A stretch of DNA of 64,000 nucleotides from Thermaerobacter subterraneus DSM 13965 (GTDB lineage Bacteria > Bacillota > Sulfobacillia > Thermaerobacterales > Thermaerobacteraceae): the NCBI RefSeq assembly GCF_000183545.2, contig NZ_JH976535.1, forward strand, positions 797,890 to 861,889. The letters are read 5' to 3'. Shown here piece after piece: positions 1 to 64,000 of this stretch. Positions within the stretch are counted from its first letter, which is position 1. Each line of letters opens with the position of its first letter. A program made the position numbers and the translations under genes. The notes beneath the pieces are model-generated. The model was not told where the DNA came from and ran no database searches. It was given only the letters and a program-made list of their open reading frames with translations.

Positions 1-2
1 TG

Positions 3-755
3 GCCTCCCGGGACAACCCGAACCGGCCCGCCGAGTGGATCGAGTTCCCCATCTATTCGGTGTTCATCGACCACCCCGACGGCAACGTGCTGTTTGACAC
101 CGGCTGCAACCCGAACTCCATGGGGCCGAACGGTCGCTGGCCGGAACAGACCCAGAACACCTTCCCCATCGTCAGTGGCGAGGAGTGTTACCTGCCCCAC
201 CGGTTGGAGCAACTGCGCGTGCGCCCGGACGACATCCGTTACGTGGTGTGCTCGCACCTGCACCTTGACCACGCCGGTTGCCTCGAGTACTTCCGCAAGT
301 CGACCATCATCGTCCATGACGACGAACTGGCGGGAGCCTTGAAGCTGTACGCCATGCACCAGCGCCTGGGAGCGTACATCTGGGACGACATCGATGCATG
401 GATCCGCAACCAGCTTCACTGGCGGCCGGTGCGAAGCGACGAGGGGGACCTGCCGCTGGTGGAAGGGGTTCACATCCTCAACCTGGGCAGCGGCCATGCC
501 TTCGGCATGCTTGGCCTGCAGGTCCAACTGCCCGGCACCGGCGGCATCATCCTTGCGTCGGATGCCGTCTACTGCGCCGCCAACTACGGCCCGCCCGTGC
601 GCCTGCCCGGCATCATCTACGACTCGCTGGGGTACACGCGGACCGTCGAGCGCATCCGCCGGCTGGCGGAAGCGACCCGCTCCCAGGTGTGGTTCGGACA
701 CGATGCCGAGCAGTTTGCGCAGCTGATCAAGTCGACCGAGGGCTATTACGAGTGA
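3..755 (+). CDS. MBL-fold lactonase, AHL-lactonase family (5' partial)
   Basis: Seen: the frame is open from the window edge through the GTG at 60 and ends in TGA at 755, so the start lies upstream. The product has the metallo-beta-lactamase zinc motif HLHLDH (nt 255-272), a later SDA aspartate (near nt 558) and a C-terminal FGHD histidine (near nt 695), which together form the dinuclear zinc site. Family knowledge: this layout fits the N-acyl-homoserine-lactonase/4-pyridoxolactonase branch, which opens lactone rings in the cytoplasm. No signal peptide is visible in the part seen. It is 18 nt upstream of an alcohol dehydrogenase and opens a same-strand catabolic and transport operon, so a metabolic lactone is as plausible a substrate as a quorum signal. 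The substrate cannot be read from the sequence. Confidence 0.8.
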   Translation, partial: ASRDNPNRPAEWIEFPIYSVFIDHPDGNVLFDTGCNPNSMGPNGRWPEQTQNTFPIVSGEECYLPHRLEQLRVRPDDIRYVVCSHLHLDHAGCLEYFRKSTIIVHDDELAGALKLYAMHQRLGAYIWDDIDAWIRNQLHWRPVRSDEGDLPLVEGVHILNLGSGHAFGMLGLQVQLPGTGGIILASDAVYCAANYGPPVRLPGIIYDSLGYTRTVERIRRLAEATRSQVWFGHDAEQFAQLIKSTEGYYE

Positions 756-773
756 TTCAAGGGGGAACCGGCC

Positions 774-1907
774 GTGAAAACCAGGGCCGCCATCCTGGTT
801 GAGATGGGACGGCCCCGACCGTACACCGAGTCCCGCCCGGTGGTCGTGGACGAGGTGGACCTGGACGGTCCGGGGTACGGTGAGGTGCTGGTCGAGCTGA
901 AGGCGGCGGGGATCTGCCATTCGGATCTCTCCGTGGTGGACGGGAGCCGGCCCCGGCCCACGCCGATGGTTCTGGGGCACGAGGCGGCGGGGATCGTCCG
1001 GGAGACGGGGCCCGGTGTGACCGGCTTGCAGCCGGGTGACCACGTGGTCTTCACCTTCGTTCCCATGTGCGGGCGCTGCGTGTACTGCACCAGCGGCAGG
1101 CCCGCCTTGTGCGAGCCGGGCAACGCAGCCAACGCTCGCGGCGAGCTCCTGCGAGGCGGGCGCCGGTTCCACCGCCATGGCGAACCCGTGCACCACCACC
1201 TGGGGGTGTCGGCCTTCTCGCAGTTCACCGTGGCGGCCGAGGAGTCCCTGATCAAGATCGATCCCGGCGTCCCCTTCGAGGTCGCCGCCGTGTTCGGGTG
1301 TGCCGTGATGACGGGGGTCGGCGCCGTGGTGAACACGGCTCGGGTGGAACCGGGAAGTTCCGTCGCGGTGTTCGGCCTCGGGGGAGTGGGGCTGGCCGCC
1401 GTGATGGGCGCCGTGGCGGCAGGGGCGCATCCGGTGGTGGCGGCCGACGTGCTTCCGGAAAAGCTGGAGCATGCCCGTATGCTGGGTGCCACGCACGCCG
1501 TCAACGCCCGGTCGGTCGACGCGGTGGAGGCGGTGCGGGATCTCACCGGCGGCGGTGCCGATTACGCCATCGAGGCGGCGGGCAACGCGGACGTTCTCGC
1601 CCAGGCGTACCGGGCCACGCGGCGCGGTGGTACGACCATCACCGTGGGCCTGCCCCACCCTGAGGCGACGCTGTCCATCCCGGCGGTGACGGTCACGGCG
1701 GAGGAACGGGTCCTCCGTGGCTCCTACATGGGTTCCGCCGTGCCCCGGCGGGACTTGCCGCGTTTCCTCCGCCTTTTCCGGGCGGGCCGGCTGCCCGTCG
1801 ACCGGCTGATCACCCACCGCCTGGGCCTCGACGAAATCAACCGGGGCTTTGATCGCCTGGCCGCTGGTGAAGCGGTGCGGCAGGTGGTCATGCCCAACGC
1901 AGGCTGA
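774..1907 (+). CDS. Zinc-dependent alcohol dehydrogenase
   Basis: 377 aa, GTG start 7 nt after an AAGGGGGAA Shine-Dalgarno. It is a medium-chain dehydrogenase/reductase: N-terminal GroES-like fold with catalytic zinc ligands C48 and H69 (in GHEAAG), a structural zinc cluster beginning CGRCVYC (C99, C102, C105, then C113), and a Rossmann NAD(P) motif GLGGVGL near residue 200. It should oxidise an alcohol to an aldehyde, or reverse, in the cytoplasm. The aldehyde dehydrogenase 91 nt downstream is a likely partner. It resembles the class III/AdhB-like group, but the substrate is unknown. All zinc ligands are present, so it looks functional. Confidence 0.9.
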   Translation: MKTRAAILVEMGRPRPYTESRPVVVDEVDLDGPGYGEVLVELKAAGICHSDLSVVDGSRPRPTPMVLGHEAAGIVRETGPGVTGLQPGDHVVFTFVPMCGRCVYCTSGRPALCEPGNAANARGELLRGGRRFHRHGEPVHHHLGVSAFSQFTVAAEESLIKIDPGVPFEVAAVFGCAVMTGVGAVVNTARVEPGSSVAVFGLGGVGLAAVMGAVAAGAHPVVAADVLPEKLEHARMLGATHAVNARSVDAVEAVRDLTGGGADYAIEAAGNADVLAQAYRATRRGGTTITVGLPHPEATLSIPAVTVTAEERVLRGSYMGSAVPRRDLPRFLRLFRAGRLPVDRLITHRLGLDEINRGFDRLAAGEAVRQVVMPNAG

Positions 1908-1998
1908 GCCGGCCTTCCCGGCGGAAGGTGGCAATCCGCGGGCCCAGCCGGGGGCGGTGGCCCGAGGTCGGCCTGCGGGGACGGGAGGTGTAGAGACC

Positions 1999-3432
1999 AT
2001 GGCTGCCGTCGCAGTTCGCACCCACGGCCTGTTCATCGACGGGCATTGGGTCGAGCGGGACGAGACCATTCCGGTGCACAACAAGTACTCGGGCGAGGTG
2101 ATCGGTTACGTCGCCCGGGCGACGCGCGACGACGTCGAGCGGGCGGTGACGGCCGCGCAGCGGGCGTACCGGGACAACCCCCTGCCGCCCTACCGGCGGT
2201 ACGAGATCCTCAAGCGGGCCTCGGAGCTGATCCGGGAGCGCAAGCCCGAGCTGGCCCGCACCATCGCCGCCGAAGCGGGCAAGCCCTTGAAGGAAGCCCT
2301 GGCCGAGGTCGACCGCTGCACCCAGACCCTGGAGATCTCGGCGGAGGAAGCCAAGCGCATCCACGGCGAGCAGGTGCCCATCGAGGCGGCGCCAGGGGCC
2401 GAGAACCGGCTGGCCTTCACCCTGCGGGTTCCCGTGGGGGTGGTGGCGGCCATCAGCCCCTTCAACTTCCCTTTGAACCTGGCCGCCCACAAGGTGGGGC
2501 CGTCGCTGGCCGCGGGCAACGCCGTGGTGCTCAAGCCCGCCACCGCCACGCCCCTGAGTGCCGTCCACCTGGTGCAGGCCCTGGTCGATGCCGGCCTGCC
2601 CCCCGGCTACCTCAACCTGGTCACCGGTGCGGGCGGGGAGGTGGGGGAGTGGCTGCTGGCCGATCCCCGCATCGCCGCTTACACCTTCACCGGCAGCGCC
2701 GCGGTGGGCGAGCGGATCAAGGCGGCATCGGGCCTGCGGCGGGTGGTGCTGGAACTGGGCAACAACTCGGCCACCATCGTCTGCGCCGACGCCGACCTGG
2801 ACTTGGCCGCCGCCCGCTGCGCCCGGGGGGCCTTCGCCAACGCCGGGCAGATCTGCCTTTCGGTGCAGCGGGTCTACGTCCAGCGGCCCGTCTACGAGGC
2901 GTTTCTCGAGAAGCTGGTGGCCGAGACCCGCAAGCTCAAGGTGGGCGATCCCCTCGACCCGGAGACCGACGTGGGGCCCATGATCAGCGAGGCCGAGGCC
3001 CAGCGGGCCGAGGCCTGGATCCGCGAGGCGGTGGAACGGGGCGCCCGGGTGCTGGCCGGCGGCCGCCGGCAGGGGCCTGTGCTGGAGCCCACCGTCCTGG
3101 TGGACGTCCAGCCGGACCTGAAGGTGGTCTGCCAGGAGGTCTTCGCGCCGGTGGTCTCGGTGGTGCCGTTCGACCATGTGGACGAGGCCATCGCCATGGT
3201 CAACGACAGCTTCTACGGCCTGCAGGCCGGCATCTATACCCGGGACATCGGCGTGGCCATGAAGGCGGCCCGGCAGATCGAGGTCGGGGGCGTCATGGTC
3301 AACGAGATCCCCAACTGGCGAGTGGACCTGATGCCTTACGGCGGCGTCAAGGGCAGCGGCATCGGCCGCGAGGGGCCGCGGTACGCCATCGAACACCTGA
3401 CCGACCTGCGGCTGGTGGTGTTCAACCTGTGA
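1999..3432 (+). CDS. NAD(P)-dependent aldehyde dehydrogenase
   Basis: 477 aa from ATG 1999, preceded by GGGAGGTG. An in-frame upstream codon at 1849 would overlap the alcohol dehydrogenase and lacks a ribosome site. ALDH fold with PFNFP motif, catalytic Glu252 in LELGNNSA and nucleophile Cys286 in NAGQICLS. The LELGNNSA form, instead of the commoner LELGGKSP, places it near lactaldehyde/sulfoacetaldehyde/GAPN-like ALDHs. It oxidises an aldehyde to an acid. The alcohol dehydrogenase before it and the aminotransferase after it suggest it takes an aldehyde made inside this pathway. The exact aldehyde is not determinable. Confidence 0.9.
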   Translation: MAAVAVRTHGLFIDGHWVERDETIPVHNKYSGEVIGYVARATRDDVERAVTAAQRAYRDNPLPPYRRYEILKRASELIRERKPELARTIAAEAGKPLKEALAEVDRCTQTLEISAEEAKRIHGEQVPIEAAPGAENRLAFTLRVPVGVVAAISPFNFPLNLAAHKVGPSLAAGNAVVLKPATATPLSAVHLVQALVDAGLPPGYLNLVTGAGGEVGEWLLADPRIAAYTFTGSAAVGERIKAASGLRRVVLELGNNSATIVCADADLDLAAARCARGAFANAGQICLSVQRVYVQRPVYEAFLEKLVAETRKLKVGDPLDPETDVGPMISEAEAQRAEAWIREAVERGARVLAGGRRQGPVLEPTVLVDVQPDLKVVCQEVFAPVVSVVPFDHVDEAIAMVNDSFYGLQAGIYTRDIGVAMKAARQIEVGGVMVNEIPNWRVDLMPYGGVKGSGIGREGPRYAIEHLTDLRLVVFNL

Positions 3433-3527
3433 GCTGAACCTCCGCATCGCGGCACCGGGGACAAGAGGCCTGGGCCTGCGGGCGGCGAACTACCCCCCAG
3501 GGATCTGTCCTGCGGGAGGGGAGACCG

Positions 3528-4847
3528 ATGGCCGATGCCATGCCCGCCATGGCCCACGAAGGGGACGACCTGCGCCGCAAGCAGCGGGAGTACCTGTTCC
3601 CCAACCTGGCCACGCTGTACGAAGAGCCGCTGGTCATCGTGCGGGGCGAGGGCAAGTACGTCTGGGACGACCAGGGCCGGCAGTACCTGGACGCCTTCGG
3701 CGGGATCCTCACCGTCAGCCTGGGGCATTGCCACCCGGAGGTGACGGAGCGCGTCGCCCGCCAGCTGCGGACGCTGCAGCATGTCTCGACCCTTTACGTG
3801 ACCGAGCCCCAGGTGCGGCTGGCCGAGCGCCTGGCCGGGCTGGCGCCGGGGGCTCTCAAGCGCAGCTTCTTCACCAACAGCGGCACCGAAGCCAACGAGA
3901 CCGCCCTGGTGGTGGCCCGGGCCCACACCGGCTGCGACGACGTGATTGTCCTGCGTCACAGCTACCACGGCCGTTCCATGCTGACCATGACCCTGGGCGG
4001 GACCCACGGCTACCGGGCTGCCACGCCGGTGCCCGGGGTGCACCACCTAGCCAGCCCCTACTGCTACCGCTGCCCCTTCGGGCTGACCTACCCGTCCTGC
4101 GACCTGCGCTGCGCCAAGGATGTGGAGGAACTGATCCAGACCGCCACCTCGGGCCGAGTGGCCGCCTTCGTCGCCGAGCCCATCCAGGGGGTGGGCGGGT
4201 TCATCACCCCGCCACCGGAGTACTTCAAGGAAGTGGTCTCCATCGTCCGGCGGTACGGCGGCTTGTTCGTCTGCGACGAGGTCCAGACCGGCTGGGGACG
4301 GACGGGCACCTACCTCTGGGGGATCCAGCACTGGGGCGTGGAGCCCGACATCATGACCTCCGCCAAGGGCATGGCCAACGGCCTGCCCATCGGCTGGACC
4401 ATCACCACCGACGACATCGCCCAATCCTTCCGCCACAGCACCATCTCCACCTTCGGGGGAAACCCCGTCTCCGCCACCGCCGCCCTGGCCGTCATCGACG
4501 TGATCCTGGAAGAAGGCCTGGCCGACAACGCCGCCCGGGTGGGCCGGTTTCTCATGGACGGGCTCAAGGCCCTGCAGGAGAAGTATCCCTGCATGGGCGA
4601 CGTCCGCGGCATGGGGCTCATGATCGGGGTGGAACTCGTCCACGGCGGCAAGCGGCCGGCGCCCGACCTGCTGAACCGGTGGCTGGAGGCGACCCGCAAG
4701 CGGGGGCTCCTGATCGGCAAGGGCGGCCTGCACGGCAATGTGGCCCGCATCGCGCCCCACCTCAACGTGACCCGCAGCGACGCGGAGATCATGCTCCGGA
4801 TCATGGACGAGGCCATGGCCGAGGTCCAGCCCTACATGGAGGTGTGA
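3528..4847 (+). CDS. Class III aminotransferase (AGXT2 / beta-amino acid type)
   Basis: 439 aa, ATG start 10 nt after GGGAGGGGAG. A fold-type I PLP enzyme: the Schiff-base lysine is K280 in TSAKGMANG, preceded by a CDEVQTGWGRTG stretch with the PLP-contacting Asp. The cysteine-rich segment CYRCPFG...CDLRC around residues 181-198 is typical of the alanine-glyoxylate aminotransferase 2 / 3-aminoisobutyrate-pyruvate aminotransferase group. Inference: it moves the amino group from an omega- or beta-amino acid to pyruvate or glyoxylate, giving a semialdehyde. Methylmalonate-semialdehyde dehydrogenase starts 3 nt after its stop, so the pair fits beta-alanine/3-aminoisobutyrate degradation. GABA or another omega-amino acid is the alternative. 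Confidence 0.87.
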   Translation: MADAMPAMAHEGDDLRRKQREYLFPNLATLYEEPLVIVRGEGKYVWDDQGRQYLDAFGGILTVSLGHCHPEVTERVARQLRTLQHVSTLYVTEPQVRLAERLAGLAPGALKRSFFTNSGTEANETALVVARAHTGCDDVIVLRHSYHGRSMLTMTLGGTHGYRAATPVPGVHHLASPYCYRCPFGLTYPSCDLRCAKDVEELIQTATSGRVAAFVAEPIQGVGGFITPPPEYFKEVVSIVRRYGGLFVCDEVQTGWGRTGTYLWGIQHWGVEPDIMTSAKGMANGLPIGWTITTDDIAQSFRHSTISTFGGNPVSATAALAVIDVILEEGLADNAARVGRFLMDGLKALQEKYPCMGDVRGMGLMIGVELVHGGKRPAPDLLNRWLEATRKRGLLIGKGGLHGNVARIAPHLNVTRSDAEIMLRIMDEAMAEVQPYMEV

Positions 4848-4850
4848 GCC

Positions 4851-6341
4851 GTGGCCCAGCTGCGCCTGGAAAGGGACGAACCGGCGCCGGGCGTCCCGGC
4901 CGTGCCGGGGCTTGCCGGCGGCCGCTGGATCACACCGGCCGCCGAACGGTGGGAGCTGGTGTACAACCCGGCCACGGGGGAGGTCATCGCCCGGGTGCCC
5001 TTCGCCACCGGGGCCGACGTGGCGGCTGCGGTGGAGGCGGCGGCCGCGGCGTACCCGGCGTGGCGCCGGGTTCCTCCGGTGGAACGGGCCCGGCTGATGT
5101 TCCGCTACAGGGATCTGCTGGAGCGGCACTTCGAAGAGCTGGCCCTTTCCATCACCCGCGAGCACGGCAAGACCCTGGCCGAAGCCCGGGCCGAGGTGCG
5201 GCGGGGCATCGAGGTGGTGGAGTTTGCCGCCGGAGCCCCGACCCTGATGCTGGGGGAGATGGCCGAGGACGTGGCCCGGGGCATCGACAGCGAGCTGGTG
5301 CGGGTGCCCCTGGGGGTGGTGGCCGGGATCTGCCCCTTCAATTTCCCGGCCATGATCCCCCTGTGGATGTTCCCCATTGCCGTGGCCTGCGGCAACACCT
5401 TCGTGCTCAAACCCTCGGAGCGGACCCCCCTGACGGCCGTGCGGCTGGCGGAACTGTTCCTGGAAGCCGGAGCGCCCGAGGGCGTGCTGAACCTGGTCCA
5501 CGGGGGCCGGGAGGTGGCGAATGCCCTGGTGGCCCATCCCGGGGTGAAGGCCGTTTCCTTCGTGGGGTCCCAGCCCGCGGCCCAGAACGTCTACGCGGAG
5601 GCCGCCCGCCACGGCAAGCGGGTGCAGGCCCTGGGCGGGGCCAAGAACCACCTGATCGTCATGCCCGACGCCGACCTGGAGGCGACGGTGGGGGCGGTGG
5701 TGAGTTCGGCCTTCGGCTCCGCCGGCCAGCGGTGCCTGGCGGGCAGCGTGGTGGTGGCCGTCGGGGAGGTGGGGGATCCCCTGGTGGCCGCCCTGGCCGA
5801 GGCCGCCGGGAAGCTGGTGGTGGGCGAGGGGACCGATCCGCAGGTCGACATGGGCCCCGTGATCCGGGCCGAGGCCCGGGATCGCATCGCCGGCTACATC
5901 GAGCGGGGCGCACGGTCGGGGGCGGCGCTGGTGCTGGACGGGCGGAAGCACCCCCACCTGCGGGGGCCGGAGGGCGGGTTCTGGATGGGGCCGACCCTGT
6001 TCGACCACGTGCAGCCCGGGCACGAGCTGGCCTGTGACGAGATCTTCGGTCCCGTACTCTCGGTGGTCCGGGTTCCCGACCTGGATACGGCCATCGCCGT
6101 GGCCAACCGCTCGCGCTACGGCAACGCGGCCAGCATCTTCACCCGCAGCGGTGCGGCGGCCCGGGCCTTCCGCTACGGAATCGAGGCCGGCATGCTGGGG
6201 ATCAACGTGGGGGTGGCGGCGCCCATGGCCTGGTTCCCCTTCTCCGGGTGGAAGGCGTCCTTCTACGGCGATCTCCATGCTACGGGCAAGGACGGGGTCC
6301 GGTTTTACACCGAGGTCAAGATGGTGACGAGCCGCTGGTGA
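4851..6341 (+). CDS. mmsA: CoA-acylating methylmalonate-semialdehyde dehydrogenase
   Basis: 496 aa, GTG start 3 nt after the preceding stop, so translationally close-coupled. ALDH-fold enzyme with the MMSDH signature: PFNFPAMIPLWMFP, LGGAKNH instead of the usual ELGG motif, and nucleophile C295 in GQRCLAG. The missing general-base Glu is characteristic of CoA-acylating MMSDH/IolA. It converts methylmalonate semialdehyde or malonate semialdehyde plus CoA to propionyl-CoA or acetyl-CoA with NAD+. It sits between the aminotransferase that would make its substrate and a Liv importer that could supply the amino acid. Valine, thymine/uracil or inositol catabolism all use this enzyme family; the aminotransferase next door favours beta-amino acids. 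Confidence 0.9.
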   Translation: MAQLRLERDEPAPGVPAVPGLAGGRWITPAAERWELVYNPATGEVIARVPFATGADVAAAVEAAAAAYPAWRRVPPVERARLMFRYRDLLERHFEELALSITREHGKTLAEARAEVRRGIEVVEFAAGAPTLMLGEMAEDVARGIDSELVRVPLGVVAGICPFNFPAMIPLWMFPIAVACGNTFVLKPSERTPLTAVRLAELFLEAGAPEGVLNLVHGGREVANALVAHPGVKAVSFVGSQPAAQNVYAEAARHGKRVQALGGAKNHLIVMPDADLEATVGAVVSSAFGSAGQRCLAGSVVVAVGEVGDPLVAALAEAAGKLVVGEGTDPQVDMGPVIRAEARDRIAGYIERGARSGAALVLDGRKHPHLRGPEGGFWMGPTLFDHVQPGHELACDEIFGPVLSVVRVPDLDTAIAVANRSRYGNAASIFTRSGAAARAFRYGIEAGMLGINVGVAAPMAWFPFSGWKASFYGDLHATGKDGVRFYTEVKMVTSRW

Positions 6342-6402
6342 GCCTGAGCTGATAAAGGGGGCGGGGAGCCGGCCGGCGGGTGGGAAAACCGCCGTGGGGG
6401 CG

Positions 6403-6424
6403 GGCGGATCCGCCGGGATCCGCC
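6403..6424 (+). other. Intercistronic hairpin between mmsA and livK
   Basis: A perfect inverted repeat, GGCGGATCC-GCCG-GGATCCGCC, lies in the 178-nt gap between mmsA and the binding-protein gene. It is not followed by a T-tract on the + strand, so it is more likely an RNA-stabilising or processing hairpin than a terminator. Such hairpins often allow the abundant binding protein to be expressed above its neighbours. The effect here is inferred. Confidence 0.5.
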
Positions 6425-6519
6425 GGAAAAAGAAGATGGGGAAAGGAAAAGGAACGATTCCCGGCGAATGTCTCGTCCACCATTCGCCGTCATCATGTCT
6501 TGGCGGGAGGGGTGAAGGG

Positions 6520-7680
6520 GTGCGCAGACGGCTGGGGGCCGCCGGGATCGGGGTCGTCGTGGCAGCCCTGGTGCTGGGGATGGCGGGCTGCGGCGGGCCC
6601 GGGGCGCAGGGGGACGTGGTCAAGATCGGCGTCTCGGCGCCCATCACGGGCAACATCGCGGCCATCGGCGAGTCTACGGAGAAGGCGATCCGCCTGGCGG
6701 AGGAAGAGATCAACGCCCAGGGCGGCATCGACGTGGGCGGCCGCAAGATGAAGGTCCAGTTCATCATCGAGGACGACGAGAACAAGCCGGAGTCGACCGC
6801 CAGCGTCTTTCAAAAGCTGATCACCCAGGATCAGGTGGTGGCCATCATCGGCTCCCAGAGCTCCAGTGCCAGCAACGCAGGAGCTCCCATCGCCAACGAC
6901 GCCGGGGTGCCGATGATCTCCCCCTGGGCGACCAACCCCAACGTCACCAAGGACAAGCCCTACGTGTTCCGGGCGGCCTTCATCGATCCCTTCCAGGGGT
7001 ACGTCATGGCCAAGTTCGCCTATGAGAACCTGGGGGCCCGCAAGGCCGCGGTGCTCTATGACGTGGCCCAGGATTACAACAAGGGCCTGGCCGAGGTCTT
7101 CCGCAACGAGTTCACCAAGATGGGCGGCCAGATCACCGCTTACGAGACCTACACCACCGGCGACCGGGACTTCAGCGCCCAGCTGACCTCCATCAAGGCC
7201 ACGGACCCCGACGTGCTGTTCTTGCCCAACTATTACAGCGAGGTGCCGCTGCAGGTCTCCCAGGCCCGGCGGCTGGGCATCGACGCCATCATCCTGGGTG
7301 GCGACGGCTGGGACTCGCCGGAGCTGCTCAACCTGGGCGGCCAGGACCTGGAGGGGAGCTACTTCAGCAACCACTACTCCGCCGAGGCCGACACGCCCAA
7401 GGTCAAGGAGTTCGTCGAGAAGTACAAGGCCAAATACGGAACCACCCCCGACGCGGCGGCAGCCCTGACCTATGATTCGGCCTACATCCTGTTCCAGGCC
7501 ATCCAGCGGGCTGGTTCATTGGACCGGCCAAAGATCCGCGACGCCATCGCCGCCACCCAGAACTTCGAAGGCGTGACGGGGACCATCTCCTATCAGGGCT
7601 CGGGGGATCCTGTCAAGCCGGCGGTGATCCTCAAGATCGAAAACGGCGGGTTCAAGTACGAGACCACCATCAACCCGTAA
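6520..7680 (+). CDS. livK: ABC transporter substrate-binding lipoprotein, branched-chain amino acid type
   Basis: 386 aa from GTG 6520, which follows a GGGAGGGG ribosome site. A longer frame opens at 6394 but reads through the hairpin region and places the signal sequence internally. Residues 1-24 form a lipoprotein signal (RRR n-region, hydrophobic core, MAGC lipobox with C24 as lipidation site). The mature part begins VKIGVSAPITG, a type I periplasmic-binding fold (Peripla_BP_6) typical of LivJ/LivK/AmiC. It is tethered outside the membrane and delivers an amino-acid-like or amide ligand to LivHMGF just downstream. The upstream catabolic genes suggest the ligand is what that pathway degrades, which need not be leucine, isoleucine or valine. 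Confidence 0.92.
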   Translation: MRRRLGAAGIGVVVAALVLGMAGCGGPGAQGDVVKIGVSAPITGNIAAIGESTEKAIRLAEEEINAQGGIDVGGRKMKVQFIIEDDENKPESTASVFQKLITQDQVVAIIGSQSSSASNAGAPIANDAGVPMISPWATNPNVTKDKPYVFRAAFIDPFQGYVMAKFAYENLGARKAAVLYDVAQDYNKGLAEVFRNEFTKMGGQITAYETYTTGDRDFSAQLTSIKATDPDVLFLPNYYSEVPLQVSQARRLGIDAIILGGDGWDSPELLNLGGQDLEGSYFSNHYSAEADTPKVKEFVEKYKAKYGTTPDAAAALTYDSAYILFQAIQRAGSLDRPKIRDAIAATQNFEGVTGTISYQGSGDPVKPAVILKIENGGFKYETTINP

Positions 7681-7804
7681 AACGGGGGTAAAACGGGGGT
7701 GCGGGCGGGCGCGGGGCCGCCCCGGCGGGCCCGCGGGCCGTGGGGCCCGGTCGGCCTTGGGGACCGGCCTTGCGCCCACCGCCAACCCTGGCGAGGTGCG
7801 GCCC

Positions 7805-8683
7805 TTGGTCACGTTCCTGCAGCAGCTGGCCAATGCCCTGCAGCTGGGTGGGATCTACGCGCTGATCGCCCTGGGATACACCATGGTCTACGGCGTGCTC
7901 AAGCTGATCAACTTTGCCCACGGCGACATCTTCATGGTGGCCTGTTTCATCGGTCTCTTCGTCGCCGTGTACCTCAAGCTCCCCCTGGCGGCCGTCCTGG
8001 TCCTGACCATGGCGGCCACCGCCCTGCTGGGGGTGACCGTGGAGCGGGTGGCCTACCGGCCGCTGCGGAACGCGCCCCGCATGTCCCTGGTGATCACCGC
8101 CCTGGGGGTGGGGCTCTTCCTGGAGAACCTGGTCCGCGCCACGGTGGGGGCCGCACCCCGCAACTTCCCGGCGCTGGTGCCGGCCACCACCTGGAACGTG
8201 GGCGGGATCACCGTTTCCGGCGTCCAGGTGCTGATCGTGGCCGTCTCCGTGCTGCTCATGGCCCTGCTCCGCTACGTGGTGATGCGGACCATGCTGGGCA
8301 AGGCGATGCGGGCCATCGCCGACAACCGGGAGGTCCTCGGCCTGATGGGCATCAACCCGGACCGCATCATCACGGCCACCTTCGCCATCGGCTCGGCCCT
8401 GGCGGCGGCAGGGGGCATCCTGGTCGCCCAGGCCTACCCCGTCATCGAGCCCTACATGGGGATCCTCATCGGGTGGAAGGCGTTCATCGCCGCGGTGCTG
8501 GGCGGCATCGGTCTCATCGACGGGGCCATGCTGGGCGGGTTCCTCCTGGGACTCACCGAGGTGCTGGTGGCGGCCTACCTGCCCTCCACCTTCCGGGACG
8601 GCATCGCCTTCACCATTCTGATCCTGGTGCTGCTGGTCCGGCCCACGGGCCTTCTGGGCCGGCCCCTGTCGACCAAGGTGTGA
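7805..8683 (+). CDS. livH: Branched-chain amino acid ABC permease LivH
   Basis: About 292 aa from TTG 7805, chosen because GCGAGGTG sits 6 nt upstream and the product then begins LVTFLQQLANALQLG, matching family N-termini. GTG 7796 and TTG 7757 are in-frame alternatives. Multi-spanning membrane protein with the family motif GGIYALIALGYTMVYG near residue 20 and an EAA-like cytoplasmic loop (AMRAIADN). It forms half of the Liv translocation channel with LivM. The 124-nt gap after livK contains two tandem copies of GTAAAACGGGG (about 7677-7698) and a GC-rich hairpin. Confidence 0.9.
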   Translation: MVTFLQQLANALQLGGIYALIALGYTMVYGVLKLINFAHGDIFMVACFIGLFVAVYLKLPLAAVLVLTMAATALLGVTVERVAYRPLRNAPRMSLVITALGVGLFLENLVRATVGAAPRNFPALVPATTWNVGGITVSGVQVLIVAVSVLLMALLRYVVMRTMLGKAMRAIADNREVLGLMGINPDRIITATFAIGSALAAAGGILVAQAYPVIEPYMGILIGWKAFIAAVLGGIGLIDGAMLGGFLLGLTEVLVAAYLPSTFRDGIAFTILILVLLVRPTGLLGRPLSTKV

Positions 8684-8699
8684 CGGAGGAGGCGGGGCG

Positions 8700-9666
8700 G
8701 TGCAGACGCAGGCGGTACGAGCGGAGGTGGCCGGCCCGCGGCGGGCGGTGGGATGGGGCTGGGCGGCGGCCGCCGGGGCGGTGGTGGCGCTCTATGCGCT
8801 GGGCGAGGCAGGCTGGGTGAGCAGCTACGTCACCCACGTGCTCTGCCTGGTGGGCATCAACATCATCCTGACCGCCAGCCTGAACCTGGTCAACGGCTAT
8901 CTGGGCGAGTTCGCCATCGGCCACGCGGGGTTCATGGCGGTGGGCGCCTACATCGCCGGGGTGCTCACGGTCAAGCTGGACCTGCCCTTTGCCCTGGCCT
9001 TCCTGGCCGCCGGGGTGGCGGCCGGGCTGGTGGCCTGGCTGGTGGGCATCCCCGCCTTCACCATGTTCGGCGATTACCTGGCCATCGTCACCCTGGGGTT
9101 CAACATGATCATCGTCAACATCATCAACAACATCGATGCCGTGGGCGGTCCCCGGGGCATGGTGGGGTTGCCCAAGGCGGCCAACCTGCTCTGGGTGTAC
9201 GGGACGGTCCTGTTCATGCTGTGGCTGTTCCGCAACCTGGTGGATTCCAACTACGGCCGCGCCTTCCACGCCATCCGGCAGGACGAGGTCGCCGCCAACC
9301 TGATGGGCATCCGGGTGCGGCGCATCAAGATGCTGGCCTTCGTCCTGGCCGGGTTCTTCGCGGGCCTGGCAGGAGCCCTGTGGGGTCACCTGATCCAGTA
9401 CATCAACCCCGGTTCCTTCACCTACATCAAGTCCACGGAGATCCTGGCGATGCTGTACCTGGGCGGCATGGGCAGCCTCAGCGGTTCGGTGGTGGGCGCC
9501 TCGCTGCTCACCGTGCTGCTGGAGAGCCTGCGGGGTCTGGGCGTCTGGCGCATGGTGATCAGCCCGCTGATCCTGGTGGTGATCATGTTGCGCATGCCCC
9601 GCGGCATCCTGGGCTTCCGGGAGCTGCACCTGGGCGGCCTGCGCCGGGTGCGGGGGGTGGGACGCC

Positions 9667-9680
<14 letters not shown>
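8700..9680 (+). CDS. livM: Branched-chain amino acid ABC permease LivM
   Basis: 326 aa, GTG start 16 nt after livH, with GGAGGCGGGG as ribosome site. Multi-spanning permease with family motifs NLVNGYLGEFAIGHAGF (residues ~62-78) and the cytoplasmic coupling helix AFHAIRQDEVAA (~190-201) that docks on the ATPases. Its last 14 nt overlap livG, an overlap that favours coordinated translation. It pairs with LivH as the second half of the channel. Confidence 0.92.
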
Positions 9681-10440
<760 letters not shown>

Positions 10441-10616
10441 GCGGCCCGGCGGTAGGTCGCCCGGCCGCGATGGAGCCGGCCCGGCAGGCCGATGCAAGAA
10501 GCCGCCCGGCGGCGGGAGGATGCCGGGGCCCGGTGCCGCTGCCGGGATCCGGCCGGCGGGGGACGCCGGGGCTCCGCGCCGCTAGCGGGACCCGGCAGGC
10601 AAGGGGGCGGGATGCG

Positions 10617-11311
<695 letters not shown>

Positions 11312-11327
<16 letters not shown>

Positions 11328-11730
11328 GGCGGGTGGACACCACCCAGAGGGGGGACGTAGCGCCCGTCCATGGCGGTCCAGCCGCCGTCGACGGGCCGGC
11401 CTTGGTGGCGGCGTAGACGCCCTGGCCGGGTTCCACCACCTGGGCGCGGATGGAGGCAAAGGCGATCAGGTTCCCGCCTCCCTGCTGCGCCATAACCCGC
11501 CCGGATTCCACCCGCAGGTTGAAGGTGCCCTTGAGGTTCAGGCCCAGCACCCGGTCCAGCTCGTCGCCACCGCCCTGCGGAGTCCAGTACGGTGGCAGAT
11601 GTCTGGGGTCACGGTCTCGCCCGGGGTGCCGGCCGCCTCAGCTCCCGGGCCAGGGTGCCGAGCCCGGCGGTGTCCCGGCCGGCGGCTACCACGAGGGCGC
11701 CGCAGTCCGCCAGGGCCAGGGCGGGGGCTC
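11312..11730 (-). pseudogene. Decayed short-chain dehydrogenase/reductase
   Basis: Seen on the minus strand in three different frames: an SDR N-terminal stretch ALALADCGALVVAAGRD...LAREL (about 11727-11640); a central piece ELDRVLGLNLKGTFNL ending in the catalytic YAATK motif (about 11570-11412); and, one frame over, the C-terminal signature VDGGWTAMDGRYVPPLGG (about 11397-11340), with a stop at 11312. Compared with a ~250-residue SDR, roughly 50 residues are missing between the first two pieces and about 85 between YAATK and VDGGW. The TGxxxGIG cofactor motif is also eroded (VTGRE remains). It therefore cannot make a working enzyme. The pieces resemble gluconate-5-dehydrogenase/FabG-like SDRs. 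It may once have belonged with the neighbouring catabolic operon. Confidence 0.8.
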
Positions 11731-11835
11731 GCGGCCGGTCACACGGCGCACCGCCTCCGCCGCCGCCCGGAGCAGCGGGTCGCCGGGAGGACTCGCCGCG
11801 CTTGCTGCCGCCACCAGCCCCGCGCCGCGCTGGGC

Positions 11836-12411
11836 TTACACCCGCCGGGCCCGCTGGGCCCGGCCCGTGTCGAGCCGCTTCCACGGCACGGCCACGGCGT
11901 AGGTGACAATGGCGGCCACGATGATCTCCGGGATGCCGTGGGTCACCCCCACGGTGAGGGCGACGTTGGCGGGCAGGTAACCCCGCAGGGTGGCCATGGT
12001 CAGCACCAGGGCCGTGTTCGTGAGGGTTCCCACTGCCGCTGCGACCCCCAGGGCCAGCCACTCGTTCCGCCGCAGGGCGGCGTAGGCATAGTAGGCCGTG
12101 ATGCCGATGAAGATCCGCGGCAGGATCGCCACCAGCGGGTCCATGAACAGCGGCTGGGTCGCGTTGACCAGGCTGAAGATGCCGAAGATGGTACCGATGA
12201 TGGCGCCCACCAGCGGGCCCTCCACCACGGCACCGATGATGGCCGGCACGTGCATGATGGTGGCGTTGATCCCCGTCGGCATCGGGATGAAGCCGAGCCG
12301 CGTCACGCCCAGCAGGATGGCGACGGCGGCCAGCACCCCGGCGACGACGATCCGCCGTACCGACAGGCTGTAATTGGACGGGCGGGTGTTGGACGGGCCG
12401 AAATCGGTCAT
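11836..12411 (-). CDS. ECF transporter S component (substrate unknown)
   Basis: 191 aa, ATG 12411 preceded by an excellent AAAGGAGG site. Predicted integral membrane protein with about six hydrophobic segments. The motif FIPMPTGINATIMHVPAIIGA followed by GPLVGAIIGTIFGI matches the ECF_transp_trnsprt/RibU-FolT-PanT-like S-component group. It binds the vitamin or other micronutrient and docks on EcfT and the ATPase encoded just upstream in the same operon. The dedicated neighbouring module suggests a group I-like arrangement. The specificity (pantothenate, folate, riboflavin or another) cannot be told from the sequence. The C-terminus is basic (WKRLDTGRAQRARRV). Confidence 0.85.
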   Translation of the reverse strand: MTDFGPSNTRPSNYSLSVRRIVVAGVLAAVAILLGVTRLGFIPMPTGINATIMHVPAIIGAVVEGPLVGAIIGTIFGIFSLVNATQPLFMDPLVAILPRIFIGITAYYAYAALRRNEWLALGVAAAVGTLTNTALVLTMATLRGYLPANVALTVGVTHGIPEIIVAAIVTYAVAVPWKRLDTGRAQRARRV

Positions 12412-12438
12412 TGAAACTTACCTCCTTTCCGGTCCCTG

Positions 12439-13281
12439 TCAAAAGGGAAACGGTACCAGAAGAACCACCAGGGCGACCATCAGGCTGAGGGCCACCGCTG
12501 CCCCGTCCCGGGCCGTGGCCCGCAGCTCGATCAGGGCCGAGCGGTCCTGGCCGCCCACGTAGCCCCGCGCCTCCATGGCCAGGGCCAGTTCTTCCGCCCG
12601 TTCCAGGGCGATGGTGAACAGCGGCACCAGCAAAGGCAGCATGCTCACCGTCCGGCGGACGAAGTTGAACCGGCCGCCCGATCCGAAGTCGGCACCGCGG
12701 GAGACCTGAGCCTTCATGATCCGCTCCAGCTCCTGGGCGAAGGTGGGCACGAAGCGCAGGGCGATGGTGACGATCAGGGCCAGCTCGTGGGCCGGAACCC
12801 GCAAGGGCCGCAAGGGGCGGAGCAACCCCTCGAGGCCGTGGGCCAGCTCGGTTACCGCGGTGGTGAAGGTCACCGTGCTGGCCAGCAAAATCAGCTCCAC
12901 CAGGCGCAGGAAGGAGACCGCGATGGCCTGCACCGTGGCCTGGGTGATGACCACGAACCCGTACTCCCAGAGCACGGGGCTTGCCGGGTCCAGGCTCCGG
13001 CCGAAGAACAGCAGCTGGATCACGGCCAGGATGACGAGAAAGGGCAGGGCAGGCAGGACGCCACGCAGTGCGTAGCCCAGCGGGATCCGGGCCAGGGCCA
13101 GGATGGCCGCCAGCACCAGGAGCAGCAGCCCGTGTCCCAGGTAGCTGGCATTGGCCGTGATGGCCACCAGCAGGATGGTGGCGCAGAGCAGCTTGGCCCG
13201 GGGATCCAGCCGGTGGATCACCGACCCCGTGGGCAGGTACTGACCGAGGGTGATGTTGCGCAGCAGGTCAAGCTCCTGCAC
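12439..13281 (-). CDS. ecfT: ECF transporter transmembrane component EcfT
   Basis: 280 aa from GTG 13281, with GAGGAGG about 9 nt upstream. The start overlaps the last 14 nt of the fused ATPase gene. Starting further upstream adds a proline-rich tail in another gene's reading region and is rejected. The product has several membrane segments and the two ARG-type coupling motifs of EcfT (SRGADFG near residue 185 and EARGYVGG near 248), which engage the ATPase grooves. It links the ATP-driven motor to the S component encoded 27 nt downstream. Confidence 0.9.
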   Translation of the reverse strand: MQELDLLRNITLGQYLPTGSVIHRLDPRAKLLCATILLVAITANASYLGHGLLLLVLAAILALARIPLGYALRGVLPALPFLVILAVIQLLFFGRSLDPASPVLWEYGFVVITQATVQAIAVSFLRLVELILLASTVTFTTAVTELAHGLEGLLRPLRPLRVPAHELALIVTIALRFVPTFAQELERIMKAQVSRGADFGSGGRFNFVRRTVSMLPLLVPLFTIALERAEELALAMEARGYVGGQDRSALIELRATARDGAAVALSLMVALVVLLVPFPF

Positions 13282-15274
13282 GGCCGTGGGCCTCCTCGGG
13301 AACCGTGAGCAGCCGGATGATGGCTGCGGCCACCTCCTGGGGGTGGATGGCGCCGGCGGGTACCGGCAGGCCGGCGGCCCGCAACCCATGGGCCACCTGG
13401 GCCGCCGGCGGGACGTCCAGCCCCAGGGCTTGCAGGGCCGCGGGGCGGGCGAAGAGGGACCGGGGTGTGCCGTGCAGGACCACCCGGCCCCCCGCCAGCA
13501 CGTAAGCATAGTCCGCCAGGCGGGCCACCTCGTCCAGGTTATGGCTGACCAGCACCACCGTCAGCCCCTCCCGCTCCCGCAGCTCGGCCAGGATGGCCAG
13601 CAGCTCCTCGCGGCTCTGGGGATCCAGGCCGGCCGTGGGCTCGTCCAGGACCAGGATCTCGGGGCGCAGGGCCAGCACGCCCGCCAGGGCCACCTTGCGG
13701 CGCTGGCCGCCGCTGAGGGCGAAGACGGGCCGGTCGCGGAAGGTGTCAAAGTCCAGCCCCACCACGTCCATGGCCCACCGCACCCGCTGGCGCAGGGCAT
13801 CGCCGCGCAGGCCGTACTTGTAGGGGCCGAAGGCCACCTCGTCGCCCACGAAGCGTTCGAACAGCTGATCTTCCGGTCGCTGGAAGAGGATGCCCACCCG
13901 CCGGCGCAGGGCCCGCAGGTCCGCCCGGGGGCTGGCCAGGTCGATGCCGGCCACCCGGACCCGGCCCCGCTGGGGCCGGAGCAGGCCGTTGAAGTGTTGG
14001 ATCAGGGTCGACTTCCCCGAGCCCGTCGGGCCGATGATGGCCACCACCTCGCCGGCGCCGGCGACCAGGGAAACCCCGTCCAAAGCCCGGTGGGCGAGGG
14101 GCGTACCCGGCAGGTAGTCGCGAGCCAGATCTTCCACCAGGATGACGGGGTCCGGCAGGTGGCGGCGCCCACCGGGGGCCCCGCCATGGGGTTCCGCCGA
14201 CGTCGGGGCGCGTTCACCCGGCTGCCCGCCGCCAGCGGCCTGGTAGGCCCCCTGGGGGGCCCTGCCGGCGCCGCCGGTTGCTCCGGTTCCCCCCAGCCAG
14301 GGGGATGTCGCCGTCCAAGGGGCTGCGTTGAAGGCAGCGCCACTGGGGGTGCCCCCGCGAGGCGCTTCACCGTTCGGGGTTGTCAAATGGGCTGTCGTCA
14401 ATCCGGCCCGGGAAGCGGCTCGCTCCAGCACGGCCTGGACCAGTTCGTCGACGGTCAGCACCCGGGCGGGAAAGCCCGGCACAGCCCGGGCCACCTGGCG
14501 GGCGATGGCCACCGTGGGCGGCACATCCAGGCCGTAACGCTGCAGCCGCTCGGGTTCGACCAGCACGGTGCCCGGCGGGCCATCGGCTTCCACCCGCCCC
14601 CGGTGGAGGAGCACCACCCGGTCCGCCCGGGCGGCCTCGTCCATGTGGTGGGTGACCTGGATCACCGTCACCCCGGCCCGGTGCAGCCGGTCGAGGATCG
14701 CCATGACGCTGCGGCGGCCGGCGGGGTCCAGCATGGCCGTGGCCTCGTCGAAGATCACCGCCCGCGGCCGCATGGCCAGGACGCCGGCGATGGCCACCCG
14801 CTGGCGCTGGCCGGCCGAAAGCAAATGGGGCGGGCGCAGGGCAGCCGCTTCCATCCCGGTCCAGGCCAGGGCTTCGGCGACCCGCCGCTCGATCTCCGCC
14901 CGCGGGACGCCCAGGTTCTCGGGGCCGAAGGCCACGTCTTCCCGCACGATGGTGGCCACGATCTGGCTGTCGGGGTTCTGGAAAACCATGCCCACGGTGG
15001 CGCGGACCTGCTTGCGCAGGGCGGGGTCGGCCAGCACGTGGCGCGTGTCGCGCCCGTCCACCAGGACGGTTCCGGCGGTGGGCAGGAGCAGGGCGTTGAA
15101 GTGGCGGGCCAGGGTGGACTTGCCGCTGCCGTTGGAGCCGACCACGGCCAGGTGCTCGCCCGGCTCGATGCTGAGGGACACGCCGGCCAGGGCTTGAACC
15201 GGCGCGGCCAGCCGCTCGGAGTAGGCGAACTCCACGTCCCGGGCTGCAATGAGGTGTCGCGTCATGGAATGCAT
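13268..15274 (-). CDS. Fused tandem ECF ATPase (EcfA1-EcfA2)
   Basis: 668 aa, two complete ABC ATPase domains in one chain. Domain 1 (residues ~6-283) has Walker A GSNGSGKST, Q-loop VFQNPDSQ, an LSAGQ signature and the EATAMLD Walker B. Domain 2 (~370-640) has GPTGSGKST, FQRPEDQLFERFV, canonical LSGGQ and DEPTAGLDP. A roughly 85-residue Gly/Ala/Pro-rich linker joins them (~284-368). In most Bacillota EcfA1 and EcfA2 are separate proteins. Together the domains energise the importer with EcfT. No ribosome site precedes ATG 15274 or ATG 15265; a CATAAT element 6 nt before ATG 15274 hints at a leaderless transcript. Confidence 0.9.
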   Translation of the reverse strand: MHSMTRHLIAARDVEFAYSERLAAPVQALAGVSLSIEPGEHLAVVGSNGSGKSTLARHFNALLLPTAGTVLVDGRDTRHVLADPALRKQVRATVGMVFQNPDSQIVATIVREDVAFGPENLGVPRAEIERRVAEALAWTGMEAAALRPPHLLSAGQRQRVAIAGVLAMRPRAVIFDEATAMLDPAGRRSVMAILDRLHRAGVTVIQVTHHMDEAARADRVVLLHRGRVEADGPPGTVLVEPERLQRYGLDVPPTVAIARQVARAVPGFPARVLTVDELVQAVLERAASRAGLTTAHLTTPNGEAPRGGTPSGAAFNAAPWTATSPWLGGTGATGGAGRAPQGAYQAAGGGQPGERAPTSAEPHGGAPGGRRHLPDPVILVEDLARDYLPGTPLAHRALDGVSLVAGAGEVVAIIGPTGSGKSTLIQHFNGLLRPQRGRVRVAGIDLASPRADLRALRRRVGILFQRPEDQLFERFVGDEVAFGPYKYGLRGDALRQRVRWAMDVVGLDFDTFRDRPVFALSGGQRRKVALAGVLALRPEILVLDEPTAGLDPQSREELLAILAELREREGLTVVLVSHNLDEVARLADYAYVLAGGRVVLHGTPRSLFARPAALQALGLDVPPAAQVAHGLRAAGLPVPAGAIHPQEVAAAIIRLLTVPEEAHGRAGA

Positions 15275-15375
15275 ACTTTAATTATGGAATGGCACCCCGT
15301 GTTCTGCCCCCGGATGGCTGAAACAGTTCGCACCATCGGGACCAACTCCTGCGGCGCGACGGGATGCAGGGGCAT

Positions 15376-15405
15376 AGGAAGCATGGTCAAAGGAAGCGTG
15401 GTCAG
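15376..15405 (-). repeat. 15-bp tandem direct repeat upstream of the ECF operon
   Basis: Two adjacent copies, AGGAAGCATGGTCAA and AGGAAGCGTGGTCAG on the + strand, differing at two positions. They lie about 100 bp upstream of the ECF ATPase start in the 206-bp gap before the carbamoylase gene. They could be a double operator for ECF control. No riboswitch of the thiamine, riboflavin, cobalamin or folate classes was recognised in this gap. Confidence 0.5.
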
Positions 15406-15480
15406 AGGACGCAGTGCCCCACAAGGGGGGTCGGCCACGGGGCGCAAGCCGGGTGGGGCTCGTGGTGCCGGGGCTCCCTC

Positions 15481-16764
15481 TCAGGGGAGGATGCGGTCCA
15501 GGTATTGAAGGGCAACGGCCAGCACCTGGGTACCGCGGGCCACGTCGTCGGGAGAAGACCACTCCTCCGGGCAGTGGCTGAGGCCCCCGCGGCAGGGGAT
15601 GAAGAGCATGCCCATGGGAGCGATGCGCGCCAGGTGCATGGCGTCGTGCCCGGCGCCGCTGGCCAGGTGCAGCACCGGATAGCCCAGCTCGTGGGCCGCG
15701 ACCTCGAGGGCCTCCATCACCTGCGGGTCGGCCGCGGCTCCCTCGGCCCGTCCGAGGCAGCGGCTGGTCCACCTCACGCCACGTGTCTGGGAGATCCCCT
15801 CGATGGCGGTGCGGATGTCGGCCCAGGCCTGCGCCAGCCGCCGCGGGTCGTGGCTGCGCACGTCGACCGTGAGTTCGGCCTTGCCCGGGACCACGTTGAC
15901 GTTGTTCGGTTCGATGAGCAGGCGGCCGGTGGTCGCGACGCAATGGCCGCCGGTGGCAAGCTCACGGCCCGTACGCTCGACCGCCAGGATGACCTCTGCC
16001 GCCGCCGCCAGGGCATCGCGCCGCAGTTCCATGGGAGTCGTCCCCGCATGGCCCGGTTGGCCCTCCAGGGTCACGCTGTGCCACTCCATGCTGGCGATGG
16101 CGGTCACGAGCCCGATGGGTACACCGCGCTGCTCCAGCACGGGCCCCTGCTCGATGTGCAGCTCCACATACGCCGCGACATCGCCCGGCCGGCGCAGGGG
16201 AGCGGAGAGGCTGCGGGGTTCCCCGCCCATGCGCCGGATGCCCTCGGCCAAGGTTTCACCGGCCGGGTTGACCTCTGCCAGCATCTCCGGCGCGAGGCCT
16301 CCGGTCAGCGCCAGGCTGCCGATGCAAGAGGGTCCGTAGTCGCTGGGTTCCTCCGCGAGGAAGTCGACAACCTCTACCGGGTGGCGCAGCCGTACCCCTG
16401 CCTCCCGCAGGGCGCGCACCGCCTCTAGGGCGCCGAGGACGCCGGCCACCCCGTCGAACCGCCCTCCATCGAGGACGGTGTCGGTGTGCGATCCCAGCAT
16501 CAACGGCGACCGCCCTGGCTCGGTTCCCTCCCACCGGCCGATCAGGTTGCCACCCGCGTCGACGCGAACCGCCAGGCCCGCCTCCTGCATGCGGGCGGCG
16601 AGCCAGCGCCGGCCCGCCTGGTACACCTCCGTGAACGCGCGGCGGGTGTATGGTCGGTCCGGTTCCGTGAAGGCGGCAAGTTGCATGATGTCGGCCCAGA
16701 GCCGCTCGGTGCGTACCGTCGGGCGTGACCCCGGCACCGTTTTCACGTCTCCCTTCGCCCACAT
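15481..16764 (-). CDS. M20 Zn-hydrolase, N-carbamoyl-L-amino acid hydrolase / allantoate amidohydrolase family
   Basis: 427 aa from ATG 16764. GTG 16746 and GTG 16737, just downstream of AAGGGAG, are possible alternatives. Metal-site motifs are in order: GSHTDTV (His), FDGVAGV (Asp), EEPSDYGPSC (catalytic/bridging Glu), HIEQGPVLE (His) and a C-terminal HDAM. Family members (AmaB, HyuC, beta-ureidopropionase, AllC) hydrolyse N-carbamoyl amino acids or ureides to the amino acid, CO2 and ammonia in the cytoplasm. It is divergently transcribed from an M20 dipeptidase/peptide importer operon and shares that control region. The beta-amino-acid catabolic genes at 3.5-6.3 kb make beta-ureidopropionase an attractive but unproven role. 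Confidence 0.87.
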   Translation of the reverse strand: MWAKGDVKTVPGSRPTVRTERLWADIMQLAAFTEPDRPYTRRAFTEVYQAGRRWLAARMQEAGLAVRVDAGGNLIGRWEGTEPGRSPLMLGSHTDTVLDGGRFDGVAGVLGALEAVRALREAGVRLRHPVEVVDFLAEEPSDYGPSCIGSLALTGGLAPEMLAEVNPAGETLAEGIRRMGGEPRSLSAPLRRPGDVAAYVELHIEQGPVLEQRGVPIGLVTAIASMEWHSVTLEGQPGHAGTTPMELRRDALAAAAEVILAVERTGRELATGGHCVATTGRLLIEPNNVNVVPGKAELTVDVRSHDPRRLAQAWADIRTAIEGISQTRGVRWTSRCLGRAEGAAADPQVMEALEVAAHELGYPVLHLASGAGHDAMHLARIAPMGMLFIPCRGGLSHCPEEWSSPDDVARGTQVLAVALQYLDRILP

Positions 16765-16921
16765 GGGGTTCTTCGATCTGGTTCCTGCGATCAACTCCTT
16801 TCCTTCGACCTGTGCTGTACAGGACACCTTCCGGTACGGAATGCCTCCCGTCGTCCACGGCCGGTCAGGAACCCCCGCACCTCGCCAGCAGGAATTGCTG
16901 AATCTACAGAGTATGACTTGT

Positions 16922-16962
16922 GAAACAACAACATGCCCCCACTTTGTTTCGAAATATGAAAC
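16922..16962. promoter_or_regulatory. Putative operator between divergent peptidase genes
   Basis: In an unusually AT-rich stretch there is a palindrome GTTTC-GAAATAT-GAAAC (16946-16962), and a further GAAAC half-site at 16922-16926. It is centred between the divergent M20 hydrolase (-) and dipeptidase (+) genes, so one regulator could control both. The size and symmetry suit a GntR/RpiR-type dimer, but the regulator is not encoded nearby. Confidence 0.45.
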
Positions 16963-17156
16963 CATCTAGGGAAATATTGGCGAGAAGCGGATGTATCGCA
17001 CAACAACCTGCATACCGGCAAGCAGGCATGATGGGAGCCGGCGTGAATGCCCCATTCCGGGCGCTGTTGGCCGGCCGCCGTCCCTGCCCGGGGAATCCTT
17101 GCCGACGGCTTGTTAGGACGAGGCAACCCTGACCTGACGACGAGGAGGTCGCGACC

Positions 17157-18530
17157 ATGGCGTCCTGGCAGCATTATCTGGATGACCACCGCACCCGGTT
17201 CCTCGAAGACTACCTCGACCTGCTGCGCATCCCCAGCATCTCCGCCCTGCCCGAGCACGCCCAGGACGTACGGCGGGCGGCGGAATGGGTCGCACGCCGG
17301 CTTGAGGCCGCGGGCCTTGAGGGCGTGCGGGTGATGGAGACCGGCGGGCACCCGGTGGTGTATGGCGAGTGGCTGCACGCGCCGGGCAAGCCCACCGTGC
17401 TGATCTATGGCCATTTCGATGTGCAGCCCGTCGACCCGCTCGAGCTGTGGTCGAGCCCGCCCTTCGACCCGTCGATTCGGGATGGCCGGGTCTACGCCCG
17501 GGGTGCCTCCGACAACAAGGGCAACTTCATCCTGGCGGTGTTCGCCGTCGAGGCGCTGCTGCGCGGCGAGGGCCGGCTGCCCCTGAACGTCAAGTTCTTC
17601 CTAGAGGGGCAGGAGGAGATCGGCAGCCCCCAGCTGCCTGCCTTCATCGCCCAGCACAAGGACCTTCTGGCCTGCGACCTGGTGATCAGCACCGACGGCG
17701 CCAACTGGGCGGAGGACCAGCCCTCCTTGTCCGTCGGCTCCCGCGGCCTCTGCGCGCTCCAGATCGACGTGCAGGGTGCGAGCAGCGACCTCCACTCCGG
17801 CCTCTACGGCGGTACGATCCAGAACCCCATCCACGCCCTGGTCCGGCTGCTGGATTCCATGCGCAGCCCGGACGGGAAGATCCTGGTCGAGGGCTTCTAC
17901 GACCGGGTGGCGCCCCTTTCCTCCGAGGAACGGGAGATGCTGCCCCGCATCCCCTTCGACGAGGAGGCCTACGCCCGGAACCTGGGCGTGCCCGCGACCT
18001 TCGGCGAGCCCGGCTACACCACCCTGGAGCGGGCCTGGATCCGTCCCACCCTGGAGATCAACGGGATCTGGGGCGGCTTCCAGGGCGAGGGCACCAAGAC
18101 CGTCCTCCCAAACGAGGCCCACGCCAAGATCTCCTGCCGCCTCGTGCCCGACCAGGACCCGGAGGAGATCATCGCCTGCATCAAAGCCCACGTGGAGCAG
18201 AACGCCACGCCGGGCGTGCGGGTGACCGTGCGCCCCTTCCCCGGCAGCGCGCACCCCTACGTGGTGCCGCCGGACCTGCCCGCCCTGCGGGTGGCCCGCC
18301 AGGTGCTGGCCGAGGTGTACGGCAAGGAGCCCTACCTGATCCGTACGGGAGGAACCGTACCCGTCCTGGCCCTGTTCCTCGCCCACCTGGGCGCCCACAC
18401 CATCACCGTGGCCTTCGGTGTCGAGGACGAGCGGTTCCACGCGCCGGACGAGTTCTTCCGCCTGGAGAACTTCGACCGCGGGCAGCGGGGGTATGTCCGG
18501 CTGCTGCAGAGGCTCGGGGAGGAGGCATGA
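17157..18530 (+). CDS. M20 family dipeptidase
   Basis: 457 aa, ATG start after GAGGAGGTC. Metalloexopeptidase with zinc-site motifs YGHFDVQP (His/Asp, ~81-88), RGASDNKGN (bridging Asp, ~117-125) and EGQEEIGSP (catalytic and ligand Glu, ~150-158), plus a lid/dimerisation domain inserted at ~200-300. This is the ArgE/DapE/CNDP-like dipeptidase group, acting in the cytoplasm on dipeptides. It is followed 64 nt later by the genes of a complete peptide ABC importer, so it probably hydrolyses the imported peptides. Confidence 0.9.
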   Translation: MASWQHYLDDHRTRFLEDYLDLLRIPSISALPEHAQDVRRAAEWVARRLEAAGLEGVRVMETGGHPVVYGEWLHAPGKPTVLIYGHFDVQPVDPLELWSSPPFDPSIRDGRVYARGASDNKGNFILAVFAVEALLRGEGRLPLNVKFFLEGQEEIGSPQLPAFIAQHKDLLACDLVISTDGANWAEDQPSLSVGSRGLCALQIDVQGASSDLHSGLYGGTIQNPIHALVRLLDSMRSPDGKILVEGFYDRVAPLSSEEREMLPRIPFDEEAYARNLGVPATFGEPGYTTLERAWIRPTLEINGIWGGFQGEGTKTVLPNEAHAKISCRLVPDQDPEEIIACIKAHVEQNATPGVRVTVRPFPGSAHPYVVPPDLPALRVARQVLAEVYGKEPYLIRTGGTVPVLALFLAHLGAHTITVAFGVEDERFHAPDEFFRLENFDRGQRGYVRLLQRLGEEA

Positions 18531-18594
18531 CGGCGGGCCCCGGGCCGGGTCGCCAGGTGCGACAGCCACCATTCATGACGAGGAGGGATGCCGA

Positions 18595-20193
18595 ATGCGG
18601 TGGCTTAAATCCATGCGGGTTGTCACGTTGGCCGTCGTCCTCGTCGCTGCCCTGTTGCTTTCCGCCTGCTCGGGCGGCGGGGCCGCTCCGTCCGGGAGCT
18701 CCGGGGGCGGGTCCGGCAGCAGTGCGGATGGGGACAAGACCTTCCGCATCGCCGTGGGAATCGATCCCGATACGCTGGATCCCGCCGGCATGACCACCAC
18801 CACCGTGGCCAACATGGTGGACTACATCGTCGAGACGCTGGTCAAGATCGACAAAGACGGGAATATCCAACCGGCTCTGGCGGAGTCGTGGCAGGTGGCT
18901 CCCGATGGCCGGTCGATCACCTTCAAGCTGCGGCAGGGAGTCAAGTTCCAGGACGGCACGCCGTTCAACGCCGAGGCCGTCAAGTTCAACATCGAGCGGA
19001 TCCTGAACCCCGACGTGCGGATGCCGCTGCGGGCGAGTTACGCGGTGATCCAGGGCGTGGAGGTACAGGATGAGTACACCGTGACCCTCCAGCTCAAGGA
19101 GCCTGCGCCGTATCTGCTGGGCGCTCTCACCTACACCGCGGCCGGGATGATCTCGCCGAATTCCGTCAACGAGCACGGCAACAGCATGACGGCTTATCAG
19201 CACCCGGTGGGCACGGGTCCATACGTCTTGAAGCAGTACACCAAGGGCAGCCAGCTCGTCCTGGAGAAGTTCCAGGACTACTGGGGCGAGAAACCCTATT
19301 ATGACCAGGTCGTGTTCCAGATCGTGCCCGAGGCGGCGACCCGGGAGAGCCTCCTGCTCGCCGGTCAGGTGGACATGATCATCTTGCCGCCGACCTCCGA
19401 CATTCCCGCGTTGCAGAAGAACTCGAAGGTCAAGGTCCTGCTCGCGCCCAGCGACCGGACAATCTTCGTCGCGATCAACACCCAGCACCCGGCGCTGAAG
19501 GACAAGCGGGTGCGTCAGGCCCTTAACTACGCGGTGAACAAGGAAGAGATCATCGAGAACGTGCTCTTCGGCGCCGCCGACGTCATGGACGCGCCCATGG
19601 CCAAGCCGCTCTTGGGGTATTGCCAGACGGGTCCTTACCCGTACGACCCCGAGAAGGCCAAGCAACTGCTGCAGGAGGCCGGGGTGACGAACCTGGAGCT
19701 GAAGTTCGTCACGCCGACGGGGCGGTACTTGCAGGACTACCAGGCCGCCCAGGCCATCGCCAACTTCTTGCAGCAGGCCGGCGTCAAGACGACCCTGTCA
19801 ACCATGGACTGGCCGACCTACACCGCCACGGTGCAGGTACCGCCCGAGCAGGCGACGGTGCAGCTCCACATCCTGGGCTGGGCACCGACCTTCATGGACG
19901 CCCAGCAGCAGATGCTGCAGTTCACCAAGGACAACCACCCGCCTAAGGGCCTGGCGTCCTCTTACTACACCAACCCGCGGGTGGAGGAACTGGTGGCCCA
20001 AGCCAACCGCGAGGTCGACCAGGCGAAGCGCGAGCAACTGTACTGTGAGGCGGCCAAGATCATCTGGGAGGACGCGCCCTGGATCTTCCTCTGGGTGCAG
20101 CGGTTCCCGATCGTACACTCGGCCGAGGTGACCAACATCTCGTACCTGCCCAACGAGAAGTTCGATGCCATCTACGCGCGGCCGGTTCAGTGA
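18595..20193 (+). CDS. Peptide ABC transporter substrate-binding lipoprotein
   Basis: 532 aa from ATG 18595, 6 nt after AGGAGGG. An earlier in-frame codon (18418) lies inside the dipeptidase gene. Lipoprotein signal with lipobox LSAC (C ~24) followed by a Gly/Ser-rich tether. The mature domain is an SBP_bac_5 fold (DppA/OppA/NikA group), starting FRIAVGIDPDTLDPA with the characteristic FKLRQGVKFQDGTPFNAEAVKF block at ~120. It captures di- or oligopeptides, or a related ligand, outside the membrane for DppBCDF. It is the second gene of the dipeptidase-importer operon. Confidence 0.92.
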   Translation: MRWLKSMRVVTLAVVLVAALLLSACSGGGAAPSGSSGGGSGSSADGDKTFRIAVGIDPDTLDPAGMTTTTVANMVDYIVETLVKIDKDGNIQPALAESWQVAPDGRSITFKLRQGVKFQDGTPFNAEAVKFNIERILNPDVRMPLRASYAVIQGVEVQDEYTVTLQLKEPAPYLLGALTYTAAGMISPNSVNEHGNSMTAYQHPVGTGPYVLKQYTKGSQLVLEKFQDYWGEKPYYDQVVFQIVPEAATRESLLLAGQVDMIILPPTSDIPALQKNSKVKVLLAPSDRTIFVAINTQHPALKDKRVRQALNYAVNKEEIIENVLFGAADVMDAPMAKPLLGYCQTGPYPYDPEKAKQLLQEAGVTNLELKFVTPTGRYLQDYQAAQAIANFLQQAGVKTTLSTMDWPTYTATVQVPPEQATVQLHILGWAPTFMDAQQQMLQFTKDNHPPKGLASSYYTNPRVEELVAQANREVDQAKREQLYCEAAKIIWEDAPWIFLWVQRFPIVHSAEVTNISYLPNEKFDAIYARPVQ

Positions 20194-20226
20194 CGGGTAT
20201 GCGGGAGGGGGCCGCCTCGATCGCCG

Positions 20227-21147
20227 ATGAAACGGTACATCGTGAAGCGCCTGTTGGCAGCCGTGATCACCTTGCTCGGCGTCACCTTCGCCGTGTTCCT
20301 CACCGTGCGGCTCATTCCGGGTGACCCGGCGGTGGTCATCGCCGGCCCTATGGCGAGCGCCCAGGAGGTCGAGCGCATCCGCACCCAGCTGGGACTCGAC
20401 CGGCCGTTCCTGGAGCAGTACGGGGCCTACCTTTCCCGGCTGATCCGGGGTGACCTGGGTGTTTCGGCCCGTACCCAGCAACCGGTATTGCGTGAGATCC
20501 TGGCGCGGCTGCCCTACACCCTGGAACTGGCATTGGTGAGCGGTGCCCTGGCGACGGTAACGGGGGTGGCGGCGGGGGTGATCGCCGCCACCCGCCGCTA
20601 CACGCTGTTCGACTACCTGGCCTCATTCGGCACGTTGCTCGGCGTCTCGATGCCTGTCTACTGGCTCGGCATCCTGCTCATCGTGCTCTTTGCCGTGCGC
20701 CTGCAGTGGCTGCCGGCCGCCGGGGCGGACGAACCGGCGAGCATCGTGTTGCCGGCCTTGACCCTCACTGCCTATTCGGTGGCGCTGGTGGCACGGATGA
20801 CCCGGGCCACGATGTTCGAGGTGCTGGAGCAGGACTACGTGCGGACGGCATGGGCCAAGGGATTGCCGCGGCGGCGCATCATCTACCGGCATGCCCTGCG
20901 TAACGCGCTGGTCCCCATCGTCACCGTGGTAGCGCTGCAGTTCGGCGCCCTGCTGGGCGGTGCGGTTCTCACCGAGTCCGTGTTCGCGTGGCCGGGCCTC
21001 GGCCTGCTGCTGGTGGACTCCATCTTTGCCCGGGATTTTCCCATGGTGCAGGGCATCGTCCTGATCTACTCGACCATGATCATCCTTTTGAATCTTGGGG
21101 TGGATCTGCTCTATGCCTACGTTGACCCCCGGATCCGCTACGGTTGA
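20227..21147 (+). CDS. dppB: Peptide ABC transporter permease DppB/OppB
   Basis: 306 aa, ATG start. Six-span permease of the DppB type. The N-terminus IVKRLLAAVITLLGVT gives the first span, a periplasmic segment contains RLIPGDPA and DLGVSAR, and the EAA loop is at YVRTAWAKGLPRRRIIYRHALRNAL (~205-229). It ends in DPRIRY, as is usual for the family. It forms the channel with DppC, whose gene starts within or just after its 3' end. Confidence 0.92.
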   Translation: MKRYIVKRLLAAVITLLGVTFAVFLTVRLIPGDPAVVIAGPMASAQEVERIRTQLGLDRPFLEQYGAYLSRLIRGDLGVSARTQQPVLREILARLPYTLELALVSGALATVTGVAAGVIAATRRYTLFDYLASFGTLLGVSMPVYWLGILLIVLFAVRLQWLPAAGADEPASIVLPALTLTAYSVALVARMTRATMFEVLEQDYVRTAWAKGLPRRRIIYRHALRNALVPIVTVVALQFGALLGGAVLTESVFAWPGLGLLLVDSIFARDFPMVQGIVLIYSTMIILLNLGVDLLYAYVDPRIRYG

Positions 21148-21157
21148 GACGGCGCCC

Positions 21158-22036
21158 ATGGCACCCGAGGGCCGAGTACCCGAGCGGGCGCGGCGCGGGG
21201 CGTTCTGGCGGCGGTTTCGTCGCAACAGGCCGGCGGTGGTCGGACTGGTCATCGTGGTGCTGCTCACGTTGCTGGCCATCCTGGCGCCCGTGCTGACGTC
21301 CCACGACCCGCAGGCCCAGAAGCTCTCGGCCGTCTTCCAGCCGCCGTCGCGAGAGCATCCGCTGGGGACCGACCACCTGGGACGGGATATGGCCGCGCGG
21401 CTCCTCTACGGGGCGCGCTACTCCCTGGCGATCGGTGCCCTGGCGGTGGCCATCGGTTTGGCCGTGGGGGTTCCTCTGGGGGTCGTGTCCGGGTACTACG
21501 GGGGCTTCGTCGATTTGATCATTCAGCGGGTGACGGACATCTTGCTCTCGTTCCCGACCTTCCTCCTGGCCCTGTTGCTGGTGGCAGCGCTGGGCGTCGG
21601 CGTCGAGAATGCCGTGCTGTCCGTGGGCATCGGGACGATCCCGGCCTTTGTACGGATCGTGCGGGGGGTCGTGCTCGTGCTCAGGGAGCAGCCCTACGTG
21701 GAAGCCGCGCGTTCCATCGGGGTCTCGGACGGGCGTGTGATCTTCCGTCACATCCTGGTCAACGCGTGGCCCCCGGTCATCGTGCAGGCGACTCTGAGCA
21801 TGGGTTCGACCATCCTCGTCGCCTCCGGCCTCGGGTTCCTGGGCCTGGGCGTGCCCCCGGGGACCCCCGAGTGGGGCGCGATGCTGGGCGAGGGCCGGCA
21901 GTATATCTTTAGCGCCTCCCACCTGGCGACCATCCCCGGTGTTGCCATCTTCCTGGCCGTGCTCGCCTTCAACCTGGTCGGCGATGGGTTGCGGGATGCC
22001 CTGGACCCGCGCCTGCGGAACGTCAAGGCCGCATGA
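21158..22036 (+). CDS. dppC: Peptide ABC transporter permease DppC/OppC
   Basis: 292 aa from ATG 21158, which leaves about 20 residues before the first span, as in relatives. ATG 21113, with GGGGTGGA upstream and a 35-nt overlap with dppB, is a serious alternative start. Motifs: RRFRRNRPAVVGLV, the periplasmic PLGTDHLGRDMAARLLYGAR block and the EAA loop YVEAARSIGVSDGRVIFRHIL. Six membrane spans. Partner of DppB. A 183-nt gap with no recognisable gene separates it from dppD. Confidence 0.9.
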   Translation: MAPEGRVPERARRGAFWRRFRRNRPAVVGLVIVVLLTLLAILAPVLTSHDPQAQKLSAVFQPPSREHPLGTDHLGRDMAARLLYGARYSLAIGALAVAIGLAVGVPLGVVSGYYGGFVDLIIQRVTDILLSFPTFLLALLLVAALGVGVENAVLSVGIGTIPAFVRIVRGVVLVLREQPYVEAARSIGVSDGRVIFRHILVNAWPPVIVQATLSMGSTILVASGLGFLGLGVPPGTPEWGAMLGEGRQYIFSASHLATIPGVAIFLAVLAFNLVGDGLRDALDPRLRNVKAA

Positions 22037-22219
22037 GCGACTCGAGGTCGCCTGACCGGCGCCGCCCCGATGCGGGTTCCTGAGGACGCTCGGGCAGAGT
22101 CGAGGGGTGCGACTGTGCATGGCAGGGGGGCAGGGCCGGGCTGTGCCCGCAGGTATCGGGCCGAGGTGGCCACGTGATGTTCTGTGCCTTGCGGCTGGTT
22201 GGACGGAGCGTGAGAACGC

Positions 22220-23218
22220 ATGCAACAGGACGACTTGTTGGAGATCCGAGGTCTACGGACGAGCTTTCAGACGGAAGAGGGGCCGGTTCCCGCCGTCCAC
22301 GGTGTCGATCTCACCATTCGCCGCGGCGAGACCCTGGCGGTGGTGGGGGAGTCCGGTTGTGGCAAGAGCGTGACGGCTCTCTCCATCCTGCGTCTGATTC
22401 CCTCACCCCCGGGCCGGATCGAGGCGGGACAGATCATCTTCGAGGGGCGCGATCTCCTCCGCCTGTCCGAAGAGGAGATGCGGCGCATCCGCGGCAACGA
22501 GATCGCCATGATCTTTCAGGAGCCCATGACCTCCCTCAACCCGGTCTTCACCGTCGGAGACCAGATTGCCGAGGTGTTCATGTTCCACCGGGGTATGAGC
22601 CGTCGGGACGCCCTGGAACAGGCGGTGGAGATGCTCCGGCACGTGGGCATCCCGGCGCCGGAGCGGCGGGTGCGAGAGTACCCGCACCAGATGTCGGGCG
22701 GGATGCGGCAGCGGGTCATGATCGCCATGGCCCTGGCCTGCCATCCCAAGCTCCTCATCGCCGACGAGCCGACGACGGCCCTGGACGTGACCATCCAGGC
22801 CCAGATCCTCGACCTGATGCGCCGGCTCAAGGAGGAGCTGGGCATGGCCATCCTGCTCATCACCCACGACCTGGGCGTGGTGGCGGAGATGGCCGAGCGG
22901 GTCGTGGTGATGTACGCCGGTCGGGTGGTGGAGGAAGGCGACGTGTACTCGATTTTCCGCAATCCCGTCCACCCGTACACGGAAGGGCTCTTGCGCTCCA
23001 TCCCGCGCCTGGACGAAGACCGCGAGCGGCTGCCCGCCATCGAGGGCACCGTACCGAGCCCTGGGCAACTGCCCCGGGGGTGCCCGTTCCACCCGCGCTG
23101 CCCCTATGCCACGGACACCTGCCGGGAGGTCGAACCCCGCCTGGAACCGCTGGGCGAGGGGCGGTACGCGGCCTGCCACCTGGCGGCGGAGCGCCTGACC
23201 GGGGAGGGGGTGGTCTGA
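22220..23218 (+). CDS. dppD: Peptide ABC transporter ATPase DppD/OppD
   Basis: 332 aa, ATG start. Walker [11 protein letters not shown]-loop [11 protein letters not shown], signature MSGGMRQRV, Walker [13 protein letters not shown], switch His in ITHD. The C-terminal oligopeptide-transporter domain has the cysteine cluster CPFHPRCPY...C seen in DppD/OppD, where a 4Fe-4S-like role has been suggested. It is a cytoplasmic energy subunit. Its stop is followed after one base by dppF. Confidence 0.93.
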
Positions 23219-23219
23219 G

Positions 23220-24311
23220 ATGACGGCAGAGGTGGCGACGCGGTCGCCGGACCCGGCCGTGGGACCCCGGCAGGAGGTCCTGGTGCAGGTCCGCGATGTA
23301 CGCAAGTGGTATCCGGTGACCGGCGGCGGTCTGTTCTCCGCGGTCATCGGCCACGTCAAGGCGGTGGACGGCGTCAGCTTCGACATCTACCGCGGGGAGA
23401 CCCTGGGCCTGGTGGGCGAGTCGGGCTGCGGCAAGACCACCCTCGGCAAGGTGATCCTGCGGCTGCAGGAGCCCACTGCCGGTTCCGTGCTGTTCGAGGG
23501 CCGGGACGTGTTCAAGATGAAGCCCGAGGAACTCCGCCGGCTGCGCCGCGAGATGCAGATCGTGTTCCAGGACCCCTACGCTTCCCTCAACCCGCGGATG
23601 ACGGTGGAGGAGATCATCGGAGAGCCTCTCGAGGTCCACGGCGTCGCGCGGGGCCCGGCCAAGCGGAAGCGCGTCAAGGAGCTCTTGGAAGTGGTCGGCC
23701 TGTCTCCGGCCCACGCCCACCGCTACCCCCACGAGTTCTCGGGCGGCCAGCGGCAGCGCATCGGCATCGCCCGGGCCCTGGCCCTGAACCCCAAACTGAT
23801 CGTATGCGACGAGCCCGTGTCGGCCCTGGACGTGTCCATCCAGGCCCAGATCCTCAACCTCCTGGCCGACCTGCAGAGGGAGTTCGGTCTCACCTACCTG
23901 TTCATCGCCCACGGCCTGGCGGCGGTGAAGCACATCTCCAACCGGGTGGGCGTGATGTACCTGGGGAAGCTGGTAGAGCTGGCGGACAAGCACGAGCTCT
24001 ACCGCAATCCCCTGCACCCCTACACCGAGGCGCTGCTGTCGGCGATCCCCATCCCCGACCCTACGGTGAAGCGGGAGCGCATCATCCTCCAGGGCGACGT
24101 GCCCAGCCCGCTGAACCCGCCGCGGGGGTGCCGGTTCCACACCCGCTGCCCGCTGGCGGAGGCGATCTGCCGGGAGAAGGAGCCGCCGCTGGTGGACATC
24201 GGCGGCGGTCACTGGGTGGCCTGCCACCTGCGGGCGGGGGAGGGGGCGACGGCACTAGCCGGTGCCGCCGTATCCCACCGGCGGGTACCCGACGACGTTG
24301 TGGCCCGATAA
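23220..24311 (+). CDS. dppF: Peptide ABC transporter ATPase DppF/OppF
   Basis: 363 aa, ATG start one base after the dppD stop, preceded by GGGGAGGGGG. Walker [11 protein letters not shown]-loop [11 protein letters not shown], signature FSGGQRQRI, Walker [13 protein letters not shown], switch-His form IAHG. The C-terminal [14 protein letters not shown] cluster matches the oligo-HPY domain. It heterodimerises with DppD. It is the last gene of the importer operon, converging on ilvB from the opposite strand. Confidence 0.93.
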
Positions 24312-24317
24312 CGTTGC

Positions 24318-24339
24318 GGGGTAGCCTGCCGGCTACCCC
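24318..24339. terminator. Shared hairpin between convergent dppF and ilvB
   Basis: Perfect 9-bp inverted repeat GGGGTAGCC-TGCC-GGCTACCCC in the 21-bp space between the two convergent stop codons, overlapping the last codons of ilvB. No T-tract follows in either direction. It may be a bidirectional or factor-assisted terminator, or only a 3'-end stabiliser. Confidence 0.5.
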
Positions 24340-26408
24340 ACGATCATCTCCTTCAGCGCCGCCCCCGGCGGCACCATGGGCAGCACGTGCTCCTCTTGCC
24401 GCACCACGCAGTCCACCACCACCGGCCCCGGGCGGGCCAGGGCCTCGCGCACCGTCCCGGCCAGTTCGTCCGGGTGGGTGATGCGGTAGGCCGCCACCCC
24501 GTAGGCCTCGGCCAGCTTGACGAAGTCCGGCTGGTGCTCGAAGACGCTGGCCGACAGCCGCTGCCCGTAGAACAGGTCCTGCCACTGCCGCACCATGCCG
24601 TGGGCGCGGTTATTAATAATGAAGACTTTCACCGGTAGCCCTAGCTCGGCCAGCGTCGACAGCTCCTGGACGTTCATCTGGAAGCTGCCGTCGCCGTCGA
24701 TGCACAGCACCCGGGCGTCCGGGCGGGCCAGCTGGGCGCCGAGGGCGGCGGGCAGTCCGTAGCCCATGGTGCCCAGGCCGCCGGAGGTTAAAAACTGCCG
24801 GGGCCAACGATAGCGGTAGAACATGGCCGCCCACATCTGGTGCTGGCCGACGCCGGTGACCACGAGGGCGTCACCGCCCGTGGCGCGCTCGAGCTCCTCG
24901 ATCACCGCCTGGGGAAGCAGCTCGCGGCGGGCCAGGTCCCGGTCGTAGCGGTACGGGTGCTCCTGCTTCCAGCCGTTCACCCGCTCGAGCCACGGGCTGC
25001 GATCGGACCACTCGTCCGGACGAACCCGGCCCAGGGCCTCCCGCAGCGCCTCCAGCCCCTGCCGGGCGCCGGCGGCGATGGCCACCCGCGGTGCCTTGAC
25101 CTTGCCCAGCTCGGCGGCGTCGACGTCGATGTGGATGATGGCGGCCTCCGGGGCGAAGTCCGACACCCTGCCGGTCACCCGGTCGTCAAAGCGGGCCCCG
25201 ACGGCGATCAGGCAATCGGTCTCGGTCAGGGCCATGTTGGCGGCGTAGGTGCCGTGCATGCCGGGCATGCCGAGGAAGAGGGGATGGTCGCCCGGCATGG
25301 CGCCCAAGGCCATGAGGGTGGTCGTGGTCGGAAGAACCGCCCCTTCGGCCAGCTGGCGCAGCGCCTCGGCGGCCCCGGCGACGATCACGCCGCCCCCGGC
25401 ATAGAGCACGGGCCGGCGGGCGCGGGCGATGAGCCGGGCAGCCTCCTCGAGGCGCTCCGCATCGTGCGGGCGAGGATGCCAGCGCCCAGGGGGGGTGGGT
25501 CGGGCGAGGCCCGTCCCGGAATCCGCGGCGGAATGCCCGAAACAAGATACCGAACGCCGCAACGGCCGGTCCCAGGCCCGAGGCGAGATGGTGGCCGTGA
25601 AGACGTCCTTGGGGATGTCCACCAGCACCGGCCCGGGGCGGCCGGATGCAGCCACGGCGAAGGCCTCCCGCAGGACGGCGGGCAGCTCCTCGGGGTCCAG
25701 CACCAGGTAGTTGTGCTTGGTCACCGGCATGCTGACACCGAAGGTATCGGCTTCCTGGAAGGCGTCGGTGCCGAGGAACGCCCGCCCCACGTTGCCGGTG
25801 ACGGCCACCACGGGGACCGAATCCAGATAAGAGGTGGCCAGGCCGGTGATCAGATTGGTCGCTCCAGGGCCCGAGGTGGCGATGCACACCCCCACCCGCC
25901 CGCTGGCCCGGGCGTAGCCGTCGGCGGCCAGGGCGGCACCCTGCTCGTGGCGGGCCAGGACGTGGCGGATGGGGGCACCGTAGAGGGCGTCGTAGAGGGG
26001 CAGCACGGCGCCGCCGGGAATGCCGAACACCACCTCCACGCCCTGCTCGACCAGGACCCGCACCACCGCTTCCGCACCGGTCATGGGTGCACGCTCGCTA
26101 CCGGCGGTCACGGGTGGATGCTCACTGCCGGCGGCGGGTGCCTGCCTGGTCCCGGCCGTGGATGCCTCGGCTCCGTTCCACCAACTCACCCGGCCGTCCG
26201 AGGTTGTCTTGCTTGCCCCGTCGTCACCTGCTACCCTCGGCGCCGGGTTTCCGTTGGCAACCCGGCCATGGCCTGCTGCCGGCGCCGCCCGAAGGAGCCC
26301 GGACTGCCTCCCCTCCGGGTTGGGCACCCCCTCCGGGCCGGGCGGATGTCCGTCCGCGGCGGTCGTTGAAGCTGGGCGGGCCGCGACTTGCTCGCCAGAT
26401 GAAGACAC
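24333..26408 (-). CDS. ilvB: Acetolactate synthase, large catalytic subunit
   Basis: 691 aa from GTG 26408, preceded 7 nt upstream by GAGGAGGG in the 41-nt gap after ilvD. The conserved enzyme only begins near ATG 26084 (TGAEAVVRVLVEQG), which has no good ribosome site, so a ~108-residue Ala/Gly/Pro/Thr-rich extension is likely translated. Core features: FGIPGGAVLPLYD, catalytic Glu in RHEQGA, FAD-binding middle domain, and TPP motif GDGSFQMN...NN at the C-terminal end. A ~30-residue insert precedes the middle domain (around GHSAADSGTG). It condenses pyruvate with pyruvate or 2-oxobutyrate. The regulatory subunit ilvN is at the far, promoter-proximal end of the operon. Confidence 0.93.
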   Translation of the reverse strand: MSSSGEQVAARPASTTAADGHPPGPEGVPNPEGRQSGLLRAAPAAGHGRVANGNPAPRVAGDDGASKTTSDGRVSWWNGAEASTAGTRQAPAAGSEHPPVTAGSERAPMTGAEAVVRVLVEQGVEVVFGIPGGAVLPLYDALYGAPIRHVLARHEQGAALAADGYARASGRVGVCIATSGPGATNLITGLATSYLDSVPVVAVTGNVGRAFLGTDAFQEADTFGVSMPVTKHNYLVLDPEELPAVLREAFAVAASGRPGPVLVDIPKDVFTATISPRAWDRPLRRSVSCFGHSAADSGTGLARPTPPGRWHPRPHDAERLEEAARLIARARRPVLYAGGGVIVAGAAEALRQLAEGAVLPTTTTLMALGAMPGDHPLFLGMPGMHGTYAANMALTETDCLIAVGARFDDRVTGRVSDFAPEAAIIHIDVDAAELGKVKAPRVAIAAGARQGLEALREALGRVRPDEWSDRSPWLERVNGWKQEHPYRYDRDLARRELLPQAVIEELERATGGDALVVTGVGQHQMWAAMFYRYRWPRQFLTSGGLGTMGYGLPAALGAQLARPDARVLCIDGDGSFQMNVQELSTLAELGLPVKVFIINNRAHGMVRQWQDLFYGQRLSASVFEHQPDFVKLAEAYGVAAYRITHPDELAGTVREALARPGPVVVDCVVRQEEHVLPMVPPGAALKEMIVG

Positions 26409-26449
26409 GGTGCAACCCTCCTCAACCGATCGTCTTGTCGCCCATCCGG

Positions 26450-28165
26450 TCAACCCATCAGCACCGCGCCCGTGTTCGCCGAGGTCACCGCCCGGGCATA
26501 CCGCGCCAGATAGCCCCGCGTCTCCCGCGGGGGCCGCGGCTGCCACCGCTCGCGGCGGCGGGCCAGTTCGTCCGGAGGAACCCGGAGCTCCAGGCGCCGG
26601 CCCGGGATGTCGATCTCGATGACGTCGCCCTCCTCGATCAGGGCGATGGGGCCGCCAGCCGCCGCCTCCGGGGAGACGTGGCCGATGGAAGCGCCGCGGG
26701 TGGCGCCGGAGAAGCGCCCGTCGGTGATCAGGGCCACCTCCCGGTCCAGGCCCATGCCCGCCAGGGCGGCCGTGATGGCGAGCATCTCCCGCATCCCGGG
26801 GCCACCCCGTGGCCCCTCGTAGCGGATCACCACCACGTCGCCCGGGCGGATGGCGCCCTCACGGATGGCGGCGGTAGCTTCTTCCTCGCCGTCGAAGACG
26901 CGGGCCGGCCCGCGGTGGCGCAGCATGGCGGGGTCGACCGCGCCCTGCTTGACCACGGCGCCGTCGGGGGCCAGGTTGCCCCGCAGCACCGCCAGGCCGC
27001 CCTCGGGGCTGTGGGGTTCTTCCAGCGGCCGGATGACCTCGGAGCGCCAAGCTCGCGCCCGCAGGATGCGCCGCTCGGCGGCGGCCAGGTTCTCGGCCAC
27101 GGTGCGGCTCGTCACGGTCAGCACCGAGCCGTCAATGTGCCCGCCCCGCAGCAGCTCGGCCATCACCGCCTGGATGCCGCCCGCCTGGTGCAGGTCCTGG
27201 ATGTGGTGCGGGCCGGCCGGCGAGAGCTTGCAGAGCTGCGGCGTGGAGCGGCTGATCTCGTCGATCAAATCCAGGTTGATGACGTCTGCCAGCCCGGCCT
27301 CGTAGGCGATGGCCAGCAGGTGCAGCACCGTGTTGGTGGAGCAGCCCAGGGCCATGTCCACGGCCAGGGCGTTGCGGAAGGCGGCCTCGGTCAGGATGTC
27401 CCGAGCCCGGATGCCGCGGCGCACCAGCTCCATCACCTGCATGCCGGCCTGCTTGGCCAGGCGCAGCCGGGCGGCCTCCACCGCCGGGATCGTGCCGTTG
27501 CCGGGCAGGCCGAGGCCGATGGCCTCCGTCAGGCAGTTCATGGAGTTGGCGGTGAACATGCCCGAGCAGGAGCCGCAGGTGGGGCAGGCGGCCTCCTCCA
27601 GCTCGAAGAGTTCCTCGGCGGTGATGCGACCGGCCTGGAAGGCGCCGACGCCCTCGAACACCGTAGCCAGGTCCACCGCCCGGCCGAAGACGTTGCCGGC
27701 CATCATCGGCCCGCCGCTGACCACCACCGTGGGCAGGTTCAGGCGGGCCGCGGCCATCAGCATCCCCGGCGTGATCTTGTCGCAGTTGGGGATCAGCACC
27801 AGGCCGTCCAGCTGGTGGGCCTCGGTCACCGTCTCGATGGAGTCGGCGATCAGCTCGCGGCTGGGCAGGGAGAAGCGCATGCCCCGGTGGCCCATGGCGA
27901 TGCCGTCGTCGACGCCGATGACGCCGAACTGGATCGGCGTGCCGCCGGCCATGCGGATGCCGTCACACACCGCCCGGGCGATGTTGTCCAGGTGGACGTG
28001 GCCGGGGATGATCTCGTTGCGGCTGTTCATCACCCCGATCAGCGGCCGGCGCAACTCCTCGTCGGTGTAGCCCATGGCCTTGAAGAGGGAGCGGTGGGGG
28101 GCGCGGTGGAACCCCTCCACCACCTCCCGGCTGCGCAGGGTGGCCGTTTCCGTCAAGGGCGTCAC
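26450..28165 (-). CDS. ilvD: Dihydroxy-acid dehydratase
   Basis: 571 aa from GTG 28165, whose GTGA overlaps the leuB stop (translational coupling). Fe-S dehydratase of the IlvD/Edd family with cluster-binding cysteines in NCDKITPGM and [17 protein letters not shown], the GCSTNTVLH motif, and the C-terminal [10 protein letters not shown] motif. It converts 2,3-dihydroxy-3-methylbutanoate/pentanoate to the 2-keto acids of valine and isoleucine in the cytoplasm. Length and motifs are normal. Confidence 0.95.
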
Positions 28166-29685
28166 GCTCCCTTCCCTGCCCCGGGCAGGCTCCCGGCCCC
28201 CGCCCGGGTGCGGGCCTTCGACTCCGCCCGGCGGCCGGCGGGGTGTCGGGTCCGGTGGCTACAGCGGTGGCCGCTGGAGGTCGCCCCGGCCGGGGGCGGG
28301 GCGACCGGCGCCACCCCCGGGGCCGCCGGGTCCGGTTCGTCCGGAAGGACCGGCCGGAAGCCGTGGTCGCCGGCGATCCAGGACACGGCCAGGTTGTCGC
28401 CGGCCACCCCGGGGCCGGAAGCGGCCGGGGCAGCGGCGGCGGAAAGGGAAGATCCCGGCACAGCCGCAGGAGGCGTCTCTCCCGTGGTCCCGGCCGTCCC
28501 ACCGGGGTAACCCTCCCCGGGCGGCGCGGGATCAGCGGGCTCCACCGGATCCCAGAAGGCCACCTGCAGCGGCGCGTCCACAGGCTCCAGGGGCGCGGGA
28601 GCCAGCCGCTCCCTGACCTTCAGGGCCACGGCCCGGCCCACCTCTTCCGTTCCGGCTACGGGAGCGCCGGGCGGGGCGATGTCGGGCGTCCACGGGCCGT
28701 AAGCCAGCACCTCGTCGATGGCGTCCTCCACGGCCCGGGCCTCCCGCTCCAGACCGAAGGCATACCGGAGCATCAGGGCGGCGGAAGCGATGGCGGCCAG
28801 GGGATTGGCGATGCCCCGGCCGGCGATGTCGGGCGCCGAACCGTGGACCGGCTCGAAGAGGGGCGGCCGCCCCGGCAGGCCCAGGCTGGCCGAGGGCAAG
28901 AGGCCCAGGGAGCCGCAGAGGGCGGCGGCCAGGTCGCTCAGGATGTCGCCAAAGGTGTTTTCCGTCACCAGGACGTCGAACCGGCCGGGGTTGCGGACCA
29001 GCTGCATGGCGGCGTTGTCGACCAGCATGTGCTCCAGCTCCACATCGCCGAACTCCTCCGCCACCGCCTCGGTGACCCGGCGCCACAGCCGCGAGGTCTC
29101 CAGCACGTTGCTCTTGTCCACGGACACCACCCGGCGCCGCCGGCCCCGGGCCAACTGGAAGGCCATGCGCACGATGCGCTCGATTTCCGGCGTGGTGTAG
29201 ACCATGGTGTCGTAGGCCCTCTCGCCGAAGGGCTCCTGCTGGAGGCCCCGCTCGCCGTAGTAGAGGCCGCCCGTCAGCTCCCGGACGATCAGCACGTCGA
29301 TGCCGGTCCCCACCACCTCGGGCCGCAGGGGCCCCCGGCCGGCCATGGCCCGATGAACCCGCACCGGCCGCAGGTTGGCGTAGGCGCCCACCGCCTTGCG
29401 CAGCCTGAGCAGGCCCGTCTCGGGCCGGCGGGCCGCCGGTTCGCGGTCCCAGCGGGGGCCGCCCACCGCACCCAGCAGGATGGCGCCGGCCGCCAGGCAT
29501 GCCTGTTCCGTCTCGGGCGGCAGGGGATCGCCGGTGGCCTCCACCGCGGCGCCGCCGATGGGGGCTTCGGTGAAGTCGAAGGCGATGCCCGTCGCCGCGC
29601 CCACGGCCTCGACCACCCGCACGGCTTCCCGGATCACCTCAGGCCCGATGCCGTCGCCCGGCAGGACGGCGATGCGACAGGTCAT
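28162..29685 (-). CDS. leuB: 3-isopropylmalate dehydrogenase with long C-terminal extension
   Basis: 507 aa from ATG 29685 (GAGGGGGCGAGG upstream; GTG 29703 also in frame). Residues 1-~355 are a complete [16 protein letters not shown], substrate/NAD residues around [24 protein letters not shown], and the metal-site NTFGDILSD. It oxidatively decarboxylates 3-isopropylmalate in leucine synthesis. The family is usually ~355 residues. Here ~150 more follow, rich in Pro/Ala/Gly and then Arg/His ([17 protein letters not shown]), with no domain I recognise. The stop overlaps the ilvD GTG. The tail may be a disordered extension that keeps the two genes overlapping. Confidence 0.93.
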
Positions 29686-29754
29686 GTTCCTCGCCCCCTC
29701 CACCAGCTTCCGGCCGCCGCGGGACCCGCGGCCACCCTGCTGCCAGCGGAAACA

Positions 29755-30291
29755 CTACCGGCCGGCGGCGCCACGGCCGGCACCCCCTCCGCCGCCCCCG
29801 GCGCCCTGGGCGGCCAGCTTGCGCCGGGCATACTCCACCAGCCCGCCGCAGCGCAGGATCTCCTGCATGAAGGGCGGGAAGGGAGCGGCCTGGAAGGTTT
29901 CGCCCGTGGCCACCCGGCGGATGGTGCCGGCGGCCAGGTCGACCTCCACCTGCTCCCCCGTCTCCAGGGCCGCCACCGCGTCCGGGCACTCCAGGATGGG
30001 CAGCCCCACGTTGATGGCGTTGCGGTAGAAGATCCGGGCGAAGGAGCGGGCGATGACGCACTGCACCCCGGCGGCCCGGATGGCCACCGGCGCGTGTTCC
30101 CGCGACGAGCCACAGCCGAAGTTGCGCCCGGCGACGATCACGTCGCCCGGCCGGACGCCAGAGGCAAAGCTGGGGTCCAGGTCTTCCATGCAGTGGGCGG
30201 CCAGCTCGGCCGGATCGGTGGTGAAAAGGTATCGCGCCGGGATGATCACATCGGTGTTGATGTCGTCGCCGTACTTCCACACGCGGCCCAC
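29755..30291 (-). CDS. leuD: 3-isopropylmalate dehydratase small subunit
   Basis: 178 aa from GTG 30291, 8 nt after GGAGG; longer in-frame extensions upstream read nonsense from another frame of leuC. Swivel-domain protein of the short (archaeal/HacB-like) type: GDDINTDVIIPARYL and GCGSSREHAP signatures. With LeuC it isomerises 2-isopropylmalate to 3-isopropylmalate. The last ~15 residues are a Gly/Ala tail. Lies 79 nt after leuC and 69 nt before leuB. Confidence 0.93.
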   Translation of the reverse strand: MGRVWKYGDDINTDVIIPARYLFTTDPAELAAHCMEDLDPSFASGVRPGDVIVAGRNFGCGSSREHAPVAIRAAGVQCVIARSFARIFYRNAINVGLPILECPDAVAALETGEQVEVDLAAGTIRRVATGETFQAAPFPPFMQEILRCGGLVEYARRKLAAQGAGGGGGGAGRGAAGR

Positions 30292-30370
30292 GGCCGCCAC
30301 CTCCTCATCCTTCCTGGGACGAACCGGCCGCCGGCCGGCAGGCCCACCGGCGGCCGCACCGGCCGGCGCC

Positions 30371-31672
30371 TCACGCCACCCCGGCCACCTCTTCGTACCG
30401 GATGCCGAGTTCCTCCGGATGGCACAGCCGGCCCGCCACCGCCGAGGCCGCGGCCACCGCCGGGTTCGCCAGGTAGGACTCCGACTCGGGGTGGCCCATC
30501 CGGCCGACGAAGTTGCGGTTGGAGGTGCTGACGCACCGCTCGCCCTTGCCGAGCACGCCCATGTGCCCGCCCAGGCAGGGCCCGCAGGTGGAGGCACTGA
30601 CCACGCACCCGGCGGCCATGAAGATCTCGATCAGCCCCTCCTTGAGGGCCTGCAGGTAGATGTCCCGGGAGGCCGGGATGACGATGGCCCGCACCTCCGG
30701 GTGCACGCGCCGTCCCCGCAGGATGCGGGCGGCGGTGCGCAGGTCGTCCAGGCGCCCGTTGGTGCAGGAGCCGATGAAGACTTGGTCGATGGGGACCCGC
30801 TCCACCTGGCTCAGGGGCCGCACGTTGTCGGGCGACCAGGGCAGGGCCACCTGGGGCTCGATCCGGGCGGCGTCGAACTCGTACACCTCGGCGTATTCCG
30901 CGTCGGGGTCGGACCAGACGGGGCTGCAGGGCCGCTGGGCCCGCCGCGCCACGTAGTCCAGGGTCCGCTGGTCAGGATTGAAGATGCCGTTCTTGCCGCC
31001 GGCCTCGATGGCCATGTTGGCCATGGCCAGCCGCCCGTCCATGCTGAGGCCGGCCAGGGCCTCGCCGGTGAACTCCATGGCCTTGTAGGTGGCGCCGTCG
31101 CAGGAGATGCGGCCGATGGTGTACAGGATCAGGTCCTTGCCCGTCACCCAGGGCTGCAGCCGGTTGTAGTAGACGAACTTCAGCGTCTCGGGCACCTTGA
31201 GCCACGTCTCGCCGGTGGCCATGGCGTAGGCCAGGTCGGTGCTGCCCACGCCGGTAGAGAAGCAGCCCACGGCCCCGTAGGTGCAGGTGTGGGAGTCGGC
31301 CCCCAGCACCAGCTCGCCGGGAAGAACCAGCCCGCGGTCGGGCAGCAGGGCGTGCTCGATGCCCTCGCCCATCTCGTAGTAGTGGACCAGCCCCTGCTCC
31401 CGGGCGAACTCCCGCGCCACCTTGCACTGGTCGGCGCTCCGGATGTCCTTGCTGGGGGCGAAGTGCGACAGGACGATGGCCACCCGCTCGGGATCGAAGA
31501 CCCGGGTCGCCCCCATCTCGCGGAAGGCGCGGATGGCCAGGGGCGCGGTGATGTCGTTGGCCATGAGGAAGTCGACCCGGACCTCCACCAGCTGGCCGGG
31601 TTCGACCCAGGGGACGCCGGCGTGGGCGGCCAGGATCTTCTCGGTGATGGTCATGGGGCGCTGGGCCGCCAT
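30371..31672 (-). CDS. leuC: 3-isopropylmalate dehydratase large subunit
   Basis: 433 aa from ATG 31672 with AAGGAGG 8 nt upstream. Aconitase-family large subunit of the shorter LeuC2/HacA-like type. Substrate motif GADSHTCTYGA, and 4Fe-4S ligands in GSCTNGR and STCGPCLGGH. Forms the isopropylmalate isomerase with LeuD, encoded next. The archaeal-type pair (short LeuC plus short LeuD) is common in Clostridia-like Bacillota. Confidence 0.94.
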   Translation of the reverse strand: MAAQRPMTITEKILAAHAGVPWVEPGQLVEVRVDFLMANDITAPLAIRAFREMGATRVFDPERVAIVLSHFAPSKDIRSADQCKVAREFAREQGLVHYYEMGEGIEHALLPDRGLVLPGELVLGADSHTCTYGAVGCFSTGVGSTDLAYAMATGETWLKVPETLKFVYYNRLQPWVTGKDLILYTIGRISCDGATYKAMEFTGEALAGLSMDGRLAMANMAIEAGGKNGIFNPDQRTLDYVARRAQRPCSPVWSDPDAEYAEVYEFDAARIEPQVALPWSPDNVRPLSQVERVPIDQVFIGSCTNGRLDDLRTAARILRGRRVHPEVRAIVIPASRDIYLQALKEGLIEIFMAAGCVVSASTCGPCLGGHMGVLGKGERCVSTSNRNFVGRMGHPESESYLANPAVAAASAVAGRLCHPEELGIRYEEVAGVA

Positions 31673-31820
31673 GGGATGAACCTCCTTCGCAGGGGCCGGT
31701 ACCCCGGCTGGCGAATGTTCATAGGCTGGGCATGCGGCCGGCCGTCCGGGCTGGGGACCCGGCCGCACGCCCGGTCTTGCGGGGGTCGCCCCCGTGCTTG
31801 CCACGGCCCGCTTCGGGGGG

Positions 31821-33104
31821 TCAGGCGCCGTGGGCAAGCCGGGGTGCGGCCCCGCTCTCTTGCTGGCGTTCCTCCAGCACCTGGGCCGCCAGCCGCGCCA
31901 GGGCCTCCTTGCTGACGAACTCCCGCCGGTCGGCCAGGGCCTTGAAGCGGCGGAACACCTCGCGGAAGGCGTCCTCGGGCAGGCTGAAGCCCAGGCGCTC
32001 CAGCTCGACCCGCACGGCGTGGCGGCCGGAGTGCTTGCCCAGCACCAGCTGGGAGCCGCCGGCGCCCACCGCCTCGGGCCGGATGATCTCGTAGGTGAGG
32101 GGATTCTTGATCACCCCGTCCTGGTGGATCCCCGACTCGTGGGCGAAGGCGTTGGCCCCCACCACCGCCTTGTTGGGCGGAACGGGCACCCCGGTCAGGC
32201 GGGAGACCACCTGGCTGGCGGGAACCAGCTGCCGGGTGTCGACCCCGGTGGTGGCGCCGAAGACGTCGCCCCGCACGGCCAGGGCCATCACCACCTCTTC
32301 CAGGGAGCAGTTGCCCGCCCGCTCGCCGATGCCGTTGATGGTGCACTCCACCTGGCGCACGCCCACCCGCACCGCCGCCAGGGCGTTGGCCACGGCCATG
32401 CCCAGGTCGTCGTGGGTGTGGGCGCTGAAGACCACCCGGTCCGGCCTGGGCACCCGGGCCATCACCTCCTGGAACATCTGGGCGTAGGTCCAGGGCGTGG
32501 CGTAGCCCACGGTGTCGGGCAGGTTGATGGTGGTCGCCCCGGCCTCGATGGCCGCCGCCGTCACCTCGGCCAGGAAGCCCACGTCGCTGCGGGTAGCGTC
32601 CTGGGCGGAGAACTCCACGTCCTCGCAGAGGGACCGGGCGTAGCCCACCATCTCCTCCACCAGCCGCAGCACCTGGTCCTCGGTCATGCGCAGCATGGCC
32701 TCCAGGTGGATGGGCGAGGTGGAGACGAACACGTGGATCCGCGGCCGCCGGGCGTGGCGGATGGCCGCCCAGGCCCGGTCGATGTCCACCGCCGCCGTTC
32801 GCGCCAGGGCAGCGATGGTGGGACCATGGACCTCCGCCGCGATGCGGCTCACCGCCTCGAACTCGCCGTCGGAGGCGACGGGGAAGCCGGCCTCGATGAT
32901 GTCGACCCCCAGGGCCGCCAGCCAGCGGGCCACCTCCACCTTCTCATCCACCGTCAGGGCGACGCCGGGCGTCTGCTCGCCGTCCCGCAGGGTGGTGTCA
33001 AAGATCCGCACCCGGTCCCGGTCGAACCCGGCGTCCCCGCCGTAGCCCGAGCCGGCGGTGCTCGCCATGGGGGTCCGCGTAACCTCACCAACCCCGTCTG
33101 CCAT
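31821..33104 (-). CDS. leuA: 2-isopropylmalate synthase lacking the regulatory domain
   Basis: 427 aa, ATG start 8 nt after GAGGGAGG. DRE-TIM metallolyase: the DTTLRDGEQTPG signature near residue 40, metal ligands in HTHDDLGMAVAN, then HESGIHQDG and LGKHSGRHA of subdomain I/II. The protein stops at ~ALARLAAQVLEE plus a short tail. Typical bacterial LeuA (~510-520 residues) continues with a ~110-residue C-terminal LeuA dimer domain that binds leucine, and no trace of it is found in the 148 nt before leuC. It condenses acetyl-CoA with 2-ketoisovalerate, likely without leucine feedback. A homocitrate- or citramalate-type activity is a less likely reading given the operon. Confidence 0.9.
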   Translation of the reverse strand: MADGVGEVTRTPMASTAGSGYGGDAGFDRDRVRIFDTTLRDGEQTPGVALTVDEKVEVARWLAALGVDIIEAGFPVASDGEFEAVSRIAAEVHGPTIAALARTAAVDIDRAWAAIRHARRPRIHVFVSTSPIHLEAMLRMTEDQVLRLVEEMVGYARSLCEDVEFSAQDATRSDVGFLAEVTAAAIEAGATTINLPDTVGYATPWTYAQMFQEVMARVPRPDRVVFSAHTHDDLGMAVANALAAVRVGVRQVECTINGIGERAGNCSLEEVVMALAVRGDVFGATTGVDTRQLVPASQVVSRLTGVPVPPNKAVVGANAFAHESGIHQDGVIKNPLTYEIIRPEAVGAGGSQLVLGKHSGRHAVRVELERLGFSLPEDAFREVFRRFKALADRREFVSKEALARLAAQVLEERQQESGAAPRLAHGA

Positions 33105-33172
33105 GGGGCATCCCTCCCTCTGGGGTGCGGGCCGGAGCCGGTTCGTCCCGCTCCGGCCGGTACCGGACCGGG

Positions 33173-34288
<1,116 letters not shown>

Positions 34289-34390
34289 GGTGCTCCCTCC
34301 CATCCTTGGTTACGCCTTTCGCTCTCCTGGACGGTGGGGCCGGGGTTCCGGCGGGGATCCATCCCGGACCGTGCCGGTGGCCGGCACCGC

Positions 34391-34999
34391 TCAGGGGCCG
34401 GATCCCGCGGCCAGGGCGGGGGAGAAGGCGCCGGCCCCGGAGGGGAGCGGTTCCTCCTCCCCGGAAGGCTCCCAGGAGGGCCCCGGCGTGCCTGCAGGCG
34501 CTACGACCGCTGCCGCCAGCACCTGCGAACCCCGCGCCAGGGCCGCCACCCCCGTCCGCATCACTTCCACCGGCCCGAACTCGCGGGCCAGGCCGAGGAA
34601 GGCGTCGAGTTTGGCGGGGTCGCCGGTGACCTCCAGCACCAGGGAGCGCGGGGCCACGTCGACCACCCGGGCGCGGAAGACCTGGGCCATCTGGAGCAAG
34701 TCGGCCCGCCGGGCAGGATGCTCCAGCAGCACCTTGACCAGGGCCAGTTCCCGCCCCACCGCCCGGGACGGTTCGGCCACCTCGACGCCGGCCACGTCCA
34801 CCAGGCGGGCCAGCTGGGCCGCCAGCCGGTGGGCCCGGTCGGCCGGTTCGTCCAGGACCAGGTTGACGCGGACGAACCCGGCGGGCCCGGCGGGGCCGGT
34901 GGCCAGGGAGCGGACCCGGTACCGGCGGCTCTCATAGACGCCGAGGATGCGGCGGAGGACGCCGGGCCGGTCGGCGGCCAGCACCATGACGTGGATCAA
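34391..34999 (-). CDS. ilvN: Acetolactate synthase, small regulatory subunit
   Basis: 202 aa from TTG 34999, just after AAAGGAGGTGA. An N-terminal ACT domain (residues ~2-75, starting HVMVLAADRPGVLRRILGVYESRRY) binds the feedback valine in homologues. The C-terminal ALS_ss_C domain covers ~85-165. A Pro/Gly/Glu-rich tail of ~30 residues ends the protein. It activates and feedback-regulates IlvB. It is the first gene after the double riboswitch/T-box leader, while ilvB is eight genes downstream, an uncommon separation. Confidence 0.93.
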   Translation of the reverse strand: MIHVMVLAADRPGVLRRILGVYESRRYRVRSLATGPAGPAGFVRVNLVLDEPADRAHRLAAQLARLVDVAGVEVAEPSRAVGRELALVKVLLEHPARRADLLQMAQVFRARVVDVAPRSLVLEVTGDPAKLDAFLGLAREFGPVEVMRTGVAALARGSQVLAAAVVAPAGTPGPSWEPSGEEEPLPSGAGAFSPALAAGSGP

Positions 35000-35050
35000 G
35001 GGTTCACCTCCTTTCGCCGGCCCGGGGCCGGCCAGCCCCGCTGGAGGGCT

Positions 35051-35107
35051 GGAAAAACCAAGGCGCTCTTCGCCCCGGGCCCATCGGGCCGGGGGCGAAG
35101 AGCGCCG
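35051..35107 (-). terminator. T-box-controlled terminator before ilvN
   Basis: On the minus strand GGCGCTCTTCGCCCC pairs with GGGGCGAAGAGCGCC (arms about 35106-35092 and 35076-35062), with extra C/G pairing in the loop, followed by TTGGTTTTT. It abuts the T-box sequence, whose pairing with uncharged tRNA would form the alternative antiterminator. Confidence 0.88.
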
Positions 35108-35164
35108 CTTCGCGGTACCACCCCGGTTGCCGCCGCCTCGCGGCGGCGGCCTTGGCGGGTGGCG

Positions 35165-35278
35165 GCGGGCGGAACTGCGGGTCGCCGGTGTCGCCGGCGT
35201 ACCGGTGTTGCCGGTATGCCGGTGGCCCGGGCCGCGGGTATCCCGTTTCCCGGTGTCCGGGTGTGCCGGTGTCCGGGC
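35165..35278 (-). repeat. Degenerate ACACCGG-type repeats inside the T-box leader
   Basis: Minus-strand sequence between stem I and the antiterminator is made of imperfect ~9-11-nt units such as GGACACCGGCACACC, GGACACCGGGAAAC, CACCGGCATACCGG, CAACACCGGTACGCC and GACACCGGCGACC. They look like repeat expansion by slippage in a region where T-box leaders normally carry stems II, IIA/B and III. Confidence 0.6.
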
Positions 35279-35610
35279 CGCCACCCTCTGGTTAACGACG
35301 GCCTCCTGGACCGTCCCGGCAGGGCCCTCCGGCGGGAAGATGCCGGCCGGGCGCGGGGGACGGGGGCGGAGACCGCCGGATCCGGCTAGGGGCCTGGGGG
35401 CCCTTCACCGGAACGGCTCCAGGGCGAGTTCCCCGGTTCCTCGGCGCCGGTTTACACCAGCCACCGGCTCTCTGCAGCCGGGCTTACCGGGTACTGCTCC
35501 CCTTCACGGCCGCTGAACTGACCTTGGGCTGTCAACCTGGCCGGGCGTCGCCGCCGGGCACCCCCTGGCGCCGCCTGGACCGGCCAGGGCAAAGGGACAA
35601 CGGCGAGAGG

Positions 35611-35669
35611 TAATAAGAAACCCCGAGCGGCACAGTCGCCAACCGGGGTTGGGAACCTGCCGCTCGGGG
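35611..35669 (-). terminator. Riboswitch-linked terminator in the ilv-leu leader
   Basis: On the minus strand CCCCGAGCGGCA (35669-35658) pairs with TGCCGCTCGGGG (35632-35621) around a 25-nt loop, followed by TTTCTTATTA. The 5' arm is also the 3' part of the ykkC aptamer (P3 strand CCCC), so aptamer folding and termination are mutually exclusive. The + strand also reads as a hairpin with a CTTTTAT tail, but no + strand gene ends here. Confidence 0.82.
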
Positions 35670-35868
35670 CTTTTATCCCCACGGTGTCCCGCCGGCGGAA
35701 CCGGCGGGTTGCGCCGCTTGGTCCAGTCCACCGGCGGCGGGCCGCTTTCCGGAGACCGTTGAGACCGGTCTCCCCGCGACCCGGATGGCGGGTCCGCCAG
35801 GTCCCCGGAACCCCGGGGACGCAGTGGGCCGCCACAACGCCGGTGCGGAACCCTAGGCGCACTTCCCA
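35658..35868 (-). promoter_or_regulatory. ykkC-family riboswitch, probable ppGpp-sensing subtype
   Basis: Minus-strand leader RNA holds the conserved ykkC elements in order: CUAGGGUUCCG (within 35856-35845), GACUGGACCAAG (35728-35717), and ACACCGUGGGGAUAAAAGCCCC (about 35687-35666) with the P3 hairpin GGGG/CCCC. Supporting pairings: P1 GUGCGCC with GGCGC-A-AC (35862-35856 and 35715-35708), CACCGGCG with CGCCGGUG (35845-35838 and 35736-35729), and a perfect P2 hairpin at 35708-35688. Family knowledge: ykkC subtypes sense guanidine (1), ppGpp (2a), PRPP (2b) or nucleoside diphosphates (2c). Location ahead of branched-chain biosynthesis genes points to ppGpp. Ligand assignment is by context. Confidence 0.85.
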
Positions 35869-35926
35869 AACCGACTCGGACCGCTCTCTATCGAGATGCT
35901 GGGTGTCCGTGTCAGGTTTGACCTGG

Positions 35927-35954
35927 ATTATAACACCGGCTACGGGGGTGTCAA
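35927..35954 (-). promoter_or_regulatory. Consensus sigma-A promoter of the ilv-leu operon
   Basis: On the minus strand TTGACA (35954-35949), a 16-bp spacer and TATAAT (35932-35927): perfect matches in both boxes. The predicted transcription start is near 35920, about 55 nt before the riboswitch P1 stem, giving a leader of roughly 920 nt before ilvN. Confidence 0.9.
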
Positions 35955-36004
35955 CCCACTCCACCGAAGGATGCAGGGTTAAGGTTTGTTAATGTTCGGC
36001 GCCT

Positions 36005-36096
36005 GAGGGTTGGATGGTTCGGCGCCCGAGGGTTGGATGCTCAGGGTCGGGAGGGCTGGGTGCGCAAGACCGAGAGGGTCGGGTGCTCAGGACGGG
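36005..36096. repeat. 23-bp tandem repeat, four units
   Basis: Four contiguous 23-bp units start at 36005, 36028, 36051 and 36074. Each begins GAGGG(T/C)(T/C)GG(A/G)TG; units 2 and 4 continue CTCAGG. A partial fifth copy may precede (ending GTTCGGCGCCT). The period is not a multiple of 3, so it is non-coding. It lies between the divergent ilv-leu promoter and aceA. No spacers, so it is not a CRISPR array. Confidence 0.75.
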
Positions 36097-36304
36097 CCGG
36101 GGCCGGGAGGGGCTGCAGTACGAGGGCACCGCGAGCAAAGGCGCGGGCCGGGGCCGGGACCGTAGCCCTTGCCGTCCGCCCCCGTTCCCGGCCCCTTCGG
36201 TGAGCCAGGACCACCGTTTGCCGGCGGGCCATTGCCTCTGTCACCCCTCCCGCCGTACGTGGTAAGGGAACAGTTCTCACCCACACCCACCGGGAGGGAT
36301 CCCC

Positions 36305-37693
<1,389 letters not shown>

Positions 37694-37880
37694 GGCAACG
37701 CCGGCCGGCAGGGGCGGCTCGTAACGCCGGTCGGGTGCCCACTGCGGGCCCGGGCCCGACGGATGGGCAGTCTCGGATGCACCGCGGAGAAAGCCGGCAG
37801 GACGGGACCGCGGGAATCCAACCCAACCGAGGTATACCAGGATCGGCGAAGAGGGGTGTGCCGCAGCGCAGCGGACGTGG

Positions 37881-37907
37881 GAAGGGCCGGGGAGGACCCG
37901 GCCCTTC
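37881..37907 (+). terminator. Hairpin downstream of aceA
   Basis: GAAGGGCCGGG-GAGGA-CCCGGCCCTTC, a perfect 11-bp stem 190 nt past the aceA stop. There is no T-tract (GGCATTCG follows), so termination is possible but not certain. Confidence 0.5.
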
Positions 37908-38416
37908 GGCATTCGCCATCGACTCGGATCTGAAGTCGCGTCGGGAGGCCAGCCACTCCTCGTGTTGCTCCAGACCGTCGAGCCGGTGTTCGAGCAGATC
38001 AAGGCGGTGCCAGCAGCCGACCGCTTTCTCGAACAGGTCAAATGCAAGTCATATGCGTCGAAACGACTCAGGCGTGGTATCTATCACTCGCCTCCACAAA
38101 CCGACTCCAAGGGTATTTGTGCGCTGAGTCGGTGGGCTCCCTTGTCGCCTTGTGCTACAGCGAGGGGTTCTGTTTTCGGAGTTCATGATACAAGCCTCTA
38201 TGGCAGAAATGATCTATCTGAGGAAGGAATAATCGTTCCGAATGAGGTATTGTTTTAACCATTCCGGCGCTGATGATGTTGCTGGTTCGTGCAGGAGGCC
38301 AGGGAGGCCGAGGTTCGCGAACAAATCGAAGTGACGGGTGAGCAAGAGCGAGGTCTCCCGTGTATGTGCCGAACGGGACGAGCGGATGGAGCGCTTTTCG
38401 CAATCGAGGTGAAAAT
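37908..38416. other. Gene-free, AT-richer transition region
   Basis: Between the aceA hairpin and the next gene the composition shifts toward AT from about 38040. No complete gene is seen. A short minus-strand frame (about 38045-37915) reads FEKAVGCWHRLDLLEHRLDGL...HEEWLASRRDF, with heptad-like leucines, and lacks a start codon. The opposite frame reads TVEPVFEQIKAV, reminiscent of some transposase C-termini. Both are too short to call. A small inverted repeat GGAATAATCGTTCC lies near 38225-38238. Confidence 0.4.
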
Positions 38417-39199
38417 ATGTGGCGGTTAACCTCAGGCGTTACTCGCGTTGCTGTGCTGGTGGCAGTGGCAGTCTTTGCAGTTGTAAACACGACGTACGCT
38501 GACGCACCGCCTGATGTTGTCCAGGGCATTAAGGACGACATCCCATATGTGCGGGTTGTGTTGGCAAGCGAACCGCAACATTTTGGGCTTACAAAACTGA
38601 GTGATGCGGATAACGTAACTTTCGGCGAGGGCTTTCGCGTCCACTATGTCTCTGAGCAAGGTGTTATCGACGCATCAACGGACGTGGATGACATCATTAA
38701 GCCCTATCCAAGCCTCCATATTTTCCCAATTTACGTGAATGCAAATCCGGTTGGCATCGCATGGGTACAAAGGGTCAGTAATGAGTGGGAAATTATTGGG
38801 GTATCAAGTGACTCGCGGTTTGCGAATGACGTACGAGAGGCTCAACGGATACTTGGGGCCAATGGTATTACTGGGCAAATGCGATTGGTCTATGACGAGG
38901 GACATAGAATAGTTGGTCTTGTGGGGGTCGACAGCCGTGGCAACAGCCGGTTTGCGCCCATGCGTGACATAAGCATGTATAATCTTCCCTCGTCGCAAGT
39001 CGTGGATATGGAGCGGTTGGTGAGTGAGGTTCGACAGAGAATACAGTCGTCTTCTGATAAGGGTGCTGTTGGTGGGCCTACTGGTGTTAGTTCAGAACCC
39101 GAGCATGCTATGCCGAATCCGGTATGGGCCGGATTTGGAGCGGGTGCGCTGGCAGTTATTGTCGGATCACTCTGGTGGGTACGGCGGCGGGTGAGATGA
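38417..39199 (+). CDS. Predicted exported, C-terminally anchored protein of unknown function
   Basis: 260 aa from ATG 38417, with GAGGTG 6 nt upstream. N-terminal Sec signal (basic start, hydrophobic core VAVLVAVAVFAVVN, probable cleavage after TYADA). A ~180-residue extracellular region follows, then a Ser/Gly linker and a C-terminal membrane segment AGALAVIVGSLWW before RRRVR, i.e. type I topology. No LPXTG or known catalytic motif. I do not recognise the family. Base and codon use are clearly more AT-rich than every neighbour, suggesting recent acquisition. The region between residues ~40 and 200 has repeated aromatic/hydrophobic beta-like segments (VRVVLASEP, VHYVSEQG, IAWVQRV), so a beta-rich domain is plausible. 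Confidence 0.75.
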   Translation: MWRLTSGVTRVAVLVAVAVFAVVNTTYADAPPDVVQGIKDDIPYVRVVLASEPQHFGLTKLSDADNVTFGEGFRVHYVSEQGVIDASTDVDDIIKPYPSLHIFPIYVNANPVGIAWVQRVSNEWEIIGVSSDSRFANDVREAQRILGANGITGQMRLVYDEGHRIVGLVGVDSRGNSRFAPMRDISMYNLPSSQVVDMERLVSEVRQRIQSSSDKGAVGGPTGVSSEPEHAMPNPVWAGFGAGALAVIVGSLWWVRRRVR

Positions 39200-39383
39200 G
39201 GAGAAATCGCCACCTGCGGGATGCTTGTCGTTCCCTAGCCACCGACCGCTTGTCAAGGATCAGAGCCCCGGACGGGGACTGGACCCAAGGGCGTCTGCCG
39301 CGGGTCTTTCGAAAGGACGCAGGTCCCCCCGGCCTCCACGGGGACGTTCTGTCCGGGACGGGTCCAAGAGGGCCCGAGCCGGT

Positions 39384-39659
39384 TCACCGGGCCCTCGTGG
39401 CGAACACCCGGGACAGGATCAGGCTCCCCACCCCGGCGGCGATCAGCAAGAGGCCCACAGCCAGTTGGAACGGTCCGCTGCCCAGATGGCTAAAGGGGTA
39501 GGGTCCGCGGATGATCCACAGGTACCGCTCCGGATCCCCGTGGACGAACCCGTAGACGAGCAGCGGGCTAACGAAGAAGATGAGCGCGAGCCCCAAACAC
39601 AGCGACGACAGCCCCTGAACCAGCGATTTCGTCGCACACCCCTTGACGCTCTGGCCCAT
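39384..39659 (-). CDS. Small membrane protein of unknown function
   Basis: 91 aa from ATG 39659 (GGGAGG 11 nt upstream); an in-frame ATG at 39698 without a ribosome site would add 13 residues. Two hydrophobic spans: GLSSLCLGLALIFFVSPLLVYG and LAVGLLLIAAGVGSLIL, separated by a ~30-residue loop with PERYLWIIRGPYPF. I do not recognise the family. It sits at the edge of the AT-richer island but has more normal composition. Confidence 0.55.
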   Translation of the reverse strand: MGQSVKGCATKSLVQGLSSLCLGLALIFFVSPLLVYGFVHGDPERYLWIIRGPYPFSHLGSGPFQLAVGLLLIAAGVGSLILSRVFATRAR

Positions 39660-39741
39660 GACCGCGCATGCCTCCCAGGGGTTCATCGCGTCTGGCATGG
39701 TACCGGAACCGTCTTACGGCAGAATGTCGGTTTCATGACAC

Positions 39742-39775
39742 CGTGGTGACGGATCCATCGTGGTGACGGATTCAT
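39742..39775. repeat. 17-bp tandem direct repeat
   Basis: CGTGGTGACGGATCCAT followed immediately by CGTGGTGACGGATTCAT, one mismatch. It lies just upstream of the small membrane protein and downstream of pheA, where it could be a paired protein-binding site or a slippage duplication. Confidence 0.5.
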
Positions 39776-39929
39776 CGGCCAGGCCCCACCACACGGTTGG
39801 GAAGGCGCCCCGGTGGCCAGGGCCGGCAACGGCCGCGGCGTGGTGACGCCATGCCCGACCCTTGCCCGATCCTGGCCCGGCCCTGGACCCCGGACCGGTA
39901 GGGCCTCAACGGTCGAGGACTTGCAGGTG

Positions 39930-40970
39930 TCAATGCCCGGCGTCAGCATCATGGACCTGCCACACGCGGTAGCTACCCATGATGCGGACGTAGGTCGCCT
40001 GCCGCCGCAGCTCCTTGATCGCCTCCCGCACCCGCGGTTCCTCCAGGCTTCCCTCCAGATCGGCGAAGAACATGTACTGCCAAGACCCGCCAGGTTCCGG
40101 CCGGGCCGTCAGCTTCGTCAGGTTGATCTCCCGCCGGGCGAAGGCGCCCAGGCAGCGGTAGAGGGCGCCCGGACGATCCTCGCCGACGAACAGCAGGGAC
40201 GTCTTGATCTGGCCCGGGACCAGCCGGCTGCCCGCCGGCAGGCCGGGGGTCCCGGGCCCTGCGGGGCGGCGATGCCCGGTACCGGGACCCTCCCCGTCCT
40301 GCGGACCCGCCGTCCCGGCTTCAATGCCGGCGGTGTCCAGGCCCTGGGGGCTGTGCCGGTGGCACAGTCCGGGCGGGTTCGCCGGTTCCGCTGGCGCCGC
40401 GACGGCCGGTTCGTCCCGTTCCAGGTGGAAGAACCGGGTCACGTTACCGGCCGAGTCCTGGATGTCTTCGGCCAGCACCTCAAGGCCGTAGTAGGCGGCG
40501 GCCTGGTGGGAGGCGATGGCCGCCAGGTCCCGGCGGCCGGCTTCCGCCACCTGCCGGGCCGCGGCGGCGGTATCGTAGACCGGTTCGGCGATGAGGCCGT
40601 GGCGGTGGAGGAACTCGCGGCACTGGGCCAGTGCCTGGGGATGGGACCGGACGGCCCGCAGGTCGCCGAGCCGGGTGCCGGGTAGCGCCAGCAGGCAGTG
40701 GCGGACGGGCAGCTGCAGCTCACCTCGGACCCGCACGGGGTACCGGCGCAGCAGGTCGTACACCTCGCCCACGTCGCCGGCGTAGGAGTTTTCCACCGGC
40801 AGCATGGCAGCCGCCACGGCCCCCGCCACCAGGCGGTCGAAGGCGTCGGCGAAGGCCGGGCAGGGCACGGGCTCGGCATCCGGCCCGAAGTAAGAACGAA
40901 CCGCCACTTCGCTGAAGGCGCCCCGCTCGCCCTGAAAGGCGACGGGCAGCAACAAGGCGGAAGGATCCAC
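39930..40970 (-). CDS. pheA: Prephenate dehydratase
   Basis: 346 aa from GTG 40970 with GGGAGG ~9 nt upstream. The N-terminal PDT domain (residues ~7-182) starts AFQGERGAFSE and contains the active-site TRF motif in GNVTRFF. The C-terminal ACT domain (~253-335) contains RPGALYRCLGAFARREINLTKL. The phenylalanine-binding ESRP motif reads TARP here and GALV reads GALY, so feedback could be altered. A ~70-residue Gly/Pro/Ala linker (~184-252) joins the domains; monofunctional PDTs are typically ~280 residues. It converts prephenate to phenylpyruvate. It is a lone gene; the 236-bp divergent upstream region holds a palindrome-like TACCTGCAAAGGTA. Confidence 0.92.
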   Translation of the reverse strand: MDPSALLLPVAFQGERGAFSEVAVRSYFGPDAEPVPCPAFADAFDRLVAGAVAAAMLPVENSYAGDVGEVYDLLRRYPVRVRGELQLPVRHCLLALPGTRLGDLRAVRSHPQALAQCREFLHRHGLIAEPVYDTAAAARQVAEAGRRDLAAIASHQAAAYYGLEVLAEDIQDSAGNVTRFFHLERDEPAVAAPAEPANPPGLCHRHSPQGLDTAGIEAGTAGPQDGEGPGTGHRRPAGPGTPGLPAGSRLVPGQIKTSLLFVGEDRPGALYRCLGAFARREINLTKLTARPEPGGSWQYMFFADLEGSLEEPRVREAIKELRRQATYVRIMGSYRVWQVHDADAGH

Positions 40971-41206
40971 AGTGCAGCCTCCCCTGGGGCGGGTGCCAGG
41001 CCGCCCCCTCTCCTTCCCGCAGGCGCTGTCGCAGCCGGCACCCGGTGCTGTCCTCCGGGGTGTCCGGTGGCGGGGGTATTACCTGCAAAGGTATCACGAC
41101 CGGTTCCGCCGAACCATCCCTCGATCGACGCCGCAGGGCCCCAGGGACAGGGTGGCAGGGCCGGTTCTTCCAGGTCCACGGTGCCATGCGGCAAGGAGGG
41201 GATTCC

Positions 41207-42067
41207 ATGTCGTCTGTTCGGCCGTCCCTGGCGCTGCTGCGCGTCCAGGACCTGGACCGGTCGGTCCGTTTTTACCGGCAACTGGGCTTCCGCATCTGCA
41301 CCTACGATCCCGAAGCGGGCGTGGCGGTGGTCGACCCTGTCGATGGGCATCCCTTCACCCTGGCGCTGCCCGGCGTCGACGCCACACCCTGGCTCCATGA
41401 GGTCTTTGAAGAACTGGCCGAAGGCCGGCAGCTCTATCTGGGGGCTCCTGGAGGCAACCTGGAGGCCTTTGTTCACCGGCTGCGCCATCAGGGCCTGCCG
41501 GTTCCACCGCCGGAGCAGGCGCCGGACGGGAGCCTTGTCCTCGGGCTGCAAGATCCCGACGGTCACCGGCTGTCCTTCTGGCAGGGGCCGGAATGGACCG
41601 ATGAGGAGTTGCTGGTCATCTACACCAGCGCGCCCGATCGCCTCAGCCAAGCCCTTGCCGGCCTGACCGGCGACCAGCTGGACCTGGCCCGGGCCCCCGG
41701 CAAGTGGACGATCCGGCAGATCGTCCACCACATCGCCGATTCCGATGCATCCAGCCTGATCCGCATCTTGATGTGCCTGGCCGAGCCGGGCCGCCCGTAC
41801 CAGAACAACCCCTACGACCAGGACATCTGGGTCGAGCGCCTGGATCACGCCCACCGGCCCATCGAGCCGTCCCTCGCCCTGATCGCTTCCATCCGCCACC
41901 ACGTGGCGGCCCTGGTGCGTCACCGGCCGGAAGCGCTGGACGGCGCCGTGGAGCCGGCCCTGGGGGCTCCCATGACGGCTCGCGAGCTGATCGCCATGCT
42001 GGCCAGTCATGCCTTGCACCACATTGCGCAGATTGCCGAAACGCGGCGCGTCCACGGCCTGGGCTAG
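41207..42067 (+). CDS. Glyoxalase/VOC - DinB-like fusion protein
   Basis: 286 aa from ATG 41207, 8 nt after AAGGAGGGG. Residues ~5-118 are a VOC/glyoxalase-like domain (LALLRVQDLDRSVRFYRQLGF...GLQDPDGHRLSFWQG). Residues ~135-285 are a DinB/YfiT-like four-helix bundle with metal-ligand histidines in QIVHHIADSD and HALHHIAQI (HxxxH). DinB_2 proteins of the YfiT/BstA type are putative metal-dependent hydrolases or thiol transferases. The fusion suggests detoxification or thiol-cofactor chemistry, but the reaction is unknown. Both domains look complete, and the junction (PEWTDEELLVIYTSAPDRLS) is short and ordered-looking. Confidence 0.85.
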   Translation: MSSVRPSLALLRVQDLDRSVRFYRQLGFRICTYDPEAGVAVVDPVDGHPFTLALPGVDATPWLHEVFEELAEGRQLYLGAPGGNLEAFVHRLRHQGLPVPPPEQAPDGSLVLGLQDPDGHRLSFWQGPEWTDEELLVIYTSAPDRLSQALAGLTGDQLDLARAPGKWTIRQIVHHIADSDASSLIRILMCLAEPGRPYQNNPYDQDIWVERLDHAHRPIEPSLALIASIRHHVAALVRHRPEALDGAVEPALGAPMTARELIAMLASHALHHIAQIAETRRVHGLG

Positions 42068-42253
42068 GCTCGGGCTGACTTGGCCCCGGCGGCGGACCCG
42101 CGTCCCGCCTGCCGGTTCCTCCCGCTCGAAGGGCAACGGGGCGGTAGGCCACCAGGTTGGCGGCAGGCCACCCGGTGGAGCCCGGCACCACCTCTTGCCC
42201 TGGCAGCCCGCTCCCGGATTAAGGTAAAGATAGCGGTAAGCGGAGGGATCGGC

Positions 42254-43816
42254 ATGGATGGCGAGGGTTCCCGTGGGACGGAACCGGTTGCCTTACCCGA
42301 AGCGCTGCGTCGAGAACTTTGCGACCTGGTGGGAGCCCACCACGTGAGCGTCGACCCCCACGACCTGGAATGGGCTGCCATGGACTTCGCCGGCGGCTAC
42401 CGGCTCGGACGAACGGGCGGGCAGGCCCGCCGCCCGCTGGCGGTGGTGCGCCCCGGTGACACCGGGGAGGTCCGGCAACTGGTCCTCTGGGCGGAGCGCC
42501 ACCGCATCCCCCTGGTGCCCCGGGGCGGCGGCACCGGGGTGATGGGGTCGGCCGTCCCGCAGCAGCCGGCGGTGGTGGTCGACCTGACGCGGCTCGACGA
42601 CGTGGTGGTGCACCCCGACGACCTGCTGGCCGAGGCCGGCGCCGGTGCGACCCTGGCCGCCGTCGACGCGGCCCTGCGGCGCCACGGCCTGGCCCTGGCC
42701 CACGACCCCTGGAGCGTGGGCATCGCCACCGTGGGCGGCGCCATCGGCACCGACGGGGTCGGCTACCTGGCCGGTCGGTGGGGCAGCATGGGCCAGCAGG
42801 TGGTGGCCCTGGAGGTGGTGCTGCCCGGCGGGCAGGTGGTGCGGACCCGGCCTGTCCCCAAGCCTCCGGCGGGTCCCGACCTGCGGGCGCTCTTCGCCGG
42901 CAGCCAGGGGACCCTGGGCATCGTCACCCGGGCCTGGATCCGGGCCGTGGGCGTGCCCGAGGTCATGCTCTTCCGGAGTTACCGCTTCCGGGGCTTCGAC
43001 CCCGGCTTTGAGGCCGTGCGGGCCATGTGGCGGGCCGGGGTCATCCCGGACCTGCTCGACTTCACCGACGACGTGCCTGCAGCGGTCGAACTGGAGCCGG
43101 GTTACGAGGACGACCTGGGCCGCACGGGCCTTCTGCATCTGGGGTTCTTCGGGCTGGCGGAGGAGGCCCGCGGCCGGGCCGCGGCGGCCGCCCGCATCGC
43201 CCGCCAGTTCGGCGCCCGGGACCTGGGGGACGAACCGGCCCGCCGCTTCTGGGAGCGGCGCCACGAAATCGCCGAAGAATTCGCCCTGCCCGTGGTGCAG
43301 GCCCGTGATGCGCGGCGGCGCTGGCAGCAGGGCGCCTTCGACTACATCAATCTGGCTTTGCCGGCCAGCCAGGTCATCCCCTTCCGGCGCGAGGCCCTGG
43401 CCCGCATCGCCCAGGACCCCCGCTTCCGCGCCGGAGAGACGGGCTTGTGGGGCCGCCCTGAAGTGTTCTCCTTGCTGGTCAGCGCCGCGGCCGAAGAGGC
43501 CGGCGGGGACGCCTGGGAGGCCGCGTGGACGGCCGAGGATGCGGCGGCCATGGAGTCGCTGATGCACGATCTGCTGCGCATGGCCCAGGCCCGGGGCGGC
43601 AACATGGAGTGCCTCCACGGCACGGGGCTGAAGCTGCTGCCGCTTTTGGCCGACGAGTACGGCCCGGCGCTGGACGTGATCCGCAAGATCAAGGGGGCCC
43701 TGGATCCCCTCGACCTGATGAACCCGGGCAAGTGGGGCGAGCCCATGGTGACCCGCCCGGCCGCCGGCGAGCCCCTCAGCCCGGCGGTGCACCCCGGCTG
43801 GACCAGCCGGGCGTGA
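42254..43816 (+). CDS. FAD-linked oxidase, GlcD/AGPS-like
   Basis: 520 aa from ATG 42254 (GGAGGG 8 nt upstream). N-terminal FAD_binding_4/PCMH domain (~45-220) with VPRGGGTGVMGSAVP and GIATVGGAIGTDGVGY. The C-terminal FAD-oxidase domain ends GNMECLHGTGLKLL...LDPLDLMNPGKWG, the typical final motif. Relatives oxidise 2-hydroxy acids (glycolate, D-lactate) or make alkyl-DHAP. It has no adjacent Fe-S partner (GlcF), so it may work alone or with an electron acceptor encoded elsewhere. Glycolate oxidation would link to the glyoxylate made by isocitrate lyase, but that is only suggestive. Confidence 0.87.
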   Translation: MDGEGSRGTEPVALPEALRRELCDLVGAHHVSVDPHDLEWAAMDFAGGYRLGRTGGQARRPLAVVRPGDTGEVRQLVLWAERHRIPLVPRGGGTGVMGSAVPQQPAVVVDLTRLDDVVVHPDDLLAEAGAGATLAAVDAALRRHGLALAHDPWSVGIATVGGAIGTDGVGYLAGRWGSMGQQVVALEVVLPGGQVVRTRPVPKPPAGPDLRALFAGSQGTLGIVTRAWIRAVGVPEVMLFRSYRFRGFDPGFEAVRAMWRAGVIPDLLDFTDDVPAAVELEPGYEDDLGRTGLLHLGFFGLAEEARGRAAAAARIARQFGARDLGDEPARRFWERRHEIAEEFALPVVQARDARRRWQQGAFDYINLALPASQVIPFRREALARIAQDPRFRAGETGLWGRPEVFSLLVSAAAEEAGGDAWEAAWTAEDAAAMESLMHDLLRMAQARGGNMECLHGTGLKLLPLLADEYGPALDVIRKIKGALDPLDLMNPGKWGEPMVTRPAAGEPLSPAVHPGWTSRA

Positions 43817-43934
43817 GGCCCGGGCCCCCTGGGTTGCGGCCCGGGCCGGCACCGCGCTCGAGGTGTTCGGGGGGCCGGGTGGCAAGCCAGGGCGCAGGGC
43901 ACCACGCCCGAGCCTTTCGCGGGAGGGAACGGAC

Positions 43935-44252
43935 TTGGACGAGATCGTGCCCCTGGTCGACCCTGACCTGCCGGGCGTCCCCGCCATCGTGGTGCTGGAG
44001 GGCGGCCACCGCCTCCACGCCCGCCTGCAGGCGGGAGCCTGGCACAACGGGGGGATCCTGCTGCCCGTCAAGGCCGTCGACAAGGTGGAAGGGGCCCAGG
44101 GAGCGAACTCCCTGGCCGAGGTCCTGGGTCTGGAATCGGGCCAGCTGCACGGCGAGGCCACCGTGTGGCTTCCCGCCTTCCGGATCCGCTGCGTGGTGGT
44201 GAGCGGCGAGGGGCGCAGGCCGCGTCCCATCGGCTTCGGCGGGGTCGAGTGA
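43935..44252 (+). CDS. Small conserved-looking protein of unknown function
   Basis: 105 aa from TTG 43935, 7 nt after GGGAGGG; an earlier in-frame codon at 43863 is less likely. The product is compact and beta-rich by eye (VPAIVVLEGGHRLHARLQAG, ATVWLPAFRIRCVVV), with no membrane span, signal or motif I recognise. It is 118 nt downstream of the FAD oxidase and 119 nt upstream of the sirtuin, all on the same strand. Confidence 0.6.
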   Translation: MDEIVPLVDPDLPGVPAIVVLEGGHRLHARLQAGAWHNGGILLPVKAVDKVEGAQGANSLAEVLGLESGQLHGEATVWLPAFRIRCVVVSGEGRRPRPIGFGGVE

Positions 44253-44371
44253 CGGGACCGCGGGACAGGCTGGGAGAAGATGGAGACGGGGCACGGCCCG
44301 ATGCGCCCGGGATAGGGCAAGGGACCGCACCCGGGCCGGGCCGGCGGTGCGTCACGGGGAGGGTGGTCGAC

Positions 44372-45244
44372 ATGGAACGGCGCCGGACCGAACCGCCGGG
44401 CCTCAAGCCCGGGGACCCGGTCGCCGAGCTGGCTCGCCTGCTGGAACAGCACCGCGGGCGGGCCGTCGCCCTGACGGGGGCGGGGGTGTCGGTGGCCAGC
44501 GGCATCCCCGCCTTCCGCGGCCGCGACGGCCTGTGGAGCCGGTTCGACCCGGAAGAGTTTGCCCACATCGATGCCTTCCGCCGGGACCCGGAGCGCGTCT
44601 GGTCCATGCTGGACGAGCTTTACGACGCCCTGGCGGAAGCCCGCCCCAACCGGGCCCATCAGGCCCTGGCGCGGCTTGAGGAAATGGGCTGCCTCCGGGC
44701 CGTGATCACCCAGAACATCGACGGCCTGCACCAGGCGGCCGGCAGCCGGAACGTCATCGAGCTGCACGGGAACTTCCGGCGCGTGGTGTGCATGGACTGT
44801 GGGAGCCGCTACGCGGCCGAGAGCGTGCGGCGGCTGGCGGGACTGCCGGGCGGTGGCGGCCACCGCTGCTGGTGCGGGGGCTGGTTGAAACCTGACATCG
44901 TGTTCTTCGGCGAGGAACTGCCCCAATACGCCTTCCTGCAGGCGTGGGCCGAAGTTCAGAACGCCGGGCTTCTGCTGGTGGTGGGCACCTCCGCCGAGGT
45001 CGAACCGGCCGCCAGCCTGCCCCGCTGGGCGCGGAAGGCGGGGGCCGTGCTGGCCGAGGTCAACCCGCACCCGGCCCTGGATGCCGAGGTGGTGGTGGCG
45101 GCGCCGGCCGAGCAGGCGCTGCCGGCGGTGGTCCACCGGCTGGAGGCAGAGGGGGGCGCCGCGGCTTGCGGGGAGCCGGTGGTGGTGCCGGGTTCGGCCG
45201 GGCGCCCGGGGGACGGGCCGCCTTCCTCCCCCCGCGAGCCTTGA
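44372..45244 (+). CDS. NAD-dependent protein deacylase (sirtuin)
   Basis: 290 aa from ATG 44372 (GGGGAGGG ~9 nt upstream). Sir2 core with [15 protein letters not shown] (~41-55), TQNIDGLH, catalytic His in ELHGNF and a C-terminal [11 protein letters not shown] motif. Zinc knuckle: CMDC at the first half and CWC at the second, i.e. C-x-C instead of the usual C-x2-C. It removes acyl groups from lysines using NAD+, commonly acting on acetyl-CoA synthetase; an acs gene is 6 kb away. A ~35-residue Gly/Pro tail follows the core. Confidence 0.92.
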
Positions 45245-45488
45245 GCCGCGCGGACGGTAGTCCTTAGCCCCGGACGGCAGCGCTTTGCCCCGGGTGGTCG
45301 TGCTTTGCCGTGGCCCGGGGGGCACAGCGCCTGGCAAAGCGGGCGTGCCGGTGGGGTGCCGGAAGCTTCCCTCCGGTACGGGAGCTCCGCCCCGCGCCGG
45401 GCTCATCGCCCGCCGCGGTGGTGCCCGTACCGGGGTTCCACCGGTCCGGCGCCCCCACCGGCTCCACCAGGAGTTAAAACCCGAAGCG

Positions 45489-46172
45489 TTAGAACTCGAA
45501 GCTTCCGCCCGGCTCCAGCACCATGACCTCGACCCCGGGCGCCTTCTGCCGGGCGAAGCGGACGAAGTCGTCGGCGCTCTGCACCAGCAGCGGGAAGGTG
45601 CCGTAGTGCTGGGGGACGGCCAGCCGGGGCTTGAGGAAGGTCAGGGCGTGGGCCGCCTGCCGCGGGTCCATGGTGAAGTGGCTGCCGATGGGCAGGATGG
45701 CCACGTCCAGGGGATACAGTTCGGCCCAGGTGGCCATGTTGCAGTGGATGCCCGTGTCACCGGCGTCGTAGACCCGCTTGCCGTCCTCCAGGGTGACGAT
45801 GTACCCGGCCGGCTCACCGGTCTCGCTGGAGTGATAGGCCTCGGTCATGGTGACCACGACGCCGCCCAGCTCCACCGAGCCGCCGATGTTCATCCCGATG
45901 CACTTGTCGCCCGGCAGGCCTTCCTTCTGGTAGCGTTCGGCCGTCTCCGGCTGCAGGATCACCGTGGCGCCGGTCTGCTTCTGGACCGCCACCACGTCGC
46001 TGGCGTGGTCGAAGTGGTCGTGGGTGATCAGGATGTAGTCGGCCTTCAGGTCCTCGATGCGGGCGGCGGCCTTGGGGTTGCCGTTGATCCAGGGGTCGAA
46101 CAGGATGACCTTGCCGCCGGCCGTGGTCAGCTCCCAGCCGGCATGGCCGAGCCAGCGAAGCTTGTGGGACAT
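45489..46172 (-). CDS. UPF0173 metal-dependent hydrolase (MBL fold)
   Basis: 227 aa from ATG 46172, with AAAGGAGG 10 nt upstream. Starts LRWLGHAGWEL and carries the zinc motif THDHFDHASD, a downstream YHSSE, DAGDTG and a C-terminal PQHYGTFP. This is the YtkL/UlaG-like family conserved in Bacillota and archaea; the physiological substrate is unknown. Convergent with the sirtuin gene; the 244-bp space holds an inverted repeat GCTTTGCC...GGCAAAGC (about 45310-45345) that could be a terminator hairpin. Confidence 0.88.
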   Translation of the reverse strand: MSHKLRWLGHAGWELTTAGGKVILFDPWINGNPKAAARIEDLKADYILITHDHFDHASDVVAVQKQTGATVILQPETAERYQKEGLPGDKCIGMNIGGSVELGGVVVTMTEAYHSSETGEPAGYIVTLEDGKRVYDAGDTGIHCNMATWAELYPLDVAILPIGSHFTMDPRQAAHALTFLKPRLAVPQHYGTFPLLVQSADDFVRFARQKAPGVEVMVLEPGGSFEF

Positions 46173-46663
46173 GACCGGCCTTCCTCCTTTCGGTTTAATC
46201 GGTTTAAGGGGTGAAGGTGCCGCCGGGGCGGGGTGAACGGGGTGAGGGCGGCGGTGCCCCGTACCGGCAAGCGAGAGTTCAACGCGGGAGATGGGGCTCC
46301 TGCCCCCGGCCGGCGGTGGGAGCGAGGGGTTCGGCGGGGGCCCGTCGACCGGCCCGTCGACCGCAGTGGCCCGCGGGGGGCCTTCCGCTTCGCATCCCGT
46401 CACCCCGGGCTCTTCCGCCCGTCGATGCTCGGCCGCGGCAGCACGAGGCGGGGAACACCTACCCACGCAAGACGTCGACGAACATCCGGGAACCCGGCAG
46501 GGGCCGCGTCAACAGAAGGCGCACCACTGCCCTGCCGCGGTGGTACAATGGGGGCAAGGCACCCGTCTTCACCGGCGGGGTCGGTGTTGACGGGTACCGC
46601 CGGTCGGTGCGGCCGCAGGGTACGGCCGGTGATCGGTGCGGCCGCCGAGAGGGGGAGGCGCCC
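46173..46663. other. Gene-free divergent intergenic region
   Basis: Between the UPF0173 gene (-) and the O-methyltransferase (+). Holds two CGGTTTAA copies just upstream of the minus-strand gene, a CCCGTCGACCG direct repeat near 46348-46370, and a TACAAT -10-like box at 46544-46549 without a good -35. Frames running through it have no ribosome sites or conserved motifs. I see no gene. Confidence 0.5.
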
Positions 46664-47314
46664 GTGCTGCCGTCCGAGCGGGACGTCCGGTACCTGGAGT
46701 CCCTGTACCCGCCCGATCCCGACCTGGAGCGGGTACGAGCCGGCATGGAGGCCCAGGGCATGCCGGACATCGCCATCCGCCCCGCATACGGCCGCCTGCT
46801 GACTCTGCTGGTGGCGGCCAGCGGGGCCCGCCGGGTGCTGGAGATCGGCGCCCTTGCCGGTTACAGCGCCATCTGCCTCGCCCGCGGCCTGCCGCCGGGG
46901 GGCCGGCTGATTTCCCTGGAGAAGAACCCCGATTATGCCCGGGTCGCCCACGCCCACGTGGCGGCGGCCGGCCTCGCCGACCGGGTCGAGATTCGCGTCG
47001 GCGACGCCCTCACCCTCATGCCGGCCCTGGTGGCGGAGCCAGCGCATCCTTCCTTCGACCTCGTCTTCATCGATGCCGACAAACAACACTACCCCGACTA
47101 CCTGGAGTGGAGCCTGCGCCTGCTTCGGCCCGGCGGCTTGCTGGTGGCCGACAACGCCCTGATGCACGGGCGGGTCGCGGACCCGGTGCACACCGCCCCC
47201 GCCGTGGAGGCGATGCGGCGGTTCAACCGCCGGGTTGCCACGGACGGCCGGCTGGTCAGCACGATGCTGCCGGCCTACGATGGGTTGGTTTTGGCCCGCG
47301 TCCGGGAGGGCTAG
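46664..47314 (+). CDS. SAM-dependent O-methyltransferase, caffeoyl-CoA/COMT-like
   Basis: 216 aa from GTG 46664, 7 nt after GGGGGAGG; upstream in-frame sequence is low-complexity and unlikely to be translated. Methyltransf_3 family: motif I VLEIGALAGYSAICLA, FDLVFIDADKQHYPDYLEW (metal/substrate) and LLVADNALMHG. Small bacterial members (YrrM type; TrmR in B. subtilis) can methylate tRNA wobble 5-hydroxyuridine rather than catechols, so this could be a tRNA enzyme. Cytoplasmic. Confidence 0.88.
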   Translation: MLPSERDVRYLESLYPPDPDLERVRAGMEAQGMPDIAIRPAYGRLLTLLVAASGARRVLEIGALAGYSAICLARGLPPGGRLISLEKNPDYARVAHAHVAAAGLADRVEIRVGDALTLMPALVAEPAHPSFDLVFIDADKQHYPDYLEWSLRLLRPGGLLVADNALMHGRVADPVHTAPAVEAMRRFNRRVATDGRLVSTMLPAYDGLVLARVREG

Positions 47315-47399
47315 GGCGTCGTCGCGGCTGGGCGGGCCGGGTGGGTCCCCGGGTGGGACCTGGCACACCGTCTGAGGGCGCGAGGGGAGGCGAGAGGCC

Positions 47400-48554
47400 A
47401 TGCGTGACGTGCTGGACCGGGTGGTGGAGTGGCTCGACGCGGGCCGGGACGTGGCCCTGGCCACGGTGGTCGAGGTGATCCGCAAGGCACCGCGGGAGCC
47501 GGGGACCACCATGGCCGTCAGCGACCGTGGCGAGATCGCCGGCTCGGTCTCGGGCGGTTGCGTCGAGCCGGCCGTGGTCGAGGTGGCCCAGGAGGTGCTG
47601 GCGGCCGGCCGGCCGCGCCTGGTCACCTTCGGCATCTCCGATGACGACGCCTTCGAGGTGGGCCTGAGCTGCGGCGGCACCATCCGCGTGTGGGTCGAAC
47701 CGGCCCGCGGGCCGTGGCCCGGGCTGGCTCGCCGGCTGCAGGAGGCGCTGGCGGCCGGGAAGGCGGTGGCCCTGGCGCGGGTGCTCGGCGCCGCGGCGGG
47801 GGACGGTGCCGGGGCGCGGGGCGCGGGGCCGGTGCCGGCCGGTGCGGTGGTGTTGCTCGAGGAGGCCGAGCCCGGCGGGCCGGCACGGATCATGGCCGGT
47901 TCGTCCGGCGACCCCGGTCTTGACCGGGAGCTGGCCCGGCGGGCGGGGGTGCTCCTGGCCCGGGATGAGACCGCCCGGGAGCCGCTGGCCGGCGCGGACG
48001 TGTTCATCCAGCCCTTCGCGCCGCCGCCGGTGCTCTACGTCATCGGGGCGGTACACCCCGCCGCCGCCCTGGCGGAGGCGGGCCGGTTCCTGGGGTACCG
48101 GGTGGTCGTCTGCGACCCGCGGTCGCCTTTTGCGACCTCCGAGCGGATCCCCGCGGCCCATGCCATCGCCCGCCAGTGGCCCGACGAGTACTTGAGCGGT
48201 GCCCGCATCACGCCGCGGGATGCGGTCTGCGTCCTCACCCACGACCTGAAGTTTGACGTTCCCGCCCTTCGGGTCGCCCTCCGCTCCCCCGCAGGCTACA
48301 TCGGGGTCATGGGGAGCCGGCGAACCCACGAGCGCCGCCTGGCGGCGCTGCGGGAAGCGGGCGTCGGGGACGGCGACCTCAAGCGGCTGCACGCGCCCAT
48401 CGGCCTGGACATCGGCGCCCGCACGCCGGAGGAGATGGCGGTGGCCATCATGGCGGAGATCATTGCCTCCCGCCGGACGAACCGGCCCCAGAGACCCGCG
48501 GCCGTTCCCGCGGCGGCGGGCGGCGGCGGGGACGTGGCCGGCGGGGCGGCCTGA
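47400..48554 (+). CDS. XdhC/CoxI family maturation protein
   Basis: 384 aa, ATG start after GGGGAGG. N-terminal XdhC_CoxI domain with SVSGGCVEP and LSCGGTI; C-terminal Rossmann XdhC_C domain (from ~VLYVIGAVHPAAALAE, with GVMGSRRTHERR). Such proteins bind molybdenum cofactor and insert or sulfurate it in xanthine dehydrogenase/CO dehydrogenase-type enzymes. An Ala/Gly linker lies between the domains and a ~25-residue tail at the end. The molybdenum enzyme subunits are not in this window, but coxG follows. Confidence 0.88.
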   Translation: MRDVLDRVVEWLDAGRDVALATVVEVIRKAPREPGTTMAVSDRGEIAGSVSGGCVEPAVVEVAQEVLAAGRPRLVTFGISDDDAFEVGLSCGGTIRVWVEPARGPWPGLARRLQEALAAGKAVALARVLGAAAGDGAGARGAGPVPAGAVVLLEEAEPGGPARIMAGSSGDPGLDRELARRAGVLLARDETAREPLAGADVFIQPFAPPPVLYVIGAVHPAAALAEAGRFLGYRVVVCDPRSPFATSERIPAAHAIARQWPDEYLSGARITPRDAVCVLTHDLKFDVPALRVALRSPAGYIGVMGSRRTHERRLAALREAGVGDGDLKRLHAPIGLDIGARTPEEMAVAIMAEIIASRRTNRPQRPAAVPAAAGGGGDVAGGAA

Positions 48555-48724
48555 CGGGCGTGGCCGGCGGCGGCCGCCGGTCGCCTCCCAGCAGGAAAGG
48601 CCCTGCCGAAAACCGAAAGTTCTTGGAACGGCCGTGACAATAGACGCCGGAGGGGAGCCCAATCTCCGGCGAATTCCGTGACGAACTGCCGCTATCGTTC
48701 GACCGGCTCTTGGGGGTGCCAGGA

Positions 48725-49174
48725 ATGCAGGTTGCCGGAAGCCAGAAGATCGCCGCACCCGTGGAGACCGTCTGGGCCTGCCTCAACGACCAGGAGGTCC
48801 TGGCGCGGTGCACGCCCGGCTGCAAGCAGCTGACCCGGGTGGACGAAGACCAGTACGAAGCCGAGCTGGAACTGGGTATCGCGGCCATCCGCGGCAGGTA
48901 CAAAGGCCGGATCGCCATCGAGGACAAGGAACCGCCGAACCGCTACCGCCTGAACATCGAGGGGGAAGGCGGGCCCGGCTTCGTGCGGGCCTCCCTGGTG
49001 CTTGACCTGGAACCCCAGGGCGACGGGACCCTGCTGAAGTACCAGGGCGAAGCCCAGGTGGGCGGGCCGGTGGCCAGCATCGGCCAGCGGGTGCTGGGCG
49101 GCGTGGCGAAGATGATCATGGGCCAGTTCTTCGGCGGCCTGGCGCGGGAGATCGAGCAGCGGAAGGCCGGCTGA
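48725..49174 (+). CDS. CoxG-like SRPBCC protein
   Basis: 149 aa from ATG 48725, with GGGGGTG 6 nt upstream. COXG/SRPBCC hydrophobic-pocket fold: GSQKIAAPVETVWACLNDQEVLARCTPGC start and a C-terminal LARE helix. In carbon monoxide dehydrogenase systems CoxG recruits the enzyme to the membrane. Here it follows an XdhC homologue but no CoxMSL genes are visible. The longer C-terminal membrane anchor seen in some CoxG proteins is absent. Confidence 0.87.
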   Translation: MQVAGSQKIAAPVETVWACLNDQEVLARCTPGCKQLTRVDEDQYEAELELGIAAIRGRYKGRIAIEDKEPPNRYRLNIEGEGGPGFVRASLVLDLEPQGDGTLLKYQGEAQVGGPVASIGQRVLGGVAKMIMGQFFGGLAREIEQRKAG

Positions 49175-49241
49175 CCCGGAGGCGGGGCGCGGCGCCGGGC
49201 CGGGAGGCCGGGCCGGGGGGCCGGAGGGGTCCCGGCCACCG

Positions 49242-49736
49242 CTAGCTCCGGTGCCGCGCCGGATGGGGGGCGAGGACCGGCCCGCCCAGGGCCGCCGGCC
49301 GCAGGGCAAGCCAGCGCCGGTACACCCAGAAGGCCGCAAGGCCGAAGGCAAACCGGGTGGTCACCATGATGAGCCCGTTGCCGCCGAAGGCGAAGATGGC
49401 CGCCGTCTCCTCGAACATGGCGTGGAAGATGCCCACGAAGACGAACAGCAACGTCACCTGGTCCCGGGGCACCGGCTGCTCCCGGGTGGTCTCCAGGACC
49501 ACGCCGGAGCCCAGGATCACCCCCAGCACGGCGCCCACCGTCAACGAAGGCGCCAGCTCCGGAGCCAGTCCCAGGCGGCGGCAGACGGGTTCCAGGCGAT
49601 GGGTGGTCCGGTCGAGCCGGCCGGTCAGCCGTGCCCACTCCAGCAGGATCAGCACCGGGGCAACGAAGAGGCCGATCCGCAGCAGGAGCAGGATCCCTTC
49701 ACCGATCCCGTCGACGATGGCGTCCAGAAGCCACAT
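49242..49736 (-). CDS. Nucleoside-recognition (Gate) domain membrane protein, second of pair
   Basis: 164 aa from ATG 49736, 8 nt after GGGAGG. Several membrane spans; Gate-domain features GLAPELAPSLTVGAVLGVILGSGV. The C-terminal half has an acidic FHAMFEETAAIF segment within a span. The pair resembles SpmA/SpmB- or YjiH-like two-component Gate proteins of unknown transport function. It follows a Gate gene on the same strand, spaced 63 nt. Confidence 0.75.
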   Translation of the reverse strand: MWLLDAIVDGIGEGILLLLRIGLFVAPVLILLEWARLTGRLDRTTHRLEPVCRRLGLAPELAPSLTVGAVLGVILGSGVVLETTREQPVPRDQVTLLFVFVGIFHAMFEETAAIFAFGGNGLIMVTTRFAFGLAAFWVYRRWLALRPAALGGPVLAPHPARHRS

Positions 49737-49799
49737 CGGTCCAACCTCCCCGGATGGAGCCGGGTCCACCCCGGAACCCGTGACAGAACCCCGAACCCG

Positions 49800-50279
49800 T
49801 TAGAGGACCAGGTTGAGCAGGGCCCCGGCCGCCGCCGAGGCCAGCAGCCGCGCCGCCAGCACCGTCCAGGTGTTGGCCCCCGCCCGGGCGATGATGGAGG
49901 CTTCGACCGGGTGGGCGTGGCTGATGGCCAGCATGGTGCCGAGGATCGTCCACTGCTTGTAATCGAGCCCCAGCGGGATGGCGGCGGCGATGCCGCTGTA
50001 GAGCCCCACGGTGTTGCCGATGAGCAGGGCCAGGGCGGTGCCGCCCGGCAGGCCGAACCAGGCCATGGCGGGTGCTGCCAGGCCGGCGATGCGCGCCAGC
50101 CACCCGCTCCGGTCCAGGATCATCACCACGATCATGGCGGGGATCATGGTGCGGGCCAGGTCGACCAGGATCCGCAGGGTCGACCGCAGGCCCCGGCTTA
50201 CGGCGGCCTGCAGGGGATGGGTGCCCTCGGGGCCGGCGCCCGGGCGCGAGGCCGCCGGAGGGGTGAGGGATCGGGCCAC
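49800..50279 (-). CDS. Nucleoside-recognition (Gate) domain membrane protein, first of pair
   Basis: 159 aa from GTG 50279, with AAGAAGG 9 nt upstream. Membrane spans around LRILVDLARTMIPAMIVVMIL, AWFGLPGGTALALLIGNTVGLYSGI and a C-terminal span; contains ISHAHPVEASI, a polar intramembrane motif. Together with the downstream Gate gene it likely forms a two-subunit transporter or channel; the substrate is unknown. Driven by the promoter at 50440-50468, leaving a ~150-nt untranslated leader in which I see no riboswitch. Confidence 0.75.
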   Translation of the reverse strand: MARSLTPPAASRPGAGPEGTHPLQAAVSRGLRSTLRILVDLARTMIPAMIVVMILDRSGWLARIAGLAAPAMAWFGLPGGTALALLIGNTVGLYSGIAAAIPLGLDYKQWTILGTMLAISHAHPVEASIIARAGANTWTVLAARLLASAAAGALLNLVL

Positions 50280-50439
50280 GGATACAGCCTTCTTTCCTGG
50301 TAGCGACTCGGCTTCAGCGGTGCCTGTTCCACCGCCCGGCCTTTGCACTTCCGTCGCGCCGTGGCGGTAGCGCAGCGGGCCTGCGGGGTGCCGCCCGGCG
50401 GGCACGGCTATCGGTACGGTGCGGTGGCTTCTGGCGTTG

Positions 50440-50468
50440 AGCATAGAGCGGGTGCGTGGTGGTGTCAA
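50440..50468 (-). promoter_or_regulatory. Sigma-A promoter for the Gate-domain pair
   Basis: On the minus strand TTGACA (50468-50463), exactly 17 bp, then TATGCT (50445-50440). The rest of the 353-bp gene-free region up to 50632 shows no other gene or clear element. Confidence 0.7.
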
Positions 50469-50632
50469 CGGCTGGACGGCAGGGGCTGGGTTCCTCCCCC
50501 CCGGGCGGGTGCGGTAATCTACCGGTCAGAGCCGGGGCATGCCGGTAGGCCTGGATGCCGGGGCGCCTGACCTGAGCCCGGCGAACCGGGGCTGCCGGCG
50601 GCACTTTCCGGCGGGTCGGGGAGGGAGATGCC

Positions 50633-51007
50633 GTGGGCGAGCGGCTCGACGCCTTTCACCGTTTCCGCAGCGAGATGAACGAGAAGATCCTGGCCCACGA
50701 CAACCTGGTGGTGCGCCGGTTCTTCAACCTGGACGGGCAGGCCTACAAGCCGGGGGCCCTGTCCAGCAAGGTCAAGGAGATGCTGGGGCTGGTGGCCTCA
50801 CTGGTCCTGCGCTGCGACGACTGCATCACCTACCACATGATCCAGTGCCACAAGGAAGGCGTGACCCGCGACGAGTTCTTCGAGATCTTCGGCGTGGCCC
50901 TGATCGTGGGCGGGTCGATCACCATTCCCCACGTGCGGCGGGCGGTGGCGGTATTGGAGGAACTGGAAGTGGAGGCGGGCGCCGGGGCCGCCGGGGTGCA
51001 AGGCTGA
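50633..51007 (+). CDS. Carboxymuconolactone decarboxylase / AhpD-like protein
   Basis: 124 aa from GTG 50633 after GGGGAGGGAGATGCC. CMD fold with the redox/acid-base motif RCDDCITYH (CxxCxxxH) of AhpD-like peroxidase partners at ~60-68. It probably acts as a thiol-dependent antioxidant or a small decarboxylase-like enzyme. Oligomerisation is typical. It converges on the acs terminator. Confidence 0.88.
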   Translation: MGERLDAFHRFRSEMNEKILAHDNLVVRRFFNLDGQAYKPGALSSKVKEMLGLVASLVLRCDDCITYHMIQCHKEGVTRDEFFEIFGVALIVGGSITIPHVRRAVAVLEELEVEAGAGAAGVQG

Positions 51008-51039
51008 AACCCGGCCGGCGGAGCGAAACCCCGGCCAGT

Positions 51040-51076
51040 GAAAAGAGGCGGGACCTGACCCCACGGCCAGGTCCCG
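51040..51076 (-). terminator. Rho-independent terminator of acsA
   Basis: Reading the minus strand, CGGGACCTG pairs with CAGGTCCCG around a 10-nt loop, followed by CCTCTTTTCAC. It lies 48 bp past the acsA stop. Confidence 0.75.
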
Positions 51077-51123
51077 GCCGGTGCCCGCCGGTCATGTACC
51101 CGCGCTCGCGTTCCATCCGGCGG

Positions 51124-53133
<2,010 letters not shown>

Positions 53134-53305
53134 CGCGCATCCCCCCGTGATGGCGATCCGGCCGGCCGGTGGGGCGCGGCGGGCGCCTGCCCGGGCGTTC
53201 CCCGGGATCCACCCGCTGCGCCGGCCGCCTGGCTTGTTGCCAACCGGTTACGGCGGCCAGGGGGACGGTTCCTGCCGGTGAGGGGGTCGTTGCTGGGGAG
53301 GGGGC

Positions 53306-53334
53306 TTGACGAATGGGTAACCACTTGGTTACTT
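53306..53334 (+). promoter_or_regulatory. arsR promoter with overlapping palindromic operator
   Basis: TTGACG (53306-53311), 17-bp spacer, TTACTT -10 (53329-53334). A perfect palindrome GTAACCA-CT-TGGTTAC (53317-53332) fills the spacer and runs into the -10 box. The ATG lies 7 nt after the -10, so the mRNA should start at or next to it (leaderless). A degenerate copy GTTGCCAACCGGTTAC is at 53236-53251, toward acsA. Confidence 0.75.
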
Positions 53335-53341
53335 TTGCGCC

Positions 53342-53659
53342 ATGGATCTCGATCGCAAGTTCGCGGCCCTGGCGGATCCGACGCGGCGCCACATCATCAC
53401 GGTGCTCCGGTCGGGGCCCAAGGACGTGGTCACCCTGGCCCGGCCGCTGCCCATCAGCCGGCCGGCGGTGTCCAAGCACCTGGCCGTCCTCACGGCTGCG
53501 GGTCTGGTCGAGGTGGAGAAATCGGGGCGGCGGAGGCTGTACCGGTTGCGCCCGGAAGGGTTGGCGGAGGTCCGGGACTGGCTGGACCAGGTGGCCAGGG
53601 CCTGGGACGTCGCCCTGGAGCGCTTCCGCCGCCACGTCGAGGGGGACGGTGAGGGATGA
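53342..53659 (+). CDS. ArsR-family transcriptional regulator
   Basis: 105 aa from ATG 53342. Winged helix-turn-helix: DRKFAALADPTRRHIITVL, recognition helix PISRPAVSKHLAVLTAAGLVE, wing KSGRRRLYRL. No CxC metal-binding motif, so probably not a metal sensor. The type that sits beside SRPBCC proteins is typical for organic-ligand or autonomous control. Expected to repress its own operon from the palindrome over its promoter. No ribosome site is visible upstream. Confidence 0.92.
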   Translation: MDLDRKFAALADPTRRHIITVLRSGPKDVVTLARPLPISRPAVSKHLAVLTAAGLVEVEKSGRRRLYRLRPEGLAEVRDWLDQVARAWDVALERFRRHVEGDGEG

Positions 53660-54084
53660 TTCGACGCAGGGTCGTCGTCCGCGGGCCCGTGGAGGCCGTC
53701 TTTACCCGGTTTACGGCCGGCATCGGGCAGTGGTGGCCGCTGGACCAGTTCTCCTACGGCGGCGAACGCAGCGCCGATCTGGTCCTGGAGGGCCGGGCCG
53801 GCGGCCGCTTCTACGAGCGGTTCCGGGACGGCGAAGAGCACGAGATCGGCCGCGTTCTGGTCTACGAGCCGCCCCACCGGGTGGTGTTCACCTGGAACCA
53901 GGCCAACTGGGCGGGTCCGACCCAGGTGGAGGTCCGGTTCTTCCCCGAGGGCGACGGCACCCGGGTGGAACTGGAGCACCGGGGCTGGGACGAACTCGGC
54001 GAGGCGGGTGCAGCCACCCAGCGGGCCTTCGCGGGGGGCTGGGGCGTGATCCTTGACCGGTTCGCAAGCCGGGCTGAAGCCTAA
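53656..54084 (+). CDS. SRPBCC domain protein (AHSA1-like)
   Basis: 142 aa, ATGA overlap with arsR (ATG 53656, stop TGA 53659). START/AHSA1 fold: starts IRRRVVVRGPVEAVFTRFT, contains GGRFYERFRDG and ends GWGVILDRFA. It likely binds a hydrophobic ligand. The arsR-SRPBCC pair is widespread; target and ligand are generally unknown. Confidence 0.9.
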   Translation: MIRRRVVVRGPVEAVFTRFTAGIGQWWPLDQFSYGGERSADLVLEGRAGGRFYERFRDGEEHEIGRVLVYEPPHRVVFTWNQANWAGPTQVEVRFFPEGDGTRVELEHRGWDELGEAGAATQRAFAGGWGVILDRFASRAEA

Positions 54085-54157
54085 GTTCGGCGCGTCCTCG
54101 GTGGGTCTCGCCCGGTTCTGCCTGATCCCGGCGCGGCGGTCCTTGCGCTCTGACCCC

Positions 54158-54186
54158 TTGACCCGGCCCCGGCCAGGCCCTATAAT
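54158..54186 (+). promoter_or_regulatory. Sigma-A promoter of the thr operon
   Basis: TTGACC (54158-54163), 17-bp spacer, perfect TATAAT (54181-54186). Transcription should begin near 54193, directly ahead of the T-box stem I. Confidence 0.88.
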
Positions 54187-54192
54187 CCCGCA

Positions 54193-54580
54193 AAAGCGTT
54201 CCCAGAGCCGGTTCGGCTTGAGGAATGCGTCATCCCGGCGTGCGCGATGACCGGAACGAGTAGGCCCCCAAGCCGGTGTCCAGAGACGGGAGGCCGTGGC
54301 TGAAAGCCCCCGCACCGGGCCGGGCCGAAAACCCTCCGGGAGCCGCCGGCGAAACCGCCCGGCCAGGCAGGCGGGGCGGGAGTAGCTGGGCGGGGCAGCC
54401 CCCCTTACGGGCACGGAGAGGATTCGCGGTGGCGGTGGCCGGTGGGAGTCGCCCATGCCCCCGCCGGGTCAGGCAGGGCACCGGGCGAAGCGCCACGGGG
54501 CGCCGCCGCGGATCAATTAGGGTGGAACCGCGCGAGCACGGCCTCGCGTCCCTAACGGGACGCGGGGCCGTTCGATTTTC
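54193..54580 (+). promoter_or_regulatory. Threonine-specific T-box leader
   Basis: Stem I landmarks: ACGAGTAG, CAGAGACGGGAGGCCGTGG. The specifier strand reads GCCGAAAACCCTCCGGGAGCC. Aligned by the conserved following GGGAG/TGGAG with the ilv-leu leader, the specifier is ACC (54331-54333; Thr). T-box sequence GGGTGGAACCGCG at 54520-54532, followed by the terminator. Predicted to let thrC-thrB through when tRNA-Thr is uncharged. Confidence 0.9.
54539..54579 (+). terminator. T-box-controlled terminator before thrC
   Basis: CGGCCTCGCGTCCC and GGGACGCGGGGCCG form a long stem around a short TAAC loop (54539-54570), followed by TTCGATTTT. Its 5' side directly follows the T-box sequence, as in other T-box leaders. 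Confidence 0.87.
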
Positions 54581-54618
54581 CATGCCGGCATCCTTCCGTT
54601 TCGAGCTTCAGGGAGAGG

Positions 54619-55842
54619 GTGAAACGAGCGGTGTCTGGTCCCACTCACCCTAACCGCCCCGGCCCTCCTCGTCAGGCGGTGGAGCCCGGGCCGGTCCTGC
54701 CCCGCCAGGGTATCATCGCCCGCTATCGCGACTGGCTGCCGGTACCTCCGGAGGCCGAGCCGCTTACCCTGGGAGAAGGCGACACGCCGCTGATCCGGGC
54801 GGACCGGCTGCTGGAGGAACTGCCTCGCGACCGGCGGCCGCCGGCCGTGTTCCTCAAGTTCGAAGGGGCCAACCCGACGGGATCCTTCAAGGATCGGGGC
54901 ATGACCATGGCCCTGACCTGCGCCCGGGCCCGGGGCGCCCAGGCGGTGATCTGCGCCTCCACGGGCAACACGGCGGCGGCTGCGGCGGCCTACGCCGCCC
55001 GGGCGGGCATGGACTGCTGGCTGGTGCTTCCGGCGGGGGGCGTGGCGGCGGGCAAGGTGGGCCAGGCCGTGGCCTGCGGGGCGCGGATCCTGCCGGTGCG
55101 GGGAAGCTTCGACGACGCCCTGGCCGCGGTGCGGCAGGTGGTGGCCGAGCGGCCGGAACTGGTCCTGGTCAACTCCCTCAACCCCGACCGCCTGGAGGGC
55201 CAGAAGACGGCGGCCTTCGAGGTGGTGGACCAGCTGGCCGCCATCGGTCTGGACGAACGGGCGGCCGTGTTCCTCCCTGTGGGCAACGGCGGCAACATCA
55301 CCGCCTACCACATGGGCTTTCGCGCCTACGCGGCGGCGGGCCGCCTGGGGCGGGTACCCCGGCTGTACGGGGTGCAGGCGGAGGGGGCGGCGCCCCTGGT
55401 CCGGGGCCGGCCGGTCGACCGGCCGCAGACGCTGGCGTCGGCCATCCGTATCGGCCGGCCCGTGTACGGGGAGAAGGCCCTGGCGGCGGTGCGGGATACC
55501 GGGGGCCGGGTGCTGGCGGTCAGCGACGAGGAGATCCTCGCCGCCCAGCGGCTCCTGGCCCGGCTGGAAGGCGTCTTCGCCGAGCCGGCCTCGGCGGCTT
55601 CGGTGGCGGGCCTTTTGAAGCTGGCCCGGGGGGACGAACCCGGCTGGGAGGTGCCCGAGGGGCCCGTGGTGTGCGTGCTGACGGGCCACGGCCTGAAGGA
55701 CGTGGACACCGCCCTGCGGGCCGCCCGGGCGAGCGGGGGCGAGGGCGGCGACCTGGAAGCCTTGGAAGCCCTGGAAGCCCGGGCCCTGGATCCGGAGGCC
55801 GTCGTGCAGCACTTGCTTGCAACACCGGCGGGAGGTCGGTAG
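54619..55842 (+). CDS. thrC: Threonine synthase
   Basis: 407 aa from GTG 54619; GTG 54631, 12 nt after GGGAGAGG, is an alternative start. Fold-type II PLP enzyme with the lysine in NPTGSFKDRGM (~K94) and the phosphate/PLP loop STGNTAAAAAAYA. Converts O-phosphohomoserine to threonine. The last ~25 residues are a Glu/Ala-rich repeat (DLEALEALEARALDPEA). First gene behind the Thr T-box, and thrB follows 2 nt after the stop. Confidence 0.94.
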   Translation: MKRAVSGPTHPNRPGPPRQAVEPGPVLPRQGIIARYRDWLPVPPEAEPLTLGEGDTPLIRADRLLEELPRDRRPPAVFLKFEGANPTGSFKDRGMTMALTCARARGAQAVICASTGNTAAAAAAYAARAGMDCWLVLPAGGVAAGKVGQAVACGARILPVRGSFDDALAAVRQVVAERPELVLVNSLNPDRLEGQKTAAFEVVDQLAAIGLDERAAVFLPVGNGGNITAYHMGFRAYAAAGRLGRVPRLYGVQAEGAAPLVRGRPVDRPQTLASAIRIGRPVYGEKALAAVRDTGGRVLAVSDEEILAAQRLLARLEGVFAEPASAASVAGLLKLARGDEPGWEVPEGPVVCVLTGHGLKDVDTALRAARASGGEGGDLEALEALEARALDPEAVVQHLLATPAGGR

Positions 55843-55844
55843 AG

Positions 55845-57197
55845 ATGGGGAAGGGACGGCGACCGGCCCGGGAGGCGCCGGATGGGCCCATGGGCCTCTA
55901 CCGCCGGAGGCCCGGTGGCAGGGGGGGTGCCAGCGAGGGCGCAAGGGGCGGTGCAAGGGGTGGCGCAAGGGGTGTCGCCCGCGCCCATAGGGAGCGGGGC
56001 ACCGCCCTCACCCGGCGTCCGGATCCTGAGAAGACCCTTGGTGCGGCGACGGGCCACGAGGCCGCGGCCCACGCGCCAGGCGGCGGCAGCGGGCGGGCGG
56101 TGGCCTGGAGCCGGGTGCCAGCCACCAGCGCCAACCTGGGGCCGGGGTTCGACTGCCTGGGTCTGGCCCTTCAGGGCTGGGAGCTCAGGGCGTGGCTTGA
56201 GCCCTGGCCCGCCGAGCCGCGGCACTGGATCCACCCCGCCGGGGCCGTACACTGGCACCTGGACGGCTGGGGCCTCCCGGCGGCACCGCCCGGGGAGGCG
56301 GGGGAAAACCTGGTGGTCCGGGCCGTGGTCGCCGCCTTCCACCGGGCGAGGCAAGCCCACCCTGCCGCTTGGCGGCTGGTTGTGCGCAGCACCATTCCGC
56401 CCGCCCGGGGGCTGGGATCCAGTGCCGCCGCCATCGTCGCCGGCCTGGCCGCTGCCAACCAGTGGTTGCGGCGGGCAGGGCGACCGTTGACAGCGGCGGA
56501 CCTGCTGCAACTGGCGGCCGATCTGGAAGGCCACGCGGACAATGTGGCGGCGGCTCTTTACGGCGGCCTGGTGCTGGCCTGGCGACCGGCCCCGGCGGCG
56601 GGGCAAGCCGCGGGGCGCCGGGAAGAGGCCTCCGCAGGTGCAGGCGTAGGCGGCGGCGACCCTGGTGGCGGCTGGCGGGCGGTACCGGTCCCCCTGGGCC
56701 GTCCACTGGCGGCCGTGGTGGCCATCCCGGCCGTGGCCAGCTACACCCATGAGGCAAGGCGGGCGCTACCTGCGGCGGTGGCCCACGGCGATGCGGCCTT
56801 CAACGCCGCCCGCGCGGCCCTGCTGGTCCACGCCCTGGCCGCCGGGCGCGGCGACCTCCTGGCGGAAGCCATGCAGGACCGGTTGCACCAGCCTTATCGC
56901 GCCGCCCTGTTTCCCTGGCTGGATGATCTGATCGGCGTGGCCACCGCGGCGGGCGCCTTGGGGGCCTGCCTCAGCGGGGCGGGTCCCAGCGTGCTGGCCC
57001 TGGTGACGGACGAACAGGCCCCGGCGGTGGCCCAGGCGCTGTCGGCCCGCATGGCGGCCCTGGGGCTGGCCGGCCGGGTGGGCGTGGGCCGGGCGGGCGG
57101 GCCGGGCGCCCGTGCCGGCCTGGTGAGCCGCCCCGGGCACCGGCTCCCCCCCTCCCCCGCCGCGGCCGCCGGCGGGGGAGGCGGCCGGGGGGATTAG
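55845..57197 (+). CDS. thrB: Homoserine kinase with low-complexity N-terminus
   Basis: 450 aa from ATG 55845, 9 nt after GGGAGG. The GHMP kinase proper starts near residue 87 (AWSRVPATSANLGPGFDCLGLAL) and carries the ATP loop PPARGLGSSAAAIVAGL (~185-201) and C-terminal GACLSGAGPSVLAL. It phosphorylates homoserine for ThrC. The ~85-residue N-terminal extension is Gly/Arg/Ala-rich and includes a three-unit DNA repeat; another Gly/Ala insert (~245-270) and a Pro/Gly tail are present. Homoserine kinases are usually ~300-320 residues. A start nearer residue 85 cannot be excluded, but no ribosome site is seen there. Confidence 0.92.
   Translation: MGKGRRPAREAPDGPMGLYRRRPGGRGGASEGARGGARGGARGVARAHRERGTALTRRPDPEKTLGAATGHEAAAHAPGGGSGRAVAWSRVPATSANLGPGFDCLGLALQGWELRAWLEPWPAEPRHWIHPAGAVHWHLDGWGLPAAPPGEAGENLVVRAVVAAFHRARQAHPAAWRLVVRSTIPPARGLGSSAAAIVAGLAAANQWLRRAGRPLTAADLLQLAADLEGHADNVAAALYGGLVLAWRPAPAAGQAAGRREEASAGAGVGGGDPGGGWRAVPVPLGRPLAAVVAIPAVASYTHEARRALPAAVAHGDAAFNAARAALLVHALAAGRGDLLAEAMQDRLHQPYRAALFPWLDDLIGVATAAGALGACLSGAGPSVLALVTDEQAPAVAQALSARMAALGLAGRVGVGRAGGPGARAGLVSRPGHRLPPSPAAAAGGGGGRGD
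55938..55973 (+). repeat. 12-bp in-frame tandem repeat in thrB
   Basis: Three units: GGCGCAAGGGGC, GGTGCAAGGGGT, GGCGCAAGGGGT. Being a multiple of three, they encode a GARG-type repeat in the thrB N-terminal extension. A more diverged unit may precede them. Confidence 0.75.
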
Positions 57198-57317
57198 GGA
57201 CGCCGGCCGGGATGAAGGGGGAAAGACACCGGAAGGGCTTGGAGTCCAAGGGGCGCAAGGGAATGGAACAGTGGCACGGTACGGGACACCCGGGACGGGA
57301 TAAGGGAGGAAGGGCTT

Positions 57318-60300
57318 GTGAGCGGCGAGGGTGACCGGCCGGCAGGGGCCGGCTCGGCGGCGGGGAAGGGGAGCCGGGACCTGAAGGACGGCCGGGACCG
57401 CAAGGACGGTCAGGACCGCCAGGACCGGGGCGGCGGGCAGGGGAGCCGCCCTGCGGCGGCCGGCTCGTCCGGCGAGGCGTTGCCTGCCCCGGCGGGATCC
57501 GTTCCCCCGCCGGATGGGCGGCCGGAAGAGGAGCTGTACCCCCTTCTCAAGCGGGAGGTCGACCTCCTGGGACGGGCCCTGGGGGAGGCCATCCGCCGCC
57601 TCTCGGGGGATCGCCTGTTCGAACTGGAAGAGGACATCCGCGCCCACACCAAGCACCTCCGGCAGCACCCGGGGGACGACGCCGCCCGGCAGGCGCTGCG
57701 GGCCGAGATCGGCGGGCTTTCGGTGGCCGCGGCCGAAGGGCTGATCCGGGCCTTTTCGACCTATTTCCATCTGGTCAACCTGGCGGAGGAGCGGCACCGG
57801 GTGCGGGTGAACCGCCGGCGCGAGCAGGCCAGCACGCCCGACCGGCCCCGGCCCGAGTCGCTGCTGGCCCTGGTCACCCAGCTTCAGGCCCAAGGGATGG
57901 AATTCGACGACGTGGTGCGCCTCCTCGCCTCGGCCCGGCTGGAGCTGACCTTCACGGCCCATCCGACCGAGACGCGGCGGCGCACCCTGCGCCACCACCT
58001 GCTGCAGCTCAACCAGGCCCTGGACCGGCTGGAGCGGGGCGAGGGGGACCTGGACGAGGTGGTGGCCCGGGTCACCCTGCTCTGGACCACCCGCGAGCTG
58101 CGCCCGGCCCCGCCCCGGGTGGAGGACGAGGTCCGCGGCGGCCTCTACTACCTGCCCACCACCCTGTGGGAGGCGGTGCCCCGGCTCATGGAGGCCCTCG
58201 AGGGGGCGGTGGCCGCCCGCTACGGGCGGCGGCCGGTTCTTCCCCCGCGCCTGGCCTTCCGGAGCTGGATCGGTGGTGACCGGGACGGCAACCCCTTTGT
58301 GACCCCGGAGGTCACCGCCTGGGCCCAGGCCTACGCGCGGGCCGAGATCGCCCGAAAGTACGCCGGAGGCCTGGCCGCCCTGACGCGGGATCTGTCCGTG
58401 GCGGAAGAACGGGCTTCCCTGCCTCCCCTGCCCTCCTTGCCCGCAGAGGCCGTGGCGCCCCTGCCGCCGGCGGCCGCCGGCCGGTTCCCCGGCGAGCCCT
58501 ACCGGCGGTTCGCCTACCGGCTGCAGCGGCACTGGGCGGCAAGGGCGGTGCCGGAAGAGGTGTGGAGCGAGACGCCCGCCCGGGCGGCGGCTCCAGCCGA
58601 GGCACCGGCTGTACCCCACCGGCCGGACGCTGCAGTCGAGGCAACGGCACCGCCTCCCCGGCCGGCGGCTCCGCCGGAGGGAGCGGCAATGCCTCCCCGG
58701 CCGCCCGCTTCAGCGGAGGGCATCCCTGGAGGGCCCGCCGTTCCAGCGGACCCAGCCGGCGAACGGCCTTCCCGGCCCGCCGCGGCCGCGCCACCAAAGG
58801 GGACCGCCGGGGAACCGCCGGCCGGCGAGGGGCCGGAGGCCGCCGGTTCCACCGCCCTGGATCGCCTGCTCTTCCAGGTGGAAGAGGGGCTGCGGGATGC
58901 CGGGCTGGGCGAGGCGGCGGCCACCCTGGTGCGTCCCCTGCGCTGGCGGGCCCAGGTCTTTGGCGAGGCCATGGCGCCCCTCGACCTGCGGGAGCATGCC
59001 GAGGCCCACGGGCGGGCGGTGGCGGAGCTGCTGGAAGCCGGTGGGGTCATGGCGGCAGGGGAGTACCTGGCCCTGGATGCCGCCGGGCGGGAGGCGGTGC
59101 TGACCCGGGAGCTGGCTTCGCCCCGGCCGCTGGCGCCGGTGGGCTACCGGCCCCGCAGCCGCGAGCTGGCCGTGGCCCTGGATGCTCTGCGGGCCTGGCA
59201 GGACCGGGGGGCTTACATCATCAGCGGCTGCCGCGGCCCCGCCGACGTGCTGGAGGTGTTCGTCCTGGCGCGGGAGGTGGGGCTGTACCGCCCCGGCCAC
59301 CCCTTGCCCTTTGACGTGGTCCCCCTGTTCGAGACCCTGGCCGACCTGGAGGCGGCGCCCCGCGCCATGGAGCAGCTGCTGCAGAACCCCGTCTTCGGCG
59401 TCCACGCCCGCGGCCGCGGCGGCTGCGAGGTGATGATCGGCTACTCCGACTCCAGCAAGGACGCGGGCTACCTGGCGGCCAACTGGGCCCTCTACCGGGC
59501 CCAGGAGGGCATCGCGGCGGTGGCCCGGGCGGCGGGCGTGCCGGTGTCCTTCTTCCACGGTCGCGGCACGTCCACAGCCCGGGGCGGCGGGGGGACCGCC
59601 GGCCGCGCCATCGCCAGCCTGCCGCCGGGCACCGTGGGCCGCCGCCTGCGGCTCACCGAGCAGGGAGAGGCGCTGGCGGACCGCTACGCTCACCCCGAGC
59701 TGGCCCTGCGCAACCTGGAGCAGCTCCTCTACCACTTCCTTCTGGCGGCGGCCCGGGACACGCTGGCCCAGGCCCAAGAGGCGGTGCTTTCGCCGGAGGA
59801 ACCCGGCCCGCCCGGCGGGGCCGGGACCGCGCCGAGCAGGCCGGGCGGCGGGCGCCAGGGGCTCGCCCCGGGCGGTTCCCCCGTCCCGGCGGCCTGGCGG
59901 GAGGCCATGGACCGGGCCGCCGCCCGGTCGGCGGAGGCCTACCGCCAGCTGCTGGCGGAGCCCGGGTTCTTCGAGTTCTTCGAGCACTTCACCCCGATCC
60001 GGGAGATCGCCGCCCTGAAGATCGCTTCCCGCCCGGTGGCCCGCACGGGCCGGGCCCGGCGCGTCCAGGATCTGCGGGCCATCCCCTGGGTGATGGCCTG
60101 GACCCAGGTGCGTCTTCTGCTGCCCGGCTGGTACGGGCTGGCCGAAGGTCTTGCGGCGGTGCCGCGGGACCTTCGCCAGGCGATGTTTGCCCGCTGGCCC
60201 TTCTTCCGCTCGGTGCTGGACGGCGCGGCCCTGGCCCTGGCCAAGGCCGACCTGGCCGTGGCCAGGGAGTACCTGCGGCTGGTGCCCGGGCCCCTGGCGA

Positions 60301-60572
60301 ACCGGTTCTTCCCCCGGCTCGAGGAGGCCATGGTGCGGACCCGGGCGCTCTTGGAGGAGACCTTCGGCGGGCCGCTTCTGGCCCACCACCCCGTGCTGGC
60401 GCGGCAGACGGCCTTGCGCAACCCGTACGTCGACCCCATCAGCTACCTGCAGGTGGAGCTGCTGGCCCGGTACCGGGCCTCGCCGGAAGGCGACCCCGAG
60501 CGCCCGGCCCTGGAGCGGGCGCTGCTGCTCTCCATCCTGGGCATCGCGGCGGGCTTGCGGAACGCCGGCTAG
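57318..60572 (+). CDS. ppc: Phosphoenolpyruvate carboxylase
   Basis: 1084 aa, GTG start after GGGAGGAAGGG. Full-length bacterial [15 protein letters not shown] with catalytic His (~214), [46 protein letters not shown] (~746-760) and C-terminal RNAG (usually RNTG). It carboxylates PEP to oxaloacetate. Two unusual inserts: ~90 Pro/Ala-rich residues at ~417-508 and ~35 Gly/Pro-rich residues at ~824-858, plus a ~65-residue acidic/Gly-rich N-terminal tail. The family is normally ~880-930 residues. All catalytic motifs are intact, so it is likely functional. Oxaloacetate feeds aspartate and then threonine (thrCB just upstream). Confidence 0.95.
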
Positions 60573-61258
60573 AACGGCCGCTAGCCGTCGACCTGCGCCG
60601 GTGGGGATGCCGCCGCCCCGTGCCCCGTGGTCGCCCGCCCGAGGGCCAGCCCGGGGGCCCGCTGGGAGGTCCGCCGCGGGCGGTCACTTGACAGGCCGCC
60701 GCGATGGCGCGCCAAGAGAGGCTGCCGGGCGGCCACCGGGACGCCACCGCGACAGGCTACTGGGGGAGGTGGCCGTGGCAGGCCGCCCCAGTCAACCGAG
60801 GGGCAGGCCGCCACGGGAGCCCGCGGTGGTAGTCCACCACGGGAAGCCGCCTGGGGGACGGCCTGCGGGGGCCCGCCCCAGGAGCCCACCCCGGCAGGTA
60901 CCCCCTGGGGCGGCCGGCGCGTACGGCGGTGCTGGGGCCGGCACCCACCATTACCGGATGATGTCCGCGCCGGGAACCCTCCTTTTCCCTTATTCCTTGC
61001 GATTCCGCGCGGGTACCCTACGCCCGAACCCATCGCGCGAAGTCCGGCAAGGGCTTGACCGCCCGCCCGTGCCCGTCCGCACCGGACCTGGCGGGGGAGT
61101 CCGCCGCGGCGCCGGGTCGCAGGGGCCGGGGCGCCCCCAGGGGCGGGAGCCGCGCAGGAGCCAGGGCTCCCACAGGGGCCGGGTTCGTCCCCAGGGGCCG
61201 GAGCCCGCAGTGCCGGGGCCCCGGGGCCGGGTTCGTCCGATCAAGGGGGATGGGCCGC
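60573..61258. other. 686-bp gene-free GC-rich region
   Basis: Begins with a hairpin CGGCTAG...CTAGCCG straddling the ppc stop (60567-60588). Contains a TTGACA at ~60686 with no -10 partner, many short imperfect repeats (GGCCGCC, CCACGGGA), a pyrimidine-rich CCTCCTTTTCCCTTATTCC stretch near 60979, and an exact 16-bp direct repeat GGGGCCGGGTTCGTCC at 61175-61190 and 61223-61238. Frames through it lack ribosome sites or known motifs. Confidence 0.5.
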
Positions 61259-62833
61259 ATGCTGGCCGCCTTCGCAGGGGCGCTGCTGGCGATGCTGGTG
61301 CTGATGGGGGTCGTGGCCGGCCTGGCGGCCTGGCTCGGCCCCTCCCTGCTGCGGCGCTTGTTCAACCGCATGATGGTGACGGCCCTGAGCGGCCCCCAGG
61401 ACCGCAACCAGATGCTGCAGTGGATGGTGCTGGCCCGGAACACCGACCCCGAGCAGATGCTGGCCATCATGCGCCGGGCCGAGACGGGCAAGCCCTTCAC
61501 CCGCCCCTACGGCGCCACCCGGCCGTGGATGCAGTTCGAGCAGCTGGTCTTCGTCCCGGCCCAGATCGGCCGGCTGCCCCGAGGGGAGCCCGACGTGGAC
61601 ACCCGGGTCACCATCGGCCCCCAGGCGGCCCGGCCCCTCCACCTGAAGATCCCCATCCTGATCACCGGCATGGCCTACGGCCTCGCCCTGACGCGGGAAG
61701 CCAAGGTGGCCCTGGCCCGGGCGTCGGCCATGGTGGGCACCGCCACCAACTCCGGGGAGAGCGGCTTCCTGGCCGACGAGCGCCGCCACGCGAAGCACTA
61801 CATCGTCCAGTACAACCGCGGCGGCTGGAACATCCGGCCCGAGCAGCTGCGCCAGGCGGATGCCATCGAGATCCAGTTCGGCCAGGGCGCCGACGCCAGC
61901 GCCCAGGAGTCGACCCCCTGGGACATGCTGGACGAACCGGTCCGGCGGCACCTGGGCCTGCGCCCCGGCGAGGAGGCGGTGATCCACACCCGCTTTCCCC
62001 AGGTGGCCTCGCCGGACGACCTGGCCCGGCTGGTCGAGGAGCTGCGCCGGATGACGGGCGGCGTACCCATCGGCGTCAAGCTCTGCGCTGGCGACCTGGA
62101 GGCCGACCTGCGGGCGGCGGTGGCGGCGGGAGTCGACTTCATCAGCATCGACGGGGCCAAGGGCAGCACGGGCAAGGGGTACCTCTTCACCATCAACGAC
62201 TTCGGCCTGCCGGTCGTCTACGCGATCCCCGAGGCGGACCGCATCCTGCGGGAGCTGGGGGTGCGGGACCGGATCACCCTGATCGCCTCGGGGGGCCTCC
62301 GGGACGGGGCGGACTTCCTCAAGGCCATGGCCCTGGGCGCCGATGCCTGCTACGTGGGCACGGCGATCCTGCTGGCCATGGTGCAGGCACAGATGGTGCG
62401 CCTCATGCCCTACGCGCCGCCCTACGAGCTCTTCATCGCCAAGGGCCGCTACACCCACCTGTTCGACGGGGAGCAGGCGGCGATCCAGGCGGCCAACTAC
62501 CTCAAGGCGTGCGTGCAGGAGATGGTGGAAGCGGCCCGTGCCCTGGGCCACGTCCGCCTGGCCGGCGTGGGCAAGGGCGACCTGCGGGCTCTGACCCGGG
62601 AGGTGGCGGAGATCACCGGGGTGCCGCTGGCGTACCACCCCCGGACCGCGGGGCTCAGCCGGTTGCGGGGAACGCCCGCGCTGGTCGAACCGGCCGTGGA
62701 CGGCCGGCCCCTGGGAGCCGGGGCGGCCCGGGAGCCTGCGCCGGCGCGGGGCCCGCGGGTGCCCGTGGCGCCGGGCGCAGCGACCGCCCACTCACAACCT
62801 GGACCCAGAGGTCAAGGAGGCAACGACCCATGA
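61259..62833 (+). CDS. FMN-binding glutamate-synthase family protein, membrane-anchored
   Basis: 524 aa from ATG 61259, 9 nt after AAGGGGG; ATG 61250 overlaps that site. One N-terminal transmembrane segment (LAAFAGALLAMLVLMGVVAGL) then a Glu_synthase TIM-barrel/FMN domain: ITGMAYGLALTREAK, GESGFLADERRH, FGQGADASAQES, DFISIDGAKGSTG and a C-terminal GADACYVGTAILLAM. These YerD/GltB2-like proteins lack the amidotransferase domain and are not classic GltB; the reaction is unknown. Its stop overlaps the next start (ATGA), so the two are translated together. Confidence 0.88.
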   Translation: MLAAFAGALLAMLVLMGVVAGLAAWLGPSLLRRLFNRMMVTALSGPQDRNQMLQWMVLARNTDPEQMLAIMRRAETGKPFTRPYGATRPWMQFEQLVFVPAQIGRLPRGEPDVDTRVTIGPQAARPLHLKIPILITGMAYGLALTREAKVALARASAMVGTATNSGESGFLADERRHAKHYIVQYNRGGWNIRPEQLRQADAIEIQFGQGADASAQESTPWDMLDEPVRRHLGLRPGEEAVIHTRFPQVASPDDLARLVEELRRMTGGVPIGVKLCAGDLEADLRAAVAAGVDFISIDGAKGSTGKGYLFTINDFGLPVVYAIPEADRILRELGVRDRITLIASGGLRDGADFLKAMALGADACYVGTAILLAMVQAQMVRLMPYAPPYELFIAKGRYTHLFDGEQAAIQAANYLKACVQEMVEAARALGHVRLAGVGKGDLRALTREVAEITGVPLAYHPRTAGLSRLRGTPALVEPAVDGRPLGAGAAREPAPARGPRVPVAPGAATAHSQPGPRGQGGNDP

Positions 62834-64000
62834 CTTCCCGGCGGATGACCGTGGCCGACTACGTGGCGGCCGAGCTGGCAGAATGGGATATCCCCTGCCT
62901 GTTCGGCGTGCCGGGGGACTCCATCATCCCGCTGCTCGAAGCGGTCCGGCAGAACCGCCGCCCGCGCTTTGTGGCCGCCCGCCACGAAGGGGCGGCGGCG
63001 ATCATGGCAGCGGCCTACGCCAAGCTGAGCGGCCAGATGGTCGCCTGCTGCAGCGACGCCGGCCCCGGCGCCGTGCAGATGCTGAACGGCGTGTACGATG
63101 CCGCCATGGACCGGGTGCCGCTGCTGGCCATCACCGGCGGCCTGCCCACGGCGAAGACCGCCACCCACTGGCCCCAGGACGCCAACCTGGACCTGGTCTA
63201 CACGGATGCCACGGTCTTCAACCACACCCTGGCGGCGGCCGGCCAGGCGACCCGCATCCTGCCCACGGCCTTGCGGGCGGCCTGGGAGCGCCCGGGCCCG
63301 GCCCGGGTGGGGCTGCCCGTGGACCTGCAGCGGCAGGAACTGGCCGGCGCCAAGCCCACCGGCAAGCCGGGCTACCTGAAGGCCGAACCGGCCCCCGACC
63401 AGCGGGAGATCGACGCGGCCCTGCACCTCTTGCGCACGGCCATGAAGCCGGTGATCCTGGCGGGCCGGGGCGCGCGGGCGGCCCGGGAGGCCCTGCTGGC
63501 CCTGGCTGAGGCCCTGGATGCTCCCATCGTGTCGACCCTGCCGGGACTCGGGGCGGTGCCGGCGGAGCACCGCCACTACTGCGGCGTGCTGGGGGAGGCA
63601 GGCACCCAGGCGGCGGCCGACGTCATGGGGGCGGCCGACGTGGCGCTGGTGGTGGGTTCGACCTGGTGGCAGCCGGCCTTCGTGCCCCGGGGGCTCAAGG
63701 TGATCCAGGTCGACATCCGGCGCGCCCACCTGGGCATGACCTTACCCGTTGAGGTGGCCCTGGCCGGCCCGGCGGAGACGGTGGTCTCCGCCTTGCGGGA
63801 CGGGATCAAGCCCCAGGCGCGGGAGAGCTGGCACGCCTTCTGGGAGCGGGCACGGGCGACCTGGCACGCGGAGCTCCAGGAAGCCGATGCGGCGGCCCAG
63901 GGCCGGGGCGCGGGTCCCGGAACCCGGGCAGGCGGGCGCGGTGGGGCCGCAGGCCGTGGCGGCCGGGCGGGGGAGGGTGTGCACCCGGCGGCGCTGATGA
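62830..64000 (+). CDS. TPP-dependent pyruvate-oxidase-like enzyme (3' partial)
   Basis: 390 codons visible from ATG 62830; the frame is open to the window end. PoxB/acetolactate-synthase-like fold: FGVPGDSIIPLLEAV, catalytic Glu in RHEGAAAIM, then a middle domain (VILAGRGARAA...) and the start of the C-terminal TPP domain (HPAAL), after a Gly/Arg-rich linker (~355-380). PoxB family members decarboxylate pyruvate to acetate. Acetate would feed acsA. Overlaps the preceding FMN protein by 4 nt. The FAD-site or quinone-binding tail lies outside the window, so the exact activity stays open. Confidence 0.85.
   Translation, partial: MTSRRMTVADYVAAELAEWDIPCLFGVPGDSIIPLLEAVRQNRRPRFVAARHEGAAAIMAAAYAKLSGQMVACCSDAGPGAVQMLNGVYDAAMDRVPLLAITGGLPTAKTATHWPQDANLDLVYTDATVFNHTLAAAGQATRILPTALRAAWERPGPARVGLPVDLQRQELAGAKPTGKPGYLKAEPAPDQREIDAALHLLRTAMKPVILAGRGARAAREALLALAEALDAPIVSTLPGLGAVPAEHRHYCGVLGEAGTQAAADVMGAADVALVVGSTWWQPAFVPRGLKVIQVDIRRAHLGMTLPVEVALAGPAETVVSALRDGIKPQARESWHAFWERARATWHAELQEADAAAQGRGAGPGTRAGGRGGAAGRGGRAGEGVHPAALM

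Follow-up and report, generated by a model that had tools for sequence, protein, structure and literature searches.

Organization of the leader

In the 64,000-nucleotide stretch of the Thermaerobacter subterraneus DSM 13965 genome analysed here (the window), the minus strand between positions 35000 and 35960 constitutes the leader of an ilvN-ilvC-leuA operon, in which an aptamer of the ykkC family and a leucine T-box are arranged in tandem, each with its own terminator. The main features are the following:

35927-35954, minus: promoter TTGACA-16-TATAAT, driving the leader
35650-35868, minus: ykkC subtype 2a (ppGpp-type) aptamer, assigned from an alignment of 24 homologues and from covariation
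35610-35669, minus: riboswitch terminator, 35669-35658 pairing with 35632-35621, then UUUCUUAUU
35360-35516, minus: T-box stem I, with specifier CUC (Leu) at 35428-35426 (RF00230, 64.4 bits, E 2.4e-13, gathering score 93)
35058-35147, minus: T-box sequence GGGUGGUACCGCG and second terminator (35078-35058) (RF00230, E 0.0021)
34391-34999, minus: ilvN, acetolactate synthase small subunit, TTG start
33173-34303, minus: ilvC, ketol-acid reductoisomerase
31821-33104, minus: leuA, 2-isopropylmalate synthase

The promoter matches the consensus at 12 of 12 positions and is the sole promoter-like site in the leader region, where shuffled sequences average 0.0 such sites. The first gene directly after the leader is ilvN; ilvB is absent between the two, so the large subunit of acetolactate synthase must be encoded elsewhere.

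The leucine T-box has been recognised from a stem I with its specifier, a T-box sequence and a competing terminator, with GAACUC and GGGUGGUACCGCG kept in all four congeners. Both RF00230 matches lie below the gathering score, as a long linker divides the T-box RNA, and a scan of the whole window with Rfam 15 returned zero families at gathering score, even though the window contains both a complete T-box leader and an aptamer of the ppGpp type. T-box stem I is separated from the T-box sequence by a long (209 nt), hypervariable segment (35151-35359, minus), which measures about 122 nt in T. marianensis (G001) and 320 nt in the congener G003.

PMC9481103 describes a ppGpp riboswitch followed by a T-box(Leu) as an AND gate and lists 15 examples. 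When compared to these tandem leaders (PMC9481103, PMC5912903), the T. subterraneus leader has the same order of elements, separate terminators and leucine and valine genes, and the only difference found lies in the sizes of its variable segments. The collected set contains 31 loci at which a T-box sequence follows an aptamer, the Leu specifier having been recognised by pattern mainly in the host family. The 3' strand of P3 doubles as the 5' arm of the riboswitch terminator, which makes aptamer and terminator mutually exclusive, as expected of an ON switch, and predicted core pairing drops from 0.92 to 0.54 (37 C) once the terminator is included. Ligand binding would presumably stabilise the aptamer and prevent the riboswitch terminator, after which uncharged tRNA-Leu would prevent the second one, so that full expression would require both signals.

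Identity of the aptamer

The aptamer elements, with helix names following PMC6031431, are:

35868-35863 with 35655-35650, minus: P0
35861-35856 with 35715-35710, minus: P1
35852-35848 with 35724-35720, minus: P1a
35708-35688, minus: P2 hairpin
35684-35660, minus: P3
35716, minus: C, equivalent of residue 49 (subtype 2 marker)
35664, minus: A, equivalent of residue 96 (equivalence taken from our own alignment)

In the alignment (24 homologues, 38 pairs, arms trimmed beforehand), the ykkC core helices P1, P2 and P3, together with P0, are accompanied by 137 cells with changes on both sides of a pair against 55.5 +/- 5.7 after shuffling, and by a covariation score of 0.360 against 0.150 for shuffled data. 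Paired cells amount to 88%, compared with 30-51% when the partners are slid by 1-3 columns, and P0 itself is 97% paired with three pairs changed on both sides. Residue 49 is a pyrimidine in subtype 2 and A in guanidine-I riboswitches (PMC6031431); its equivalent is an invariant C in 24 of 24 homologues. Residue 96 is G in PRPP aptamers (>97% conserved) and absent or A, C or U in the ppGpp type (PMC6031431). Among the 24 homologues its equivalent, which depends on the alignment, is A, T, C or absent and never G, and therefore fits ppGpp rather than PRPP.

The ligand is thus probably ppGpp, a signal of starvation, judging from the conserved residues, and the gene context agrees, with the branched-chain amino acid genes ilvN, ilvC and leuA downstream. 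A guanidine-I riboswitch shares the P1, P2 and P3 family fold but is disfavoured by the score of the RF00442 model (17.2 bits, gathering cut-off 63), by C rather than A at the residue-49 marker, by the presence of P0 and by the lack of guanidine genes. A PRPP riboswitch (subtype 2b), which has the same fold including P0, is disfavoured by A instead of G at 35664 and by the lack of purine genes. With known ppGpp riboswitches (subtype 2a) the aptamer shares the P0-P3 fold, the subtype 2 pyrimidine at residue 49, the non-G residue 96, the overlapping terminator and the downstream branched-chain amino acid genes; what differs is the P1b arm, 117 nt here and usually about 20 nt. An earlier note on this DNA, made from the sequence alone, had described a ykkC aptamer with an enlarged peripheral arm, which can now be given more exactly as subtype 2a with an enlarged P1b.

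Predicted structure of the P1b arm

P1b forms the distal end of the P1-P2 stack and lies past P1a, the docking site of P3 (nomenclature of PMC6031431). Its elements in T. subterraneus are:

35729-35845, minus: enlarged P1b arm, 117 nt, with closing helix 35845-35838/35736-35729 and two predicted branches
35801-35820, minus: tip hairpin of branch A, perfect 8 bp, GUCCCCGG/CCGGGGAC, whose basal pair is disrupted in the closest relative
35751-35773, minus: tip hairpin of branch B, perfect 8 bp with a 7-nt loop, GGAGACCG/CGGUCUCC
35786-35799, minus: small alternative hairpin, whose bases pair into the branch A stem in the minimum-energy fold

The closing helix comprises 8 bp between CACCGGCG (35845-35838) and CGCCGGUG (35736-35729). 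The arm and all the hairpins named in the earlier note are present on the minus strand. The one in the middle (35787-35798) allows only 4 bp, or 5 bp at -6.6 kcal/mol if extended to 35786-35799, and is an alternative only: it is absent from the minimum-energy fold, in which the branch A stem tipped by 35801-35820 is formed. Because the bases of the middle hairpin join this stem, the predicted arm consists of a closing helix and two long branches, not of three hairpins side by side.

The whole arm (z-score -4.8) and its interior (-3.5 to -4.1) fold more stably than shuffled sequences, and z <= -3.5 is reached in 1.1% of 1278 windows from the same 64 kb. For the four Thermaerobacter species, arm interiors gave z-scores of -4.1, -3.7, -2.8 and -1.8. 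A three-way junction is predicted for four of four Thermaerobacter arms, but about 30-50% of shuffles give one likewise, and it has been rejected as a conserved shared topology. An Rfam scan for an RNA nested in the arm gave chance-level matches only.

Arm length among relatives

A covariance model search yielded 116 matches in 81 of 154 genomes of the class, one of them in the T. subterraneus genome itself. Arms were parsed between CCG and GGACC, giving lengths about 5 nt greater than that of the closed arm, and the parsed length in the class has a median of 21 nt and a 95th percentile of 99 nt (n=128), T. subterraneus ranking third of 128. In a phylum-wide sample of 72 correctly parsed aptamers the arms measure 12-51 nt with a median of 19 nt, a single length of 136 nt (L179) having been excluded as a parsing error on reading the sequence. 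The two medians bear out the view that a typical ykkC arm is a single short hairpin. Within the class set, only two genera reach an arm length of 80 nt, Thermaerobacter and genus g34 of family f7; in Thermaerobacter the arms span 84, 116, 117 and 153 nt between the closing pairs (four of four species examined). Because only the 3' half of a long-arm aptamer is aligned by the covariance model, the counts may miss some very long arms elsewhere. A metagenome-assembled genome of the same family, ZC4RG37, of thermophilic compost origin, has an arm of 23 nt.

The g34 aptamers form a second, independent set within subtype 2 of ykkC, and their P1b arms are also long (91-112 nt; loci L135:912, L132:920, L129, L130 and L123 in genomes G036, G065, G066, G064 and G067). 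A putative SNF-type sodium-dependent symporter lies downstream, as seen by eye at two loci. Unlike the Thermaerobacter arms, those of g34 share sequence (e.g. GGCAGAGGCAAACCGGTAC), and a conserved accessory domain is therefore possible in that genus.

Sequence drift and conservation of the arm

In sequence, the arm drifts about as fast as spacer DNA. Relative to the congeners G002, G001 and G003, identity is 100, 98 and 95% in the 3' part of the core and 100% throughout in its 5' part; in the arm it is 90, 56 and 54%, and in spacers of the same leader 93-94, 56-62 and 57-63%. Arms of different Thermaerobacter species are no more similar to each other than shuffles are, except for the pair T. 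subterraneus (G000) and G002, and the arm sequence is present only in these two genomes, as a single copy in the former, being absent from two congeners.

Covariation within the insert, for which only the closest species, G002, could be aligned, is nearly lacking: the stems differ by one compensatory pair (A-U to G-C, in the tip hairpin of branch B), one G-U to G-C change, one G-C to G-U change and four broken pairs. Pure random GC drift is nonetheless not quite the right description, since the insert folds better than shuffles. The substitutions between T. subterraneus and G002 preserve the fold to some extent: random mutants of the T. subterraneus arm were as stable as that of G002 in 9.7% of trials, and in 0.07% in the reverse direction. 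Across the class, the helix at the base is the one part of the arm that is retained: all five basal pairs show changes on both sides, and at least four contiguous basal pairs are found in 77% of class arms compared with 34% of shuffles.

Interpretation of the enlarged arm

The locus is best read as a known ppGpp switch followed by a leucine T-box, in which P1b is a permissive site that has undergone a tolerated, lineage-specific expansion as the whole leader became inflated; a probability of about 0.75 is given to this reading. Its simplest form is a general inflation of non-conserved leader segments, P1b being one permissive site among them. The length of the arm correlates with that of the remaining leader, from the aptamer to the T-box sequence, with a Spearman coefficient of 0.89 in 31 tandem leaders and 0.84 after removing Thermaerobacter, shared ancestry being ignored in both values. 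Within Thermaerobacter, arm and leader are both shortest in one species and both longest in another, and the T. subterraneus leader is swollen throughout, including the linker from T-box stem I to the T-box sequence. Only a few basal pairs of P1b would matter to the aptamer, while the rest would have grown alongside the other non-conserved parts, drifting fast in sequence and presumably kept closed and self-folded so that the core and the terminator stay undisturbed. The partly fold-preserving differences between T. subterraneus and G002, and the second genus with partly conserved long arms, are points against a neutral arm. Moreover, the bulk itself could be maintained, given that large arms (84-153 nt) occur in four of four species though three of the sequences are unrelated. 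It is unlikely, though, that P1b represents an accessory domain, acquired and then retained because of its bulk or fold, whether for co-transcriptional timing or as a protein platform, and evolved twice independently in ppGpp riboswitches.

An added tertiary contact of the arm with the aptamer, the T-box or a protein, one of the two roles suggested in the earlier note, is quite improbable. The arm is rare and yet present in every Thermaerobacter species examined, it is more stable than shuffles, and lineage-specific insertions of unknown function have been reported for T-boxes (PMC7583486), all of which speak for such a contact. The arms of the four species, however, have no shared loops, GNRA loop or 11-nt receptor, they are dissimilar and drift at the spacer rate, and predicted pairing is 99.8-100% internal to the arm, pairing with the terminator or T-box accounting for at most 0.2% of it.

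The other suggested role, stabilisation of aptamer folding at high growth temperature, is very unlikely on the present evidence. The genus is thermophilic, with an optimum of 75 C for T. marianensis (PMC3035304), and the arm is predicted to be still folded at 75 C. Nonetheless, in a nearest-neighbour model, which is blind to tertiary contacts, the mean core pair probability with the arm intact or trimmed to a tetraloop was 0.92 in both cases at 37 C, and 0.82 with the arm and 0.81-0.82 without it at 70 C; with the terminator included, the values were 0.54 and 0.54 at 37 C, and 0.50 with the arm and 0.48-0.50 without it at 70 C. In addition, the T. marianensis arm is the shortest of the four species, the same-family genome ZC4RG37 has a short arm, and a short GC helix would suffice for this purpose. 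An equally slight chance is given to a role in timing, in which the size of the arm and not its sequence would delay completion of P1 and so affect the order or timing of folding during transcription. That all four species have large arms although the sequences are not conserved is consistent with this, as are the non-native intermediates that precede this helix in the folding of the ppGpp aptamer (PMC10687018), but within the genus the length of the arm differs by almost two-fold and tracks general leader length.

An origin of the arm by insertion of a mobile or repeated element, or by duplication of the aptamer core, is already mostly refuted and scarcely credible, as the arm is single copy in the T. 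subterraneus genome and missing from two congeners, and as its alignment to the core, slightly above shuffles in T. subterraneus (1% of shuffles as high), is unclear in the close relative G002 (16%) and in G003 (40%).

Implications for ppGpp riboswitches

These results indicate that P1b is a hypervariable and permissive site of the ppGpp aptamer, tolerating from 13 to more than 150 nt while the core remains nearly fixed. This property is useful for searches, in which long arms leave the covariance model aligned to the 3' half only, as well as for construct design and engineering. The Thermaerobacter arm offers a clean natural test of the effect, if any, of a large arm on switching; if it proved functional, a well-studied riboswitch would turn out to have an accessory domain that had gone unrecognised.
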